Shown in pieces: positions 1-64,000 of a stretch of DNA of 64,000 nt (positions are counted from its first letter, which is position 1; each line of letters starts with the position of its first letter). Location of the stretch: contig NZ_AP014509.1 of NCBI RefSeq assembly GCF_000828655.1, positions 434,001 to 498,000 on the forward strand. The letters run 5' to 3'. The translations under genes were made by a program, and so were the position numbers. A model generated the notes under the pieces. That model ran no database searches and was not told the origin of the DNA. It was given only the letters and a program-made list of their open reading frames with translations. The stretch comes from Thermotoga caldifontis AZM44c09. GTDB taxonomy: Bacteria > Thermotogota > Thermotogae > Thermotogales > DSM-5069.

Positions 1-443
1 AATCTACATACGTTTCTTCAACGATCCAGAGCTCAACTTTCTGGACCATTCCACACGCGTTACCGTACCAGTCCTGCTTGCCCGCAACGATGTTGGATTG
101 CTCTGAAAGATCGACGTCCGAAACGAATATCTTCAGACTGTCTTTCCCGTTGAACCTCAATTGGTCGGTGATGTCCACCTTGAACGCATCGTAGCCGCCC
201 ACGTGGTGTAACAGCTCAGAATCGTTCACGAAGATCACAGAATCGTAGTCGATCCCATGGAAATAGAGGAGTATTCTCTTCTTTTCGAATCCTCTCAGAT
301 CGAGCGTTTTTTTGTAGATGACATGATTGCATCGATCTTTCACCTTCTCCCAGGGCACCTCGTGTGGCAGGTTCACTTCACTGTAATGAATTCCATCCAG
401 AGAGAAGCTCCAGCCCTCGTTCAGGTTCAACCTCAACTTCACC
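1..443 (-). CDS. Glycoside hydrolase family 2 protein, N-terminal part (cut by window edge)
   Basis: Reading the minus strand from about 443 to the window edge gives an open frame of about 147 codons with no stop. It begins VKLRLNLNEGWSFSLDG and contains the motifs HHVGGYDAFKVDIT and GKQDWYGNACGMVQKVELW. These are the hallmarks of the jelly-roll sugar-binding domain at the N-terminus of GH2 enzymes (beta-galactosidase, beta-mannosidase, beta-glucuronidase). The catalytic barrel would lie beyond base 1, so the substrate cannot be told. The start is a GTG (443 or 446), a few bases after the stop of the upstream permease and behind GAGGGG, so the gene is translationally coupled to the transporter. 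No signal peptide is seen, which suggests a cytoplasmic enzyme acting on imported oligosaccharide. Confidence 0.8.
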
Positions 444-448
444 ACCCC

Positions 449-1255
449 TCACCTGAGACTCAGCACCACTCCACGTGTCAAATACCTTTGCATGAAGACG
501 TAAACCACGATCACAGGTAAGGAAGCTATGACGTTTGCCGCCATTATAGGTCCATAGCGTATGTTCACATCCGAGCCAGCGAGTGCCACCAAACCTACCG
601 GTAACGTGTACATCTTGTCAGAAGTCATCACTATGAGTGGCCAGAAGAAGTCGTTCCAGATCCATGTGAAGTGTAGGACCGCCACGGTCACCACCGCGGG
701 AAGCGACATGGGCAGGATCACCTTCAGCATGATGTCGAGTTCGCTCGCTCCATCCAGACGTGCGGCTTCTTCGTAATCCAAGGGTATCGCCTTCATGAAT
801 TGCGAGAGTATGAACACGGCCATCGAAGAAGGCAGGGCGGGGATGATTATGCCGAGCAGGTTGTTCACCAAACCGAACTTTCTGACCACCAGATACAGCG
901 GTATCACGATCGCTGGGGTAGGTATCATGAAACCTGTCAGCGAGAGCAGATACAAAATCCTTCTTCCGGGGAATTCCATTCGACTCACCGCATAAGCCGC
1001 AGGAATGCAGATCACAAGGATGCCCACCGTTGCCCCCACGGACGAGATCAAGCTGTTCGTGAACCAGGCCCTCATTTTGGCTCTCTGAAGAACTATCTTG
1101 TAATTCTCCACGAACCATTGGCTCGGTATCCACTTGCCGGCGAGTATGTCCTTCTCGGTTTGAAAGTAAGCCAAGCTCATCCATATGAGTGGTACAAGAT
1201 ACAGCAAAGCGAGTGCGACCGCAAAGATCGTGAGTAGATACTTTTTGAGTCTCAT
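449..1255 (-). CDS. Carbohydrate ABC transporter permease, MalG family
   Basis: This is a 268-residue inner-membrane permease with six predicted transmembrane segments. The first spans about residues 7-29 and the last ends near the C-terminus. The cytoplasmic coupling (EAA) loop is at about 162-181, with EEAARLDGASELD followed by LP, the contact surface for the ATPase. Length and motif match the MalG half of sugar importers. The ATG directly follows the TGA of the MalF-type gene (TGAATG), so the pair is translationally coupled. No ATPase gene lies in the operon, which is common in Thermotogales where a shared MsmK-like ATPase serves several importers (inference). The neighbouring GH2 gene suggests a beta-linked glycoside as substrate. 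Confidence 0.9.
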   Translation of the reverse strand: MRLKKYLLTIFAVALALLYLVPLIWMSLAYFQTEKDILAGKWIPSQWFVENYKIVLQRAKMRAWFTNSLISSVGATVGILVICIPAAYAVSRMEFPGRRILYLLSLTGFMIPTPAIVIPLYLVVRKFGLVNNLLGIIIPALPSSMAVFILSQFMKAIPLDYEEAARLDGASELDIMLKVILPMSLPAVVTVAVLHFTWIWNDFFWPLIVMTSDKMYTLPVGLVALAGSDVNIRYGPIMAANVIASLPVIVVYVFMQRYLTRGVVLSLR

Positions 1256-2143
1256 TCATATCAGCTCCTCTTTGGCAGAGGTCATCATGAGACGGAGCTG
1301 TAAGTATGCGAACACGAGCATGACCAGGAAAAGCACGAAAGCCATGGCCTGCGCGTAGCCCATACGGAAGTATCGAAAGCCTTGTTCATACACGTACTGC
1401 ATCAAGGTTCTGGTCCTACCGGCAGGCCCTCCACCGGTCATTATGTACACCTGACCGAAGATCTGTAACGATGCGATGATCTGTGTAACGAGTACCAGCA
1501 CATGAACTCGCTTGAGGAGGGGAATCGTTATGTAGAACATTCTTTGGAAACCGTTCGCCCCATCCAACTCGGCTGCTTCGTAGTAAGAAGCAGGAATCTG
1601 CTGGAGACCCGCAAGGTAAAGTACAATACAAAAACCAATTGTCCACCAAACTGTGGTGATGACGATCGCCGGCATCGCCCACACTGGGTCTGCTAACCAG
1701 TTGATGGGTTGAAGCCCAACGGCTTTCATCATCCTTCCGATCAATCCAAAGTACGGGTTGTACAGCATTTGCCAGGTCAGACAAACCACGGATATGGTGA
1801 GTGTGTAAGGCAGATAAAAAGCGCTCCTGAGAAAACCTTTGAAACTGATCCTTGAATTTATCAACAAGGCTATGAGGAAGGAGAGTACCACGATTGGTGG
1901 CACCGTCAATATGACGAAATAGACTGTGTGCCACAGGCTCGACCAGAAAACTTTATCAGACATCATTCTTGTGAAATTTCCGAGGCCAATGTATTTCGGA
2001 GTTCCCAGAATGTCCCATTTGTAGAAGATCATCCTTATGGAGTTCACGAAAGGGATCAATCTGAAAACGAAGAGTAAGACACAGAAAGGTGCAAAAAGCA
2101 GGTATGCGAGCAGTGCATGTCTCCTTTTTCGATAAACCGCCAT
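1256..2143 (-). CDS. Carbohydrate ABC transporter permease, MalF family
   Basis: This is a 295-residue inner-membrane permease that pairs with the MalG-type protein encoded just downstream. The N-terminus is basic (MAVYRKRRHA), followed by the first transmembrane helix at about 10-35. The EAA loop lies at about 189-208 with YEAAELDGANGFQR and then IPLL. The pattern TGGGPAGRT near residue 240 is typical of MalF-type sugar permeases. It lacks the extra periplasmic domain of enteric MalF and has the usual compact length. It lies between the binding-protein gene and malG in a minus-strand operon, after a GC-rich hairpin that probably lowers read-through from the binding-protein gene. Confidence 0.9.
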   Translation of the reverse strand: MAVYRKRRHALLAYLLFAPFCVLLFVFRLIPFVNSIRMIFYKWDILGTPKYIGLGNFTRMMSDKVFWSSLWHTVYFVILTVPPIVVLSFLIALLINSRISFKGFLRSAFYLPYTLTISVVCLTWQMLYNPYFGLIGRMMKAVGLQPINWLADPVWAMPAIVITTVWWTIGFCIVLYLAGLQQIPASYYEAAELDGANGFQRMFYITIPLLKRVHVLVLVTQIIASLQIFGQVYIMTGGGPAGRTRTLMQYVYEQGFRYFRMGYAQAMAFVLFLVMLVFAYLQLRLMMTSAKEELI

Positions 2144-2183
2144 ACTGTTTCACCTCACCCCAGGTCAGTAGAGAAAAGTAGAG

Positions 2184-2211
2184 AAAAAGGAGGGAGGAGA
2201 TCCTCCCTCCC
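2184..2211 (-). terminator. Hairpin with T-run after the binding-protein gene
   Basis: On the minus strand GGGAGGGAGGA pairs with TCCTCCCTCC and is followed by TTTTTC. It sits between the binding-protein stop (2230) and the malF start (2143). It is best read as a leaky intrinsic terminator or 3'-end stabiliser, giving more binding-protein mRNA than permease mRNA. Confidence 0.75.
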
Positions 2212-2229
2212 GTGAGCAGAAATGAGGCT

Positions 2230-3456
2230 TCAATCTTCCACGACCTGCTTGACGAAATCGATCAATTCCTTCGTTGCTGCCTCGGGTGTCATGTTCCCTA
2301 GAATCACTGCTTCTCCAATCTCCCACATCTTTTGTCTGACTTCAACCCATCCCTTCATGCTCGGTGCTGGAACCACCAAATTAGCGACATGTGCGTAGTC
2401 TTTTCTCATCGGTAATCCAAGGAACGCTTCCGAGTTCAGAACGTTCTTCAAAACTGGCAAATGACCGGCTTTCGCCCACTCTGCGGCATTTCTTGCGAAC
2501 CACTCGATGAATTTCACCGCGGCTGCAATCTTCGCGGGATCGTCCTTCGGTTTCTTCGGAATCACCCAGGTGTGGCTGTCTGCCCAAGTGTAGGACTTGC
2601 TGCCAGGCAGAGCAGGTATGCTGGTCACACCGAACTCGAAATCTTTCAGAGTAGGATATACCGCCATCACCCAGACGCCGTTGAGATGGAACGGTGATTG
2701 GTTGTTCTGGAAGAGGGATTCGGCCGTATCATAGCTCATCGTTTTCATTATTCCGCTGGTGTAAAGGTTGCTGATGAATTCATAAGTCTTTTTCACCTTG
2801 TCGAACTCAAGCTTCAGGGTCTTCGTTTTTTCATCGTAAATCTGCCCACCGAGCTGTGTGTAATAAGCTATGAAGAGCCTCTCTCCCATCATGGCACCGA
2901 TTTCGCTGCTGATTCCAACCTCAAGACCAAGTTTTTCTTTCGCCTGCTTCGCGTAACTCAGGAGTTCATCCCATGTCTTTGGCACCAGCACCTCGCCCTT
3001 TTCGCCCACCAAACCAGCTTGCCTCAGGAGCTTTTTATTGTAGTAAAGAACCAGTGGATGAGTATCGAAGGGTACTGCGTACAGTTTCCCTTCGTAGTGA
3101 GCCTTCGCTGCGATTTCGGGTACGTAATCTTGGAGTATCTCCTTCGACACGTACTTGTCGAGCGCGGTGAGCGCGCCTCTCGACGCAAAATCTGGTAGAA
3201 CCGCGAGGTGCATGACAGACACATCCGGTGGATCTCCAGCCGAAATCGCTGTGATCAACTTGTTGTAGAGTTGACCCCATTCGACGATTTGCTCGACCAC
3301 TTCGATGTCCGGATTTTCAGCGTTGAATTTCTTGATGAGTTCAGTGACCAGAAACCCTTCTCCGCCGCCAAAGAACGTCCATACCGTGATCGTAGTTTTT
3401 GCCGAGGCAAGGAGTACAAAGCTCAGCAAGAGAACGGCTACCAACAACCTTTTCAT
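2230..3456 (-). CDS. Extracellular solute-binding protein, family 1 (sugar ABC transporter)
   Basis: The 408-residue protein starts with a clear signal peptide (MKRLLVAVLLLSFVLLASA) and then TITVWTFFGGGEG, the typical first strand of family 1 (MalE-like) binding proteins. Further family features are TWDELLSYAKQAK in the middle and the Trp-rich region TWADSHTWVIPK, followed by AAAVKFIEWFARN near the C-terminal lobe. The start is placed at 3456 because GGGGGTGAT lies just upstream of that ATG; an in-frame extension to 3528 would put residues before the signal peptide. It delivers a saccharide to the two permeases downstream. The ligand is unknown, but the GH2 gene suggests an oligosaccharide. 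Confidence 0.9.
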   Translation of the reverse strand: MKRLLVAVLLLSFVLLASAKTTITVWTFFGGGEGFLVTELIKKFNAENPDIEVVEQIVEWGQLYNKLITAISAGDPPDVSVMHLAVLPDFASRGALTALDKYVSKEILQDYVPEIAAKAHYEGKLYAVPFDTHPLVLYYNKKLLRQAGLVGEKGEVLVPKTWDELLSYAKQAKEKLGLEVGISSEIGAMMGERLFIAYYTQLGGQIYDEKTKTLKLEFDKVKKTYEFISNLYTSGIMKTMSYDTAESLFQNNQSPFHLNGVWVMAVYPTLKDFEFGVTSIPALPGSKSYTWADSHTWVIPKKPKDDPAKIAAAVKFIEWFARNAAEWAKAGHLPVLKNVLNSEAFLGLPMRKDYAHVANLVVPAPSMKGWVEVRQKMWEIGEAVILGNMTPEAATKELIDFVKQVVED

Positions 3457-3492
3457 GCAATCACCCCCACTGATTGACTCATTGCTGTAATA

Positions 3493-3521
3493 ACGATACC
3501 ATGAACGTTCACATAAGTCAA
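3493..3521 (-). promoter_or_regulatory. Promoter with LacI-type palindromic operator in the spacer
   Basis: On the minus strand TTGACT (3521-3516) and TATCGT (3498-3493) are 17 bp apart. The spacer holds the perfect 10-bp palindrome TGAACGTTCA (3502-3511) with a central CG, the usual look of LacI-family operators. A bound repressor would block polymerase and control the binding protein-permease-GH2 operon. The regulator is not encoded next to it in this window. Confidence 0.6.
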
Positions 3522-3648
3522 AAGGCAAAAATCAATGAAAAAAGTAGCTATAACAAGCATACCGAAGATTCAAGTAAAAAAGTAACGCTAATGTGTCACG
3601 GTACTGAATTTTCTCCAGCAGGGCCCGTTCCTTAGATTTTTTGATCAT

Positions 3649-4591
3649 TCAACCGTGAAGCCCTCCAGCCACACTTTCAATAGGCGCCCGATCAGCGTGT
3701 GACAAAGAACTCATTGTGGGAAAATTCGATATGTGCCACTCTTTAAGGATTCGGAGTGAGAAATCTTTCAACCTCGATTCTCTGATTGCAGACACCATGG
3801 CTCTGAAGGCTTCTATCGTCGTGATGCAAGGTATTCTGTTCTTGTGCACAGCGTTTCTGATTTTGTATCCGACGCTTCTTCGACTCTCAAACTTCAACGG
3901 TGCTTTGGCTTCCAGATCGAGCTGGGTATCTTCCTTACGTTCAGGCGATTGAGTGATGACCACCAGATCAACTTTATGTTGTTCTATCAAATCCACGACG
4001 TTTGGTCTCACCAAACTTTGGTACAACCGTGGCGGGAACGCCCACAGCGTTCAGGATTCTTGCTGTACCGTTGGTGGCGTAGATTTCGAATCCCAAATCG
4101 TAGAGACAAGAAACGAGTGGAACGATCTCTCGTTTGTCCTTGTCCCTGACGGTGCGAGGATTGCTTTTTTTGGAAACGAACTGCTGGCAGCTATCTGAGC
4201 CTTAGCAAACGCCTCGGCGAAAGTCCGACCGATTCCCATCACTTCGCCGGTAGATTTCATCTCCGGTCCGAGCAGAGCGTCCACGTTTGAAAACTTGTGG
4301 AACGGTATGACAACCTCTTTCACGGAATGGTACGCAGGCCACGGTGTTGGCAGCAGTTTGCCGGGAAAATCTTCCAGTTTCTCCAAACTTTCTTCCTCGT
4401 TCTGTATGGAAAGTAAGGTTTTAGGAGCTCGACGAGTTTCTTTCCCACGAGCACCTTCGCGGCGATCTTGGCCACCAATATTCCGATCGCCTTGCTCACG
4501 AATGGAAACGTTCTCGAGACTCTGGGATTCAGTTCGATCACGTGGATCTCTTCATTCTTGATGGCGAGCTGAAGTTTCTGTGTGTGAGGTG
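3649..4591 (-). pseudogene. carB: Degraded 3' part of carB (carbamoyl-phosphate synthase large subunit)
   Basis: Minus-strand reading gives consecutive CarB segments in different frames. First comes [19 protein letters not shown] with [18 protein letters not shown] (second ATP-grasp domain). Next are [14 protein letters not shown] and [19 protein letters not shown], then the MGS allosteric domain ([32 protein letters not shown]), and finally RPNVVDLIEQHKVDLVV with GYKIRNAVHKN and IPCITTIEAFRA. Frame changes fall near 4400-4440, at a run of seven T on the plus strand (4165-4171), and near 4008-4015. The N-terminal two thirds of the gene are absent. The protein cannot be made, so this is a pseudogene. 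A working carB presumably lies elsewhere, or the strain depends on outside pyrimidine and arginine; that is inference. Confidence 0.85.
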
Positions 4592-5213
4592 CATCTGGAA
4601 TTCTTTCATCGTAGCGTTTCTGACAACCGTTGGAACTGTTTTTCTATGCTCGCTCACTGGTTTCGGCCTCGCCAAATACAGCTTCAAGGGCAGAACGCTC
4701 ATTCTCCTCACGATACTGGCCACGATGATGATACCGTTCGAAGCCATAATGATTCCGCTGTATTTGATCGTCACAAGCTTGAAGATGCAGGACACCTATG
4801 CGGGATTGATCGTTCCGCTGTTGATGAACGCCTTCGGTGTGTTCATGATGAGGCAGTTCCTCGTCACGTTCCTCGATGAGCTCATAGACGCAGCGAGGAT
4901 CGATGGCGTGAGTGAGCTTGGAATCTACTTCAGGATAATTCTTCCGAACAGCACACCAGCGCTCGCCACGCTCGGTGTTTTGACGTTCAGATCCCAGTGG
5001 GACAACCTCATATGGCCTCTCTTGATCGTCCAGAGTCCTGAAAAGTGTGCCATCCCTCTGTACATAATCCAGTTCGCCATGGAAAAGTACACCAACGAAG
5101 GAGCGATGATGGCAGCTGCCGTGATCGCCAGCATTCCCATGTTCGTTCTATTCCTCACCCTCACAAAGTACTTCGTCCCCGGCGCCGAGCTGTTCACAGC
5201 GAAGAAGGATTGA
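4592..5213 (+). pseudogene. 5'-truncated MalG-type sugar permease
   Basis: From about 4592 the plus strand encodes [20 protein letters not shown] and continues as a normal MalG-family permease. It includes the coupling loop DELIDAARIDGVSELG and ends in YFVPGAELFTAKKD. About 60-70 residues that should precede this, including the first transmembrane helix, are missing. In their place the frame runs into antisense carB sequence. The remaining roughly 207 codons are open without a frameshift, so the truncation may be fairly recent, or a shortened protein from the GTG near 4542 may still be made. No binding protein or second permease adjoins it, so it is unlikely to work as an importer. Confidence 0.75.
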
Positions 5214-5299
5214 GCCGTCCCTTGGCGAATGGAGGGATCTCGAGTAGATCCGCATTTGTAGTGTGATAGGCTTTTTGTTCAACTTTTCAGCCAAATTTT

Positions 5300-5357
5300 T
5301 CTTTTTCATCGAGCAAAAATGCTATAATTTGCCCAACACGAACCTTTCAGGTTCGTG
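5300..5357 (+). promoter_or_regulatory. Promoter and inverted repeat before the dicarboxylate symporter
   Basis: A perfect -10 hexamer TATAAT lies at 5323-5328; the T-rich stretch near 5300-5305 is only a weak -35. Nine bases after the -10 is an inverted repeat with 8-bp arms, CACGAACC (5337-5344) and GGTTCGTG (5350-5357), and a 5-base spacer TTTCA. There is no T-run after it, so it looks like an operator at the transcription start or a 5'-end RNA hairpin rather than a terminator. Confidence 0.5.
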
Positions 5358-5396
5358 AAACCACTTCATGATCGCTTTCTCAGAGGAGGGTTGCGG

Positions 5397-6653
5397 ATGA
5401 CTGAGGTGAAAGGGCACAGCGTTTGGAGGTCGTACAGATTCCCCGTGGTCCTGTTGCTCTCCATCGTTATCGGTAGCGTTCTCGGCTTGATCCTGGGTAA
5501 AAGGGCCACCGTTCTACAACCACTCGGCGATGTTTTTCTGAACTTGATGTTCACCATCGTCGTACCCTTGGTCCTGGTCACCGTCACGAGCGCCGTTGCC
5601 AGCATGGCGAACTTGAGAAGGTTGGGTAAGATCCTCGGTACGATGCTCGCGGTGTTCATCATCACAGGATTGATAGCTGCTGTCATCACAACGATCGTCG
5701 TTGTGATCTATCCACCAGCCAAGGGGGTAAAGCTGGAACTTTCACAGGCTGAAGAGATTCAACTGTTGAAGACGGCTGACCAGATCGTGAGAGCGTTCAC
5801 AGTGAACGATTTTCAGTCGCTACTTTCCAGAAGGAACATGATGCCCCTGATCGTCTTCTCGATCCTCCTCGGCTTGAGCATAAGCCTTTTGAAGGAGAAG
5901 GCTGAGCCGCTGGTTAAACTCTTGAATATCCTCTCAGAGGCGATGATCAAGATGATCTCCATCATCATGTACTACGCGCCGATCGGGTTGGGTGCGTACT
6001 TTGCCGCACTCGTTGGAGATTTCGGCCCACAGCTTCTGGGTGCTTACGGTAGGGCGATGCTGGTTTATTATCCACTTTCCATCGTATACTTTTTCATAGC
6101 GTTCGCTGCTTATTCCTACTTCGCCGCTGGTAAAGAGGGAACGAAGAAGTTCTTCAAGGCGATCTTCGAACCAGCCATCACTGCCCTCGCCACGCAGAGC
6201 AGTCTGGCCACGTTACCGGTGAACTTGAAAGCGGCGAAAAGACTCGGTGTACCGAAAGACATAAGGGAAATCGTTCTTCCCGTCGGTGCCACGATGCACA
6301 TGGATGGTTCCTGCATCAGTGCCATACTCAAGATTTCTTTTCTCTTTGGCATATTCGGAATGCCTTTCAGTGGTATAGGAACGTTCGTGACGGCCTTCTT
6401 CGTTGCGGTGCTCAGTGGTGTTGTGATGTCAGGTGTTCCTGGTGGTGGACTCATTGGAGAGATGTTGATCGTTAGTCTGTACGGTTTTCCACCCGAAGCC
6501 TTCCCGATCATCGCGATGATAGGTTACTTGGTCGATCCTCCGGCAACCATGGTGAACGCCACGGGGGACACAGTTGCCGCGATGATGGTCACAAGGTTGC
6601 TCGAAGGAAAGGACTGGATGAAGAAGAAACTCACCGAAGCAGAAGCAGAGTGA
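5397..6653 (+). CDS. Dicarboxylate/amino acid:cation symporter (DAACS family)
   Basis: This 418-residue membrane protein belongs to the GltP/DctA/GltPh family, which moves glutamate, aspartate or C4-dicarboxylates with Na+ or H+. Visible family features are VVPLVLVTVTSAVASMANL (early helices), the HP1-region string TQSSLATLPVN, the unwound helix region HMDGSCISAILK, the hairpin VPGGGLIGEM, and the substrate/cation helix NATGDTVAAMMVTR, which carries the conserved Asn and Asp. Length matches the family. The start at 5397 follows GAGGAGGG with good spacing; an upstream ATG at 5355 lies inside the inverted-repeat leader and is unlikely. It is a single-gene unit. Ligand choice between aspartate/glutamate and dicarboxylate cannot be fixed by eye. 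Confidence 0.9.
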   Translation: MTEVKGHSVWRSYRFPVVLLLSIVIGSVLGLILGKRATVLQPLGDVFLNLMFTIVVPLVLVTVTSAVASMANLRRLGKILGTMLAVFIITGLIAAVITTIVVVIYPPAKGVKLELSQAEEIQLLKTADQIVRAFTVNDFQSLLSRRNMMPLIVFSILLGLSISLLKEKAEPLVKLLNILSEAMIKMISIIMYYAPIGLGAYFAALVGDFGPQLLGAYGRAMLVYYPLSIVYFFIAFAAYSYFAAGKEGTKKFFKAIFEPAITALATQSSLATLPVNLKAAKRLGVPKDIREIVLPVGATMHMDGSCISAILKISFLFGIFGMPFSGIGTFVTAFFVAVLSGVVMSGVPGGGLIGEMLIVSLYGFPPEAFPIIAMIGYLVDPPATMVNATGDTVAAMMVTRLLEGKDWMKKKLTEAEAE

Positions 6654-6677
6654 ACTGATCTGGGCGGACGACTGGCT

Positions 6678-6705
6678 GCATTTTTCATTCCTTGAGTTGT
6701 ATAAT
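6678..6705 (+). promoter_or_regulatory. Probable promoter of the VWA-protein gene
   Basis: A perfect TATAAT at 6700-6705 lies 25 bases before the ATG at 6730. The -35 region around 6678-6683 (TGCATT) is weak. Confidence 0.4.
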
Positions 6706-6729
6706 CTTACCAACCAAGGGGGGATTAAT

Positions 6730-9183
6730 ATGAGGACCTCGGTCCTTTGCCTCATGTGCCTGGCTGGTCTGGTTTTTGCTCGGCAAATTTTTCTGTGCGA
6801 ACATGAAATCTGGTGGCCGAGCGGACTCTGGAACGCGTTGTGGTGTTCCGTGACTGTGAAGGACGATGCAGGAGATTTCGTGAATGGATTGAAGGCTGAA
6901 GATTTTCAGATCGTTGAGAGAGCTTACGATGAAGCTGGAAGGTTCATCGCACAGAAGACGATCTCTCCACCTTTTGAAAGTTCTTCCTACACGTTCGGAG
7001 GCCCCGGCTTTTGGGAAAAATCGATCAACTCGGACAGACTCGACATAGCCTTCTTCATCGATGGCACCGGCTCTATGGAACCACACATCGAAAACATCAA
7101 AGAGCAGTTGCACGCCTTCCTCGATAGGCTGATCGAAGCGAACACGGACTTTCGAATGTTCGTGAGTTTGTACGAAACGGAGGGCGAACCGGAATGGCCC
7201 ATTCCAAACTACCGGACGCGTTTCTTCGGGCCCATGATGGTCGATGAAATAAGAAGGGCCATCGACGAGATCGGCACCTGGGGTGAGTGGTGGAACCTCA
7301 CCTGGGGTTATGACACGTTGCTCTGGTGTTTGAATCTAAATTGGAGAGACGATGCACGCAAGATCGTCGTGATCATAACCGACGTGTACACCGATTCGGT
7401 ATACGGGCCAAACTGGTATTTCCGTTCGGGATGTGTGAGCAGTATGAGCGCTGCGGACATCGCGCTGAGGGAAAAGAACATTCAACTCTATTACTGTCAA
7501 CCACTGGAAGATCGGATGGCGAAGGTTGAACTTGCAGAGTGCTACTCACCGAAGGTGAACGCCAAGGTGAAGGAAAACAACTTCGACGCGCTCGAAAGGA
7601 TCAATCCCAGCGTGAAAAGGCTCGATTGGCCGTTCGATCAAAACCAGATAGAGTTGAAAGCCTTGCCTCTGGTGGATTCGAAATACTACCTCGCTTGGGT
7701 CAGCGACTGGACCGCTTATAGGTCCGTCAGCAAGATCGAGGTCGATGTTCTTTTGAAGGGTTCAAACGTCTCAACGCGCTTCGCATTCCAGCCTCAAGAT
7801 GAAAACCTGCAGGCGTGGGTGAGAAACGTCAAGTTCTTCGTCCACGATGAAGCGGGCTGTCCTCTCGAAAAGGAAAACAACGTTTCGATGAAGCTCTACA
7901 AGACGATGGGTGAACTGGACCGCATCAGTGAAAGAATGCATGGCATGAACGACAGAAGCGGTGTGATAGATTTTGGAAGCGTCAGGGCTGGAAGGTATTA
8001 CTACGTCATCGAAACGAACGCAGGGCTGGAATATCAGTACTACCAGCTACTCCAGAGGAGTTCTGGATTCGTCGAAATCACCAAGCACGGTGCAACCCCA
8101 ACCCAGCTCGTTGCTGAGACGTACGCCCGAGACACGGAACTGTACAGAGCCAGAGGGCTCCTGGTGGAATTGAAAAAGCTGAAGATCAGTAATGAAAACA
8201 TGTCGGAATTCTCGCTTCGAGCTGAAGCGTGGATCCAGCACGTCCAAGAAAAAGGTATCACGCTCCAAGAAATGGAAGCCTTGAAGAGGTTCAACGTTAC
8301 ATTGGGAGCGATGATAAACTGCGCAGGCTATGCGGACGCAGTTCAAGAGAACGCGACAGAGGATGTCGGCTTTGTCCTTCAGAAGGCCACGGCGATGGTG
8401 AGAAAGGCAGGAGAAATCATCGAGCTTCTGCAGTCAGGGAAGCACATCTTCGCGATTGCCTTCAACACTCTGATAGACATCATAACAATGAACTGGAGCG
8501 GCATCGCGGTGCGTGTGACAATAGAAGGATTGATAGATCGACTCGCAGATTATGTGAAAAATGAGCTCGTCAACGACATCATGAACCATGTCAAAGCCAA
8601 ACTGCTCGAAGTCTTGAACGATCCGAGCATGATCGTGGATTATTTCGAAGAGCACGTTAGAAACTGGGTGAGACAGCGACTCGATCCGTCCCAGGTGTTC
8701 GACGTTGCTCACGATTTCATCAAGAATTCGGTCGTCACAAAAAGGTTCACCGTTTTTCTCGAGAAGCAACTGGAAGATCTTCTGTCGAATGCGATTAACT
8801 TTGTCGACACGCATGCCGGTGAATACTGGAACTATTACGAACGATCCATGAAGATGGAGGAAGATTTCGAGGAGATGAGAAAAGAACTGATGAGCGACCT
8901 CTACGACGTCTCTCACGACGCGCTGATCGATCAGTCGAACCTGGACGATTGGGAGAGTGTGCTGATCGTTTTTGGTGAAACGATACCTTTGATCGTCGAG
9001 TTCATAGATATTGTCGAACTGCGTTATCCAGAGCTCGCGGAAGTGAAAAAGGCTCTCAAAGGCCTCTACGACGTGTTTAATGCCATAGGAACGCTCACCA
9101 AGACCTACGAGATGGCCTTGAAAGTGAACCATCTGGACGAGCTGAAGGATCGGGTCGAAAGGATGCTGAGCTACACGTTCTGA
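6730..9183 (+). CDS. Secreted von Willebrand factor A domain protein
   Basis: The 817-residue protein begins with a signal peptide (MRTSVLCLMCLAGLVFA). A von Willebrand A domain spans roughly 104-280 and carries the metal-ion adhesion motif DGTGSM at 111-116 after LDIAFFI, so it probably binds a divalent metal and a protein partner outside the membrane. The region before it (35-75) looks like a beta-sandwich, with VTVKDDAGDFVNGLKAEDFQ as in VWFA-related proteins. Residues from about 480 on are mostly helical, charged and of no family I recognise. No C-terminal anchor is visible. The start at 6730 is set by AAGGGGGG just upstream. It stands alone, after the symporter and against a converging gene. 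Confidence 0.8.
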   Translation: MRTSVLCLMCLAGLVFARQIFLCEHEIWWPSGLWNALWCSVTVKDDAGDFVNGLKAEDFQIVERAYDEAGRFIAQKTISPPFESSSYTFGGPGFWEKSINSDRLDIAFFIDGTGSMEPHIENIKEQLHAFLDRLIEANTDFRMFVSLYETEGEPEWPIPNYRTRFFGPMMVDEIRRAIDEIGTWGEWWNLTWGYDTLLWCLNLNWRDDARKIVVIITDVYTDSVYGPNWYFRSGCVSSMSAADIALREKNIQLYYCQPLEDRMAKVELAECYSPKVNAKVKENNFDALERINPSVKRLDWPFDQNQIELKALPLVDSKYYLAWVSDWTAYRSVSKIEVDVLLKGSNVSTRFAFQPQDENLQAWVRNVKFFVHDEAGCPLEKENNVSMKLYKTMGELDRISERMHGMNDRSGVIDFGSVRAGRYYYVIETNAGLEYQYYQLLQRSSGFVEITKHGATPTQLVAETYARDTELYRARGLLVELKKLKISNENMSEFSLRAEAWIQHVQEKGITLQEMEALKRFNVTLGAMINCAGYADAVQENATEDVGFVLQKATAMVRKAGEIIELLQSGKHIFAIAFNTLIDIITMNWSGIAVRVTIEGLIDRLADYVKNELVNDIMNHVKAKLLEVLNDPSMIVDYFEEHVRNWVRQRLDPSQVFDVAHDFIKNSVVTKRFTVFLEKQLEDLLSNAINFVDTHAGEYWNYYERSMKMEEDFEEMRKELMSDLYDVSHDALIDQSNLDDWESVLIVFGETIPLIVEFIDIVELRYPELAEVKKALKGLYDVFNAIGTLTKTYEMALKVNHLDELKDRVERMLSYTF

Positions 9184-9195
9184 GCTTTTCAATTC

Positions 9196-9810
9196 TCAAA
9201 GGTTCTCACGCTCGTTCAAACGAGTCGAAAAGAATTTCTTCCAATCCTTCCAGTGCTTGAAGGTCAAAACGATGAAATTACCAACGTAAAAGATGAGGAT
9301 GTGACTCTCCTGGTTCAGTGCTCTGTACACCGCGTAAGGTAACAGTGCAACCAGGCCGAGAAACACTCTGAAGGCGTCTTCCTCGACCGTGGTTTTTCGC
9401 TTCAGAAGGCTGAAAAAAGTGAACACGGCACCCAGAATGGTCGGTGCTTCCCACTTGGTCAGCACGGACCAAGCACCGAACGTCGTTGCCACGGCCTTAC
9501 CGCCTCTGAATCTGAGCATGGGTGAGAACGCGTGCCCCACCACACCCGCTAAGGCTGCCAGCGAGATCACGTACCTGTTGGTCAACGAGCCTGTGGCGAT
9601 GAACAGAAAGAGTGGGAAAGTGCCCTTGAAGTAATCCAGTCCGAGGGCGATGGCTCCCCACTTCCATCCCTTGGCGCGCCAGAGGTTTGAAGAACCTGGA
9701 TTTCCGTCTCTAACCTTTCTCAAATCCACGTTGTTCATCTTCGCAAGGATGTGAGAGTACATGACAGAACCAGAGAGGAACTGAAGCACTATGACGAGCG
9801 CTTCAAACAC
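9196..9810 (-). CDS. plsY: PlsY-family glycerol-3-phosphate acyltransferase
   Basis: This 204-residue integral membrane protein carries the PlsY motifs: SGSVMYSHILAK near the N-terminus, VRDGNPGSSNLWRAKGWKWG (the GxNPGSxN-type phosphate/glycerol site) at about 34-53, and HAFSPMLRFRGGKAVATTFG in the middle. PlsY transfers acyl groups from acyl phosphate to glycerol-3-phosphate in the membrane. The extended C-terminal tail (HWKDWKKFFSTRLNERENL) and the pairing with a family 2 glycosyltransferase, whose gene end it overlaps by 8 bp, hint that this copy may serve a special lipid rather than bulk phospholipid. Whether it is the only plsY of the genome cannot be seen here. Confidence 0.8.
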   Translation of the reverse strand: MFEALVIVLQFLSGSVMYSHILAKMNNVDLRKVRDGNPGSSNLWRAKGWKWGAIALGLDYFKGTFPLFLFIATGSLTNRYVISLAALAGVVGHAFSPMLRFRGGKAVATTFGAWSVLTKWEAPTILGAVFTFFSLLKRKTTVEEDAFRVFLGLVALLPYAVYRALNQESHILIFYVGNFIVLTFKHWKDWKKFFSTRLNERENL

Positions 9811-10873
9811 GGATCTTCCTTCCTTTCCACTCCACTTTCTTCACGAAGATCACCTTGTACAGCGACACAAAAAAGACGATCAGGAAGAACAAAAAATGTA
9901 CAGGATAGAAGAGCGCGTCCCAGAAGGTGTAATCACCCGTTTTTCGGGATACGAGATAGATCTGCACCACGAACAGAGGATAATAAAAGATGTAATTCAG
10001 TGAGAAAACGTTGCCCATCGCCGAATAGAGTCCCACCATCCAGAGAAAGACCAGTAAAAACATAGGTCCAAGCGAACCAGCACCGAGCGCCATGTTCTTG
10101 GTGAAGCCTTCGAAGAGCTGTTTCAAACCTTCCGGATACATTCGGAACTTGATCGTCTGTCCTCCGAGGTAATTCTCGACAGCGTAGCCGTTCTGCAGGA
10201 ACAGTTTACCAAGCTTTATGTCTTCCAGCACACCGTCTTTGAAAGCGGCGTGTCCGTTGACCGATTCGTACTTCTTTCTCTCAACCGCGATGACGGGTCC
10301 ATATGCGCCCATGGGTTTGATCTTGAAGATGGAAAAGCTACCCATAGAGCCTATCACGATCATGTTGAAGGCCAGCGTGAGGTGTTCGTAGAACTTTTCA
10401 AACCTCTGATAAGGCCAGACGGAGACCAACCCATCGTGTTCGAGCACTGTAGCAACCAAGCTCTCGACGGTTTCCGGGGCTGGCTCCACGTCGGCATCCA
10501 TGAAGATCAGAATCTCGCCGGAGCTGTTCAGATAACCATTCCAGCACGCCCAGCTTTTGCCCACCCAGCCTTCCGGCGGTTCGTTCGAAAGATCGACAAG
10601 CTTGACTTTCTCGAACTTCTGAACGATCTCTCTCGTGTTGTCCGTCGAATTGTCGTTCACGACGATGATCTCCAAATTCTCGTAAGTCTGCTTCTTCAAA
10701 GCCTTCACGATCTTTCCTATGTTCTCTTCTTCGTTTCTGGCAGGAACGATCAATGAAACAAGAGGGCTTCTTGCGGGAACCTTTCTTCGCAGAAACCTCA
10801 TCTTTGAAAACAACATCCACCCAACGGTCCAGGATAGAATCAAAAATGCGTGCCTCAAAAAATTCGTAAGCAA
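9803..10873 (-). CDS. Family 2 glycosyltransferase, membrane-bound (CrtQ-like)
   Basis: The protein starts with a membrane helix, then a GT-A glycosyltransferase domain beginning PLVSLIVPARNEEENIG. It has the acceptor/donor region EIIVVNDNSTDNTREI, the DxD-type metal site FMDADVEP, and GVLEDIKLGK as the likely catalytic acidic motif. Three or four C-terminal membrane helices follow. This plan matches the carotenoid-ester glycosyltransferase CrtQ and related glycolipid enzymes. The start is uncertain: an upstream TTG at 10909 has no ribosome site, whereas the TTG at 10873 follows GGGAGGG by 10 bases, so the shorter form (356 residues) is preferred. It is coupled to plsY and could glycosylate a lipid that PlsY or a partner acylates. 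Substrate is unknown. Confidence 0.8.
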   Translation of the reverse strand: MLTNFLRHAFLILSWTVGWMLFSKMRFLRRKVPARSPLVSLIVPARNEEENIGKIVKALKKQTYENLEIIVVNDNSTDNTREIVQKFEKVKLVDLSNEPPEGWVGKSWACWNGYLNSSGEILIFMDADVEPAPETVESLVATVLEHDGLVSVWPYQRFEKFYEHLTLAFNMIVIGSMGSFSIFKIKPMGAYGPVIAVERKKYESVNGHAAFKDGVLEDIKLGKLFLQNGYAVENYLGGQTIKFRMYPEGLKQLFEGFTKNMALGAGSLGPMFLLVFLWMVGLYSAMGNVFSLNYIFYYPLFVVQIYLVSRKTGDYTFWDALFYPVHFLFFLIVFFVSLYKVIFVKKVEWKGRKIRV

Positions 10874-10974
10874 GATTTTGAAACCCTCCCAAAGTGAAAT
10901 GATGATCAAAAAGATTTTACCATAACAACGAGCTATAAACTTTCTTCGGTCAAGTTAATGAAAAATGGCTGAGA

Positions 10975-11003
10975 TTGACGTGTGATGAATTGAGTTTTAA
11001 AAT
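10975..11003 (+). promoter_or_regulatory. Promoter of the diguanylate cyclase gene
   Basis: TTGACG (10975-10980) and TAAAAT (10998-11003) are separated by 17 bp, a good housekeeping-type promoter 24 bases before the ATG. Confidence 0.65.
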
Positions 11004-11026
11004 AAAAAGACAAGAGAGCGTGTTCT

Positions 11027-12709
11027 ATGAAAAGAGCGTATTTGTTCGCAACCTTGATTTTTCTGTTTGTTCTCGCCACTCTGCTCGGGTTCAGACACTT
11101 CGAGGCAGAACGCAGAATCAAACTCGCAAAGCATTTGTACACCCGGGCGGTGGAAAATCTTGCCAGAAGTATCAGTTTGTCACATTTTCAGCGTGACAGA
11201 TTGTTTCGTGCAGTGCTTGAGGAAGATTTCGAAACTGTGCAGGCTGAACTTGAAAGTCTGAAAAGAAATTATCCCATCGTCGAAGATGTGAAGATCGTGG
11301 ATTCAGAGCCGGCAGATTTTGAGTTCTTCGATGTGTCTGCCTCGGGTACGAAGCTGTTGCTTCGCTTCAAAATCCACAACGACCAAGCCACAGATCACGT
11401 TCCAGGCAAGGTTGTCCTCGCGACTGTCGATGGCCCAGGGCTTGCCGAATCCTTGGCCATCGAATGCGTCGAGATAGTTCCCTCCGGTAAGGATTTCGTG
11501 TACGGATTGAAGTACAGATTCAGCAAATTTGTGCTGTTTTTTGAATTGCTCCCTGTCGCTTTCGCACTACCTGCTGTGGGAATGTTTGTAGCACTGTTCG
11601 CGTTCATGAGGAAACAGTTCGATGTGCAAAAGCGTCTCCTGGAAAGAGAGAGGACTTACAGGAATGTTCTGAGTGCGATCGTCGAGCTGAGCAAGATGAT
11701 CCTGAGTGAAGAGAATCTCGAAGGCATGTATCAGACCATACTCGAGAAGGCGCTCGAAGTCATACCCAACGCGCAGGCAGGCAGTATCTTGGTGAAAAGG
11801 CAGAACAGCTACGTGTACGTTGCGGCGGTTGGCTACGATCTGAAAGAGCTTTCCAAAGTTGTTTTTCCTGCCGAGGCCGTTTTTCGCTGGGTGAAGGGTG
11901 CTTCTTCGATAAAGAGAAAGAGCGATGTGGTCTCTTATGAAAGGCGCATCGACGATGAAATGTTCAAAATTCTTCAGAAAGCTGGCAGGTTGGAAGAGAT
12001 CATGTGCAGTCTGAACTTCGCCATAGAGGTGGAAGGTGAGATACTGGCACAGTTGAACCTGGACAACTTCGAAAGGGAAGATGCGTTCAACGAAGAGACG
12101 GTAGAGTTAGCCAACCTCTTTGCGAACCATCTCGGACTGCTGATTTCGAGGCTCAGATCCCAGGAAAAGATACTGCAACAGGAGCGAATGATGGAGTATC
12201 TTTCGAACCACGACGCTTTGACCGGACTCGCCAACAGAAGGCTGTTCCAGGATTACGGTGAAAAGATGATATCTCTCGCCAGGAGAGAACAAAAACCGGT
12301 CGCGGTGCTCTTCATAGACCTCAGCAAGTTCAAGATTGTGAACGATTCGTACGGTCACACTGTCGGTGATGAGGTTTTGAAGATCGTGGGTTCAAGGCTT
12401 GAAAGAGTCCTTCGCGAGAGTGATATAGTGGCGAGATTTGGAGGAGACGAGTTCGTCGCCCTGGTGTACGATTGTACTCCGTCCGACTTGAAGAAAATTG
12501 CGGAGAGGATCATCAGAGGCATCGAGGAACCGATCGAAATCGATGGAAAGACCTTCAAGATCTCGGCGGAGATCGGGGTGTCCGTCTATCCCACAGATGG
12601 CGAGAGTTTGGACGAACTGATCCGCCTCGCCGACGTTTCCATGTATGAAGCGAAGAGGAGAGGTGTCAAGGTCGTGTTCTACGAGGAACTGAAGAGGGAG
12701 ACCAGCTGA
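11027..12709 (+). CDS. GAF-GGDEF diguanylate cyclase, membrane-bound
   Basis: The 560-residue protein has a membrane helix at about 4-21, a roughly 145-residue extracytoplasmic segment, a second helix at about 168-192, a GAF domain at about 210-375 and a C-terminal GGDEF domain. The active-site motif GGDEF is intact at 472-476. The inhibitory c-di-GMP site RESD lies five residues before it (463-466), so product inhibition is expected. It should make c-di-GMP from two GTP in response to signals sensed outside the membrane and by the GAF pocket. The following acetyltransferase gene overlaps its stop (TGATG), so the two are co-translated. No EAL or HD-GYP phosphodiesterase gene is visible nearby. 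Confidence 0.92.
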   Translation: MKRAYLFATLIFLFVLATLLGFRHFEAERRIKLAKHLYTRAVENLARSISLSHFQRDRLFRAVLEEDFETVQAELESLKRNYPIVEDVKIVDSEPADFEFFDVSASGTKLLLRFKIHNDQATDHVPGKVVLATVDGPGLAESLAIECVEIVPSGKDFVYGLKYRFSKFVLFFELLPVAFALPAVGMFVALFAFMRKQFDVQKRLLERERTYRNVLSAIVELSKMILSEENLEGMYQTILEKALEVIPNAQAGSILVKRQNSYVYVAAVGYDLKELSKVVFPAEAVFRWVKGASSIKRKSDVVSYERRIDDEMFKILQKAGRLEEIMCSLNFAIEVEGEILAQLNLDNFEREDAFNEETVELANLFANHLGLLISRLRSQEKILQQERMMEYLSNHDALTGLANRRLFQDYGEKMISLARREQKPVAVLFIDLSKFKIVNDSYGHTVGDEVLKIVGSRLERVLRESDIVARFGGDEFVALVYDCTPSDLKKIAERIIRGIEEPIEIDGKTFKISAEIGVSVYPTDGESLDELIRLADVSMYEAKRRGVKVVFYEELKRETS

Positions 12710-13305
12710 TGCGAGAATACAGATTGCATTTTTCGCGAGCCGAACCTCACGAAGCACAGGAATTCGCCGAACTGACGCTCATGAGCGGGGAAAGCTTCCT
12801 CGAAGCACTGTTTGGCCCGAAGGTGAAAGACGTCCTCAAAACGCTGTACGTGGAAACTTCGAATCTCTTCAGCCATGAGTGCTGTGTTTTTGCCAGATTG
12901 GAACGAAAGGTCGTCGGAATGATGCTCGGTTACGATCGTTCGTACGCGGTGAAGAACAGATTGAGAACTGGCAGATTGCTCCTCGAACAGCTCGGATTGT
13001 TGAAGTTGTTTCGCCTCATCAAGCTTGACAGGGCGCTTGGAAGACACGAAGAGGGAGAATTCTACCTCAGCAACTTCGCAGTCTACCCGCAGTACAGAGG
13101 CAAAGGTTTCGGGAAAGAGATGCTCGAGTATTGTTTCGATTGGGCCAAAAAATTGGGCTGTTCGACTGTGCGTCTTGACGTTGAAAAGAACAACGAGATC
13201 GCGATGAGACTGTATTCGAAGATGGGTTTCGAAGTCGAAAGAGAGTCGAAGATCAGGCTCGCGAATCGAACGTTCGAATTCGTCAGGATGTGCAGAACGA
13301 TTTGA
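12709..13305 (+). CDS. GNAT-family N-acetyltransferase
   Basis: This 198-residue protein has the GNAT fold. The acetyl-CoA-binding motif A reads FAVYPQYRGKGFGKEML (R/Q-x-x-G-x-G/A), preceded by the beta-4 strand GEFYLSN. The motif B region follows as LDVEKNNEIAMRLYSKMGF, typical of RimI-like enzymes. It transfers acetyl from acetyl-CoA to an amine; the acceptor is unknown. The ATG overlaps the stop of the diguanylate cyclase by one base, so expression is linked. The N-terminal third (to about residue 100) is helical and not specific to any named subfamily. Confidence 0.85.
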   Translation: MREYRLHFSRAEPHEAQEFAELTLMSGESFLEALFGPKVKDVLKTLYVETSNLFSHECCVFARLERKVVGMMLGYDRSYAVKNRLRTGRLLLEQLGLLKLFRLIKLDRALGRHEEGEFYLSNFAVYPQYRGKGFGKEMLEYCFDWAKKLGCSTVRLDVEKNNEIAMRLYSKMGFEVERESKIRLANRTFEFVRMCRTI

Positions 13306-13483
13306 AAAGGTGGATGCTCTGAACCGTTAACCTGGTGAGCCACGATCTGTATTTTCACGTGAAACGAACCCGACACACCATCGTCTTCATGCCGTGCAGA
13401 ATGAACGAGTAAGATCAAACGGTTTTTCAACGCGTGAAATGGAAGTGTATTTCGATGCCGTCATATCGACGAATCAGTGATGT

Positions 13484-13921
13484 TCAAACCTTTTCCCACG
13501 GTTCGATGGGACCTTCGACGATGTAAAAAACAGGATTCACGCGTATCTCGTCTGGAATCTCTGCACACACGTTTTTGTATCGCTCAGGGTCTCTGAGACT
13601 CAATTTCCTACACAGATGGTGAAATTCGTATTCAACCTGGCCGGTGGTGACGGGAATCATCCTCGTCAGGACGATGCTCGCATCGATCCTGGAAGTATCG
13701 AAGCTGTAGCCTCTCTTTCTGGCCTCTTCGAACACGAAATAGAGAAAGGAATTTATCGCTATTAGCGGTTCGCTGCAGTTTTTGAACCTGACAAGCTGTG
13801 GATGGTTCCTGTAACCCTTCGTTTTTCCCTCAAGCACCTTCTTCGCGAGCAATCCTTCCCGCCACACTGCGAGCAAACCTTTCACATCCAGATATTCAGG
13901 AGATATCGACCACAGCCTCAC
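13484..13921 (-). CDS. Pyrimidine-dimer DNA glycosylase family protein (PF03013-like)
   Basis: The sequence begins RLWSISPEYLDVKGLLAVWR and continues with LLAKKVLEGKTKGYRNHPQL, which is the N-terminal signature of small proteins annotated as pyrimidine-dimer DNA glycosylase / endonuclease V. Length (about 145 residues) fits. The start is placed at the GTG at 13921: it follows GGTGG by 5 bases and gives the family-typical beginning, while the ATG at 13933 sits only 4 bases from the -10 box. If the family function holds, it cleaves the glycosyl bond at UV dimers. A catalytic N-terminal residue as in T4 endonuclease V is not obvious by eye, so activity is uncertain. Confidence 0.65.
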   Translation of the reverse strand: MRLWSISPEYLDVKGLLAVWREGLLAKKVLEGKTKGYRNHPQLVRFKNCSEPLIAINSFLYFVFEEARKRGYSFDTSRIDASIVLTRMIPVTTGQVEYEFHHLCRKLSLRDPERYKNVCAEIPDEIRVNPVFYIVEGPIEPWEKV

Positions 13922-13937
13922 GAAAACCACCATCGAT

Positions 13938-13968
13938 ATTATAGAGTGAAGCGTTTAGATCTTAAACG
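13938..13968 (-). promoter_or_regulatory. Promoter -10 and palindrome before the glycosylase gene
   Basis: On the minus strand TATAAT lies at 13943-13938. Upstream is the palindrome CGTTTA-GATCT-TAAACG (13952-13968), which overlaps where the -35 would be. This arrangement suits a repressor or activator site. The leader would be only about 10 bases. Confidence 0.5.
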
Positions 13969-14607
13969 TGACTAAGTTCTGGGACGCGCTCTGAAACTGG
14001 AAAAATTTCACTCTAAAATCAGGAAACCCTTTCTGATCTCACTTTTCGAAATTTTCCCCTCCCCCTCGGTCCGTATCTTACTTATGGGAGACGTCTTCCG
14101 AAGTTTTCACAGAGAGAAAGGTCCGTCGTAAGCGGGATAGGTCTAATCCTTCAGGATCCTGCCACGCTCTTCTGGTTCACTTTCAACGCTTCTGTGAATC
14201 ACAGGTTCATCTATTAAGGAAGAATAATTCAGTTCGAACCTCTGAGCGATTGAGAAACTCTGCTGAAAAATAATCTGTTGCCCGTTCGAAGCTGGCCAAC
14301 ACAAGAATCCTTTCTCGAAGAATTTCATTAGGTCCATGCAACGTTTCGAAGTTCACAAGATCGATGAGACGGTACGAGCGAACAGTGAAAATCGAATCTG
14401 TGAAATGAATAGAATGAACATGGCAGAGAACATAGCAGAAGAACGGAGCCACAGAGCGGTTCGAACGAAGTGAACACAAAAAATCGAGAACGAATAAAGG
14501 AAAAAGCACGGAGATCAAAAAGAAAAAATCTGCCCGCACACGCGGGCTTTTTGTTTTTGTTCTTCACGCAGCACAGTAATCGTTCTTTAAAGGTTGGTTA
14601 CTGACAC
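13969..14607 (+). other. Gene-poor stretch, no recognisable gene
   Basis: About 640 bases without a supported gene. A short plus-strand frame of 45 codons (14336 to about 14473, beginning MQRFEVHKIDETVRANSENR) ends some 60 bases before a terminator, but it resembles nothing I recognise. Minus-strand frames here are Phe/Leu/Ser-rich artefacts of an A-rich plus strand. It may hold a decayed gene or an unrecognised RNA. Confidence 0.4.
14532..14552 (+). terminator. Intrinsic terminator without an obvious gene upstream
   Basis: GCCCGC-ACAC-GCGGGC followed by TTTTTG on the plus strand. No recognisable plus-strand gene precedes it, so it either closes a decayed gene or an unrecognised transcript. 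Confidence 0.7.
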
Positions 14608-14656
14608 TTGACTGAGATAGTCTCCAAGTTATATAATCAAAATGGAGAATATCTCC
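14608..14656 (+). promoter_or_regulatory. Promoter of the nanE operon with two operator-like repeats
   Basis: TTGACT (14608-14613) and TATAAT (14632-14637) are 18 bp apart. One inverted repeat, TGAGATAGTCTCCA (14613-14626), fills the spacer. A second, TGGAGAATATCTCC (14643-14656), lies just after the -10. The reverse complement of the first matches the second at 12 of 14 positions, and their centres are 30 bp apart, about three helical turns. They are probable binding sites for the RpiR-type regulator encoded at the end of the operon. Confidence 0.65.
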
Positions 14657-14669
14657 GGGAGGCATCGTC

Positions 14670-15353
14670 TTGAGACAGCTAAAGAGAGGAATAATCATAA
14701 GCTGTCAGCTGGAACCAGGTGATCCTATAGAAGATGTCTCATTCATTGTCAACATGGCCAAAGCGGCAGAATGGGCTGGGGCTGTTGCCATACGCACCAA
14801 TGGGCCAGAGCACGTTAAAGCCGTGAAGGATTCCGTTTCTCTTCCGGTTATAGGTCTCGTCAAGGATAGAAACTACGTGACCTTCATTACTCCAACTTTT
14901 GAGCACGCAAAAAGTGTGATTGATGCTGGTGCCGATTTTGTAGCCATAGATTGCACAAGAAGGGAAAGGCCTGTGAGTCTGGCGAAATTTTTTGACCTCA
15001 TGCGAAATCAATTTCCAGATGTTGCTATCATTGCGGATATAGCGGACGAGAAAGACGCGGAGCAGGTGTTTCCACTCAAACCAGATTATTTCGCTACGAC
15101 ACTCTGTGGCTACACAGACTACACATCCGATGTACTTCTACCGAACATCGCACTGGTTGGAAGGTTGGCGGCAAGGTTCGATATTCCAGTGATAGCTGAG
15201 GGAGGTTATTCCACACTCGAGCAGATAGATCTGGCGTTCCAGCTCGGTGCGCACGCTGTGGTCATAGGAACAGCCATCACCAGGCCTTGGCTTGTAATCA
15301 AGATGTTTGTGGATAAGGCGAAAACCATCATAAAGGGGAGGGATGAGGAATGA
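14670..15353 (+). CDS. nanE: N-acetylmannosamine-6-phosphate 2-epimerase
   Basis: This 227-residue TIM-barrel enzyme converts ManNAc-6-P to GlcNAc-6-P. The NanE signature begins at KRGIIISCQLEPGDP, with AAEWAGAVAIRTNGPEHV, then LPVIGLVKDRN and FVAIDCTRRERP. The C-terminal phosphate-binding strand reads IAEGGYSTLEQ, followed by AVVIGTAITRP. It starts with TTG at 14670, 7 bases after GGGAGG. It is the first gene of an operon with a sugar ABC transporter, a ROK kinase and an RpiR regulator, so the imported sugar is probably ManNAc or a compound yielding it. No sialate lyase (nanA), nagA or nagB is in the window. Confidence 0.93.
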   Translation: MRQLKRGIIISCQLEPGDPIEDVSFIVNMAKAAEWAGAVAIRTNGPEHVKAVKDSVSLPVIGLVKDRNYVTFITPTFEHAKSVIDAGADFVAIDCTRRERPVSLAKFFDLMRNQFPDVAIIADIADEKDAEQVFPLKPDYFATTLCGYTDYTSDVLLPNIALVGRLAARFDIPVIAEGGYSTLEQIDLAFQLGAHAVVIGTAITRPWLVIKMFVDKAKTIIKGRDEE

Positions 15354-16645
15354 AGAGGTTTCTGGTGGCACTGGCATTGTTCTCAGCGCTCTTAGTTTTC
15401 GCAGCTACGAAAGTTTCCATGGTTTACTGGCCTGGTCCTGAAAGCGAAGCGATGCAGAAGGTTGTAGATTACTGGAACTCAACCACTGGAAAAAAACTAG
15501 GGATCGAGGTTGAGATTATCAATTTCAGTAGGGAGGGTTTCTGGGAGAAACAAGAAACCCTTCTGAATGCCCGATCATCTGCTGTAGACATCGTTTTCGT
15601 GGCGACCTACATAATCGGAAGACTCGCGCCCCATCTGGTCCCATTGGAAGGATTCAGCTTGGACCCGCAAGTTTTCATAGCTTCAGCCCTTGAAAGTATG
15701 TCTTTCGAAGGATTTCTGTACGGTCTACCTTTGGATGTCAGTAATCATTTCCTGTACTATCGAAAAGATCTTCTCGACAAACTCCTGACGGATACCTCCT
15801 GGAAGGCGAAGTACGAAGAGCTGAGTGAAAAATATCTTGGTGTAAGAATGTCGCCGAAGAAACCGGAAGAATGGAATTGGGATGATTACAAAGCAATGGC
15901 AATATTCTTCACAAAGAAATACAACCCGGAGTCACCTACAGAGTACGGGAATGTATTGCAGATGAAGAATCTCGTCTACAACATAATGATCTGGAACGAT
16001 ACGCTTTGGTCTATGGGTGGAACATGGTTCGATGAAAATGGAAACTTCAAAATCAACACTGAGCCGGCTAAGAAAGCGGCGGCACTTTACAAGGAATTGT
16101 TAGATCTTGGTACAGTTCCTCCAGGCGTCATGACATATGAATTTGGAGAAGCCAACGAAGCTTTTAAAACGGGGAAGGCTTTCATGATGATCCAATGGTC
16201 GGCGGCATACCATATCCTCACAGATAAGAAGGAATCACCTCTGGTGTTCGACAAAGTTGCGATTGGACCTATACCGGGCCCAAAACCTTCAACACATGTG
16301 CATTGCCTCGGTGTTGCACTCAGCAAATACAGTAAGAAAAAGGACGCAGCCTTAAAATTCCTATCGTTCTTGGCAAGTGAGGAAGCAATGAAGATGTACG
16401 CTGAGAATGGTGGAATACCTCCTGTTGAGCCTGTGCTACGGTCCCTCGGTGACAAGAGACCTGAATTTCCAGCAATCGCTGAGCACGTGAAAAAATACGG
16501 GTATGTGGAGAGTACTTCTGGTGAAACCATGGCGATTCTCGAAATCTTGTCCAACAAGTTAACTGCTTATTGGGCTGGACAACTCGAGCTTGAAAAGGCT
16601 CTTGAGGAGGCACAACGTGAGTGTGAAACTCTTTTGAGGAAGTGA
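15350..16645 (+). CDS. Solute-binding protein, family 1, of the ManNAc-type transporter
   Basis: The 431-residue protein has a signal peptide (MKRFLVALALFSALLVFA) and a mature start TKVSMVYWPGPESEAMQKVV typical of family 1 binding proteins. GLPLDVSNHFLYYRKDLL marks the hinge region and FKTGKAFMMIQWSAAY the C-lobe. Its ATG overlaps the nanE stop (ATGA). Family 1 ABC systems are one of the known routes for sialic acid or ManNAc uptake (SatABC-like), so such a ligand is plausible but inferred from context only. A strong hairpin after the gene probably raises its expression relative to the permeases. Confidence 0.9.
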   Translation: MKRFLVALALFSALLVFAATKVSMVYWPGPESEAMQKVVDYWNSTTGKKLGIEVEIINFSREGFWEKQETLLNARSSAVDIVFVATYIIGRLAPHLVPLEGFSLDPQVFIASALESMSFEGFLYGLPLDVSNHFLYYRKDLLDKLLTDTSWKAKYEELSEKYLGVRMSPKKPEEWNWDDYKAMAIFFTKKYNPESPTEYGNVLQMKNLVYNIMIWNDTLWSMGGTWFDENGNFKINTEPAKKAAALYKELLDLGTVPPGVMTYEFGEANEAFKTGKAFMMIQWSAAYHILTDKKESPLVFDKVAIGPIPGPKPSTHVHCLGVALSKYSKKKDAALKFLSFLASEEAMKMYAENGGIPPVEPVLRSLGDKRPEFPAIAEHVKKYGYVESTSGETMAILEILSNKLTAYWAGQLELEKALEEAQRECETLLRK

Positions 16646-16661
16646 CGCCAGCTTTTCGGGC

Positions 16662-16691
16662 GAAACCCCGCGTGCGCCGCGGGGTTTCTTT
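16662..16691 (+). terminator. GC-rich hairpin after the binding-protein gene
   Basis: GAAACCCCGCG pairs perfectly over 11 bp with CGCGGGGTTTC around the loop TGCGC, followed by a short TTTGT. It is a partial terminator or mRNA-stabilising stem between the binding protein and the permeases. Confidence 0.75.
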
Positions 16692-16727
16692 GTATAAAAC
16701 CGGGTGAGGTGGTGACGTATAGTTACG

Positions 16728-17585
16728 ATGACTCGAAGGTTAGTGGGCTATTTATTCTTGCTCCCCCTCCTGGTGAGTGTCGTTGGCTTGACAGTTTATC
16801 TGGTTGTCTCCGCGATAAACATAAGTTTGAAGGAGGTCTACTTCGGTTTTTTAGAGAGCTCACCTTTCGTGGGATTCAAAAACTATGTTCAGGTGTTTCG
16901 ATCTCCAGCTTTCTGGAATGCAATGCGATTCAGCTTGTTTTTTGGTTCGATCACAACTGTTCTTGAGCTATTTTTAGGCTTTTTGCTAGCCTATTTCTAT
17001 TACAGCAAATTTCGTGGACTAAGATTGCCATTCACTCTCTTAATAACACCGATCCTTATGGCGCCTTCACTATTTGGTTTGATGAACAGGATACTATTGA
17101 ACAATTTCATAGGGCTTATTCCTGGCTATATAAAGTTTTTCTTTGGTTTAGACCTAGACTTATTCGCTCCCAAGAATGTGTTCTGGACTCTTGTATTCGT
17201 TGATGCCCTTCAGTGGACTCCTTTCACTTTTCTCGTCATATACGCAGCCCTGATATCAATACCACCTCAATTAATCGAAGCAGCTAATATAGATGGTGCG
17301 AAACGTTTACACATAATCAACTACATTGTTATTCCATACGTAACTCCCGCACTCATTGTAAGTGGATTTCTGAGGTTCCTTGAGTCTTTCAGAGTATTCG
17401 ACACAGTTTATGTTCTAACTGGCGGTGGTCCAGGTTCCTTGACAACCAGCATAAGTATCTACATCTACAGAGTTGGTTTCACGATGGGAAATCAGGGTCT
17501 TGCTAGCGCCGTTGGAATGACTTTGTTCGCATTCATGATGATACCAGCTTTCATTTTCAGCAAGCTAATGAAAAGAAGGTGGTAA
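16728..17585 (+). CDS. Sugar ABC transporter permease, MalF family
   Basis: This 285-residue permease has six membrane segments. The coupling loop reads LIEAANIDGAKRLHIINYI with IP following, near residues 182-204, and TGGGPGSLT is the MalF-type motif near 230. The ATG at 16728 is about 15 bases from GGTGAGGTGG; no better in-frame start exists because a TGA lies at 16713-16715. It pairs with the MalG-type protein whose gene overlaps its 3' end. As in the first sugar operon of the window, the cassette has no ATPase gene. Confidence 0.9.
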   Translation: MTRRLVGYLFLLPLLVSVVGLTVYLVVSAINISLKEVYFGFLESSPFVGFKNYVQVFRSPAFWNAMRFSLFFGSITTVLELFLGFLLAYFYYSKFRGLRLPFTLLITPILMAPSLFGLMNRILLNNFIGLIPGYIKFFFGLDLDLFAPKNVFWTLVFVDALQWTPFTFLVIYAALISIPPQLIEAANIDGAKRLHIINYIVIPYVTPALIVSGFLRFLESFRVFDTVYVLTGGGPGSLTTSISIYIYRVGFTMGNQGLASAVGMTLFAFMMIPAFIFSKLMKRRW

Positions 17586-17587
17586 AA

Positions 17588-18403
17588 ATGACACACAGAA
17601 GAGTCGTGGACTGGGTAATTCTGATTATCATCCTGCTAATCTTCAATCTTCCTTTTGTAAATGTCGTTATGACATCACTCAAATCTAACGCGGTGATTTC
17701 TAAATCGCCACCTCCTATCCTTTTTAAGCCCACTATCGTTCATTACCGAGACATATTCACGAGTCCGACATTCTTGTTCTCAAAGTTCCTACTGAACAGT
17801 TTGATCATTGCTTTAGTTTCTGCAACATTAACAATCCTCATATGTCTGCCAGCAGCGTACTCGATCGTAAAAATCGGCATAGGTTCGAAAGTTCTGTTTT
17901 CATTCGTGACCAACCTTCGAGCCATCCCCTTGATAGTATTCGCATCCTCTGTCTACGTTCTTTTTAAACGGTTGAACCTTGTAGACACTAGAACGGGGAT
18001 CATTATAATCCACATGCTGGTCAACGTTCCAATAGCACTAAGCCTTCTCAGCAGTTTCATGCAGGATGTACCAAAGGAAATAGAGGAATCAGCACGCTTA
18101 GATGGGGCGAGTGAACTACAGGTATTGTTTAGAATAGTCACACCTATGATATCTTCATCTGTTGCGGCCGTTTTTATACTGAGCTTCATATATTCTTGGA
18201 ACGAATTTCTCTTCGCGTTGATCCTGAGTATAAAGAAGGCTACTACCCTCACCGTGGGAGCGAGTTTGTTCGTAACAGCTTGGGGTGTGCAGTGGGGAAG
18301 GATAGCTGCAGCAACAACATTGGCAGTAATACCACCCTTCGTTTTTGCTTTTTATGTCCAAAAATACTTGGTGGAAGCGTTCAGTGGGGGTCTGAAAGAA
18401 TGA
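17588..18403 (+). CDS. Sugar ABC transporter permease, MalG family
   Basis: This is an inner-membrane permease of about 271 residues. The coupling loop is KEIEESARLDGASELQVLFR with TP following, near residues 160-182, and SFIYSWNEFLFALILS is the usual MalG motif after it. The ATG at 17588 follows AGAAGGTGG by 6 bases; an in-frame GTG at 17579 would overlap the malF end and is less likely. The 3' end overlaps the ROK kinase start by 4 bases (ATGA). It works with the preceding permease and binding protein to import an amino sugar. Confidence 0.9.
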   Translation: MTHRRVVDWVILIIILLIFNLPFVNVVMTSLKSNAVISKSPPPILFKPTIVHYRDIFTSPTFLFSKFLLNSLIIALVSATLTILICLPAAYSIVKIGIGSKVLFSFVTNLRAIPLIVFASSVYVLFKRLNLVDTRTGIIIIHMLVNVPIALSLLSSFMQDVPKEIEESARLDGASELQVLFRIVTPMISSSVAAVFILSFIYSWNEFLFALILSIKKATTLTVGASLFVTAWGVQWGRIAAATTLAVIPPFVFAFYVQKYLVEAFSGGLKE

Positions 18404-19296
18404 TCATTGCGGCTGTGGATATGGGTGGGACATCAATCAAGGGTGCTCTGATTCGGGATGATAGAATGGGCGAAATGATCGTTAAACTAGTCTGCAGAAA
18501 AAATCCTTTAAAGTCCCTGATCGAATTCATCGATGAGTTAGTTTTTCAGGTCCATGATAATAGTTGTATTATTGACGCTATAGCTATAGCCAGCGCAGGA
18601 AGGATAGATTCAGAACGTGGAGTTGTACTGTACGCTTCGCCAAACATTCCAAACTGGACAGGCACTCCCTTAGCTAAGATTTTATCGGAGCGCTACAAGA
18701 CGCCATGTTTTGTGCTCAACGACGCGAGAGCAGCTGCGCTCGGTGAGGCCAGGATCCGGAACGTCGACAACTTAGTGATGCTGACCATTGGTACAGGGTT
18801 AGGTGGAGGGATTATAGTAAACGGGAAATTGATTCATGGCGTGCACTATGAGGCTGGTGAAATAGGACACACGATTCTTAAACCGAACGGCAGAAGCTGT
18901 AACTGTGGCAAGAGAGGTTGTGCGGAACAGTATATATCCATGAGAGTACTACACAGGTACAGTGGTATAAAGGATAGAAGGCAGCTGCTGGAGATGTTCC
19001 AGAAGCAGGAAGAGAGAGTCATCAGGGCCGTCGAACGTATGTGTGAAGATCTGGCTGTGCTGGTTGATAAGCTCTTCTTGACGCTTGATCCAAGCCTCGT
19101 AGTCATTGGAGGGGGATTCTCTGAGCTTGGGCCGTATGCACTTGAGATACTCAGAAAAAAGGCGGAACCGTACGCGAGTAGATCCCTGTACAACACGTCA
19201 CAAATAGAACTTTCAATGCTCAAGAACGAAGCGGGTATGATCGGTGCGGCAATTTATGCACAGGAGAAACTCTCCGGGGTGGTGAATTGTGATTGA
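18400..19296 (+). CDS. nanK: ROK-family sugar kinase (probable N-acetylmannosamine kinase)
   Basis: The 298-residue protein starts AVDMGGTSIKGALI, the ROK phosphate-binding loop. It continues with VLNDARAAALGEAR, containing the catalytic Asp in ND, then LTIGTGLGGGIIVNGKL and HYEAGEIGHTIL, where the ExGH motif is intact. The zinc-binding motif CNCGKRGCAEQYIS follows. ROK kinases phosphorylate glucose, ManNAc, GlcNAc or fructose. Adjacent nanE implies ManNAc to ManNAc-6-P. The true start is the ATG at 18400, overlapping the permease stop; sequence before it in the same frame is antisense-like read-through of the permease gene. Confidence 0.88.
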   Translation: MIIAAVDMGGTSIKGALIRDDRMGEMIVKLVCRKNPLKSLIEFIDELVFQVHDNSCIIDAIAIASAGRIDSERGVVLYASPNIPNWTGTPLAKILSERYKTPCFVLNDARAAALGEARIRNVDNLVMLTIGTGLGGGIIVNGKLIHGVHYEAGEIGHTILKPNGRSCNCGKRGCAEQYISMRVLHRYSGIKDRRQLLEMFQKQEERVIRAVERMCEDLAVLVDKLFLTLDPSLVVIGGGFSELGPYALEILRKKAEPYASRSLYNTSQIELSMLKNEAGMIGAAIYAQEKLSGVVNCD

Positions 19297-20119
19297 AAAT
19301 GTTGAAGCGCTCATAAGAGCCAATCATCACCGCTTCACCAAGAAAGAAACGGCACTTGCCAGGTACATTTTAGAGAACCCCGAAAAGGTTGTCTACATGA
19401 CGATCACCGAGCTGACAGATGAGTTGAAATTGGGTCAGGGTACAATCATTAGGTTCTGCCAGAAGATAGGTTTTCCCGGTTTTCATGCGTTCAAGATTGC
19501 TTTGGCCAAGACCTTGGGCCAACAGGCTCATGAAGAAGTGAAGATGGAGAGCCTGATTCTCGAAGTAAAGCAGAGTCACATTCAAGCGATAGAGGAAACC
19601 TCGAAGCTCTTGGCTGCGAATGAAAACGTCGTGCGTTCCTGCGCGGAGAAAATAGCCACGTGCAGGAGATTGTATCTGCTCGGTGTTGGAGCATCGGGTG
19701 TGACGGCTCTGGACGCACTCTACAAGTTCATGCGAATTGGTGTTGATGTGAGATATACAAACGATCCTCACATGCTGGCAATGCTCTTGGCTGATTGCAA
19801 CGAAAAAGACTGTGTACTCGCTTTCTCTCAAAGTGGTTCAACTGCCCTGGTTGTGGACCTGGCGGCTCTGGCGAAAAAAAACGGCGCCTGCGTTGTAGCG
19901 GTGACTGGTTACAGTAAGTCACCCTTGACGAAGTTTTCTGATTTCGTTTTACTGACCTCCATAAGAGAAAGTCCCTTCCAGAGTGGAGCGATACGGTCCA
20001 AAATAGCTCAGCTACACGTGCTTGAGGTGCTCTTTGAATACACGAAATCACTGCTCGGTTTAAAGGCGAACGAGGCAATAAAGAAAACCGCAAGCGCGGT
20101 GGAGAAATGGATATATTGA
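19289..20119 (+). CDS. RpiR-family transcriptional regulator
   Basis: The 276-residue protein has an N-terminal helix-turn-helix domain (FTKKETALARYILENPEKV, then GQGTIIRFCQKIGFPGFHAF) and a C-terminal SIS sugar-phosphate-binding domain at about 110-250, with LYLLGVGASGVTALDALYKF and DCVLAFSQSGSTALVVDLA. RpiR regulators often sense a phosphosugar of the pathway they control, here probably ManNAc-6-P or GlcNAc-6-P. It starts with GTG at 19289, overlapping the kinase stop, and is the last gene of the operon. The paired repeats at 14613-14656 are its likely target, giving feedback on the whole operon. Confidence 0.88.
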   Translation: MIENVEALIRANHHRFTKKETALARYILENPEKVVYMTITELTDELKLGQGTIIRFCQKIGFPGFHAFKIALAKTLGQQAHEEVKMESLILEVKQSHIQAIEETSKLLAANENVVRSCAEKIATCRRLYLLGVGASGVTALDALYKFMRIGVDVRYTNDPHMLAMLLADCNEKDCVLAFSQSGSTALVVDLAALAKKNGACVVAVTGYSKSPLTKFSDFVLLTSIRESPFQSGAIRSKIAQLHVLEVLFEYTKSLLGLKANEAIKKTASAVEKWIY

Positions 20120-20171
20120 TCCCCATTCATCAACAAGTTGGAACGTGAGAACCTAAAAACATCGAGTCCAC

Positions 20172-20834
20172 TCAGATCAATCCTTCCTGCGCCCTCTTTA
20201 GAAGTACAGTCATGACATTCTTGATGTGTTCTTCCACGGCTTTTTCCGCCTTGGGGATGTCTCTCGCCTTTATGGCTTCGAAGATGGTTCTGTGTTCGGT
20301 ACGTGACTGCCCCATCCTGCCCGGGTACGAAAGCGAAAGAATTCTCACTCTGTGAAGCTTCGCACTCAAAGATTCCATGATCTTGAGGAGTTCCTGGTTC
20401 CCTGAACCCTGCAGGATTTTTCTGTGAAACTGCGAATTGAGCGCTGTCAAACTTTCCAGATCGGAAGCTTCCACGGATCTGTCCATCCGCTCGATGATCG
20501 CTGCAAGATCGTTTATATCCCGCTCTGAGGCCTTTTCGATGAACAGCTTCACGGCCAGTTTTTCAAGGTACATCCTCAGATACAGTAGATCTTCTATTTC
20601 CTTAGCTTCCCATTTCTTCACCGTGAACCCTTTCCTCGGCTCGATTGAGACCAATCCTTCGGCTGCGAGGTGGTGCAGTGCTTCCCTGACTGGTGTGACA
20701 CTGACACCGAGTTCTTTCGCCAGTGCATCGATCACGATCCTTTGACCGGGTGCGAATCGTCCCTTCATTATGAATTCTTTGATTTTACTGAGAACTTCTT
20801 CCTTCAAAGAAGCACGTTTTATGGCTTCCACCAA
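20172..20834 (-). CDS. GntR-family (FadR/FCD) transcriptional regulator
   Basis: This 220-residue regulator has an N-terminal winged helix (LKEEVLSKIKEFIMKG, then ELGVSVTPVREALHHLAAEG) and a C-terminal all-helical FCD domain. Conserved metal/ligand residues are seen in SQFHRKILQ, EHRTIFEAI and EEHIKNV. FCD regulators usually sense small organic acids. It is the last gene of the minus-strand tctC-tctB-tctA operon, 22 bases after tctA, so it probably responds to the imported carboxylate and controls the divergent promoters at 23826-23961. Length is usual for the family. Confidence 0.9.
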   Translation of the reverse strand: MVEAIKRASLKEEVLSKIKEFIMKGRFAPGQRIVIDALAKELGVSVTPVREALHHLAAEGLVSIEPRKGFTVKKWEAKEIEDLLYLRMYLEKLAVKLFIEKASERDINDLAAIIERMDRSVEASDLESLTALNSQFHRKILQGSGNQELLKIMESLSAKLHRVRILSLSYPGRMGQSRTEHRTIFEAIKARDIPKAEKAVEEHIKNVMTVLLKRAQEGLI

Positions 20835-20856
20835 GAATCCCCCGCTCTGTCGTCAA

Positions 20857-22359
20857 TTATATCGCGTGGCGTTTCTTCCTCATCGCTGCCGAGATGACAG
20901 GATAAACGAGCGACAAAACTGCCAGAATCAGCAGAGTCACCGATATGCCGGATTTGAAGAAGATGGAAAAATCTCCTCCAGAGATCATCAAAGATTGTCT
21001 GAAGGATTGCTCAAACTTTCTGCCCACGACACTGGCGAGTATCATGGGAGCAGTTGGAATTTCAAGCTTTCTCATTGCATAACCGAGAACACCGAACAGA
21101 ATCAGCAGATAGAAATCCACGACGCTCAGGTTGATGGCGTAAACTCCTATGAAACACAGAGCCGTTATCAGAGGATAGAGTATCTTCGGCGGAACTGCCA
21201 GGATTCTCACAAGCAAACCAGCGAGTGGAAGGTTCATAATGGCGGCCACGAAGTTACCAACGAACAAACTCGCGACCACACCCCAACCGATCTCTGGATG
21301 GAACTCGAACAGGAGCGGCCCAGGTTGAAGACCGTAGATCATCAAAGCTCCAAGCATGATCGCAGCGGTTCCAGAACCTGGAATACCCAGCGTGAGTGTG
21401 GGAAGTATCGCACCGATGGAACAAGCGTTGTTCGCTGCTTCCGGTGCGGCCAGACCTTCTATTGCTCCTTTACCGAACCTTTCAGGTTCTTTCGAAAGCC
21501 TTTTTTCAACGTTGTACGACATGAGGGCCGCTATGGTACCACCAGCACCTGGCAGGATACCTATCAAGAAACCTATGGGTGTTGCCCTGAGCATCGGTAC
21601 CAAGCTGCGTTTCCACTGCTCTTTGGTGATCCAGATTTTGCCGAACTTTTTCTTTATCGGCTGCAACATCTCTCCGCGGCCAATTTTTTCCAGATTTTTG
21701 AAAACTTCACCCAGACCGTAGATACCTATGATCACCACGACAAAATCTATCCCACCCTGCAGTTCAAGGTTGCCAAAGGTGAACCTGGAAACCCCAGATT
21801 GGGGGTCGAGTCCAACCATCGAGATCATCAAGCCGAGGGCCATGGAAAGAAGGCCTTTCAGAACCTTTCCTTCGGACATGGAAGCCGTTGCCGTGAGAGC
21901 GAGGACCATCAAGGCGAAGTACTCCGGTGGTCCGAACATGAGTGCGATCTTTGCGAGTGGCAGAGCCAATAAGACGAAAGCGATTGAAGATATCAAACCG
22001 CCTATGAAAGACGCTATCGCTGATATCGCCAGTGCTGCTTCTGCCTCTCCCTTCAGAGTCATCGGGTAACCATCGAAGCACGACGCCACAGCCGAACCAT
22101 CACCTGGGATGTTCAGCAAAATCGAACTCCTTGAGCCCCCGAACATCGCACCATAGAAGATCGCACACATTGTTATCAAAGCAGTCTCTGGTTTCATGAC
22201 GAATGTTAACGGCAAAAGTAAGGCTATGCCCGTGGCCGGTCCGAGACCCGGGAGCATACCGATGATGGTGCCCAAGAAGCATCCAAGTGTCAGCCAGAAA
22301 AAGTTGGATGGCAGGAAAACAACTTTGAATCCGTACATCAAATACTCCAACGTAGCCAT
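20857..22359 (-). CDS. tctA: Tripartite tricarboxylate transporter large permease, TctA family
   Basis: This membrane protein of about 500 residues has some twelve hydrophobic segments. The N-terminal TctA signature is [20 protein letters not shown], then [19 protein letters not shown] and the second-half repeat [20 protein letters not shown], followed by [19 protein letters not shown]. TctA forms the channel for secondary transport driven by an ion gradient. The start is taken as the ATG at 22359, 8 bases after AGGGG; a TTG two codons earlier is possible. It lies between tctB and the GntR regulator. The substrate is a di- or tricarboxylate to be matched to the divergent lyase. Confidence 0.93.
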
Positions 22360-22371
22360 GTGCAATCACCC

Positions 22372-22806
22372 CTACGGGAGGTTTATCAGGAAGACTTTCT
22401 CGAACAGATACCAGACCCCAACGGTGTAGATTATGGAAATGCTAAGGCTCATCAACCATTTTCTGGGTCCGTTCAGTAGAATCAAAAGGGCACTCAAGAA
22501 AATAAAAGAGGAAAGTAAAAATCCAAGCCTGTTGAACATCAACGCATAGGCCACACAAAGCGCGAGGGTCGCTAAAATTTGGTATGCACTTTTTCCGAGT
22601 TTTAAGGGTGCGTGTTCTTCATGACGCACTTTCAGACTCTGTAAAAGCATCAAGAAACCTATTATCGTCACGAGTAATCCAAGTCCGAGTGGAAAATAAA
22701 CAGGTCCGAGAGGATTTCCAACAGGAGCTCTGGGCAAATTCCAGGCGGCGATCGTGTAAATAACTCCAAAAGCAAGCACCACGGCAGACAGGTATTTATC
22801 TTTCAT
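22372..22806 (-). CDS. tctB: Tripartite tricarboxylate transporter small permease, TctB family
   Basis: This 144-residue protein has four predicted membrane helices (about 7-22, 36-56, 73-92 and 95-140). The first loop RAPVGNPLGPVYFPLGLGLL contains the conserved GP-x-x-FP of TctB proteins. Overall identity within this family is low, so the call also rests on its place between tctC and tctA. It is the small membrane partner of TctA. Translation is probably coupled, with only 12 bases to tctA. Confidence 0.85.
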   Translation of the reverse strand: MKDKYLSAVVLAFGVIYTIAAWNLPRAPVGNPLGPVYFPLGLGLLVTIIGFLMLLQSLKVRHEEHAPLKLGKSAYQILATLALCVAYALMFNRLGFLLSSFIFLSALLILLNGPRKWLMSLSISIIYTVGVWYLFEKVFLINLP

Positions 22807-22824
22807 GGAAAATCCCTCCAGAAA

Positions 22825-22848
22825 CCCGCGGGGCAGTTACCCCGCGGG
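22825..22848 (-). terminator. GC-rich hairpin after tctC
   Basis: CCCGCGGGG and CCCCGCGGG form a perfect 9-bp stem around a 6-base loop, followed on the minus strand by TTTC. Like the other binding-protein genes here, tctC is followed by a hairpin that may limit read-through into the membrane genes. Confidence 0.7.
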
Positions 22849-22853
22849 AATAC

Positions 22854-23825
22854 TCATTCACCCTTGTACAGAGCGAGCTCTTTTAGCACCGCTTTGTATT
22901 CTTCGTTGACCTTCTCCAGATAGTTCAGGAACTCTTTGCCGGGCATGAACGCCTTGGTCCAGTTGTACTTTGCCACGTACCTTTCCCATTCCATCGTTTG
23001 TACCATCTTTGACAGTGTGTTTATCCAGTACTCCACTGCGTAGTCTGGCATCTCCGGTGGCCCGAACAAACCGCGCCAGTTCACAAATTCTGCGTCGATG
23101 CCTTCTTCCTTCAAGGTCGGTACGTTCGCGAGGATTCCAGAAACTCTTTGAGGGGCCGTGATGGCGAGAACCTTTATGGTACCCGTCTGGAATGCCGTTG
23201 TAACCTCGGCGAGACCGGTTGAAAGCACGTCGATGTGTCCTCCGAGCAGGGCGGCAAGGTGCTCACCCTCCTGGAACGACACGTAGGTTATGTCCTTGAG
23301 GTTCTGAACCCCGGCAGCCTTTGCGGCGATCAGGAACTGAATGTGATCCATAGAACCGAAGGCAGATATGCCACCCACCTTGACACTCTTTGGGTCCTTC
23401 TTCAGAGCTTCCATCACTTCGGTGATGCTGTTGAACTTGGACTTCTTCGAGACCGCGAAGGCACCGTAGTCGTGTATGAGCATCACCAGTGGAGTTAGAT
23501 CTCTGAAAGAGTACTGCGTCTGGCCGGTCAAGTTGATCAGCAACAACGGAGGCGAGAAGACAATAATTGTGTAAGGATCACCTTTCTTGGTCTGCATGTG
23601 CGCCAGGCCCACTCCTCCGCCACCACCGGGCATGTTTGTGACAACGATCGGTTGAGTGACAAGACCTGTTTCCTTCAGAACCTGTGCTACGACCCTTATC
23701 GTCGTGTCCCATCCGCCTCCAGGTCCACCGGGCGCTATGAAGTTGAGAGGTCTGTCTGGATAAGCTGCGAAGAGTGACACGGCCAGGGCAGATAGAACGA
23801 CCATCGTGAGAAGTTTCGCCTTCAT
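22854..23825 (-). CDS. tctC: Tripartite tricarboxylate transporter binding protein, TctC family
   Basis: This 323-residue periplasmic protein has a signal peptide (MKAKLLTMVVLSALAVSLFA) and mature start YPDRPLNFIAPGGPGGGWD, the TctC/Bug signature for carboxylate binding. VVTNMPGGGGGVGLAHM and KVLAITAPQR are further family motifs. It captures the carboxylate and hands it to TctA/TctB. Bug-type proteins bind varied acids (citrate, aspartate, glutamate, nicotinate and others), so the ligand cannot be read from the sequence. It is the first gene of its operon, divergent from the isocitrate-lyase-family gene. Confidence 0.92.
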   Translation of the reverse strand: MKAKLLTMVVLSALAVSLFAAYPDRPLNFIAPGGPGGGWDTTIRVVAQVLKETGLVTQPIVVTNMPGGGGGVGLAHMQTKKGDPYTIIVFSPPLLLINLTGQTQYSFRDLTPLVMLIHDYGAFAVSKKSKFNSITEVMEALKKDPKSVKVGGISAFGSMDHIQFLIAAKAAGVQNLKDITYVSFQEGEHLAALLGGHIDVLSTGLAEVTTAFQTGTIKVLAITAPQRVSGILANVPTLKEEGIDAEFVNWRGLFGPPEMPDYAVEYWINTLSKMVQTMEWERYVAKYNWTKAFMPGKEFLNYLEKVNEEYKAVLKELALYKGE

Positions 23826-23855
23826 TGGCCCACCTCCTTGAAGGTTTCTATCAGG

Positions 23856-23898
23856 TATGATATCATATAGGATGTCATATATTACATCATGTATTATA
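23856..23898. promoter_or_regulatory. Divergent control region with palindromic operator-like sites
   Basis: Between tctC and the lyase gene lies an AT-rich array. It contains the perfect 12-bp palindrome TATGATATCATA (23856-23867), an imperfect middle copy around GATGTCATAT (23871-23880), and the perfect 11-bp palindrome TACATCATGTA (23883-23893). Short symmetric AT-rich sites of this type suit GntR/FCD dimers. The array lies where both divergent promoters must be. Confidence 0.6.
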
Positions 23899-23961
23899 CA
23901 GATTAAAGAACGCGGAGGTCAAGTTACAAGATTCATCTCGATTTTAAGGAGGGGAAGTCGA

Positions 23962-24849
23962 ATGGCCGAGTGGAGAGCACGGGAAAGAGCACGTAAGTTG
24001 CGAGAATATCTCAACCGTGAGGGAAAGCTGACTCTGAGGGTTTGCGCTTACGACGCACTTTCAGCGCGTTTGATAGAGCTTTCGGGTTTCGAAGTGGTTG
24101 GAACGACAGGCTATGGTATATCCGCTTCGCTGATTGGCCAACCAGACATAGGGCTGGTGGGATACGCTGAAATGCTTGAAAGGGTCAGAACGATCGTCAA
24201 CGCGACAGATCTTCCAGTCGATGCCGACATAGACACTGGCTACGGTAACGCGCTCAACGTTTACTGGACTGTGAAAAATTTCGCCAGGATAGGCGTTGCG
24301 GGTGTCAGGCTCGAGGATCAGGTCTGGCCGAAAAGATGTGGGCATATGGAAGGTAAAAGCATAGTATCTCTGGAGGAAATGGTCAGCAAAATAAAAGCGG
24401 CTGTGGATGCAAGAAACGAAGAAAATCCAGACCTCGTCATAGGAGCGAGAACCGACGCGAGGTCTGTCGCAGGTTTTGAAGAAGTTCTGCGTCGTGCGAA
24501 AGCTTATGCAGAGGCAGGTGCAGATTACATCTACGTGGAAGCACCACAATCCATCGAAGAAGTCAGAACACTGGTTCGCGAAGTTCCTAAACCCATATCT
24601 TTCAACATCATACCCGGTGGTAAGACCCCCCTATTTGACTTCGGCGAACTCGTCAAGGTCGGTGTGAGATACCTGTCCATACCGATGGTGTGTCTGTATC
24701 CAGCCACCAAAGCCATGATTGAAGCTCTGAAAGCGTTGAAAGAGGGAAACTTTCAGAAAGTCGTTGATCTGGGTGTCAGCTGGTCGGAATTCAACGAGAT
24801 CGTTGGGTACAAAAGATGGAGAGAGCTGGAATCGAAGTACTCACATTGA
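23962..24849 (+). CDS. Isocitrate lyase / PEP mutase family enzyme
   Basis: This 295-residue TIM-barrel enzyme has the family motifs CAYDALSARLIELSGFEVV, then LPVDADIDTGYGNALNV (Mg-binding acidic residues), and the active-site loop KRCGHMEGK with catalytic Cys. These mark the lyase branch (2-methylisocitrate lyase, 2,3-dimethylmalate lyase) rather than the phosphonomutases. Substrate and side-chain specificity cannot be settled by eye; oxaloacetate decarboxylase-type members are also possible. The start at 23962 follows AAGGAGGGG. Divergent from tctCBA-gntR, it probably cleaves the imported acid into pyruvate or glyoxylate plus a second acid. A terminator closes the gene. Confidence 0.87.
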   Translation: MAEWRARERARKLREYLNREGKLTLRVCAYDALSARLIELSGFEVVGTTGYGISASLIGQPDIGLVGYAEMLERVRTIVNATDLPVDADIDTGYGNALNVYWTVKNFARIGVAGVRLEDQVWPKRCGHMEGKSIVSLEEMVSKIKAAVDARNEENPDLVIGARTDARSVAGFEEVLRRAKAYAEAGADYIYVEAPQSIEEVRTLVREVPKPISFNIIPGGKTPLFDFGELVKVGVRYLSIPMVCLYPATKAMIEALKALKEGNFQKVVDLGVSWSEFNEIVGYKRWRELESKYSH

Positions 24850-24865
24850 AAAAGTCCGAACCATG

Positions 24866-24890
24866 CAGGGAGCTACGCTCCCTGTTTTTT
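24866..24890 (+). terminator. Intrinsic terminator of the lyase gene
   Basis: CAGGGAGC-TAC-GCTCCCTG with an 8-bp perfect stem followed by TTTTTT, 17 bases after the stop codon. Confidence 0.9.
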
Positions 24891-25467
24891 ACTTGTAGCC
24901 GACGTGGTGCCGATTTCCTGGACCATGTCAGATCGATTCGTACCCGTTTCACCGAGTAGGTGAGGATCAAAGAACGTTTGCACGTTCAAAATCCACTGAA
25001 TGGTGAATCTGGCAAGGATACAGTACAAATTTGGCGGATGAATGGTTTCTCTCGACCACATAAAGAAGCCATTTCTTGAGACATGTGAAAGATCTCGGAA
25101 CGAGCTTCCAGTATGGGGAAATGAAAACCTGGTGGAGAAGAATTCCGGCGCGATTTCGAGATACAGACAAAGACAACGAACATCATTTACACTCGGCATC
25201 TTCCACCTGTATCTTTCTGTGACTGTCTTTAGAGTCTTCCGTTGCGTGTCTGATCCCTTCCGGCGTAGTAAAAAAAGCTTCCTGGCAGTGGTTCACAGCG
25301 AAATCAATGAGTTTAACAAGTTACAACAACCGTGCGTGCATTCGTCTCCGATCGCCGTTTTTATAAACAAGGCCTGCGGGGCTCTTCTATCAGGAAACGG
25401 AATGTACTAAAACCTTCATTGCTCTCAAACCGATGAAGGGGTAAGAGTCACGAAAAGATTTGACTTG
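24891..25467. other. Long intergenic stretch, no recognisable gene
   Basis: About 575 bases between a terminator and the promoter of the peptide operon. Frames on both strands reach 100-120 codons (for example 25042-25410 plus), but none has a convincing ribosome site, family motif or normal composition. It may be decayed sequence. No tRNA-like cloverleaf or strong terminator was noticed inside it. Confidence 0.4.
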
Positions 25468-25497
25468 TTGACACTTTCAGGCCTGCTCATCTATAAT
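25468..25497 (+). promoter_or_regulatory. Strong promoter of the peptide-transport operon
   Basis: Consensus TTGACA (25468-25473) and consensus TATAAT (25492-25497) separated by 18 bp, 30 bases before the binding-protein ATG. Both hexamers are perfect, which suggests high expression. Confidence 0.85.
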
Positions 25498-25527
25498 CTT
25501 CACAAATACAGCCATGGGGGTGATGTG

Positions 25528-27621
25528 ATGCGGAAGTTCCTGGTTGCCGTCCTGATTCTGGCCCTCGCAACGCTGTTCCTCGCTCAGATCAGTCTTCAGG
25601 AAGCAGCACCCGTGATCCAGAAGCTCGGCATTCTCAAAATTATCGACGATGCCCCGCTCACGTGGGACGAGTTCCACGACGCAGTGGCGAAGGCTTTCCC
25701 GGGTAAGGAAAACCTGGTCAAGTCAGGGTCTGAGCCTGTGCTCAGAAAAGATTTCATCGTGACGCTGGTCAAGGTGCTGGGCCTCGAAGGGGAAGCGGCG
25801 AAGTTCAAGGAAATCTGTACGCTCGCCAACGATGAGGACAAAGTTCCACCCGAAGCCGTCGGTGCATTCACGCTTGCCTTCAGGAGCGACAGGCAACTTT
25901 TGGATTATCGTTATGGGCATCTCCTTGAACCTTTCTCACCCATCACCAGGGCTGAGGCGGCAAGATCGTTCTATCAGGCGCTGTATCCTCCAAAACGTGG
26001 TGGAACGATCGTTACGGCAACCATTGCGAATCCGAAAGGGTTCAACACTCTGTTCACTTCCTCAGGATTGACGTGGACGCTCTGCAACATCATGGGAGAT
26101 GGGTACACAGGAACAGACGACAACGGTTTCTACCATCCGAGGATGATAAAGAGATTGCCCAGCCTGGAAAACGGTTTGATCAAGATCCTGCCGGATGGAT
26201 CGGTGGCGATCACCTTCGAGTTGAGGAAGGGCATGAAGTGGCACGACGGTCATCCCGTGACGGCGAGAGATGCGAAGTTCCAGTGGGAAGTGATGATCTC
26301 CGACGCGCCCGTCACTACGAACTATTTCGAGAAGCTGGTTCAGAAGGTGGAAATCATAGACGACTACACCTTCACCATCTATCTGCCCCACCCGGTGCCC
26401 GGTATGGAACTTGGTTCTTCGGTCTACGCTTACTACTACGGATGGTTCCAGTTGCCGGAACATCTGTTCAGGGAAGATTTTGAAAAGGCCAAGGCGACCG
26501 GGAACTGGGACGCGTTCGTGCAGAAGGTCATGTTCAACCCGGTCATGACTGGACCATACAAGTTCAAAGAATACGTCGAAGGTCAGTACATAGCACTCGA
26601 AGCGTTCGATGATTACTACATGGGCAGACCGAACATCGACCAGATCATCTTCAAGATCATCCCGGACAGCGACGTCATATTCGCTTCCACTCTCAAAGGC
26701 GAGATAGACTTTGGAAGGTACACGCTGGACCTGAAGCAGAGCTTGCAGTTACAGAAAGAAAGGGGCGACATCTTCAACGTTTACTTCACTCCGAACGTCG
26801 CGCTGTGGACTTTGGATCTGAACTTCAGAGATCCGAACGACGTCAGCAAACCGCACCCACTCTTCTCCGATATCAGAGTCAGGCAGGCCATTCTGTACGC
26901 GATAGATCGCCAGCAGTTGAACCAGGTGGTCTTCTTCGGTCTTGGCCAGATAATGGACACCTGGATCACGGAGATCCACATCATGAGGGACGCTTTGAAG
27001 GGAGACCACATAAAGAAATATCCATACGATCCGAAGAAGGCGGAACAGTTGCTGGCCGAAGCTGGATGGAAGAAGAACAAACAGGGCTGGCTCGAAAAGG
27101 ACGGCAAGATCTTCGAGTTCACCCTCATATACGGTGCTGGAAGCAGCCAGGCGGAACTCATGGCACAGCTGATTCAGGGCATGCTCAAGAAAGTGGGTAT
27201 CAACGTGAAGCTGGAAGCCAAACCGGCTCTGGTGATCTGGGAAGAGGCGCCCATGGGCAAGTTCGACGCCTGGTTGACAGGCTGGGGCTACGGCGTGAGC
27301 GACGAAGCTCTGAACTACTGGGGTTCGGACATGATACCGTCCGAGGAGAACAACTGGGGCGGAACCAACTACACGGGCTGGTCGAATCCCGAGAACGACG
27401 AGATACTCGCGCAGATGGCGAAGGAAGTATCTTACGAAAAGAGAGTGGAGCTTTACAAGAAACACTTCGCACTGTGGACGAACGATCTGCCGGTTCTGCC
27501 ACTCATCTCCGATCCAACACCGCACTTCGCAAAGAAGTACATAAAGAGCTTCAACTCAACGTACGACAGCGGACTCGGCTGGATCATCTACAACTGGTAC
27601 ATAGACACCGAGGTCAGATGA
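25528..27621 (+). CDS. Family 5 solute-binding protein with N-terminal S-layer-homology-like region
   Basis: The 697-residue protein starts with a signal peptide (MRKFLVAVLILALATLFLA). Residues about 20-150 look like degenerate SLH repeats (LTWDEFHDAVAKAF; LRKDFIVTLVKVLGL; SPITRAEAARSFYQALYPP). From about 155 it is a DppA/OppA-like binding protein, with RGGTIVTATIANPKGFNTLF, then FELRKGMKWHDGHPVTARDAKF and IRVRQAILYAIDRQQLN. It should bind a peptide or, as often in Thermotogales, an oligosaccharide. Start chosen by GGGGGTGATGTG before 25528. It is the first gene of an operon with an M14 peptidase and DppBCDF-type components. The SLH-like addition is unusual for a binding protein and could tether it to the cell wall. 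Confidence 0.88.
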   Translation: MRKFLVAVLILALATLFLAQISLQEAAPVIQKLGILKIIDDAPLTWDEFHDAVAKAFPGKENLVKSGSEPVLRKDFIVTLVKVLGLEGEAAKFKEICTLANDEDKVPPEAVGAFTLAFRSDRQLLDYRYGHLLEPFSPITRAEAARSFYQALYPPKRGGTIVTATIANPKGFNTLFTSSGLTWTLCNIMGDGYTGTDDNGFYHPRMIKRLPSLENGLIKILPDGSVAITFELRKGMKWHDGHPVTARDAKFQWEVMISDAPVTTNYFEKLVQKVEIIDDYTFTIYLPHPVPGMELGSSVYAYYYGWFQLPEHLFREDFEKAKATGNWDAFVQKVMFNPVMTGPYKFKEYVEGQYIALEAFDDYYMGRPNIDQIIFKIIPDSDVIFASTLKGEIDFGRYTLDLKQSLQLQKERGDIFNVYFTPNVALWTLDLNFRDPNDVSKPHPLFSDIRVRQAILYAIDRQQLNQVVFFGLGQIMDTWITEIHIMRDALKGDHIKKYPYDPKKAEQLLAEAGWKKNKQGWLEKDGKIFEFTLIYGAGSSQAELMAQLIQGMLKKVGINVKLEAKPALVIWEEAPMGKFDAWLTGWGYGVSDEALNYWGSDMIPSEENNWGGTNYTGWSNPENDEILAQMAKEVSYEKRVELYKKHFALWTNDLPVLPLISDPTPHFAKKYIKSFNSTYDSGLGWIIYNWYIDTEVR

Positions 27622-27652
27622 AAGGTGGGGGGATCTTCCCCCCCGCCTTTTT
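27621..27652 (+). terminator. Hairpin with T-run after the family 5 binding protein
   Basis: AAAGGTGGGGGGA pairs with TCCCCCCCGCCTTT (one wobble, one bulge), followed by more T. It lies between the binding-protein stop and the M14 peptidase and is probably a leaky terminator. Confidence 0.75.
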
Positions 27653-27667
27653 AGAGGAGGATCGAAG

Positions 27668-29038
27668 ATGGACTTTCAGAGCGTGGTTAAAGAAATTCCT
27701 GACTATAAAAGATTCTTCTACGTGGACGAATTAGACCAGAGAACGGACCAACTTGCAAAGAAATTCCCAGACGTCGTGGAAGTCACGGTGGCCGGATACT
27801 CACGGAAGAATCATCCCATAAAGTTGATAAAGATCAAGGGTGGATCGCGGAACGCGTTGCTCTTTGGTTGTCCACATCCCAACGAACCCATAGGTGCGAT
27901 GATGCTGGACTTTCTCGCTGAGAAGCTCGCGAGCGATGAAAAATTCAGATCTCAGTTTGACTACACCTGGTACATCATAAAGGTGATCGATCCAGACGGG
28001 ACGAAGTTGAACGAAGGGTGGTTTTCAAATCCAGAATCCATAAGGAGCTACGCACAGCATTTCTACAGACCTCCTGGATACCTGCAGGTCGAATGGACGT
28101 TCCCGGTGGATTACAAGACTTTGCACTTCCACAACCCGCTTCCGGAGACGCAGGTGTTGATGAAGATCATCGACGAAACCAGACCTTCCTTCATGTACTC
28201 TCTGCACAACGCGGGTTTCGGAGGCGTGTACTACTACATAAGCAAAGAGGCAGAACCACTGTACGAGATCTATCAGAAAATACCGTCCATGTTCGGCGTG
28301 CCACTCTCGCTCGGAGAACCGGAAGTTCCGTACGCGAAGACTCTTTCCAAGGCTGTTTACAAGCTGTTTCCCATCAGTGAGGAGTACGACTATCTCGAAA
28401 AGCATGCAAGTGTGGATCCTGCACAGATCATCAGAGCTGGTGCCAGTTCGGACGAGTACGCGAGCAGGGTCGCAAACACTTTTTCACTGGTGTGCGAGGT
28501 ACCCTACTATTACGATCCCAGGATCGAAGACACATCGGAAGCAAACATGAGCAGGAGACAGGCCAAATTGATCGCGTGGGAGAGGTCCAAAGAGCATTAC
28601 GAAAAGATCAAAGAGCCGTTCGAGTACTGTGCGAGCTTTGAGGAGGCCAAAAATTTCGCGTTCTACGAGACGCTGAAGAACTACGTGGAAACCATGCCGG
28701 CGCATTTAGAAGCGGAAAGACACTGGATCGAGACGGATCCGGAACTCGAGAGGAAGGCCACGGTCGCAGAGGTGTTTGACAATCTGTACGTGACTCAATT
28801 CTACCAGAGTCTGAGCTTAGGCATGCTCAAAAGGTTGATAGACGGTGTTCTGAGCCTGAGAGAGGATGAAAAGCTGAAAGAGTTGAAGCAAAAAGTGGAG
28901 GAAGCTTTCGAGGAGAAGATCGATTATCTGTACAAGAATTTGAATTACAGGGCAATCCCGATAAAGAATCTGGTCGCCATCCAGTTGCTTGCGGGCCTGC
29001 ACACGGCCTGGTATCTCCAGGGAGGTTCCGAGTCTTGA
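27668..29038 (+). CDS. M14-family zinc carboxypeptidase, cytoplasmic
   Basis: This 456-residue protein lacks a signal peptide. The M14 zinc site is LLFGCPHPNEPIGAMM (HxxE) at about 72-77 with the second His in MYSLHNAGFGG near 179-182. DPDGTKLNEGWF supplies the substrate-binding Asn/Arg region and FSLVCEVPYYYD contains a candidate catalytic Glu. M14 enzymes remove C-terminal residues or cleave amide bonds. Residues 320-456 are helical with no family I recognise. Its place between the binding protein and the DppB-type permease suggests it trims imported peptides, or deacylates an amide-linked compound, in the cytoplasm. The ATG at 27668 follows AGAGGAGG. Confidence 0.85.
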   Translation: MDFQSVVKEIPDYKRFFYVDELDQRTDQLAKKFPDVVEVTVAGYSRKNHPIKLIKIKGGSRNALLFGCPHPNEPIGAMMLDFLAEKLASDEKFRSQFDYTWYIIKVIDPDGTKLNEGWFSNPESIRSYAQHFYRPPGYLQVEWTFPVDYKTLHFHNPLPETQVLMKIIDETRPSFMYSLHNAGFGGVYYYISKEAEPLYEIYQKIPSMFGVPLSLGEPEVPYAKTLSKAVYKLFPISEEYDYLEKHASVDPAQIIRAGASSDEYASRVANTFSLVCEVPYYYDPRIEDTSEANMSRRQAKLIAWERSKEHYEKIKEPFEYCASFEEAKNFAFYETLKNYVETMPAHLEAERHWIETDPELERKATVAEVFDNLYVTQFYQSLSLGMLKRLIDGVLSLREDEKLKELKQKVEEAFEEKIDYLYKNLNYRAIPIKNLVAIQLLAGLHTAWYLQGGSES

Positions 29039-30021
29039 AGAGGTATCTTCTGATAAGGTTTCTCGAGTTGATACCCATCTTCTTTCTGATCTCTCTCATC
29101 ATCTTTCTCATCCTGAACGCCATGCCCGGTGATCCATTGCTGGCCATGAGGATGGAAAACCCGAGGGCCATGGCGCGTGATCCCGCCAGGATCGCCGAGT
29201 TGAGAAAATACTATCATCTGGACGATCCTCTCATAGTTCGCTACGCGGTGTGGCTCTGGAGTTTCCTCAGGGCCGATCTGGGGTACTCTTCGATGTACAA
29301 ACAACCCGTGCTCGGGATAATACTGAAACGTCTTCCAAACACGCTGCTTTTGACGATAACGGCCTGGCTGATAGGCCTGTTTGTCGCTTTCCCCATAGGT
29401 ATCTACTCGGCGGTGAAGAAATATTCTTTCTTCGATTATTTCTTCACCGTTCTGGCGTTCATCGGCATATCCATGCCGACCTTCTGGTTCGCGCTGATGG
29501 CCATAATCGTTTTCTCCGTGTGGCTGGGATGGTTCCCCGTGACGGGCGTTCAGACGTACGGTGTGAGCGGTTTCTGGAACGTTTTCTTCGACAGGCTTAA
29601 ACATCTGGCCCTACCCGCGCTCGTGCTCGGATTGGTGCAGGTGGCCTACTGGGTCAGGTACATCAGGACTGCCCTGCTGGAAGTTCTGGACCAGGACTAC
29701 ATCAGGACTGCCTATTCGAAGGGAGCGGATGAAAGAAGGGTGATACTGAAACACGCCCTGAGGAACGCGCTTATCCCGATAATAACCATCATCGCACTGG
29801 ACATACCCTATTTCTTCGGAGGTGCGTTGATCATCGAGACGATCTTCTCCTGGCCAGGTATGGGTAGGCTCATCTACGAGGCGGTGCTGGCGAGCGATTA
29901 CAACCTGGCGATAAACTGTCTGATGTTTCTCGCCGTGATCACGCTGCTCTCGAACCTGCTCGCGGACATACTCTACGTGATCGTGGATCCGAGGATCAGA
30001 CTGGGTGAAAAGGCGGTGTGA
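29035..30021 (+). CDS. Oligopeptide-type ABC transporter permease, DppB family
   Basis: This 328-residue permease has the DppB start KRYLLIRFLELIPIFFLI, the loop NAMPGDPL, and the second-half signature PALVLGLVQVAYWVRYIRTA followed by YIRTAYSKGADERRVILKHALRNALIPIIT. Here the coupling loop AYSKGADE replaces the sugar-type EAA. The family signature ETIFSWPGMGRLIYEA is present. It starts with TTG overlapping the peptidase stop (TTGA). With DppC it forms the membrane channel for the compound bound by the SLH-linked binding protein. Confidence 0.92.
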   Translation: MKRYLLIRFLELIPIFFLISLIIFLILNAMPGDPLLAMRMENPRAMARDPARIAELRKYYHLDDPLIVRYAVWLWSFLRADLGYSSMYKQPVLGIILKRLPNTLLLTITAWLIGLFVAFPIGIYSAVKKYSFFDYFFTVLAFIGISMPTFWFALMAIIVFSVWLGWFPVTGVQTYGVSGFWNVFFDRLKHLALPALVLGLVQVAYWVRYIRTALLEVLDQDYIRTAYSKGADERRVILKHALRNALIPIITIIALDIPYFFGGALIIETIFSWPGMGRLIYEAVLASDYNLAINCLMFLAVITLLSNLLADILYVIVDPRIRLGEKAV

Positions 30022-30024
30022 GAC

Positions 30025-30957
30025 ATGGTCCTGCCCATGAAAAAAGCTGTCGAACGACTCGAAGAAGAGAGTGTGCCGTTTCCCATAGGTACCTACTGGC
30101 AACTGGTGAGGAGAAAATTCCTGCAGCACAAACTGGCACTCTTCGGCCTCATCTCGCTCAGCTGTGTGGTCTTCCTGAGCGTGTTCGGCCCTCTCTTCAC
30201 GTCGAGGGCGTACGATGAGATGGACCTTTTGAACAGGTTCAAGCCGCCTTTGACAGCAGGTTATTTGTTCGGTACGGACGAGCTCGGTAGAGACGTCTTG
30301 GTGCGCATCATGTACGGTGGAAGAGTCTCGTTGCTGGTGGGCTTCACTTCTTCCTTACTTTCCACCGCGATAGGACTCATTGTCGGATTAGTTTCGGGTT
30401 ATCTCGGTGGCATCGTGGACAGGCTCTTGATGAGGTTTGTGGACGTGATGCTTTCAATACCGATGTTCCCGGTGCTTTTGATCCTGACGATGGTTTTCGG
30501 TTCCGGTATGAAGAACACCATCTTGGTCCTGACCGTGTTCGGCTGGATGGGAGTTTCTCGGCTCGTCAGGGGTGTGGTTCTGTCACTCAGAGAGAACGAG
30601 TACATAACGGCGGCCAGGGTGCTCGGAACGAGCAGGTTGAAAATACTCTTCAGGCACATCCTGCCGAACGTGATGCCCATCACCATCGTCTCGTTGACGC
30701 TGAACCTTTCTTACGCGATCCTTGCCGAATCTTCTCTCAGTTATCTGGGCCTCGGCATACAGCCCCCAACACCATCCTGGGGCAACATGTTGCAGCGCGC
30801 CATGAACTACATCTTGGCGACTGGCCTTGAAAAGGTTGTCCCCTGGTGGCTCGTGTTCTTTCCCGGCTTCATGATCTTCATAACCGTGCTGAGTGTGAAC
30901 TTTCTGGGCGACGGGCTCAGAGATGCGCTGGATCCGAGGTTCGTGAGCGAATCATGA
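30025..30957 (+). CDS. Oligopeptide-type ABC transporter permease, DppC family
   Basis: This 310-residue permease starts with a 45-residue cytoplasmic extension, then a membrane helix. It has the DppC motifs FKPPLTAGYLFGTDELGRDVL and GRVSLLVGFTSSLLSTAIGL, the coupling loop RENEYITAARVLGTSRLKIL and the terminal ESSLSYLGLGIQPPTPSWG. It is separated by 3 bases from dppB and forms the second half of the channel. The following ATPase gene starts 9 bases downstream. Confidence 0.92.
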   Translation: MVLPMKKAVERLEEESVPFPIGTYWQLVRRKFLQHKLALFGLISLSCVVFLSVFGPLFTSRAYDEMDLLNRFKPPLTAGYLFGTDELGRDVLVRIMYGGRVSLLVGFTSSLLSTAIGLIVGLVSGYLGGIVDRLLMRFVDVMLSIPMFPVLLILTMVFGSGMKNTILVLTVFGWMGVSRLVRGVVLSLRENEYITAARVLGTSRLKILFRHILPNVMPITIVSLTLNLSYAILAESSLSYLGLGIQPPTPSWGNMLQRAMNYILATGLEKVVPWWLVFFPGFMIFITVLSVNFLGDGLRDALDPRFVSES

Positions 30958-30966
30958 GGTGATCGA

Positions 30967-31956
30967 ATGTTGCTGAAGGTCGAGAATCTCAAGATCGGTT
31001 TCAAAACGAACATGGGGAAGATCGTTCCGGTCGACGATGTCTCGTTCGAACTTTCGGAAGGAGAAACGCTCGGCATCGTTGGAGAATCTGGCTGTGGCAA
31101 AACGGTCACGGCGTACGCGATAACGAGACTTCTTCCGAGGAACGCTTTCGTTGGGGAAGAATCCCACATCTGGTTCAACGGTGTGGACCTTTTGAAACTT
31201 CCAAAGCAGGAACTGTACAGGATCAGAGGCAAAGAGATTTCGATGATCTTTCAAGAACCCATGACTTCGCTCAATCCTGTGTACACGATCGGCTGGCAGC
31301 TTTCAGAAGTTTACGAGCTCCACGAGAGGCTCCAGAAGGAAGAAATAACTGGCAGGGTCATCAAGATGCTGAAAGATGTGAAGATTCCAGAACCGGAGAG
31401 CAGGATCAAGCATTATCCTTACCAGCTTTCCGGAGGCATGCGACAGCGCGTGATGATCGCCATGGCTTTAGCGTGCAACCCGAAGCTGTTGATCGCAGAC
31501 GAACCGACCACGGCGCTCGACGTGACCATACAGGCACAGATACTGAAACTCATGCTCGAGTTGAAGGAGAAGTATCGCACGGCCGTCATGCTCATAACGC
31601 ACAATCTGGCGGTCGTCGCGGAGGTGTGCGACAGAGTGGTCGTTATGTATGCCGGCCAGGTGATAGAGACTGCGGACGTGTTCGAACTGTTCGAAAATCC
31701 TCTGCATCCGTACACGAAGGCTTTGCTGAGCTCGGTGCCCAGGATCGACTGGCAGGAGAGACGAAGGCTCGCTTCCATAGAAGGTACCGTGCCGCACCCG
31801 GCGAGGTATCCAAAAGGTTGCAGGTTCCATCCGAGGTGCAGCTTGAAGATGGATATCTGCAGCGAAAAAGAACCCGATCGGGTGGAAGTGAAGGCGAACC
31901 ATCTGGTGAAATGCTGGCTGTACGCGGGCGGTGATCGAGAATGGAAGAACTCGTGA
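30967..31956 (+). CDS. Oligopeptide-type ABC transporter ATPase, DppD family
   Basis: This 329-residue ATPase has Walker A GESGCGKT, the signature YQLSGGMRQRVMIAMAL, Walker B LLIADEPTTALDVT and the switch His in MLITHNLAVVAE. The C-terminal oligopeptide-ATPase extension carries the Cys cluster CRFHPRCSLKMDICSEKEP, often an iron-sulfur or zinc site. It energises import together with the DppF-type subunit, whose gene overlaps its 3' end by 16 bases. Confidence 0.93.
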   Translation: MLLKVENLKIGFKTNMGKIVPVDDVSFELSEGETLGIVGESGCGKTVTAYAITRLLPRNAFVGEESHIWFNGVDLLKLPKQELYRIRGKEISMIFQEPMTSLNPVYTIGWQLSEVYELHERLQKEEITGRVIKMLKDVKIPEPESRIKHYPYQLSGGMRQRVMIAMALACNPKLLIADEPTTALDVTIQAQILKLMLELKEKYRTAVMLITHNLAVVAEVCDRVVVMYAGQVIETADVFELFENPLHPYTKALLSSVPRIDWQERRRLASIEGTVPHPARYPKGCRFHPRCSLKMDICSEKEPDRVEVKANHLVKCWLYAGGDREWKNS

Positions 31957-32912
31957 AACTCGCGAACGTGAGCAAATGGTTCGGGATCAAGAGAGGTTTC
32001 GGAAGGAAATCCTACTTGAAAGCGGTTGACAACGTTTCTTTCGAGGTGTTCAAAGGGGAAACCTTCGGTCTCGTGGGTGAGTCCGGCTGTGGAAAAACCA
32101 CGCTCGGAAGGTTGATGGTCAGAGTCTACGAACCCACCAGTGGAAAGTTCTTCTACAACGATGCGGGAAAATGGGTGGATCTGTTCGCCCTGAAACCTGC
32201 AGAGTTTCAGCCCTTCAGAAAGAAGATCCAGATGATCTTTCAAGATCCGTACAGCTCCCTGAACCCCAGAATGACGGTGCTGCAGATAGTCACCGAGGGC
32301 CTGAACGATCCGAAACTGAGCCAGGCGGAAAAGAGGGATATGGCGATCGAGATGATGAAGAGCGTGGGTCTGAGACCGGAATATCTGTCCAGATACCCGC
32401 ACGAGTTTTCCGGAGGTCAGAGGCAGCGCATAGGCATCGCGAGGGCGCTCATTCTCAAACCCGAGCTTTTGATATGTGACGAACCCGTGTCTGCGCTCGA
32501 CGTGTCCGTGCAGGCGCAGGTGATAAACCTGCTCGTGTCTTTGAAACAGCAGTACGGATTGACCTACATCTTCATCGCGCACGATCTGGCGGTTGTGAAA
32601 TACATTTCGGACCGCATCGCGGTGATGTACCTTGGTAGGATCGTCGAGCTGGCGAGGTCAGAAGAGTTGTTTTCGAACCCGCTGCATCCTTACACCAGGG
32701 CGTTGATCGCCTCTGTTCCCATCCCGAACCCGAGGCTCAGAAAACTCAGACAGGTTCAGCCCATCCAGGGAGAGATTTCCTCACCCATAGACCCACCGCA
32801 GGCGTGCCTCTTCGCCCCAAGATGCCCCTACGCTATGAAAATCTGTGCAGAAGGAACGCCACAGCTCAAAACCGTGGACGGTTCGCACCAGGTTGCGTGT
32901 TTTCTCTACTGA
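31941..32912 (+). CDS. Oligopeptide-type ABC transporter ATPase, DppF family
   Basis: This 323-residue ATPase has Walker [14 protein letters not shown], the Q-loop/Gln region [16 protein letters not shown], signature [15 protein letters not shown], Walker [15 protein letters not shown] and the switch His in [11 protein letters not shown]. The Cys motif [19 protein letters not shown] is at the C-terminus. N-terminal [14 protein letters not shown] is typical of DppF/OppF. It is the last gene of the operon. Its stop is two bases from the stop of the converging serpin gene, with no room for a dedicated terminator. Confidence 0.93.
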
Positions 32913-32913
32913 G

Positions 32914-34071
32914 TCATGGTTTTTGCAATCGGCCCATGAACAGGATCACACCGCTTTTCTTTTCGTAGATGAAGAACAGGAAGGGTTTATCGGCTCTGAA
33001 TATCACAGGCATGCTCGGTCCCATCTTTATTCCGATGATCACCCCGGTGGCGGCCGCCGCTTCCGTACCCTCCTCGTTCACCTCCACGAACGCCTGGTGG
33101 ATCACGTTCTGAATCTTCAGCATCTTGGTGCCGTCCATCTTGGAAAAATCGGCCGCGTTCGTGAACGCATCGACCATGCCCATCTCAGATAAAGTCTTCT
33201 TCAAGGAGAACCTCTGCATGACTTTGAACCTCGGCAGCATGACTTCGACGCGCCTGTTTCGAAGATTTCTGAGCCATCCTTGAAACTTTTCCAGGCTCAG
33301 ATCTTTTTCAACTTCGCTCAGACGCACGCCCCTTTTTGGTAACACCACGATCATGGAAAGGTTGCCACCTGCGTAAGGAAGTTCGAGGATCTGCACCTTC
33401 TCATCTTCGAAGTAGTTGAAATCCGCGGTCAGTTTCATCATGTCCACTTCGACGGTTTTGTCTTCGCTCACGTAAAAGACATCTTTCTTCGTGGCCTGAG
33501 GATCGAACGGAACGACCCAGTTGCCTTTGAAATAGATCGCGTTCGTTATGATGAGCCTGGTGAGACTGTCCACATCGTTTTCGTTGATCATGTCTTTGAT
33601 CTTTCCTTCTGTCTTCTGTTCGATCCAGTCGTTGATCCTTCGGACCGAGTTCTTCGGATCGTTCACAAAATCAACGCTGTTCACAGGTGCCCTGTAGTAC
33701 TTTTCGGCGGCTGCAAGGAAGGATTCGAGCAGAGGATAACCTTCCTGCAGCCACAGCGCGTTGGCAATGGCCAGCTTGTAATCTTCCACGGGCTTGTTGA
33801 GTGAATCGATCAGGTTCGAGAAAGATTCGTGCAGACCTTCGTCTTCGAAGTGCAGCACTTTTCTCATCTGCAGGGCCGTGTTGCCGTCCGCTCCGAGGTA
33901 AGTCATCGCGAGCGCCGTGCTCAAACTGAACGGCGAAAAGAAGATGTTTTCGGAACTGCCTGCGAGGAATCTGTAAAGGTCTATTCCGAAGGCGTTGATG
34001 GACTCTGGCGCACTTTGAGCGATGCACAGACTGAAGGACAGGAATAACACCAGCAGGTACGCTCTTCTCAC
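32914..34071 (-). CDS. Secreted serpin (serine protease inhibitor)
   Basis: This 385-residue protein has a signal peptide (AYLLVLFLSFSLCIAQS) and a complete serpin domain. Visible features are NIFFSPFSLSTALAMTYLGA, then LIITNAIYFKGNW (shutter region), LPRFKVMQRFSLKKTLSEMG and the C-terminal FRADKPFLFFIYEKKSGVIL. The hinge of the reactive loop, EEGTEAAAATG, has small residues as in inhibitory serpins. Counting from Glu P17 puts P1-P1' at Lys-Met (inference), predicting inhibition of trypsin-like enzymes. Serpins are known from this order (islandisin of Fervidobacterium). The start is GTG at 34071 after AAGGAGGGG. Cotranscription with the upstream hydrolase is likely. Confidence 0.93.
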   Translation of the reverse strand: MRRAYLLVLFLSFSLCIAQSAPESINAFGIDLYRFLAGSSENIFFSPFSLSTALAMTYLGADGNTALQMRKVLHFEDEGLHESFSNLIDSLNKPVEDYKLAIANALWLQEGYPLLESFLAAAEKYYRAPVNSVDFVNDPKNSVRRINDWIEQKTEGKIKDMINENDVDSLTRLIITNAIYFKGNWVVPFDPQATKKDVFYVSEDKTVEVDMMKLTADFNYFEDEKVQILELPYAGGNLSMIVVLPKRGVRLSEVEKDLSLEKFQGWLRNLRNRRVEVMLPRFKVMQRFSLKKTLSEMGMVDAFTNAADFSKMDGTKMLKIQNVIHQAFVEVNEEGTEAAAATGVIIGIKMGPSMPVIFRADKPFLFFIYEKKSGVILFMGRLQKP

Positions 34072-34103
34072 AACGACCCCTCCTTTGAGTTGCATTCTAA
34101 AAC

Positions 34104-35012
34104 TCAGCGATTAGAAATCGATGAGAAAACGAATCCTTTGATGGTTTCACTCAGAATTTGTGGCTGATCGAACATGATCAGATGCCCCGCGTTCGGTATC
34201 ATGACGAGTCTGGCGTTGATTTCAAACAGACACTTCGCCCCTTCGAGCGGTGTGATGTTGTCCTGTTCACCCCAGACGATGAGCGTTGGAACAGAGAGGT
34301 TTTTCAAATTTTCTCTGAGCTGTGCGGTGTCTTGGTTTTCAGCCAGATTGAAGACGATGTCTAAGGGTGTCTGGTAGACCAGATAGTAGTTCTTCAGGAA
34401 GTACTCCTCGCTGAAGCTTTCCTTGTTGACCAGCATGTCTTTGAAAGTTCTTTTTTGAAAATCGTAGTTCATGAAGATGAGCCTCAGAGCGATCTTCGTG
34501 AAGATGCTGCCGGGCACGCTGTTTCTTTCTGGAAGGCATATCGAACTGTCCAGAAGGATCAAACTTTTTACCTTCTCAGCTTCGTTCAGGGCCAGCCAGG
34601 TTGCGACCTCCGTTCCCATGGAATGTCCCAGCACGTGGTAGTGTTCCAGGCCCAGCCTTTCGGCGAGCCTCGCGACGATCCACGCCATGTACCTTCTCGA
34701 CAAATTCTTTTCGATCTTCTTTTCGCTCAGGCCGAAACCAGGAAGATCGACCGCGATGAGCGTGAAATCGTCTTCGAGCAGATCGAAGAGCGGTTCGAAG
34801 TTCGTCGAGTTGCCCATGAAACCGTGGATGAGGATCAAAGTTTCTGGACCTTCGCCGAGTTTTTGATAAGCGATCTTCACACCATCGATCGTTTCGAAAA
34901 AGTAGCGCGAGCGGTCCAGAAACTTCGCACCCTCGTTCGCCCTCGCTGGATCGAGCGAAAGGAGAAAGAAGGAACCAAGAAAAACTAAGCTGAGCACCAA
35001 CCCGGCTTTCAT
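34104..35012 (-). CDS. Alpha/beta hydrolase, exported
   Basis: This 302-residue protein starts with a signal-like segment (AGLVLSLVFLGSFFLLSL) and continues as an alpha/beta hydrolase. The oxyanion region is LILIHGFMGNSTNFEPL, the nucleophile elbow VLGHSMGTEVA (Ser), the acid WGEQDNITPLEG (Asp) and the His in IPNAGHLIMFDQP, so the triad is complete. The reaction may be ester or lactone hydrolysis; the substrate is unknown. The start at 35012 is set by AAGGAGATGAC; an upstream in-frame ATG at 35078 has no such site. It lies 32 bases before the serpin gene on the same strand. Confidence 0.85.
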   Translation of the reverse strand: MKAGLVLSLVFLGSFFLLSLDPARANEGAKFLDRSRYFFETIDGVKIAYQKLGEGPETLILIHGFMGNSTNFEPLFDLLEDDFTLIAVDLPGFGLSEKKIEKNLSRRYMAWIVARLAERLGLEHYHVLGHSMGTEVATWLALNEAEKVKSLILLDSSICLPERNSVPGSIFTKIALRLIFMNYDFQKRTFKDMLVNKESFSEEYFLKNYYLVYQTPLDIVFNLAENQDTAQLRENLKNLSVPTLIVWGEQDNITPLEGAKCLFEINARLVMIPNAGHLIMFDQPQILSETIKGFVFSSISNR

Positions 35013-35149
35013 ATAGTCATCTCCTTCGTCATGTAGACTGGGCCACTTTGAGATCCGTTCGAACAGTATCTCGGTCAATGCAAGTCTAAACTTTGGCCCA
35101 GAGTCGTGGTAATATAGTGTAAGAAAAGAAAGGATCGGAGGTGAGGTGG

Positions 35150-36364
35150 ATGAAGAAAGCGCTCGTTTTGGTCATGGCGCTGGTTGCAACCTTGATCCTG
35201 GCACAAGCATTTTCGGATGTGCCCGTGAACCACTGGGCGTACGAAGCTGTGACGGAATTGGCGAAGCTTGGGATCATCTCGGGTATGCCGGATGGAACCT
35301 TCCAAGGTAACAACCCCATGACACGCTACCAGGTGGCCGTCGCACTGAAAAGGATGCTCGATTATCTCACAAAGCAGCTTGCTGCAGGGCCAGCAGATTT
35401 GCAGGCCGCGTTGAAGAGGATCTCGGCACTGGAAGATCTCGTCAGCACCGCGCTGAACAGAACACAGAAACAAGGGGAACAGATCGCGGCAACGGATCAG
35501 ACGCTTCAGACCGTTCTGGCTGAGATTTCGAACCTGAAGTCCACGATCGTTGAAATATCCCAGGTGAGAAGGGACCTACCCACGATGATCGCCGCTTCCG
35601 AAAACAAGATGATGACGATGTACAACCAGCTCTCTTCGAAAGTGGCCGCGATCGAGAAGAGCGTTTCTGACTTGCAGGCGCAGATCTCCGCGCAGATCAT
35701 GTCACAGTTGAAAGGCTCCATCGATTCGATCAACGCGAAGCTGAACGAATTCGATGGAAAGTTCAACAATCTCTCCTCGAGGGTCGATGGTCTGTCAAGA
35801 TCCATCGACAGTACGAAGGCTGATCTGACAGCTCTGTCCAAGAGAGTTGACAGTCTGGAATCGAACCTGCAGGCACTTTCAACTTTGAAGAAGAGCTTCA
35901 GCGATCTCGAGGCCAGAGTCGCCGCCCTCGAAGCGAAGGTCGCCTCCGACGTGGATGGGCTCAGGAAGGCTCTCGATACTACGGCTCGCCAGCTCGATGC
36001 GAGACTGTCCCTGCTCGAAGGCCAGGTTGCATCTCTTGTGACGGACGTCGAGAAGTTGAAGAAAGATGTTGCAGACGCTGCGAGTGCCGCGAAGAAAGTG
36101 AGCGTGCTCGAAGGCAACGTTGGCACTCTCGCGGGTCAGATGACGAGCCTGAGTCAGAGAGTGGCGCAGAACGAGCAGAGCATAGCCAATCTGTCCAAGA
36201 AGATCGACTCCAAACCTTGGATGAGCGACATCGAGGCAGCGACGGTCGAGCAGGCGAAAAAGATCAACGACGCCTACAACATGGGCTTGATAGGTGTCAT
36301 CGTCGGTGCGGCCGGTATAGTCGTTGGACTGCTCGGTATGTTCATGGGTGGAGGCAGCCAGTAA
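35150..36364 (+). CDS. Omp-alpha-like toga protein (SLH domain, coiled-coil rod, membrane anchor)
   Basis: The 404-residue protein starts with a signal peptide (MKKALVLVMALVATLILAQA). One SLH domain follows at about 20-75 (FSDVPVNHWAYEAVTELAKL, GMPDGTFQGNNPMTRYQVAV). A long heptad-patterned coiled coil spans about 85-375, rich in Ala, Leu, Ser and Asp. A hydrophobic Gly-rich end (GLIGVIVGAAGIVVGLLGMF) serves as the outer anchor. This is exactly the plan of Thermotoga Omp-alpha, the rod that spans the periplasm between cell wall and toga. The start at 35150 is favoured by GGAGGTGAGG and the signal peptide. A strong terminator follows, so it is probably monocistronic and highly expressed. Confidence 0.9.
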   Translation: MKKALVLVMALVATLILAQAFSDVPVNHWAYEAVTELAKLGIISGMPDGTFQGNNPMTRYQVAVALKRMLDYLTKQLAAGPADLQAALKRISALEDLVSTALNRTQKQGEQIAATDQTLQTVLAEISNLKSTIVEISQVRRDLPTMIAASENKMMTMYNQLSSKVAAIEKSVSDLQAQISAQIMSQLKGSIDSINAKLNEFDGKFNNLSSRVDGLSRSIDSTKADLTALSKRVDSLESNLQALSTLKKSFSDLEARVAALEAKVASDVDGLRKALDTTARQLDARLSLLEGQVASLVTDVEKLKKDVADAASAAKKVSVLEGNVGTLAGQMTSLSQRVAQNEQSIANLSKKIDSKPWMSDIEAATVEQAKKINDAYNMGLIGVIVGAAGIVVGLLGMFMGGGSQ

Positions 36365-36387
36365 TTTGAAGGCAGCTGTTCGACATG

Positions 36388-36413
36388 AAGGACCCCTCTT
36401 CGGGGTCCTTTTT
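36388..36413 (+). terminator. Intrinsic terminator of the toga protein gene
   Basis: AAGGACCCC-TCTTC-GGGGTCCTT, a 9-bp perfect stem running into TTTTT. Confidence 0.92.
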
Positions 36414-36515
36414 CGTATCGTGAAGTCGAGCTCTCAGGTCGATGGTGTAGACTCTGAAAAGAGGGTTGAAAGAAGACTTTTGGGGTCTCGAGAGCGAGGA
36501 AAGGGGGTCTAAAGC

Positions 36516-37163
36516 ATGTTCGTCAAGGATGTGATGACGACGAACGTGATCACGATCTCTCCGGAAACGACGTTTCAGGAAGCGATGGAGATCATCAGGA
36601 GCAGAGGTATCAGAAGGTTGCCGGTTGTCAAGAACGATAGGGTCGTTGGAATCGTTGCAGAGAAGGATCTGCTGAAGGCTTCACCTTCGCAGGCCACCAC
36701 GCTGGATGTTTGGGAACTGACCACTCTGCTCGGTAAACTCACCGTCAAGCAGATCATGAAGAAGGACGTTGTCCACGTTCATCCGAACACGCCCATAGAA
36801 GAAGCGGCGAAGATCATGGCGGACAAAAAGATCGGTTCTCTCCTGGTGATGGAAGAAGAAAAGCTGGTCGGAATAATAACCGAAACCGACATATTCAAAG
36901 TGTTCATCAACATGCTCGGTGCGCGGGAGAAAGGTTACAGGTACGTCTTCAAGGTGAGAAACGTTCCTGGAATCCTCGCGAAGATTTTGAATTTGATGTC
37001 CCAGTGCGGTGGAGACATCATCGCCGTGAGCACTTACGAAAAATCGGAGGAAGAGTACAACGTGGTGATAAAGGTGAAACCATCTCTGAACAGGGAAAAC
37101 TTCGAGCGAAAACTCCTGGAAGGTATTCCGAACGTTTCGATCATCGATGTGAGACAAGATTGA
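36516..37163 (+). CDS. CBS-pair protein with C-terminal ACT domain
   Basis: This 215-residue soluble protein has two CBS motifs. The first is at about 1-60 (VKDVMTTNVITISPETTFQE, IRRLPVVKNDRVVGIVAEKD) and the second at about 77-135 (VKQIMKKDVVHVHPNTPIEE, IGSLLVMEEEKLVGIITETD). An ACT-like ligand-binding domain follows from about 145 (YVFKVRNVPGILAKILNLMS). It resembles AcuB-type proteins. CBS pairs bind adenine nucleotides and ACT domains bind amino acids, so it is probably a sensor of energy or amino-acid state acting on an unknown partner. No catalytic domain is attached. It starts with ATG at 36516; the upstream site GAAAGGGGGTC is adequate. Confidence 0.88.
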   Translation: MFVKDVMTTNVITISPETTFQEAMEIIRSRGIRRLPVVKNDRVVGIVAEKDLLKASPSQATTLDVWELTTLLGKLTVKQIMKKDVVHVHPNTPIEEAAKIMADKKIGSLLVMEEEKLVGIITETDIFKVFINMLGAREKGYRYVFKVRNVPGILAKILNLMSQCGGDIIAVSTYEKSEEEYNVVIKVKPSLNRENFERKLLEGIPNVSIIDVRQD

Positions 37164-37187
37164 AGGGGGCTTCCGCCCCCCTCAATC
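37158..37187. terminator. Shared hairpin between converging genes
   Basis: GATTGA-A-GGGGGC, loop TTCC, GCCCCC-C-TCAATC: 12 paired bases and one mismatch. It spans the stop codons of the CBS-ACT gene and the PEGA gene. It has no long T-run, so it may block convergent transcription or protect both 3' ends. Confidence 0.6.
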
Positions 37188-39006
37188 ACTGGATGGGCCT
37201 CAGAGTCACGCTCACGCTCACACTTCTTCTGTCCACGACCAGCGTGAGCACTTCCGCGTAGTAACCGCCCTTGAGCACCACGAGCTGGTAGGTTCCGTAG
37301 TCGAGATCGATCCTCAACGGCGTGATACCCTTCAGATAACCGTTTATGTACACCAGCGCGTTGGACGGCGTACTGTTGATGCTGACTGTGCCCGTTCTCT
37401 GGACAGGTTCGAGTGTGAGCCTCACGATCTTCGTCTCGTTCGGCATCACCTGAACTTCAGTTGAGGCGTCTTCGTAGTCTGGCAAGCTCGCAACGATTCT
37501 GTGAACCACGTTCGCGTCCACTTCGACCCTCAAGCCGAGAGAACCCGCTGTACCCACGAACCTTCCATCCACATAGACCGAAGCGTTCACCGGTGTGGTG
37601 TAGATCATCAGAACGCCTGTTCTGGGGATCGGTGGCAGTGTTATGTCCACTCTCTTGGTCTCACCGGAAGCGACGCTGACGGTCACAGTCGTGTCTTCGT
37701 AGCCATTCATCGTGGCGACGATCGTGTGTGTGCCGGGATCGACCTGCACGGAAAGACCCGTGCTGCGCGTCGTACCAACGTAGTTTCCATCAACGTAGAT
37801 CGAAGCACCCACGGGGTTGGTGAAGATGTTGAGAGTGGCTTTCCTCGGAGGCAGAGTCAGCGTGATGCTCCTGCTCTCACCCGGATTGAGCGTCACAGTC
37901 ATGGAAGTGTCTTCGTAGCCTGTCAATCTCGCCATGACGGTGTACGTACCTGGACTGAGCGACAGGGTCAATCCTGAAGACGGTGCGACACCTCTGTACT
38001 GGCCGTTGACGTAGATCGAGGCGCCCGCCGGGCTCGAGAAGATCCTCAGCGTTGCCTGCTCTGGATTGAGCACCAGGTTGACAGTCTTCGTCTCACCCGC
38101 CGAAACGGACACGCTCGTTTGAGCCGGTGCGTAGCCTGGCATCGTCGCGAGGATCGTGTGGGCGCCGGGCTGTACCTCAACCTGGATCGGGCTCACACCC
38201 ACGAAGTTGCCGTCGACGAAGACCTGCGCACCAGCCGGTGTTGTTCTGATGTCCAGCATCGTTTTTCTCAAGAAGTTCGCGCTCACCACGACGGTCCTTC
38301 CGGCGGTGATGAAGAACGTTTCTGTGATCACCTGGTCCCGCCAGTAGAAGGTAGCGAAATGCTGACCTTCGTCCAGCTCGACGCGTGCCGGGGTCGTGCC
38401 GATGTATCTTCCGTCCACGTACACGTACGCACCGGTTGGGTTGGACTCAAGCTGCGCGACGCCTTTGCTCGGTGCGCGACCCACGTAGAAGTAGGTTATA
38501 TCGCTCGCCCACTGGCCCGTGAGGTGTGGAAGGATCTGTTCCTGTACGTAGCGTTCCGGATCGGTCGTCAGCTGCGGGAAGGTTCCGGACGTTCCGAGAT
38601 CTCTGAGCTGTTGAAAGAGCGGGATGTAGCTGGTGCTCGCGATGATCTGGATGAACTCTTTTCCCTCAGGTGGTGCGACTTTGAAGGAATATGCTGACGA
38701 GATGGGAAGCTTGTAGGTCACGTTCGGAGCGATGTAGTTGTTCGTATCGTACCTGTTCGGAAACAGGAGCACGATCTTTCCATCAGAACGGATGTCGTAA
38801 ATGACCACGTAGCAGCTCTTGTTCGCCTTGAAGTAGATGTTCAGCGATTCACCGATCTGATAAACAGAACCTTCGGGTTTGTTGAGCCACACCTTAACTT
38901 CAAGATCGCTCGGTTTAGGTACTATGATGATGTTTTTCAGCTGCATATCTGCAAAGCTCAGGGCCGCAACGAGCAACGCCAGAAACACGATCCACGCCTT
39001 TTTCAT
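37186..39006 (-). CDS. Exported protein with DUF4384-like domain and six PEGA repeats
   Basis: The 606-residue protein begins with a signal peptide (MKKAWIVFLALLVAALSFA). A beta-rich domain at about 35-130 (GESLNIYFKANKSCYVVIYD, KIVLLFPNRYDTNNYI) resembles DUF4384. Six PEGA repeats of 65-72 residues follow, each starting like IxTTPxGAxVYVDGxxxG and continuing with a PGTHTIVA-type strand and GYED. PEGA domains are small beta folds in surface proteins, probably for binding or spacing. The repeats differ in sequence, so they are old duplications. The gene lies downstream of the lipoprotein and HtrA genes and may be part of the toga or periplasmic matrix. Confidence 0.88.
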   Translation of the reverse strand: MKKAWIVFLALLVAALSFADMQLKNIIIVPKPSDLEVKVWLNKPEGSVYQIGESLNIYFKANKSCYVVIYDIRSDGKIVLLFPNRYDTNNYIAPNVTYKLPISSAYSFKVAPPEGKEFIQIIASTSYIPLFQQLRDLGTSGTFPQLTTDPERYVQEQILPHLTGQWASDITYFYVGRAPSKGVAQLESNPTGAYVYVDGRYIGTTPARVELDEGQHFATFYWRDQVITETFFITAGRTVVVSANFLRKTMLDIRTTPAGAQVFVDGNFVGVSPIQVEVQPGAHTILATMPGYAPAQTSVSVSAGETKTVNLVLNPEQATLRIFSSPAGASIYVNGQYRGVAPSSGLTLSLSPGTYTVMARLTGYEDTSMTVTLNPGESRSITLTLPPRKATLNIFTNPVGASIYVDGNYVGTTRSTGLSVQVDPGTHTIVATMNGYEDTTVTVSVASGETKRVDITLPPIPRTGVLMIYTTPVNASVYVDGRFVGTAGSLGLRVEVDANVVHRIVASLPDYEDASTEVQVMPNETKIVRLTLEPVQRTGTVSINSTPSNALVYINGYLKGITPLRIDLDYGTYQLVVLKGGYYAEVLTLVVDRRSVSVSVTLRPIQ

Positions 39007-39025
39007 TCACATCCCCCCTTTATAT

Positions 39026-39676
39026 TCACGGAAGAATGACGCGTGAAGCTGTGATTACTCCATCTTCGATTTTGAAGAACGCGTAACCTTTCAACTGGCT
39101 GGCAGGTATGTTCTTGGGTACGTTCAGATTTTTCCAGTCTGTCTCAAGCTGAACGTTCGTCACCGTGTAAACACCGTTCTGATTTACAAACTGTACCAGG
39201 ACATAACCTGAATCTGGTGTTATTACTGACTTTTCTTCACTTCCCACACCGATGACGAGGTCCCAGGTTGTACCGAGAAGGTCGTTGGGTACAAGTTTAA
39301 GTGTTAGATTTCCTTCCAGATTTGAAACGGGTTTGAGCCAGTTCAAAATCTGATTCTTTGTGTTGCTAAGTTCGGTATCGTTCGAGTAGCCACCAGCTAT
39401 TTCGTTGTTCAGAAAGACAAGCATATCTGTTGAGCTCATTCCCACGATGCCTCGATTCGAGAACAGAGTCGTGCTGGGATAGTAGAGCATCACCAGATCG
39501 GTGCGATTAGCACTCCAGGATGCGAGGTTTTCTAAACGAGCATCCCTAACTACGCCAGCTTCTACAATGTTGAGTGGTATGCCGTACTTTGGAAGAACTA
39601 CTATCGATCCACATGACGCAACGATCAGAATCAAAACTGCCGCGGCGAGGAAGAATAGAATCTTCGCCTTTCTCAT
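39026..39676 (-). CDS. Predicted lipoprotein of unknown function
   Basis: This 216-residue protein has a lipoprotein signal (KILFFLAAAVLILIVASCGS) with a lipobox Cys at about residue 22. The mature part is hydrophilic, Asn/Ser/Thr-rich and predicted mostly beta, with no family I recognise. It ends at ITASRVILP. Upstream lies a GC-rich hairpin separating it from htrA, downstream the PEGA protein gene, 20 bases away. All three products are exported, so a role in the envelope is likely but not specific. Confidence 0.75.
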   Translation of the reverse strand: MRKAKILFFLAAAVLILIVASCGSIVVLPKYGIPLNIVEAGVVRDARLENLASWSANRTDLVMLYYPSTTLFSNRGIVGMSSTDMLVFLNNEIAGGYSNDTELSNTKNQILNWLKPVSNLEGNLTLKLVPNDLLGTTWDLVIGVGSEEKSVITPDSGYVLVQFVNQNGVYTVTNVQLETDWKNLNVPKNIPASQLKGYAFFKIEDGVITASRVILP

Positions 39677-39696
39677 CGAACCACCCCCAGGTTTTT

Positions 39697-39719
39697 AAAG
39701 GCGCCCGTGGGGCGCCTTT
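39697..39719. terminator. Hairpin between htrA and the lipoprotein gene
   Basis: AAAGGCGCCC and GGGCGCCTTT form a perfect 10-bp stem around GTG, directly after the htrA stop on the minus strand. On the minus strand the T-run is short (TTT), so termination is probably partial. Confidence 0.65.
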
Positions 39720-39720
39720 T

Positions 39721-41088
39721 TCAGTAAGTGAAACTGTAAACCAGTCTTGCACCTTTTCTGATGGCGAAGATCGCTACGAAGTCACCCTTCTTGATCCTTC
39801 CCACCACTTCGTTCCAGTCGCTGACGGATCTGATCGCGTATCTTTGGCCGTTGACGGCGATCTGGTCGATCACATCGCCAGTCTGAAGGGCGAGCGAACC
39901 TCTGTTCTGACGAACGATCACGCCTTCAACGCGTACCGGTATGGAGTATGTTTCCCTGTCCGAAGGTGTTATGTCGCCCACCACGATGCCGAGGAACTCT
40001 TTCGCCGCGACGGCTGACTGGACTTCCTCATCGCTCGAAGAGCCGAGCGTGACGATGAACTTGATCTCTTTACCGTTCCTGTTCACGACGATCTCCACCA
40101 CGTCGCCCGGCACGTGACTGTGTATCAGCGAGACGAGTTCCGCGTCACTGCTCACATCCACACCGTCGAACTTGACGACCACGTCGTTGTCCTTCAAACC
40201 TGCCCTGTCGGCGGGAGAATTCTCCAGAACCTGCACGATCAGGGCACCTTTGTTCACCTTCAAACCGAGCGCCTTCGCGAGCTCGTCCGTCACCGTGGTC
40301 AGTCTGACTCCGAGGTACGCCTTCTGAGCCTTACCGGTCTGCACAAGCTGGTTTATGAACCTCTTCACGGTGTTTATGGGAATTGCAAAACCAAGGTTCA
40401 CGGCTTCCTGAGGATTTATGATCGCCGTGTTGATGCCGATCACCTGACCGTGTATGTTCAGAAGTGGCCCACCGCTGTTTCCCGGGTTGATCGCCGCGTC
40501 TGTCTGGATCAGGTTAGTGTAGTAGCCGGAACCATCCGGTTTGGGAATCCTTCTACCCGTGGCGCTCACGACACCTATCGTCACGGTGTGCTGAAATCCG
40601 AGCGGATTTCCAATCGCTATGGCCCATTCGCCTATCTTCACCTTGTCCGAATCACCCAGTTCGAGGGTCGGAAACTCTTTCTCGGCCTTGATCTTCAGAA
40701 CTGCTATGTCCAGTTCCGCATCGCCACCAACGTATTCAGCCTTGTAAGAAGAACCGTCCAGGAGAGTAACGGTGATCTCGGAAGCTCCGCTCACAACGTG
40801 TTCGTTGGTCAGGATGTAACCGGCCTTGTCGAAGATGAAGCCTGAGCCGATGCTCGTGGCCCTCTGTGTGCCGCCGAACGGGGAATAGCCGAACCAGCGT
40901 CTGAAGAAATCTTCGATGAAAGGATCGAAGTAAGGAGATCTCACGGTCTTCACAGCTTCGACCTTCACGACGGCCGGCGCACAGGCTTCCACGACGGCAA
41001 CGATCGGACTCTGATAGTCCGGATTCACCAGTGCGAACATAGAAACTACTGCCACGAGCGCACCCAGCATCACGAAAACCTTTCTCAT
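39721..41088 (-). CDS. htrA: HtrA/DegP-family serine protease with two PDZ domains
   Basis: This periplasmic protease of about 455 residues has an N-terminal signal or anchor (VFVMLGALVAVVSMFALV). The trypsin-like domain has the full triad: His in ILTNEHVVSG, Asp in DAELDIAVLKI and Ser in INPGNSGGPLL. PDZ1 follows at about 260-350 (AYLGVRLTTVTDELAKALGL, GALIVQVLENSPADRAGLKD). A second, more divergent PDZ lies at about 370-450 (EFLGIVVGDITPSD, GSLALQTGDVIDQIAVNGQR). It degrades or refolds damaged envelope proteins. The start at 41088 follows AAGGAGGTGTCGTT. It is downstream of dus in an operon. Confidence 0.93.
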   Translation of the reverse strand: MRKVFVMLGALVAVVSMFALVNPDYQSPIVAVVEACAPAVVKVEAVKTVRSPYFDPFIEDFFRRWFGYSPFGGTQRATSIGSGFIFDKAGYILTNEHVVSGASEITVTLLDGSSYKAEYVGGDAELDIAVLKIKAEKEFPTLELGDSDKVKIGEWAIAIGNPLGFQHTVTIGVVSATGRRIPKPDGSGYYTNLIQTDAAINPGNSGGPLLNIHGQVIGINTAIINPQEAVNLGFAIPINTVKRFINQLVQTGKAQKAYLGVRLTTVTDELAKALGLKVNKGALIVQVLENSPADRAGLKDNDVVVKFDGVDVSSDAELVSLIHSHVPGDVVEIVVNRNGKEIKFIVTLGSSSDEEVQSAVAAKEFLGIVVGDITPSDRETYSIPVRVEGVIVRQNRGSLALQTGDVIDQIAVNGQRYAIRSVSDWNEVVGRIKKGDFVAIFAIRKGARLVYSFTY

Positions 41089-41105
41089 AACGACACCTCC
41101 TTGAG

Positions 41106-42051
41106 TCATGCTCTGGCTCCATCTTCTTTGACAACTTTATTTTCCCCCACGTTCATTAGAAAACGATTAAAGAACTCTTCGATAGCATTCTGGATCGCTT
41201 CGAAACCTTCGAGTTTCATGAACCTTTCTCTGAATTCCCTCGCGCCAGAAAAGCCGTGCGTGTAACCTGCCACGAACTGTCTCAGACTGTAGAACGATCT
41301 TTCTCCTTCCAGCTCTCTCAAAAGTTTTGCGTGGAGCAGGAACATGTCCCTGATCTCTTCAACACCCGGCGCTTTTCCATGAAAAAATTCGTGGAAGATC
41401 CAGGGTTTTCTGAGCGCACCCCTTGCGAGTATGGCGGCGCTGGCTTTGGAGATGTTCATCGCGTTTTGAACGTCTTCGACCGTGTACAGATCGCCAGAAA
41501 TGGCCGCTGGAATGTTCCATCTGTCCAGCTTCAGGTCCCACTGGGCTTTGCCTGAATACATCTGAACCGCTGTTCTTCCGTGCACTTCGACCCCATCGGC
41601 ACCGGCGAGGACGAGCGTTTCCATGATCTTTTCAAGCTCGTTCCTTTCAAAACCGATCCTGATCTTCACGGTGATCGGCTTGTCACAAACGTCCTTCATC
41701 GCCATGACGATGTCTCTGAGCCTTTCAAGATCTTTCAACAACGCGGCACCGCTGTTCTTCTTGACGACTTTCTTCACGGGACACGCTGCGTTCAGATCGA
41801 TCCAGCTCGCCCTGTGCTGAACTTTCCTTGCGGCGAGGGCGAGTTTCTTGGGGTCTGAACCGTACAGCTGTACCGCGGTGTTCTCTTCCTCGAAAGGAAG
41901 CATCCTTTCGACAACTTCGAGATCTAAGAGCACGCTCTCGGCGCTGATCATTTCGGTGAAGAAGAACTGAGCACCCCACAGCCTGCAGACGGTTCTGAAG
42001 GCCCTGTCCGTCACACCGGCCATGGGTGCGAGGCCGAGTATACCCGGATAG

Positions 42052-42065
<14 letters not shown>
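41106..42065 (-). CDS. dus: tRNA-dihydrouridine synthase
   Basis: This 319-residue FMN-dependent enzyme reduces uridines in the D-loop of tRNA. Motifs are LGLAPMAGVTDRAFRTVCRL (N-terminal barrel), FTEMISAES, AVQLYGSDPKKLALAARKVQ, the catalytic Cys in DLNAACPVKKVVKKNSGAAL, HGRTAVQMYSGKAQWD, and ISGDLYTVEDVQNAM for FMN phosphate binding. The more usual NxGCP is NAACP here; the Cys is kept. It overlaps nadD by 14 bases and lies in the obg-nadD-dus-htrA order on the minus strand. Confidence 0.93.
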
Positions 42066-43954
<1,889 letters not shown>

Positions 43955-44151
43955 CTAACACAGGTTCAAAAGCACCAGGCTTTCAAAGTCGAAGTGTCAC
44001 CCTGCCAGTTTACCTTAGTGTGGTTCTGTTACGCGATGAAGAAAAATGGCGAAATTCTGAGAAAAGAAAAGCCTGGCTGCGGATTCGATATCCCATTGGG
44101 AATAAAGAATGAAAATTCAAGAAGGTCACCCTGTGTAGCCAACGACGGTGT

Positions 44152-44180
44152 TTGTCAACGATGTGGAAAACTGGTAGACT
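44152..44180 (+). promoter_or_regulatory. Promoter of the LacI-regulator operon
   Basis: TTGTCA (44152-44157) and TAGACT (44175-44180) with a 17-bp spacer. After the -10 come two copies of AACGATT (44188-44194 and 44201-44207), 13 bases apart; with their central CG they could be half-matched LacI-type sites for autoregulation. Confidence 0.55.
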
Positions 44181-44236
44181 AAGTGTGAACGATTTGGGAA
44201 AACGATTGACCATCTTTGAAGAGGAGGATTTAGCGC

Positions 44237-45232
44237 TTGCCAACCCTTAGAGATGTGGCAAATTTGGCCAACGTTTCTGTCTCGACCGTCTCGAAGGTTC
44301 TCAACGGTAAAGGGCGCGTGAGTGAGGCGAAGAAAAAAGAAATTCTCAAAATCGCGAGAGAGCTCGGCTACACGCCCAACTATCATGCGCGCAACATGGC
44401 ACGAAAGAGCAAGATACTCACCGTGGGGCTCATCGTGCCGGACATCATAAACCCGTTCTTTGCGAGGCTCACGCGCGGAGTTCAGAAGGCCTGTGGTGAG
44501 GACACGCTCGTCATACTGATGGATTCTTTCAGAAACTTGGAGAGAGAGGAAAAACTCATCAGGAATGCGAGGTTTTTCGGAATCGATGGGATCATCATTG
44601 GAAACTCGCGTGTCAGCGACGATCTGGTGGAAGAGATTTCCGATTACATCCCGGTGGTGGTTTTCGACAAGTTCTACGAGCTCGACAACGTTGTCTCGAT
44701 CGTGCTGGACAACCGCTACGGTGCGTACATGGCGACGAAACACCTGATCGAAAACGGTTGCAGGAACATAGTCCATCTCGGTGGAACGCACGAACTGTAC
44801 GTTTCTCTGGAGAGGGCGAAGGGCTACGAAGCGGCCATGAACGAGGCGGGTTTAAAAGCGTTCGTTGAACCGGTTGGGTACAACGAATCTGCTGGTTACG
44901 AAGGGATGAAGAGATTGCTCGAAGAGGGTGTTCAGATCGATGGTGTGTTCTGCATGAACGATCTCGTCGCGATAGGTGCTATGAGGGCGCTGAAGGAAAG
45001 AAATCTTAAGATTCCGAGCGACGTGGCGATCGTTGGATTCGACAACGATGAAGAGCTGTGTGAGATCATCGATCCACCTCTGAGTTCGGTTCATCAGCCT
45101 GTGGAGGAGATGGGTGAGGTCGCGGCGAAACTGCTCTTCGAACTGATCAAGGGAAATTCGAAGATAAAACGTTACGTGTTTTCCCCAAGGCTCGTGGTCA
45201 GACGCTCGAGCTTGAAGAAGGTGGATCTATGA
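44237..45232 (+). CDS. LacI-family transcriptional regulator
   Basis: This 331-residue regulator has an N-terminal helix-turn-helix (TLRDVANLANVSVSTVSKVL), the hinge helix region YTPNYHARNMARKSKI and a periplasmic-binding-protein-like sensor domain (about 60-330) with LIVPDIINPFFARLTRGV and VAIVGFDNDEELCEIIDPPL. It starts with TTG at 44237, 9 bases after GAGGAGG. It is the first gene of a seven-gene cassette ending with a TIM-barrel enzyme, so it probably represses the cassette until the sugar ligand appears. The 3' end overlaps the deacetylase gene by 4 bases. Confidence 0.93.
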   Translation: MPTLRDVANLANVSVSTVSKVLNGKGRVSEAKKKEILKIARELGYTPNYHARNMARKSKILTVGLIVPDIINPFFARLTRGVQKACGEDTLVILMDSFRNLEREEKLIRNARFFGIDGIIIGNSRVSDDLVEEISDYIPVVVFDKFYELDNVVSIVLDNRYGAYMATKHLIENGCRNIVHLGGTHELYVSLERAKGYEAAMNEAGLKAFVEPVGYNESAGYEGMKRLLEEGVQIDGVFCMNDLVAIGAMRALKERNLKIPSDVAIVGFDNDEELCEIIDPPLSSVHQPVEEMGEVAAKLLFELIKGNSKIKRYVFSPRLVVRRSSLKKVDL

Positions 45233-45858
45233 AAAGGATACTGGTTGTCGCGGCGCACAGCGACGATCCCATCATAGGTGCTGGCGGAACGATGAGGGAA
45301 CTTTCGCTGCGGCAGAACCGTGTCTGCGCACTGAGCGTTTGTGGAGATAGGATAGATGGTTACCTCGAAGCCATGAAATTGCTCGGAGCAGAGGCAGAAA
45401 AGTTCGGTTTTTCGTACGGTCAGATAGACGAGGTGGTTCTCTCGAAAGCGCTCAGAAAGTTCATGGAGAGTTTCGACCCAGACATAGTTTTCACACACTT
45501 CTACAGTGAGATCCTGTACGACCATGAGGTTGTTTCAAAGATCACCATCGATATTGCGAGAAGGTTCGAAAAGGAGATCTATCTGTTCGAGATTCCAGCT
45601 TCGAGTCTGGACTTTCAGTTCGACGTGGCGATCGATATATCAGGTTCCTACGAATTCAAAAAGAGGGCCATAGAGCTCATGAAGAACGCTTTCGATGAGG
45701 ACGTCTACGAGAAGGAGATCATGCCATCGATCATCTTCCCGGCGGGCTTCAGGGGCATTCAAACCGGTTGCGCCTACGCAGAGGTGTTCAAACATTTAGG
45801 AAGCAGGTTCCCACTGTCTCCGCACAGAAAGAAGCTGATCGATCTGGAAAAACTCTGA
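45229..45858 (+). CDS. PIG-L/LmbE-family deacetylase
   Basis: This 209-residue zinc hydrolase has the family motif AAHSDDPIIGAGGTMREL (usual AHPDD, here AHSDD) with His and Asp zinc ligands. A further His lies in FTHFYSEILYDHEVVSK. Family members remove N-acetyl from GlcNAc-type sugars or conjugates (PIG-L, MshB, BshB). In this operon it suggests that the imported compound carries an N-acyl-amino sugar. No signal peptide is seen, so it acts in the cytoplasm. It is unusually small but keeps the metal motifs. Confidence 0.87.
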   Translation: MKRILVVAAHSDDPIIGAGGTMRELSLRQNRVCALSVCGDRIDGYLEAMKLLGAEAEKFGFSYGQIDEVVLSKALRKFMESFDPDIVFTHFYSEILYDHEVVSKITIDIARRFEKEIYLFEIPASSLDFQFDVAIDISGSYEFKKRAIELMKNAFDEDVYEKEIMPSIIFPAGFRGIQTGCAYAEVFKHLGSRFPLSPHRKKLIDLEKL

Positions 45859-45870
45859 GGGGGTGAGTGC

Positions 45871-46896
45871 GTGAAGAAGGTAAGAATCGGTATCGTGGGC
45901 GCGGGAAAGATATCTGAAGTGTTGCACATCCCAAACACGATCCTTTCCGAGTACGCACAGCTCGTGGCGATAGCAGACCCGAACGCGCAGAGGCTGGAAC
46001 AATTCAAACGAAAGCTTGAAAATGTGAGGTTTTACGAGGATTATCGACAGATGCTCGAGAAGGAAGACATAGATGCTGTCATCGTGGCCACTCCGAACGC
46101 ACTGCACGCGGAAGTTTCCATCGCCGCACTCGAGAAAGGGAAAAACGTGCTGGTGGAAAAACCCATGGCCACGAACTCGGGAGACGCTCTGAAGATGATC
46201 GAGGCTGCCAAGGAGAACAGGAAGGTTCTGATGGTCAACCACTCGCAGAGGTTCTTCCCGCACCATATCAAAGCAAAAGAGATCGTTCAATCCGGCGTGC
46301 TGGGGGAGATAAGACTCGTCAAGACCATGTTTGGACACGCCGGTCCGGAGAACTGGTCTCCGAGCGCAGCGTGGTTCTTCGACAAGAACGTTGCCATGTT
46401 TGGAGCCCTTGGCGATCTCGGCGTTCACAAGGTGGACCTGATCAGATACATCACCGGCCTGGACATCGTGGAGTGCACAGGATTCATCGCAACGCTCGAA
46501 AAACGGGCATCGGTGGAGGACGTAGCGAGTGCGGTTCTGAGACTTTCCAACTCAAGCCTGGCGACACTCGATTCGAACTGGATCACGAAAGGACTCGAGG
46601 AAAACTACTTCGTCGTTTACGGAGAGAAGGGCACGATGAAGGTGGGACAGACCGACCCGACGAAGATCGACATATATCTCGAAAAACCTTTCAGGATGCA
46701 CGGTGAGATCGTTTTGAGACCGCTGTTCACCAACGAAGATCCTTACTGGAAGATGCCGGTCGTGGACCACTTCGCGAAGGTGTGCCTCGGTTTGGAAGAG
46801 CCCATCGTGAAGCCTGAAGATGGATACATCGCGGTCAAAGTGGTCGAGAGGATATTCGAATCTGCAAAGAGAGGGCAGGCAGTGAAGGTAGAATGA
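45871..46896 (+). CDS. Gfo/Idh/MocA-family oxidoreductase
   Basis: This 341-residue NAD(P)-dependent dehydrogenase has a Rossmann start (KVRIGIVGAGKISEVLHIPN), VIVATPNALHAEVSIAALEK, the catalytic Lys motif VEKPMATNSGDALKMI and the C-terminal alpha/beta domain with DLGVHKVDLIRYITG. Family members oxidise sugars or inositols, often at C3, making 3-keto glycosides. It starts with GTG at 45871 behind GAGGGGGTG. Its 3' end overlaps the transporter ATPase by 4 bases, so it is likely to act on the imported substrate together with the TIM-barrel enzyme of the same operon. Confidence 0.92.
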   Translation: MKKVRIGIVGAGKISEVLHIPNTILSEYAQLVAIADPNAQRLEQFKRKLENVRFYEDYRQMLEKEDIDAVIVATPNALHAEVSIAALEKGKNVLVEKPMATNSGDALKMIEAAKENRKVLMVNHSQRFFPHHIKAKEIVQSGVLGEIRLVKTMFGHAGPENWSPSAAWFFDKNVAMFGALGDLGVHKVDLIRYITGLDIVECTGFIATLEKRASVEDVASAVLRLSNSSLATLDSNWITKGLEENYFVVYGEKGTMKVGQTDPTKIDIYLEKPFRMHGEIVLRPLFTNEDPYWKMPVVDHFAKVCLGLEEPIVKPEDGYIAVKVVERIFESAKRGQAVKVE

Positions 46897-48398
46897 GCGC
46901 GATTCTTTCTGCGAGGAACATCTGCATGGACTTTTCGAACGTGAGAGTCCTGCACAACGTCGATGTCGACTTCGAGCCGGCTAGGATCTACGGTGTGGTC
47001 GGTGAGAACGGAGCCGGAAAATCGACACTCATGAGGATCCTTTCGGGTTTTTTGCAGCCGACCGAAGGAGAGATCTTCTTCGAAGGGAAAAAGGTCGAGC
47101 TGAATCCGCTCAAAGCCAAATCCCTCGGCATCGTGCTGATACCGCAGGAATTGAACCTGGTCGAAAGTCTGAGGGTGTACGAGAACATCTTCCTCAAAGA
47201 CGAGTTGACGAGAAGTTTTCTGCTCGCAAAGAAACAGATGATAGAAGAAACCAAGCAGCTCATGCAGCAGCTCGGGCTCTCCATAGATCCCACAGTTTAC
47301 GTGTCACAGCTTTCACCGGCACAGAAGCAGATGGTCGAGATCATCAAAGCCATATCCAAGAAGGTGAAGGTGCTGATCATGGACGAGCCAACCTCTTCGC
47401 TCACGGACGAGGAGGTGCTCAAGCTCTTCGAGATCGTGAAGAGCATGAAGCAGAAGGGAATAACGGTGATATTCATCTCGCACAGGCTCAAAGAGGTACG
47501 ACAGATAGCTGAAGAACTGATCGTGTTGCGCGATGGAAGAAAGGTCTATCAGGGAGAGGTACAGGGCCTGAGTGAAAAACAGATAGCCGAACTCATGGTC
47601 GGTCGAAAGCTCGAAGAAATCTTTCCTGAAAAACCAGTTCCAGGTTCTGAGATCGTTCTGCAGGTGAAGGACCTCTCAACTCTGGATGGAAGAGTCAGGC
47701 AGGCGAGTTTCGAGCTCCGCAAGGGTGAGATACTCGGTTTCTACGGTCTCGTCGGTTCCGGCAGGACCGAGCTCATGGAAGCGCTCGTGGGAATCAGGAA
47801 GGTGAAGTCCGGTGAGGTGTATCTGTTTGGAAAAAAGGTGAAGATCGAAGATCCCCTGGAAGCGAAAAAGCTGGGGCTCGTTTACCTTCCTGAGGACAGA
47901 AAGAACGGCGGGATCATAGCCAGTCTGGAAGCGTTCAAGAACACAACGATGATGGCCTTGGAGAAATTCTCGAGGCTCTTCGTGCGTGTTCGAAGTGAAC
48001 TCGATACTTTCAAAGGCTACGAAAAGAAGTTCGAGATCAAGGTGCGAAGTCCATGGCAGACCGTTGGGACGCTGAGTGGGGGCAACCAGCAGAAAGTCGT
48101 CATATCCAAACTCGTGGAAACGGGAGCAAAGATCTTTCTGTTCGATGAACCGACGCGCGGCGTGGATGTGAACGCGAGGCACCAGATTTACAAGATCATG
48201 CACCAGATGATAGAGGAACTTGGTTGCAGTTTCGTCGTGGTTTCTTCCGATCTACCAGAGATCATAGGGCTCTGTAACAGGGTCATGGTCATGCGCAACG
48301 GCCAGGTTGTGGCCGAGGTGGAAGGAGAAGACCTCAACGAGAAAGAACTCATCTATCACGCGACGGGTGTGAAGGAGGTCGGTGTGTATCAAACTTAA
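46893..48398 (+). CDS. Sugar ABC transporter ATPase, RbsA/MglA family
   Basis: This 501-residue double-ATPase has a canonical first half, with Walker A GENGAGKSTLMRIL, a signature-like LSPAQKQMVEI and Walker B VLIMDEPTSSLTDEE. In the second half the loop is GLVGSGRTELMEAL, the signature LSGGNQQKVVISK and Walker B IFLFDEPTRGVDV. This asymmetry is normal for RbsA-type proteins. It drives import of a monosaccharide-like compound with the RbsC-type permease. The gene overlaps its neighbours on both sides (4 and 17 bases). Confidence 0.93.
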   Translation: MSAILSARNICMDFSNVRVLHNVDVDFEPARIYGVVGENGAGKSTLMRILSGFLQPTEGEIFFEGKKVELNPLKAKSLGIVLIPQELNLVESLRVYENIFLKDELTRSFLLAKKQMIEETKQLMQQLGLSIDPTVYVSQLSPAQKQMVEIIKAISKKVKVLIMDEPTSSLTDEEVLKLFEIVKSMKQKGITVIFISHRLKEVRQIAEELIVLRDGRKVYQGEVQGLSEKQIAELMVGRKLEEIFPEKPVPGSEIVLQVKDLSTLDGRVRQASFELRKGEILGFYGLVGSGRTELMEALVGIRKVKSGEVYLFGKKVKIEDPLEAKKLGLVYLPEDRKNGGIIASLEAFKNTTMMALEKFSRLFVRVRSELDTFKGYEKKFEIKVRSPWQTVGTLSGGNQQKVVISKLVETGAKIFLFDEPTRGVDVNARHQIYKIMHQMIEELGCSFVVVSSDLPEIIGLCNRVMVMRNGQVVAEVEGEDLNEKELIYHATGVKEVGVYQT

Positions 48399-49326
48399 AG
48401 CCTTTCTCACCAAGTACATGATCGTGCTCGTGCTGATCGGGTTGATGATCTTCTCCGGCATCGTGACACCGGCGTTTCTCAAGCCGAGAAACATTCTGAA
48501 CATCTTCTGGCAGACGTCCTACGTGGGAATCATAGCGATAGGCATCACCTTCGTGATGATCGCCGGCGGGATCGATCTTTCGGTTGGCTCGATGCTCGCG
48601 CTCCTCGGTGCCTTCGCCATAACGACGAGCAACAAGATAGGCGACAGCGTTGGAGCGACGGTGCTTTCGATCCTGCTCACCTACGGTCTTGGTGCTCTGC
48701 TCGGTCTTGGCATGGGCCTGTTGACGACGAAGGGAAAGATTCCCGCGTTCATCACCACGCTCGGCGGCATGGCGATATACAGATCCTTGGTGCTCAACTT
48801 CGCAAACGGTGGAGTGTACATGAGTTTTTCCCGCACCTTCTCCAGTTTCGGCATGAAGTTCATCGCGGGTCTACCTTTACCCATGATCGTGTTCATAGCC
48901 TACGCCGTTCTGGCGTACATCGTTCTGGACAAAACGAAATTTGGGAGGTACGTGTACGCAGTCGGTGCGAACGAAACCGCTGCGGTCTATTCGGCGATAA
49001 AGGTCGATGTGGTCAGAACGATCACGTACGTCATCAGTGGAGTTTCTGTCGCGACTTCGGCCATACTGCTCTCTTCGATGATGGCTTCCGTGAGCTCTTC
49101 GTCGACGGGATCTGGCTTCGAGCTGGACGCGATCGCGGCGGCCGTGATCGGTGGAACGAGTTTGAGCGGTGGAAAGGGTACGATCTTTGGAACGTTCTTC
49201 GGGGCGCTGATACTCGGTGTTGTCAACAACATGCTCGTGATGCTGAATGTGGCAGTGTACCTGCAAGGTATGGTCAAGGGTTTGATCATCATCGCTGCAG
49301 TGTTGCTGCAAAGTTTGAGAAGGTGA
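48382..49326 (+). CDS. Sugar ABC transporter permease, RbsC family
   Basis: This 314-residue membrane protein has 8-10 hydrophobic segments. The RbsC-type motifs are FVMIAGGIDLSVGSMLALLG, then GLLTTKGKIPAFITTLGGMA, FGRYVYAVGANETAAVYSAI and AVIGGTSLSGGKGTIFGTFF. It starts with GTG at 48382 after GAAGGAGGTCG, within the ATPase 3' end. It forms a homodimeric channel with the RbsA-type ATPase. Substrates of the family include ribose, galactose, xylose and inositol. Confidence 0.93.
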   Translation: MCIKLKAFLTKYMIVLVLIGLMIFSGIVTPAFLKPRNILNIFWQTSYVGIIAIGITFVMIAGGIDLSVGSMLALLGAFAITTSNKIGDSVGATVLSILLTYGLGALLGLGMGLLTTKGKIPAFITTLGGMAIYRSLVLNFANGGVYMSFSRTFSSFGMKFIAGLPLPMIVFIAYAVLAYIVLDKTKFGRYVYAVGANETAAVYSAIKVDVVRTITYVISGVSVATSAILLSSMMASVSSSSTGSGFELDAIAAAVIGGTSLSGGKGTIFGTFFGALILGVVNNMLVMLNVAVYLQGMVKGLIIIAAVLLQSLRR

Positions 49327-49362
49327 TAGCCCCGTCGGGGGCGAGAAAGGGGAGGTGTTTGT

Positions 49363-50310
49363 ATGAGGAAGTTCCTGCTCGTGTTGATGGTAGCCGTAGC
49401 TCTGGTGAGCTTCGCGGCGAAGTACAGGATCGGAGTCGCGATTCCAGCAGCGGATCACGGTTGGACTGGTGGCATGGTCTGGTGGGCACAGTACGCGATC
49501 AAGCAGTACCAGAACGATCCGAACGTGGAGTTCTACCTGGTCACTGCGAAAGAACCGAGCGAACAGATCGCTCAGGTTCAAGCGTTGCTCGCGCGCGGAA
49601 TCGACGCACTGGTCATCAACCCGTACGAGTCCGCTCCACTCACACCCATCTGCGTCCAGGCGTTCAGACAGGGCGTTTATACCGTCATCGTTGACAGAGG
49701 CATCGTGTCTGAAGAGTACAACGTTTACATCGCTGGCGACAACTACATGTACGGTTACCTTGCAGGAAAGTACATCGCAGAGAAGCTCAAGGGCAAAGGT
49801 AACATCGTCGTCATAAGGGGCATCCCGTCAACGATCGATGATGAGAGGGTGAAAGCGTTCAAGGACGCAATCGCACCGTATCCAGATCTGAAGATCATCG
49901 CAGAACAGCCCGGTTACTGGTCCAGAGAGAAGGCGTTCGAAGTCATGCAAACGTTGCTCACCAAGTTCCCACAGATCGACGCGGTCTGGACGGGTGACGA
50001 CGATATGCTCCACGGTGTCCTGATCGCACTCAGGCAGGCTGGCAGGGACAAGAACATCATCCTGGTCGGTGGTGCGTGCGAGAAGAACATAGTCAAGATG
50101 ATCATGGATGGCCATCCGCTCATCGAGGTTGACTTCACCTACCCACCCAACATGATTGCCACAGCGATCAACCTTGCGGTCATGGCGCTCAAAGGCGAAT
50201 CTTTGAACGGTTTCTACCAGAAGGGAATCCCGAGAAAGATCATACTCTCAACCGAGACTGTCACCAGGCAGAACGCGAAGGATTACTACTTCCCAGATTC
50301 GGTGTTCTGA
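49363..50310 (+). CDS. Periplasmic sugar-binding protein, RbsB family
   Basis: This 315-residue protein has a signal peptide (RKFLLVLMVAVALVSFA) and mature start YRIGVAIPAADHGWTGGMVW. VQALLARGIDALVINPYES is the family motif in the N-lobe, and IDAVWTGDDDMLHGVLIALR the C-lobe loop contacting sugar. The many aromatic residues near the start of the mature protein are typical of sugar stacking. It delivers the substrate to the RbsC/RbsA pair. A GC-rich hairpin follows the gene. The ligand is unknown, but the flanking deacetylase and dehydrogenase suggest a modified sugar. Confidence 0.92.
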   Translation: MRKFLLVLMVAVALVSFAAKYRIGVAIPAADHGWTGGMVWWAQYAIKQYQNDPNVEFYLVTAKEPSEQIAQVQALLARGIDALVINPYESAPLTPICVQAFRQGVYTVIVDRGIVSEEYNVYIAGDNYMYGYLAGKYIAEKLKGKGNIVVIRGIPSTIDDERVKAFKDAIAPYPDLKIIAEQPGYWSREKAFEVMQTLLTKFPQIDAVWTGDDDMLHGVLIALRQAGRDKNIILVGGACEKNIVKMIMDGHPLIEVDFTYPPNMIATAINLAVMALKGESLNGFYQKGIPRKIILSTETVTRQNAKDYYFPDSVF

Positions 50311-50316
50311 AAAGTT

Positions 50317-50338
50317 GAGGCGGGCTCTCGCCCGCCTC
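50317..50338 (+). terminator. Hairpin after the RbsB-type gene
   Basis: GAGGCGGGC-TCTC-GCCCGCCTC, a 9-bp perfect stem with a short TT; likely partial termination before the TIM-barrel gene. Confidence 0.7.
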
Positions 50339-50356
50339 TTCGTTGGAGGTGACTCG

Positions 50357-51274
50357 ATGAAGATCGGTTTCCTGACGGTCGCGCTGGGCAACACGAAATT
50401 CGATGAAATCGTTGAGTGGGCCGCGAGCGCTGGTTTTGAGGCTTTAGAAGTTGCCGCCTGGCCTTTGGTGAACGAGAGGGACTTTTCTTCCACCACGATC
50501 GATGTTGATAAGTTCGACAGGAAAGAAGCAGAAAGGATCAAAGCGCTTCTGGAGAAACGTGGCCTGATCATCTCTTCTCTGGCTTATTACGACAACAACC
50601 TCGATGCGAATCCTGAGAAGAGGAGGGCTATAAACGAGCATCTCAAAAAAGTCATCGATGCGGCCAATCTGCTGGGCGTTGAGCTCGTCGGAACGTTCAT
50701 AGGAAGAGACATAACCAAGAGTGTGGAAGAGAACCTGAAGGAGTTCGAAAAGGTTTTCAAACCGTTGATAGCCTACGCCGAGAGCAAGAACGTTAAGCTC
50801 ATGATAGAGAACTGCCCCATGGTGGGCTGGCAGGCAGAAGAGAAGATAGGGAACATCTTCTATTCACCGGAGCTCTGGAGAGAAATATTCAGGATCACCC
50901 CAGATTCTTTTGGACTGAACCTCGATCCGTCACACCTGTACTGGCTCGGTGTGGATTATCTGAAGGTGGTGGAAGAGTTCGCCGACAGAATTTTCCACGT
51001 GCACGCGAAAGATGTTGAGATCAAGAGGAACATGCTCCATGAACAGAGCATCTTTGGACACTTTGGAACCAACGCGCACGGTAAGAGCTGGTGGATCTAC
51101 CGCATGCCCGGCCTCGGCGAGATCGACTGGCCAAGCTTCCTGCTGAATTTGAAAAAGGTTGGGTACGATTTCGTCATCAGCATAGAGCACGAAGATCCCA
51201 TCTGGGCGGGCAGTCTGGAGAAGGCGAAGAAAGGTTTGCTCATGGGATTGCAGTTCCTCAGAAAGCTCGTTTGA
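50357..51274 (+). CDS. Sugar phosphate isomerase/epimerase-like TIM-barrel protein
   Basis: This 305-residue protein has the xylose-isomerase-like fold: MKIGFLTVALGNTKFDEIVE, then VELVGTFIGRD, VKLMIENCPMVGWQAEEKIG with the metal-binding Glu, GLNLDPSHLYWLGVDYLKVV with Asp and His, FHVHAKDVEI and FVISIEHEDPIW with the second Glu. The metal-ligand set is intact. Family members epimerise or dehydrate sugars, and some cleave 3-keto glycosides. Paired with the Gfo/Idh/MocA dehydrogenase it may act on its keto product. The true start is the ATG at 50357 after TTGGAGGTGACTCG. A terminator follows, closing the cassette. Confidence 0.88.
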   Translation: MKIGFLTVALGNTKFDEIVEWAASAGFEALEVAAWPLVNERDFSSTTIDVDKFDRKEAERIKALLEKRGLIISSLAYYDNNLDANPEKRRAINEHLKKVIDAANLLGVELVGTFIGRDITKSVEENLKEFEKVFKPLIAYAESKNVKLMIENCPMVGWQAEEKIGNIFYSPELWREIFRITPDSFGLNLDPSHLYWLGVDYLKVVEEFADRIFHVHAKDVEIKRNMLHEQSIFGHFGTNAHGKSWWIYRMPGLGEIDWPSFLLNLKKVGYDFVISIEHEDPIWAGSLEKAKKGLLMGLQFLRKLV

Positions 51275-51292
51275 AAGTACCGTCAGGGATCG

Positions 51293-51316
51293 AGCCCTCC
51301 AGGCTGGAGGGCTTTT
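51293..51316 (+). terminator. Intrinsic terminator of the LacI cassette
   Basis: AGCCCTCCA-GGC-TGGAGGGCT, a 9-bp perfect stem followed by TTTC, 18 bases after the last stop. Confidence 0.88.
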
Positions 51317-51334
51317 CTTATTGTAAAATGTTTG

Positions 51335-51796
51335 ATGATGAACATGTTCTTCGCCGACAGGATGCTCGGAAAGCTTGCGAAGAAACTCAGGTTGCTTGGT
51401 TTCGATACGGCCTATGCCTCGCAGATGAGCGAGGAGGAAATACTTCAGCTGTGCAAAGAATCCGGTCGCATTCTGATCACGAGGGATCGAGATTTGCTGA
51501 AGAAGGCCGTCGAAAACGGTGTGCGGTGTTATTACGTCAGTTCGGATGACTGGCGAGAACAACTGGTGGAACTTTCGAAGAAGATCGATCTGAAGAACTC
51601 GAAGCGCATGAGCAGGTGCAGCCTGTGCAACGTTGAGCTGGTCGAAGCGAGCGAGGAACAGATAAAGGAAAAGGTCCCACTCTACGTTCAGCAAACGCAG
51701 AGAGAGTTTTACTCGTGTCCCGTGTGTGGCCGGGTGTACTGGGCCGGTTCACACGTGGAGCACGCTGAAGAACTTTTCAGGAGGCTGGGACTCTGA
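51335..51796 (+). CDS. Mut7-C RNase-domain protein with zinc ribbon
   Basis: This small protein of about 153 residues has two parts. The N-terminal PIN-like Mut7-C domain includes MFFADRMLGKLAKKLRLLGF, then RILITRDRDLLKKA, with acidic residues placed as in PIN nucleases. The C-terminal zinc ribbon is CSLCNVELVEAS paired with YSCPVCGRVYWAGSH. The family is annotated from the exonuclease Mut7 C-terminus; RNase activity is inferred. Several ATG codons lie together (51335, 51338, 51344) with no ribosome site; a TAAAAT -10-like box at 51324-51329 would start transcription almost at the ATG, so the message may be leaderless. The kinase gene begins 14 bases downstream. Confidence 0.85.
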   Translation: MMNMFFADRMLGKLAKKLRLLGFDTAYASQMSEEEILQLCKESGRILITRDRDLLKKAVENGVRCYYVSSDDWREQLVELSKKIDLKNSKRMSRCSLCNVELVEASEEQIKEKVPLYVQQTQREFYSCPVCGRVYWAGSHVEHAEELFRRLGL

Positions 51797-51810
51797 GGTT
51801 TTTCGAACTG

Positions 51811-54471
51811 GTGATGGAATTCTTCGAGCGCGGTTATGAAAGTCATGCGATGGACAAACTCGCATCCATATTCTGTGAAGAGACGCAGGCAGAAGCCTGT
51901 GATGTGTATCTTTTTGAAGATCACAGATCCAGGTTCAGATTGGTCGGTTCGACGCACAAACGAGAGAGCGTCGGTCAGGAGAAGTTGGGTAAGGATGAGA
52001 TCGAAGGTTTGAAGGATAGTTTCTTGCTGGAATACAATGCGAAGACCATCGGTGCTGTGGTGTTGAAACAACCAAAAAAACTCGAAAATTTGCAGGGCTG
52101 GCTGGACGAACTTTCGAGGACACTCTGGGCTGCAGAGAAGATCGTATCTTTGCAGGAAGCGGTGAAAAAACATGAAATGCTCAGCGAACTGACCGATGTT
52201 TTCTACAGTTCCAGCGACACAGTCTCGCTGCTTAAAGGCACACTCGCGGTTATGAAGAAAGCCCTGAGCGCCGAAGCGGTTCTTTACTTTTCCAAGGCGG
52301 AGGAAGGTTACCTCTTCAAAGGCGCGGACGGTGTGGACAAGGATCAGCTGATATACGAAAAATTGCCGGCAAACCACAGTTTCGTGTCGAAAGTGGAAAA
52401 GTCCGATCAGGGTGTGGTGATGACGAAGATCCAGCTCGATTTTCTTGGTATCAAGGTCAAATCGGTTGTCGCCAGTCCTGCAAAGCTTGGAGGAAATGTT
52501 TTGGGTATCTTCATCGCCGTGAACAAGGTCGCTCCGGGTGGCTATCGTAGCAGGTACAGTTTCGAAGAAATGGACCTGTTGAGCTTGAGCGATATGGTGA
52601 AAAGGTACTGCCTTGCTTACACGCGCATGGAGTACCAGCTGGATCTCAAAGAACAGATAGAGCGTCTGACACTCAGCACGAAAGAGTACGAGAAATTGAT
52701 CCAGCAACAGCAGGAGTACCTGAGGAAGATGGACCTGACACACAGTCTGAGCAACGCGATGAGGGCGAGCTACGACCTGGTGAACGTGTACAAGATCTTG
52801 CTTTTGGGGTTGACTTCGGGTAGAGGTTTCGCATTCAACAGGGCACTGTTGCTGATCAGAGACAGAAAGACCGAGACGCTCGTGGGAAAGATGTGGCTCG
52901 GCCCTGAAGAAGGAGAAGACATCGAGAAGATCTGGAAAGAGGCCGAGCGCCGTGCGATGATTTATGGAGATTTTGCCCAGTATCTGCGCGAGGAAGCTCT
53001 GATGCTGGATGCGAAGAACAGTTTGACCACGCGCATAGAGGGAAGAATGTTCTATTACAAGGACCATCCGATCCTTGAAAGGGTGGTGCTCCGTAAGAGG
53101 ATAATCCATGTGACACCGTCGTTGATAGAAAGTTTTGGTCCATCAGTGCATGATCTTGTGAGCCTTCTCGGTGTTGATGAGTTCCTCGTGTTGCCGCTGG
53201 TCGGTCGCTGGGACACGATAGGTGTGGTGATACTCGACAACAAATTCACCAGGAAACCGATCAGCGAGATGGACGTGGAAGTGCTCAGGATAGTCACAGA
53301 CAGTGCCGGACTCGCCATAGAGAACGTGATGAACTACGAAGAGCTGAGGAAGAAGACCGAAAGCCTCGAGAAACAGAAGAACGTGATAGATTACCTTCAC
53401 AGGTTCACCGAAAACATTCTGCAGAACCTTTCGACGGGTGTCGCCGTGCTCGACAAAAACGGTCGCATCCTGCAATGCAACAGGAAGTTCTCTCACATCG
53501 TGGGATTACCCCAGGAACGGATCGTGGGAGAGCACTACACGGAGCTTGGACCCACCTTTCAGGATCTCTTCGAGGTCGCCATGACCATTCTGGAAAGGCG
53601 CGAGAACATCGAGCTGAACGAATACCGCATCGAAAGCACCCAGGGTGAAATCTTCCTCGACGTCAGGTACTCACCGCTTTGGGATCCAGCGAACGAATCC
53701 ATCACGGGCGTCATCGTCACTCTGGAAGACGTCACGCAGAGGGTCAGGATGGAGCAGGAAAACAAAGAGAGAGAAAAGCTCGCCCTGCTCGGTGAGGTCG
53801 CGGCGCGGGTGGCGCACGAGTTGAGAAATCCCATCACGGTGATCGGGGGATTCATAAACAGGGCAAAGAAGAATCTGTCCAACCCCGGGACTGTCGAAAA
53901 GTATCTGGACGTCATATCGAAAGAGGTCGAGAACCTTGAAAGGATTGTGACGGAGATCTTGGAATTCAGCAAACCGAAATCGATCCTGGAGTTCACCGAA
54001 TTCGACATCAACGAACTGATTCAAGAAGTTGTCTATCTCATGCAAGAAAAAGCGAGCAGAGCGAATGTTATAATAGAAACAAGACTTTCGAGCGCGGCAA
54101 AAGTCGTCGCAGACAGGACCAAATTGAAGAGGGTTCTCATCAACCTCGTTCAGAATGCCGTGGAGGCCTCGCCTCCCAACGGTAAGATAGTCATCAAGTC
54201 TTTCAAGGAAGCTGAGAAAGTCGTTGTGTCGGTCTTCAACACGGGTCAGCCTCTTTCGGAGAACGAACTGAAGAAGATCTTCACACCGTTCTACACGACC
54301 AAGACGCAAGGAACAGGCCTGGGATTACCGATTTGCAAGAAGATCATCGAAGATGAACACGGTGGCAGGATCTGGGCCGAACCGAAGAATGACGGCATGG
54401 AGTTTTTGTTCGAAATCCCTGTGAAGGGAGGAAACAAGAATGGCAAAAGCCAAGATCCTCGTTGTGGATGA
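51811..54471 (+). CDS. Cytoplasmic sensor histidine kinase with GAF and PAS domains
   Basis: This 886-residue protein has no membrane helices. Two or three GAF-like domains occupy about 10-120, 125-265 and 320-505, with a coiled coil near 275-300. A PAS domain follows at about 530-640 (GVAVLDKNGRILQCNRKFSH). The HisKA domain has the phospho-acceptor His669 in ARVAHELRNPITVIGGF, and the ATPase domain has the N-box NLVQNAVEASPPN and the G2 box GTGLGLPICKKI. It should autophosphorylate in response to soluble ligands and pass phosphate to the receiver protein whose gene overlaps its end by 32 bases. It starts with GTG or the adjacent ATG. The signal is unknown. Confidence 0.92.
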   Translation: MMEFFERGYESHAMDKLASIFCEETQAEACDVYLFEDHRSRFRLVGSTHKRESVGQEKLGKDEIEGLKDSFLLEYNAKTIGAVVLKQPKKLENLQGWLDELSRTLWAAEKIVSLQEAVKKHEMLSELTDVFYSSSDTVSLLKGTLAVMKKALSAEAVLYFSKAEEGYLFKGADGVDKDQLIYEKLPANHSFVSKVEKSDQGVVMTKIQLDFLGIKVKSVVASPAKLGGNVLGIFIAVNKVAPGGYRSRYSFEEMDLLSLSDMVKRYCLAYTRMEYQLDLKEQIERLTLSTKEYEKLIQQQQEYLRKMDLTHSLSNAMRASYDLVNVYKILLLGLTSGRGFAFNRALLLIRDRKTETLVGKMWLGPEEGEDIEKIWKEAERRAMIYGDFAQYLREEALMLDAKNSLTTRIEGRMFYYKDHPILERVVLRKRIIHVTPSLIESFGPSVHDLVSLLGVDEFLVLPLVGRWDTIGVVILDNKFTRKPISEMDVEVLRIVTDSAGLAIENVMNYEELRKKTESLEKQKNVIDYLHRFTENILQNLSTGVAVLDKNGRILQCNRKFSHIVGLPQERIVGEHYTELGPTFQDLFEVAMTILERRENIELNEYRIESTQGEIFLDVRYSPLWDPANESITGVIVTLEDVTQRVRMEQENKEREKLALLGEVAARVAHELRNPITVIGGFINRAKKNLSNPGTVEKYLDVISKEVENLERIVTEILEFSKPKSILEFTEFDINELIQEVVYLMQEKASRANVIIETRLSSAAKVVADRTKLKRVLINLVQNAVEASPPNGKIVIKSFKEAEKVVVSVFNTGQPLSENELKKIFTPFYTTKTQGTGLGLPICKKIIEDEHGGRIWAEPKNDGMEFLFEIPVKGGNKNGKSQDPRCG

Positions 54472-54799
54472 CGAGGAAAACATAAGGTTTCTGCTGAGCG
54501 AAGAACTCGCGGACGAAGGTTACGATGTGCAGACCGCCAAGGATGCGGAAGAGTGTCTGAAAAAGTTCGAGAAAGAATCCTTCGACCTGGTGATCTTGGA
54601 CATCGAGATGCCGGGTAAGAATGGTATAGAAGTGGCGGGCGAGTTGAGGAAAAGGTTCCCCGGGCTGAAGATCGTCCTTCTGACGGCGTATTCACACTAC
54701 AAGTACGACCTCTCTTCCTGGGCAGCCGACGCCTACGTGGTCAAGTCGGCGGATCTGACTGAACTGAAGCGAACGATCGAAGAGCTCTTGAAGATGTGA
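54440..54799 (+). CDS. Single-domain response regulator (CheY-like receiver)
   Basis: This 119-residue receiver has the acidic pair DD at 10-11, phospho-acceptor Asp54 in LVILDIEMPGK, the Thr in LTAYSHYK and Lys102 in VVKSADLTE, so all active residues are present. There is no output domain, so it acts through protein contact, as CheY or Spo0F do. It overlaps the kinase gene by 32 bases in another frame, with its ribosome site inside the kinase C-terminus, so the two are made together. IleS follows 12 bases later. Confidence 0.93.
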   Translation: MAKAKILVVDDEENIRFLLSEELADEGYDVQTAKDAEECLKKFEKESFDLVILDIEMPGKNGIEVAGELRKRFPGLKIVLLTAYSHYKYDLSSWAADAYVVKSADLTELKRTIEELLKM

Positions 54800-54811
54800 G
54801 GAGGTGTCGCT

Positions 54812-57547
54812 TTGGACTACAGAGAGACTCTGAATTTACCGAACACATCGTTCCCGATGCGGGCGAATTTGGTCGAAAAAGAACCGCAGATTCTCGAACG
54901 CTGGAAGAAACTCGACGTTTACAGATACATCCTGAAAACGAGGGAACATCGTCCCTTGTTCGTCCTGCACGACGGACCTCCCTACGCGAACGGAGCGATA
55001 CACATAGGTACGGCGATGAACAAAATTCTGAAAGATATGGTGATCAGGTATAAAACCCTGAGGGGATTCCGTACACCGTACGTACCCGGTTGGGACACGC
55101 ACGGTTTGCCGATCGAGCACCGCGTCACAACGATGCTGAAAGAAAAGGCAGAAAAGATGACGCCACAGGAGATCAGAAGAGAGTGCGAAAAATTCGCCAG
55201 AGAACAGATAGAGATCCAGAAGCGTCAGTTCCAGAGGCTCGGCGTGATAGGAGACTGGGACAACTACTACGCCACGCTCGAACCCGAGTACGAGTACAGG
55301 GTGTACACGGTGTTCAAAAAGTTCGTTGAGGACGGTTACGTCTACAGGGAGAAGAAACCGGTTCTGTGGTGCATCACGTGCAAAACTGCGCTGGCGCAGG
55401 CTGAGATAGAGTACCACGATCACGTCTCTCCTTCCATCTACGTCAAGCTCAAAATGAAGGATGCTGACGAATACATCGTCATCTGGACGACTACGCCGTG
55501 GACACTGCCAGCCAACACGGGAGTAGCCGTGCATCCGGAAGAAACCTACGTGAGGTTGAGGGTGAACGGTGAAGTCTGGATCGTGGCAGAAAGATTGCTG
55601 GAGCAGTTCGTGAAAGAGATCGGCCTGAAGGATTATTCCGTTTTAGAGAGATTCAGCGGTCGTTCGCTCGAGGGTAGAACCGCGATCAGTCCGCTGTCAA
55701 AGAGAGATTCGCGGATCATACTGGCCGACTTCGTCGATATGGAAACCGGAACGGGCTGTGTCCACGTGGCGCCAGGCCACGGTGAAGAGGACTACGAGTA
55801 CGGTTACAAGTTGTACGGGCTGGACGTACTCTCGCCGGTGGACGAGAAAGGTCGTTTCACGAAGGAAGCTGGAAAGTACGAAGGTCTGAACGTGTTCGAT
55901 GCCAACAAGATCATCATGGAAGATTTGAAAAACATGGGCGTGCTGGTTCACGCTTCGACGATAACGCATTCTTATCCGCACTGCTGGAGGTGCAAGAATC
56001 CCGTAATCTTTCGGGCGACCGAGCAGTGGTTCATCTCCATAGACAAGAACGATCTGAGAAAGAAGCTTTTGGAACAGATAGAAACGGTCGAATGGATCCC
56101 GGACTGGGGCAAGAACAGGATCAAGGCGATGATCGAGGAACGTCCAGACTGGTGCATCTCGAGACAGAGAGTGTGGGGCATTCCGATCCCAGCGTTCAGG
56201 TGCAGATCGTGCGGTCACGTGAACCTGGATGGAAAGATCATCGAACATTTTGCAAGCATCGTCAGACAGAGAGGCACCAACGCGTGGTTCGAATTAAGCG
56301 AAAGAGAGCTCTTGCCTCCTGGTTATAGCTGCAGAAACTGTGGCTCGGGCGAACTCGAAAAGACGTACGACACGCTGGACGTCTGGATAGATTCCGGTGC
56401 GTCTTTCGAGGCAGTGCTGAACTCGAGGCCTGAACTCACCTTCCCGGCGCACATGTACTTGGAAGGGAGTGACCAGCACAGGGGCTGGTTCAACTCTTCG
56501 CTGGTTCTCTCGGTCGTCAAGCACGGTCGGCCACCTTACAGAACCGTTCTCACGCACGGGTTCATCAAAGACGAAGAAGGGAAGAAGATGAGCAAGTCGC
56601 TCGGGAACGTGGTCGATCCGCTCGAGGTCTGCTCGAAGTACGGCGCCGACGTGTTGAGGCTCTGGCTCGCGAGCAGTGACTATTTCAACGACATACGCAT
56701 AAGCTACAACATACTCATGCAGCAGGTGGAGGTGTACAAGAAGATAAGGAACACGATCAGGTACTTGCTCGGTAACCTGTACGACTTCACACCGAAAGAC
56801 GCGGTGCCTTACGAAAAGCTTCTGCCGATCGACAGATGGGCGCTTGGAAGGCTTCAGCAGATCATCGCGACCGTCACGGAGGGCTACGAGAGCTACGAAA
56901 TTTCGAAGGTCTACAACACCCTCGTCAAATACTGCTCGGTCGAACTGAGCGCGGTGTATCTGGACATCATCAAGGACCGACTCTACGTCGAAGGGAAAAA
57001 CTCGCTCAAACGAAGGTCCGCCCAGACGGTGCTCAGAGAGATCCTCAAATCCCTTCTGATCATGCTCTCGCCGATTCTCACCTTCACCTGCGAAGAAGCC
57101 TATTCGCATCTGTGTCAGGAAGACAGAAAGTTTGAAACCATCCACGCCGAAAGCTGGCCCGAATACAGAAAAGAGTGGATCGATGAACGGCTCATGGATG
57201 ATTTCGAGAAACTGTTCGAAGTCAGAGACGTCGCGTTGAAGTCGCTCGAGGAAGCCAGACAGGCCGATCTGATAGGTCATTCCTTAGATGCGAAACTCAC
57301 CGTGAAAGTTGGCGACGATGGCTTGTTCCGCCTGCTCGAAAGCTACAGGGACATTCTCGAAGAGTTCTTCATAGTGTCTCAGGTTGAACTGGAGAGAGGC
57401 GATGAAAGAATACAGGTGTTCGTGAGCAAGGCAGAAGGACAGAAGTGTGAAAGATGCTGGAAGTATCATCCTCTGACCAATTCGGACGCTCGTTTCCCGA
57501 ACGTTTGTCCAAGGTGTGTGGCGGTGCTCGAGGGTGAGCAAAAATGA
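54812..57547 (+). CDS. ileS: Isoleucyl-tRNA synthetase
   Basis: This 911-residue class I synthetase charges tRNA-Ile. The HIGH motif is [17 protein letters not shown] at about 55-71. The CP1 editing domain carries [16 protein letters not shown] and [19 protein letters not shown], and GSDQHRGWF is present. The KMSKS loop [11 protein letters not shown] lies at about 590. A C-terminal zinc finger reads CERCWKYHP with CPRC. This is the bacterial (IleS1-like) layout with editing site intact. It starts with TTG at 54812 after GAGGAGGTG. It overlaps pilT by 4 bases. Confidence 0.96.
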
Positions 57548-58599
57548 TTGACATCTACGCTTTAGTGTCTGAGGCCTTCGCGAAGGGGGCCTCGGACGTT
57601 CATCTGTCCGCAGGTGTTCCTCCGGTGTACAGGATCGACGGAACGCTCGTGATGCAGAAACAGTACCCACCCGTGGGAGCCAAGGATCTGCTCGACGCGG
57701 TTCATAAGCTGTTCGAACAGCTGAACGTCAAAAGCGATGGTAAGAGAGAGGTCGACTTCGCATTCACCGTTGAGAACAAAGCGAGGGTTAGAGGGAACTT
57801 CTACTACGAGAGACGAAACCCTGCGCTCGCGCTGAGGCTGATCACGAGCAGGATCAGGACCTTCAGCGAGTTGGGGTTGCCCGAAATACTGAAGGACTTC
57901 GTCAGCAGAGATTCGGGCTTGATACTCATAGCGGGTCCCACGGGAAGCGGCAAATCGACGACGCTGGCGGCGATGATAGATTACATCAACGAGAATTTTC
58001 CGTACCACATCATCACGATTGAGGATCCCATCGAATACGTTTTCACGAACAAAAAATCCATCATACACCAGAGAGAGCTCGGTCAGGACACGAACAGCTT
58101 CTACGATGGGCTGAAATACGCTCTGAGGCAGGACCCGGACGTCATACTGGTCGGTGAAATGAGGGACCTCGAGACCATGGCGCTCGCGCTCACCGCTGCA
58201 GAAACGGGCCATCTGGTTCTGAGCACGATACACACCAACAGCGCGGCGAGTGCGCCGGAAAGGATCATAGATGTGTTCCCCGCGCACCAGCAGAAACAGA
58301 TAGCGATCCAGCTGGCGAACACGCTCGTTGCGGTCATATACCAGAGGTTGCTGAGACACGCTTCCGGTAAGGGTGTCGTGCCGGTGCTGGAGATACTCGT
58401 TGGAACGACGGCGGTCAAGAACCTCATAAGGGAGAACAAGCTCCACCAGATAGAGTCGATAATGCAGGCGAGCGCGAAGCAGGGTATGATCCTGTTCGAC
58501 GAAGCGCTCCTCAGGGCTTACTTCGCAGGATTGATAGACAAAGCCCAGCTCTACGAGTACTGTCGCAACCCTGAAGAGATGAGGAGAAAAGTGGGATGA
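57544..58599 (+). CDS. pilT: PilT-family type IV pilus retraction ATPase
   Basis: This 351-residue ATPase has the N-terminal PAS-like domain with [19 protein letters not shown], Walker [17 protein letters not shown], the Asp box [10 protein letters not shown], Walker [20 protein letters not shown] and the His box [14 protein letters not shown]. The AIRNLIRE-type motif at about 285-300 ([20 protein letters not shown]) supports PilT rather than PilB. It powers pilus retraction. The gene is embedded between ileS and prfA with 4-base overlaps on both sides. No other pilus genes are in the window. Confidence 0.95.
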
Positions 58600-59648
58600 A
58601 GGAACTGGTGAAATCGCTCGTCGAGAAAGCGAGAGAAAGGCTTCAAAAACTCCAGATCGAGCTCGCGAGGACAAACATCGACGTCGAAGAGATGAAGAAG
58701 CTGTCCATAGAATACTCGAAATTGGAAGAGATCGTTCAGCTCTACGAAGAGCTGGAGGAACTGGAGAGCGACATCGAGTTCTGGCAACAGGCCGTTCAAG
58801 AAGATCCCTTGGCAGAAAGAGAGCTCACATCGAGCAGACTGGAGTACGAGAGGAAGCTCTCGCAGCTGATCTCACTTTTGCTTCCAAGCAAAGACTACGA
58901 CAGCATCATCATGGAGATCAGGGCGGGTACCGGCGGGGAAGAAGCCGCGCTGTTCGCCGCGGATCTGTACAGGATGTACACGCGGTACGCGGAACGCAAG
59001 GGCTGGCAGGTTGAACTCGCGGACTTCCACGACACGGAGCTCGGAGGTTTCAAAGAGGTAGTACTCTTCGTGAGGGGAAAATCGGTCTACAAACATCTGA
59101 AGTGGGAGAGCGGTGTGCACAGAGTTCAGAGAGTTCCGATCACCGAATCTTCGGGCAGGATCCATACTTCCACCGCCACGGTGGCGATCCTGCCGGAAGT
59201 GAGCACCGTGGAGGTTCAGATAGATCCCAAAGATATCGAGATAGACACCTTCAAGGCGTCGGGACACGGTGGCCAGTACGTGAACAAGACCGAATCGGCG
59301 GTGAGGGTGATCCATATCCCGACGGGAATAGTCGTGAGCTGTCAGAGTGAAAGATCGCAGCACCAGAACAAAGAAAGAGCGCTCGCTATACTCAGGGCGA
59401 AGCTGTTCCAGTTGAAACAGGAAGAGCTGATGGAAGAACTCTCGAGGCAGAGGAAGAGTCAGATCAAGACCGCGGAGCGGAGCGAGAAGATAAGAACCTA
59501 CAACTTTCCTCAAAACCGCGTGACCGACCACAGGATCGACTACACCAGCTACAGACTCAAGGAGATCATGGATGGCGATCTTGACGAGCTCGTATCCAAG
59601 TTGCTGGAGTTCGAACTCGCCGAGACGGCGAAACGCATTCTGAGCTGA
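58596..59648 (+). CDS. prfA: Peptide chain release factor 1
   Basis: This 350-residue factor ends translation at UAA and UAG. The catalytic GGQ motif is in [17 protein letters not shown] near residue 225. The stop-codon recognition motif PxT appears as PIT in [15 protein letters not shown], the RF1 form rather than SPF of RF2. The N-terminal coiled-coil domain and [16 protein letters not shown] are typical. It is followed by the tRNA-Ala gene with its own promoter. Length is usual for RF1. Confidence 0.96.
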
Positions 59649-59688
59649 TCGTGGTTCAATCCACGGACAATCTGGAGAGTTTTGCCCC

Positions 59689-59717
59689 TTGAACAACGAC
59701 TCGTGTTGGTCTATAAT
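59689..59717 (+). promoter_or_regulatory. Promoter of tRNA-Ala
   Basis: TTGAAC (59689-59694) and consensus TATAAT (59712-59717) with an ideal 17-bp spacer, 12 bases before the tRNA. Confidence 0.85.
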
Positions 59718-59728
59718 TTCAATTGCCT

Positions 59729-59804
59729 GGGGCCGTAGCTCAGCTGGGAGAGCGCTACCTTCGCAAGGTAGAAGTCGTGGGTTCGAATCCCATCGGCTCC
59801 ACCA
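59729..59804 (+). tRNA. tRNA-Ala (anticodon CGC)
   Basis: The 76-base cloverleaf has acceptor arms GGGGCCG and CGGCTCC with a G3-U70 wobble, the alanine identity pair. The anticodon arm CTACC-TTCGCAA-GGTAG places CGC at 34-36, reading GCG. The T arm is GTGGG-TTCGAAT-CCCAT. The CCA end is encoded. Confidence 0.97.
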
Positions 59805-59830
59805 AACGGGGCAAGACGGCCCCGTTTTTT
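59804..59830 (+). terminator. Terminator of tRNA-Ala
   Basis: AACGGGGC and GCCCCGTT form an 8-bp stem around AAGACG, ending in TTTTTT; it begins right after the CCA end. Confidence 0.9.
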
Positions 59831-59856
59831 GTATCATCTCAGTGAGGTGATCCTCC

Positions 59857-61209
59857 ATGCCGCTGGTACCCCCACACAACCTTGAGGCCGAAGAAGCTGT
59901 GATCGGAAGCATACTCATAGATCCCAGCGTAGTGAACGACGTGATGGAAGTTCTCAGAAGCAGCGATTTCTACTCGAAGAAGCACCAGGTCATATTCGCA
60001 GCCATGGAGAAGCTGTACGAGCGCGGCGATCCCATAGACGTGTTGTCGGTTTGCGAAGAGCTGAAAAGGTCAGGCCAGATGAAGTTCGTGGGTAGTGAAC
60101 TGGATGTGGCGAGACTTGCGGAAGCCGTTCCGACGTCGGCGCACGTGATGCATTACGCAAAGATAGTGCTCGACAAGTCCATACTCAGGAGTCTGATAGA
60201 AGCTGGAAGGAACATCGTCGAGTCTGCGTACGAAGAACGGGAAGTCGACGAGATCCTGGACGAGGCTGAGAGGATCGTTTTCGATATAGCCGAATCCAGG
60301 GCCACGAAGACTTACGATCACATCGGCTCGATCATGCACGCGGTGTTCGAGAACCTTGAAGAACTCAGGCTGAAAAGCAGTGCAGCACCTGAGCCCGGGG
60401 CGGTAGTGAGCGGTCTGCCGACAGGCTTTCGTGTTCTGGACAGACAGACTTCCGGTTTTCACAAGTCCGATCTGATCATAATCGCCGCGAGGCCCTCGGT
60501 CGGTAAGACGGCGTTCGCTCTCACGATAGCGCGCAACATGGCGGTCAAGTTCAACCTGTCCGTGGGCATATTCAGCCTGGAAATGTCCAAGGAGCAGCTG
60601 GCGCAGAGGCTTTTGTGCAGCGAGTCGAGAGTCGATCTGCACAAGATCAGAACGGGTTATCTGAGCGATCAGGAATGGGAAAGATTGACCATAGGAGCTT
60701 CGAGACTTTACAAGGCGAACATCATCGTGGACGATGAACCTTCTCTCGATCCGAGAACCCTTCGTGCGAAGGCCCGGAGGATGAAGAGAGAATACAACAT
60801 CGACGCCATATTCGTGGATTACCTGCAGCTGATGCACACGCGGGGTGGGAGTCACGAGAGCAGGCAGCAGGAGATATCGGAGATCTCGAGGTCTTTGAAA
60901 TTGCTCGCCAGAGAACTCGACATAGCCGTGGTGGCGCTCTCACAGCTGTCGCGTGCCGTCGAGACACGCGAGGACAAAAGGCCGAGGTTGAGCGATCTGA
61001 GGGAATCCGGTGCGATAGAACAGGATGCGGACACGGTGCTGTTCATCTACCGTGAGGAATACTACAAAAAGAGCGAAAAGCTCCACGAACCGCACGAGGC
61101 GGAGATAATAATCGGAAAGCAGAGGAACGGACCCATCGGAACCGTGAAACTCATGTTCGAACCGCAGACGGCATCTTTCTACGAACTGGAAAGGATCGAG
61201 GTGGAATGA
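59857..61209 (+). CDS. dnaB: Replicative DNA helicase DnaB
   Basis: This 450-residue helicase has the N-terminal DnaB domain (PHNLEAEEAVIGSILIDPSV), a linker, and a RecA-type C-terminal domain with Walker A ARPSVGKTAFALTIARNM at about 211-228. SVGIFSLEMSKEQLAQRLLC, the Walker B IDAIFVDYLQLMH and DLRESGAIEQDADTVLFIYR complete the set. It unwinds DNA at the fork as a hexamer. No intein is present and length is normal. It starts with ATG at 59857 after GTGAGGTGATC. It overlaps ispF by 4 bases. Confidence 0.96.
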   Translation: MPLVPPHNLEAEEAVIGSILIDPSVVNDVMEVLRSSDFYSKKHQVIFAAMEKLYERGDPIDVLSVCEELKRSGQMKFVGSELDVARLAEAVPTSAHVMHYAKIVLDKSILRSLIEAGRNIVESAYEEREVDEILDEAERIVFDIAESRATKTYDHIGSIMHAVFENLEELRLKSSAAPEPGAVVSGLPTGFRVLDRQTSGFHKSDLIIIAARPSVGKTAFALTIARNMAVKFNLSVGIFSLEMSKEQLAQRLLCSESRVDLHKIRTGYLSDQEWERLTIGASRLYKANIIVDDEPSLDPRTLRAKARRMKREYNIDAIFVDYLQLMHTRGGSHESRQQEISEISRSLKLLARELDIAVVALSQLSRAVETREDKRPRLSDLRESGAIEQDADTVLFIYREEYYKKSEKLHEPHEAEIIIGKQRNGPIGTVKLMFEPQTASFYELERIEVE

Positions 61210-61688
61210 ACGTCAGGGTGGGTGTAGGAACAGACAGACACGCCTTCAAGAAACCTGGAAAGACGGTTCTCGGCGGAGTCGTTGTGAGTGAAGAGTTTGG
61301 ACTCGAGGGCCATTCGGACGCCGATGTGGTCTGCCACGCACTGATCGATGCGTTGCTCGGCGCGGCAGGGCTCGGGGACATCGGAGAATACTTCGATCAG
61401 AGTGAGCGATGGCGCAACGCTTCAAGTTTGATGATGTTGCGCCAGATACGTGATCTTGTCTCGAAGAAAGGCTGGAGCATAGTCAACGTCGATGTGACCG
61501 TCACCTGCGGTGTGTTGAAGCTGTCGCCTTTCAGAGAAAAGATGGTGGAAACGCTCTCCGACGCTCTGCAAATATCAAGAGAGAACACGAACGTGAAGTT
61601 CAAAACGGCCAACGGCTTGGGTTTCGAAGCGAGTGAAGGTGTTTCTGCGATCGCGGTCTGTTTGCTTTCAAGGGATCCTGCCAGTTGA
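61206..61688 (+). CDS. ispF: 2-C-methyl-D-erythritol 2,4-cyclodiphosphate synthase
   Basis: IspF makes the cyclodiphosphate intermediate of the non-mevalonate isoprenoid pathway. The 160-residue protein has the zinc-binding DRH in GVGTDRHAF, GLEGHSDADVVCHALIDALL with His and Asp, GLGDIGEYF, and the C-terminal KFKTANGLGFEASEGVSAIA. It is the usual length and trimeric by family. The 3' end overlaps the converging minus-strand gene by 21 bases. Confidence 0.95.
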   Translation: MNVRVGVGTDRHAFKKPGKTVLGGVVVSEEFGLEGHSDADVVCHALIDALLGAAGLGDIGEYFDQSERWRNASSLMMLRQIRDLVSKKGWSIVNVDVTVTCGVLKLSPFREKMVETLSDALQISRENTNVKFKTANGLGFEASEGVSAIAVCLLSRDPAS

Positions 61689-62450
61689 GGGTCTTTCTCC
61701 TCTCAGTACCTGTTGTGCCAGATTGAGAATCCATTCCTCGTCGGAGAAGACGAGCACACCTGCCCTTTCGAAAGGATTGTTCACGGCGATCCTGTTTATG
61801 GAACGGTTCAGAAGAACGATCGCGCCTTCGAGTGCCTTCCTTCTGATCCTTTCTACCTCCTGAAGGTTCGTCGGTGGTTTCACGTTCAGACGGGGTAGTC
61901 TTCCAAAGACCTGACCGTCGAGCGTCACGAACACGACGTTGAACCCAAGTTCTCGCAGCTGGTTCGCCTTTTGCTCGTTCTCCACCAGGGCTGGGCTGCT
62001 CATTTTTCTGTTCAGCAGAGATCTGACCACATCCGCGTTCACGTTCCCCGTCGCGTTGATTATGGGAACGATTCCGGCGGAGATGAAACCTTCTATCATG
62101 TAGGAGAGCACCTGCGCGGTTATGAAGGGTGAGCGCGAGATCTTGTGCAGAGGGTCTGGATCGTTTTCAACGAGCACGCCCAAGGTTCCGAAAACGACGT
62201 ACTCGAAACCGTAAGAGCGTGCGACCATTCCCGCGGCGTAGGCAACATCCCTCGCGATCTCGATGTTCTGGTTGCAGCCGAGCGCCAGCAAGGAAACGTC
62301 TTTCAGAATGCTCTGCAGAGGAACGTTGAGAACACAGTCTTTCTCGCACGTCGCGAGCTGGTTGCGGAGCTCAATCGATGAGGCCTCGAGCGAGCAGATC
62401 GAGAATAAAATTGCCAGGACCGCCCAGAAAGTTCTCCTCGACAACGACAT
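61668..62450 (-). CDS. Secreted, degenerate GH3-like (NagZ-like) protein
   Basis: The 260-residue protein has a signal peptide (RRTFWAVLAILFSICSLEAS). The segment SLLALGCNQNIEIARDVAYA and GFEYVVFGTLGVLVENDPDP, then SPFITAQVLSYMIEGFISAG, follow the pattern of GH3/NagZ barrels. KALEGAIVLLNRSINRI recalls the GH3 C-terminal start. The catalytic KHFPGHG loop is replaced by INATGNVNA and the domain is shorter than usual, so hydrolase activity is doubtful. It starts with ATG at 62450, 5 bases after GAAGGAGGTG; this places 80 bases inside the HAD gene in another frame. Function unknown; a role in cell-wall sugar recognition is a guess. Confidence 0.65.
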   Translation of the reverse strand: MSLSRRTFWAVLAILFSICSLEASSIELRNQLATCEKDCVLNVPLQSILKDVSLLALGCNQNIEIARDVAYAAGMVARSYGFEYVVFGTLGVLVENDPDPLHKISRSPFITAQVLSYMIEGFISAGIVPIINATGNVNADVVRSLLNRKMSSPALVENEQKANQLRELGFNVVFVTLDGQVFGRLPRLNVKPPTNLQEVERIRRKALEGAIVLLNRSINRIAVNNPFERAGVLVFSDEEWILNLAQQVLRGERPSTGRIP

Positions 62451-63174
62451 CTGCCACCTCCTTCAAACCCTTCGTACCGTTCCGCACGGCCACTCCCAGT
62501 CCCACGCTCTGCAGCAGCGCCACATCGTTGTCGTTGTCACCGAAAGCGACGGCGTCGGAAAGATCGAAGCCGAGTTTTTCGGCGAGCACTCTCAGGGCAC
62601 GACCCTTGTCCGTTTGCGATGGAACAAAATCGAGGTAGTTGCTGAACGATTTGAATATGAGCACATCGTTGAATCTCTCCCTGAGCTTTGGAACGATCGC
62701 ATCGAGTCGTTCAGGCTCCGCTATGGCGAGCAGTTTCGTCGCGCCGTGTTCCGCTACCAGCTTTGCGAGGTCGTCCACGAACGTCAACTCGATCTGCGAA
62801 TGTTCACTGTAAGATCTCGCGTACTCGTTGTCCTCTTCCACCACGAGCTTGTCGTCCACGTAGGCCTGTCTGTGGATCTTGAGATCTCTGAGCGTTTCAA
62901 CGATCTCGGCGGCGCGCTTCGGTTCTATCCTCAGCTCCATGATCTTGCCGTGCTCCGGTGTCCACACGACGGAACCGTTGTAGGCGATGATGGGAAACTC
63001 CATGGAGAAGTAGCGCTTCAATAACTTTCTGACGGACGGTAACATCCTTCCACTCGCGAAGATGATCCTCTTGTTCTTTTCGATCAGCATGTTTATGGCC
63101 CTCAGATTCGAGGGGTGTATGTTGTGGGAATCGATGAGTATCGTCCCATCGAGGTCAAAAACGAACACCTTCAA
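62371..63174 (-). CDS. HAD-superfamily hydrolase, Cof family
   Basis: This 267-residue phosphatase has HAD motif I in VFVFDLDGTILIDSHN (nucleophile Asp7, acid Asp9), motif II IIFASGR, the Lys of motif III near DKGRALRVLAEKL and motif IV DAVAFGDNDNDVALLQSVG. The cap domain of the Cof type lies between (about 85-190). Such enzymes dephosphorylate sugar phosphates or flavin precursors; the substrate is not known. Its 5' end overlaps the stop of the phospholipase-D-like gene, and its 3' end overlaps the secreted GH3-like gene by 80 bases. Confidence 0.92.
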   Translation of the reverse strand: MKVFVFDLDGTILIDSHNIHPSNLRAINMLIEKNKRIIFASGRMLPSVRKLLKRYFSMEFPIIAYNGSVVWTPEHGKIMELRIEPKRAAEIVETLRDLKIHRQAYVDDKLVVEEDNEYARSYSEHSQIELTFVDDLAKLVAEHGATKLLAIAEPERLDAIVPKLRERFNDVLIFKSFSNYLDFVPSQTDKGRALRVLAEKLGFDLSDAVAFGDNDNDVALLQSVGLGVAVRNGTKGLKEVADVVVEENFLGGPGNFILDLLARGLID

Positions 63175-64000
63175 GGCTCAGCTCCCTCCCGCCAGAGTGT
63201 TTCGAAGAGCTCTTCGTACTCACACACCAGTTCCCTGCGCCGGATGACCATCATCAGCTCCGCGTTCTTTTCGTAGGCGCTCTTCGTGACGTTCGCAGAG
63301 CCGCTGATGACCGTTCGCCCGTCGATTATAAACAATTTCGTGTGGAGTGTGAAGGGCTCAAAGACTCTCACCTGAACGCCAGATTCTGGAAGTTCTTTCA
63401 ATTTGGAGTTGCTCAGAAACCATCGATCGACGAGCAGTCTGATCCTCACGTTCCTGCTGGACAAAATTTTCAACATGGACCAGACCTTCGGATGTGTCAG
63501 CGCGAACATGGCGACATCGAGGGTGCGTTTTGTCTTCGAAAGCTCTTTGAGAAGCAGATCTTCCAGATCGTAATTTTTCAGGATGAAACCATCGCGCTGC
63601 AGTTGAAAACGTTTCAGCTCCCCGTTCCAGAGAGATTCGAAAAAATCTGCCAGCACTGTTGCGATCTCGCGATCTTCGAAGTAAAGAACGTCGTTGATGG
63701 ACTTCTTCAAGCTGTTTTCGGTGAAGTTCGCAGAACCAAGGATAACCTTCGCTTCATCGATGACGATGAATTTCAAATGCAGCAGGGAACTTTCCGCGTC
63801 CATCCTGGCCCTTGCCCCATCCGGAACGGTCCCCGTTTCGAAGAGTATCTTCACGTCAACGCCTCGTTTCGTCAGATCGTTCAGAGTCTGCAGGAACTTT
63901 CTCTCATCCAGAGAGTAGGTGCACACGTACAGCGTATGTGACGCCTGAGCCACGAGCTCGCAGAGCCAGTCCGTGGACGGCAAAGGAGTGAAGAAGAGTT
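63171..64000 (-). CDS. Phospholipase D-like protein, 5' end beyond the window
   Basis: The frame is open to the window edge (reading LFFTPLPSTDWLCELVAQAS just inside it), so the N-terminus is cut. Two HKD motifs are present, LHLKFIVIDEAKVILGSANF and LHTKLFIIDGRTVISGSANV, each with His, Lys and Asp, as needed for the two-His active site. LYVCTYSLDERKFLQTLNDL and LDVAMFALTHPKVWSMLKIL precede them. PLD-fold enzymes cleave phosphodiesters, either lipids or nucleic acid; which one cannot be told. It overlaps the HAD gene by 4 bases. Confidence 0.88.
   Translation of the reverse strand, partial: LFFTPLPSTDWLCELVAQASHTLYVCTYSLDERKFLQTLNDLTKRGVDVKILFETGTVPDGARARMDAESSLLHLKFIVIDEAKVILGSANFTENSLKKSINDVLYFEDREIATVLADFFESLWNGELKRFQLQRDGFILKNYDLEDLLLKELSKTKRTLDVAMFALTHPKVWSMLKILSSRNVRIRLLVDRWFLSNSKLKELPESGVQVRVFEPFTLHTKLFIIDGRTVISGSANVTKSAYEKNAELMMVIRRRELVCEYEELFETLWREGAEP

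Follow-up and report, generated by a model that had tools for sequence, protein, structure and literature searches.

A tight operon in the genome of a thermophilic Pseudothermotoga combines a PIG-L/LmbE-fold protein with a Gfo/Idh/MocA dehydrogenase (DH), an RbsABC-type importer and an AP_endonuc_2 TIM barrel, and the PIG-L protein, which retains the HXDD+H site of its fold but has a leucine in place of the residue equivalent to MshB His144, is the new part of this arrangement. From sequence comparisons and gene context we infer its role, the substrate and each of the reactions as follows. The CUT2 transporter would import a small glucoside, an anhydrosugar or a glucose-like sugar derivative, to be cleaved via an oxidation-elimination-hydration-reduction route in which the Gfo/Idh/MocA enzyme would oxidize C3 to give the 3-keto sugar, the single TIM barrel would catalyse hydration or, less probably, elimination, and the PIG-L protein would take on whichever of these two middle steps is left, acting on a 3-keto intermediate in place of the second TIM barrel found in related loci; a kinase encoded elsewhere would then phosphorylate the free sugar. 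We put the chances of this account as a whole at about even, and the assignment to this class of pathway, taken by itself, is rather probable.

Routes through 3-keto sugars offer an alternative to hydrolysis for splitting glycosides, and only a small number of their lyases are known. The class has already been published (PMC7676230, PMC10628242), so that the proposal of an undescribed system made in the initial annotation stands only for the partnership with PIG-L, which does look undescribed; we found no paper in the open-licence literature that joins PIG-L proteins with 3-keto sugar routes.

Layout and regulation of the operon

The window, a stretch of 64,000 nucleotides, contains the seven genes on the + strand between positions 44237 and 51274, in the order given in Table 1 and as the initial annotation had observed, with overlaps of 4 to 17 bases in three gene pairs. 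For the TIM-barrel gene the ATG at 50357 is the likely start, rather than the TTG at 50315.

Table 1. Genes and sequence signals of the operon, in window coordinates
Feature	Position	Strand	Basis
LacI-type operator TGGGAAAACGATTGACCA	44195..44212	+	upstream comparison; several relatives have a similar site before the operon
LacI-family repressor	44237..45232	+	PF00356 and PF13377
PIG-L/LmbE-fold metalloenzyme	45229..45858	+	PF02585, 43 bits against a 28-bit cut-off
Gfo/Idh/MocA dehydrogenase (DH)	45871..46896	+	PF01408 and PF22725
RbsA-type ABC ATPase (CUT2)	46893..48398	+	PF00005 twice
RbsC-type permease	48382..49326	+	PF02653
RbsB-type sugar-binding protein	49363..50310	+	PF13407
Hairpin GAGGCGGGC-TCTC-GCCCGCCTC between the RbsB and TIM genes	50317..50338	+	read directly in the sequence
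AP_endonuc_2 TIM barrel	50357..51274	+	PF01261
Intrinsic terminator closing the operon	51292..51314	+	

The description of the cassette as one LacI-controlled unit is right; the repressor gene lies within it and an operator in front. No other site in the genome matches this operator without a mismatch, and it is the one convincing site; weaker matches are at background level, the other matches of the genome search being as frequent as those of a reversed-pattern control, and three further matches that we looked at revealed no convincing additional member of a regulon. The repressor, which scores below the cut-off of all regulator equivalog models, is probably a local regulator. No kinase is encoded among the seven genes, as had been noted, and ROK proteins are encoded at other places in the genome; that the chemistry proceeds on unphosphorylated sugar is probably correct.

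Conservation and exchange of partners in the Thermotogota

Orthologues of the PIG-L protein and of DH are found in identical sets of 18 of the 103 Thermotogota genomes. Most of these 18 also have the same seven genes in identical order, and dN/dS values of 0.02-0.10 for all seven indicate purifying selection; together, the recurrent order and these values argue that the arrangement is not a product of chance.

In contrast to the strict pairing of PIG-L and DH, the transporter and TIM partner are variable. Orthologues of RbsB (50-52%) occur in fourteen Thermotogota genomes without PIG-L, and the five of these loci that were read are all of the DH-TIM-RbsABC type, three of them with a ROK gene. 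In the Thermotogota genomes of group f8, which likewise lack PIG-L, the TIM barrel (about 60%) adjoins DH and a second TIM barrel of 245 residues. This small TIM barrel is missing from all of the PIG-L genomes but one (G002), in which it lies at other loci and in which a DH paralogue (44%) is paired with a TIM barrel of 251 residues. The exchange between PIG-L and the small TIM barrel follows phylogeny and may for that reason be coincidental.

The importer, dehydrogenase and TIM barrel

The binding protein is closest among solved structures to 4joq (E 5e-68), and an RbsABC-type transporter could in principle signify an importer of ribose or another ordinary monosaccharide with unrelated enzymes nearby. 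We regard this as very improbable, since the ribose-type models score far below cut-off (108 of 337 bits for the ribose equivalog) and N190, F214, D215 and Q235, which we take to be ribose contacts of the Escherichia coli ribose protein, are replaced in the aligned RbsB. Moreover, the operon contains no gene for the kinase RbsK or the pyranase RbsD, its enzymes are co-conserved, and in genome G095 a separate ribose-type operon with RbsD adjoins the seven-gene operon. Ordinary ribose uptake was therefore rejected, and the refutation that the initial annotation had set for itself, in so far as it concerns a ribose importer, does not hold.

The link to 3-keto-glycoside cleavage that had been proposed is supported by the loci in which relatives of RbsB, the TIM barrel and DH reside, which belong to the published route for levoglucosan and for O- and C-glucosides. 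An Azospirillum relative of RbsB (44%) is encoded next to a Gfo/Idh/MocA gene, a ROK gene and a TIM barrel that matches the solved 2-hydroxy-3-keto-glucal hydratase, 8ro4, from end to end (599 bits) and is clearly its orthologue. In Chloroflexota, Streptomyces and Enterococcus, relatives of the operon's own TIM barrel (37-48%) are encoded beside Gfo/Idh/MocA and ROK genes, and a relative in Niallia beside a ROK glucokinase gene. In E. raffinosus a TIM-barrel relative lies beside a DUF6379 gene.

Both enzymes resemble characterized proteins at the family level only, and all NCBIfam equivalog models are below cut-off for them. In DH, K97, D182 and H186 are invariant (alignment A3), and the nearest solved relatives by profile are GFOR, DgpA and aldose-aldose oxidoreductase; the likely role that these comparisons suggest is oxidation of the sugar at C3 together with reduction of the 3-keto product, and DgpA is known to run a ping-pong cycle with 3-oxo-glucose (PMC11239390). 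The TIM barrel, with E151, D190 and E277 invariant (alignment A2) and 2zds, Art22, IolI and 8ro4 as its nearest solved relatives, is likely to be a metal-dependent hydratase and/or eliminase.

Matches to IolG (TIGR04380, DH) and IolE (TIGR04379, TIM barrel) raise the alternative of an inositol or amino-inositol pathway, in which a MocA-like dehydrogenase, a MocB-like binding protein and a MocC/IolE-like TIM barrel would work with a PIG-L protein that opens or deacylates the ring compound. The rhizopine genes MocABC encode a similar trio. The scores of 146 and 55 bits are, however, far below the respective cut-offs of 355 and 290, RbsB has no match to the model for the rhizopine binding protein, and the context of relatives, where it is available, suggests glucose-type loci that include ROK genes, so that we consider this alternative improbable.

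Among systems already described, the levoglucosan cluster lgdA-lgdB1-lgdB2-lgdC of Bacillus smithii (PMC7676230) likewise unites LacI, an ABC importer, Gfo/Idh/MocA and AP_endonuc_2 enzymes, with no kinase among the enzymes named. It differs in having two dehydrogenases and two PF01261 TIM barrels where the present operon has one of each and PIG-L, and DH reaches only 117.6 bits against the LgdA model NF052479 (LevoglcsnDh; cut-off 650). As in the wider oxidation-elimination-hydration-reduction class, a Gfo/Idh/MocA enzyme, a PF01261 enzyme and an importer share one operon. The Agrobacterium O-glucoside route, with AtOGE/AtHYD and a Gfo oxidoreductase (PMC10628242; hydratase 8ro4), shares the TIM fold and is connected to the operon through the Azospirillum locus, but its first oxidation is by GlycDH, treated apart from the Gfo oxidoreductase, and it has two lyases and no PIG-L. 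The C-glycoside operon dgpABC of strain PUE (PMC8563793) is related through DgpA and through the DUF6379 neighbour of the TIM-barrel relative in E. raffinosus; the present operon has neither its beta subunit nor a C-glycoside cleaving complex, and does have PIG-L.

The PIG-L protein

The PIG-L protein, of about 209 residues, belongs to a group in which all 14 members tested match PF02585. The metal site is kept, with H10, D12, D13 and H99 invariant and the general-base Asp intact (alignment A1), and its motifs read H10-x-D12-D13 and D98-H99. De-N-acetylases of this superfamily carry a histidine at the position that precedes the third metal ligand by three residues (His144 of MshB, His154 of the PIG-L after which the family is named), and this histidine is needed in MshB (PMC4101496); here Leu96 takes this position, as leucine does in all 18 orthologues, whereas four of five other PIG-L proteins aligned have the histidine (alignment A6). 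The subfamily also differs from MshB, BshB, diacetylchitobiose deacetylase and the other LmbE-like proteins with which it shares fold and metal site (reviewed in PMC4101496) in its metal-ligand spacer (83-86 residues, where that of known members has 97-148), its length and its setting in a catabolic operon.

These departures bear on the alternative that the protein is a true de-N-acylase, the operon importing an N-acylated amino sugar or its glycoside, which is deacylated before C3 oxidation and TIM-barrel chemistry. Membership in a de-N-acetylase family, the intact metal triad and general base, profile matches that are best for diacetylchitobiose deacetylases (5e-13, against 6e-6 for GalB), the presence of NagA in the genome and a marginally best DH score for UDP-GlcNAc 3-dehydrogenase (though 154 bits against a cut-off of 450) all speak for it; the leucine, the unusually short spacer, a transporter family that also serves loci without PIG-L, and an operon in which, as in its variants, we recognized no amino-sugar gene speak against it, and we consider it possible although less than probable. 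The N-acylated substrate of the initial annotation, which had been derived solely from the family name, is not supported. If the protein does deacetylate, that would suggest for the 3-keto route an N-acyl substrate not described before.

We tentatively propose instead that PIG-L is a metal-dependent hydratase or lyase for the 3-keto sugar intermediate which has displaced a TIM-barrel lyase, a reading that is possible although short of probable, and which we infer from the related Thermotogota that pair the same TIM barrel with the small second one rather than with PIG-L. The fold does include a hydratase, GalB (4-carboxy-2-hydroxymuconate hydratase, 5cgz), whose likeness is one of weak profile and fold matches, with 18% identity in the fold alignment and a place in an aromatic-acid pathway. 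Fold matches of PIG-L comprise BshB, diacetylchitobiose deacetylase and GalB, and do not tell the deacetylases and GalB apart; the structure models made were of mediocre quality (mean pLDDT 72 and 69). PIG-L need not be filling any gap, since certain related loci contain a single TIM barrel but lack PIG-L, and LgdB2 is a bifunctional enzyme (PMC7676230). If the proposal is correct, the route would be seen in a thermophile assembled from other parts, namely a single dehydrogenase, a single TIM barrel and a PIG-L enzyme, and the PIG-L family would have, next to GalB, a member that acts as a sugar lyase or hydratase.

No orthologue of PIG-L outside the Thermotogota exceeds 30% identity in the plasmid collection, and a single scan of genome contigs returned four Thermotogota records and one spurious match. 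Those relatives in the plasmid collection with a readable context occur in surface-sugar or spore-coat settings.

Organization and control of the operon

The LacI-controlled cassette reported in the initial annotation is borne out by our analysis, with all seven genes found in one direction and in close array within the window, which corresponds to positions 434001-498000 of the 2.01 Mb Thermotogota genome. The LacI and PIG-L genes overlap by 4 bases, as do those for the dehydrogenase and RbsA, and RbsA and RbsC overlap by 17 bases. A genome-wide search finds the operator TGGGAAAACGATTGACCA with zero mismatches at a single site, that of this operon, and the LacI regulator is therefore probably local; several relatives also have a site resembling TGGGAAAACGATTGACCA in front of the operon. 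A ROK-family protein (204 bits) is encoded at 18409-19266, approximately 25 kb upstream.

Features of the operon, in window positions
Feature	Position	Remarks
Operator TGGGAAAACGATTGACCA	44195-44212	5' of LacI
Seven-gene run, one direction	44237-51274	LacI, PIG-L/LmbE, Gfo/Idh/MocA dehydrogenase, RbsA, RbsC, RbsB, AP_endonuc_2 TIM barrel
Hairpin	50317-50338	between RbsB and TIM barrel
Terminator	51292-51314	3' of TIM barrel

Distribution of the PIG-L and dehydrogenase genes

Of 103 Thermotogota genomes, 18 have an orthologue of PIG-L (52-95% identity), counting the genome of the window itself, and dehydrogenase orthologues, using a threshold of E 1e-60, occur in an identical set of genomes. 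The seven-gene order is repeated in most of these, some contigs being too short to judge, and all seven genes have dN/dS values of 0.02-0.10 against congeners where computable. The core of the operon is PIG-L plus the dehydrogenase, since their transporter and TIM-barrel partners vary: in G002, LacI-PIG-L-dehydrogenase lies behind another CUT2 transporter and another TIM barrel, and in G056 it is followed by a 2zds-type TIM barrel. Genome G057 has lost the operon, as the same chromosomal place (L100, 8075-10186) retains only a transposase fragment, an RbsB cut to 200 residues and an intact TIM barrel (79%), the other five genes being gone.

In genome G088 the operon genes are split over two contigs, and LacI and PIG-L (L045, 405-2000) share a 531-residue open frame, through either gene fusion or sequencing error. 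Three genomes of genus g4 (L038, L039 and L040, ~11000-16800) carry a second CUT2 transporter and two more AP_endonuc_2 proteins directly upstream on the same strand, and a similar transporter set lies downstream of dehydrogenase-RbsB-TIM in G088 (L104).

The PIG-L active site and a second TIM barrel

What stands out in this operon is a conserved subfamily of PIG-L that is linked to a single dehydrogenase. The superfamily HXDD plus H site is present, and all 18 copies have Leu96 at the position of MshB His144, loss of which leaves at most 1% activity, and of His154, the proposed acid of rPIG-L (PMC4101496). Each of the 17 complete copies has 83-86 residues separating its second metal ligand from its third, against the 97-148 given in a superfamily review (PMC4101496). 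Loss of the His is characteristic of this subfamily rather than unique to it, because one of five other PIG-L proteins aligned has Asn, the remaining four keeping His. In profile searches the best match is to diacetylchitobiose deacetylase and a weaker one is to GalB, a hydratase with the PIG-L fold, and a fold search does not separate the two; the N-acylated substrate proposed initially finds no support beyond the PIG-L family name.

PIG-L occupies the place held elsewhere by a second TIM barrel. In Thermotogota of group f8 the same TIM barrel (~60%) accompanies a dehydrogenase and a 245-residue second TIM barrel, without PIG-L. Of the PIG-L genomes only G002 has this small TIM barrel, and has it at other loci, including one (L103, 8867-10681) that pairs a dehydrogenase paralogue (44%) with a 251-residue copy, again without PIG-L. 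Two points count against replacement: PIG-L and the small TIM barrel are divided along phylogenetic lines, and with a bifunctional TIM enzyme such as LgdB2 the route has no vacant step for PIG-L to take.

Proposed relationship to 3-keto-glycoside pathways

The TIM barrel matches the solved 2zds, Art22, IolI and 8ro4 and keeps metal-type residues E151, D190 and E277. The closest solved relative of RbsB is 4joq, and several residues with which the E. coli ribose protein contacts its sugar are replaced in the aligned RbsB of the operon. In the dehydrogenase the residues of catalytic type, K97, D182 and H186, do not vary. Compared as a profile with proteins of solved structure, it is closest to glucose-fructose oxidoreductase and to DgpA, and aldose-aldose oxidoreductase follows closely. 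DgpA oxidizes a glycoside at C3, and 3-oxo-glucose then resets the enzyme, which completes a ping-pong cycle (PMC11239390).

Oxidation, beta-elimination, hydration and reduction are the published route for levoglucosan (PMC7676230; PMC10066097) and for O-glucosides in Agrobacterium (PMC10628242), and C-glucosides follow its first two steps (PMC8563793). It is plausible, on grounds of neighbourhood and family, that the window operon belongs to this chemical class, since relatives of its RbsB and TIM barrel sit in such neighbourhoods. An Azospirillum RbsB relative (44%) adjoins RbsAC, TIM, Gfo/Idh/MocA and ROK genes, the TIM barrel there matching the 2-hydroxy-3-keto-glucal hydratase 8ro4 along its whole length (599 bits). 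RbsB orthologues at 50-52% occur in 14 further Thermotogota genomes, all without PIG-L, and in the five of these genomes that were read accompany a dehydrogenase and a 2zds/8ro4-type TIM barrel (5/5) and ROK (3/5). Chloroflexota, Streptomyces and Enterococcus have relatives of the window TIM barrel (37-48%) next to Gfo/Idh/MocA and ROK genes, and in Niallia the neighbour of such a relative is a ROK glucokinase. The 3-keto chemistry suggested initially is plausible, but its novelty as a class is not upheld, as the pathway class is already known.

On an Enterococcus raffinosus megaplasmid (L056, 5326-10865), two Gfo/Idh/MocA genes, a TIM barrel, DUF6379, a relative of the window TIM barrel and ROK form one run that resembles a cluster for C-glycoside use.
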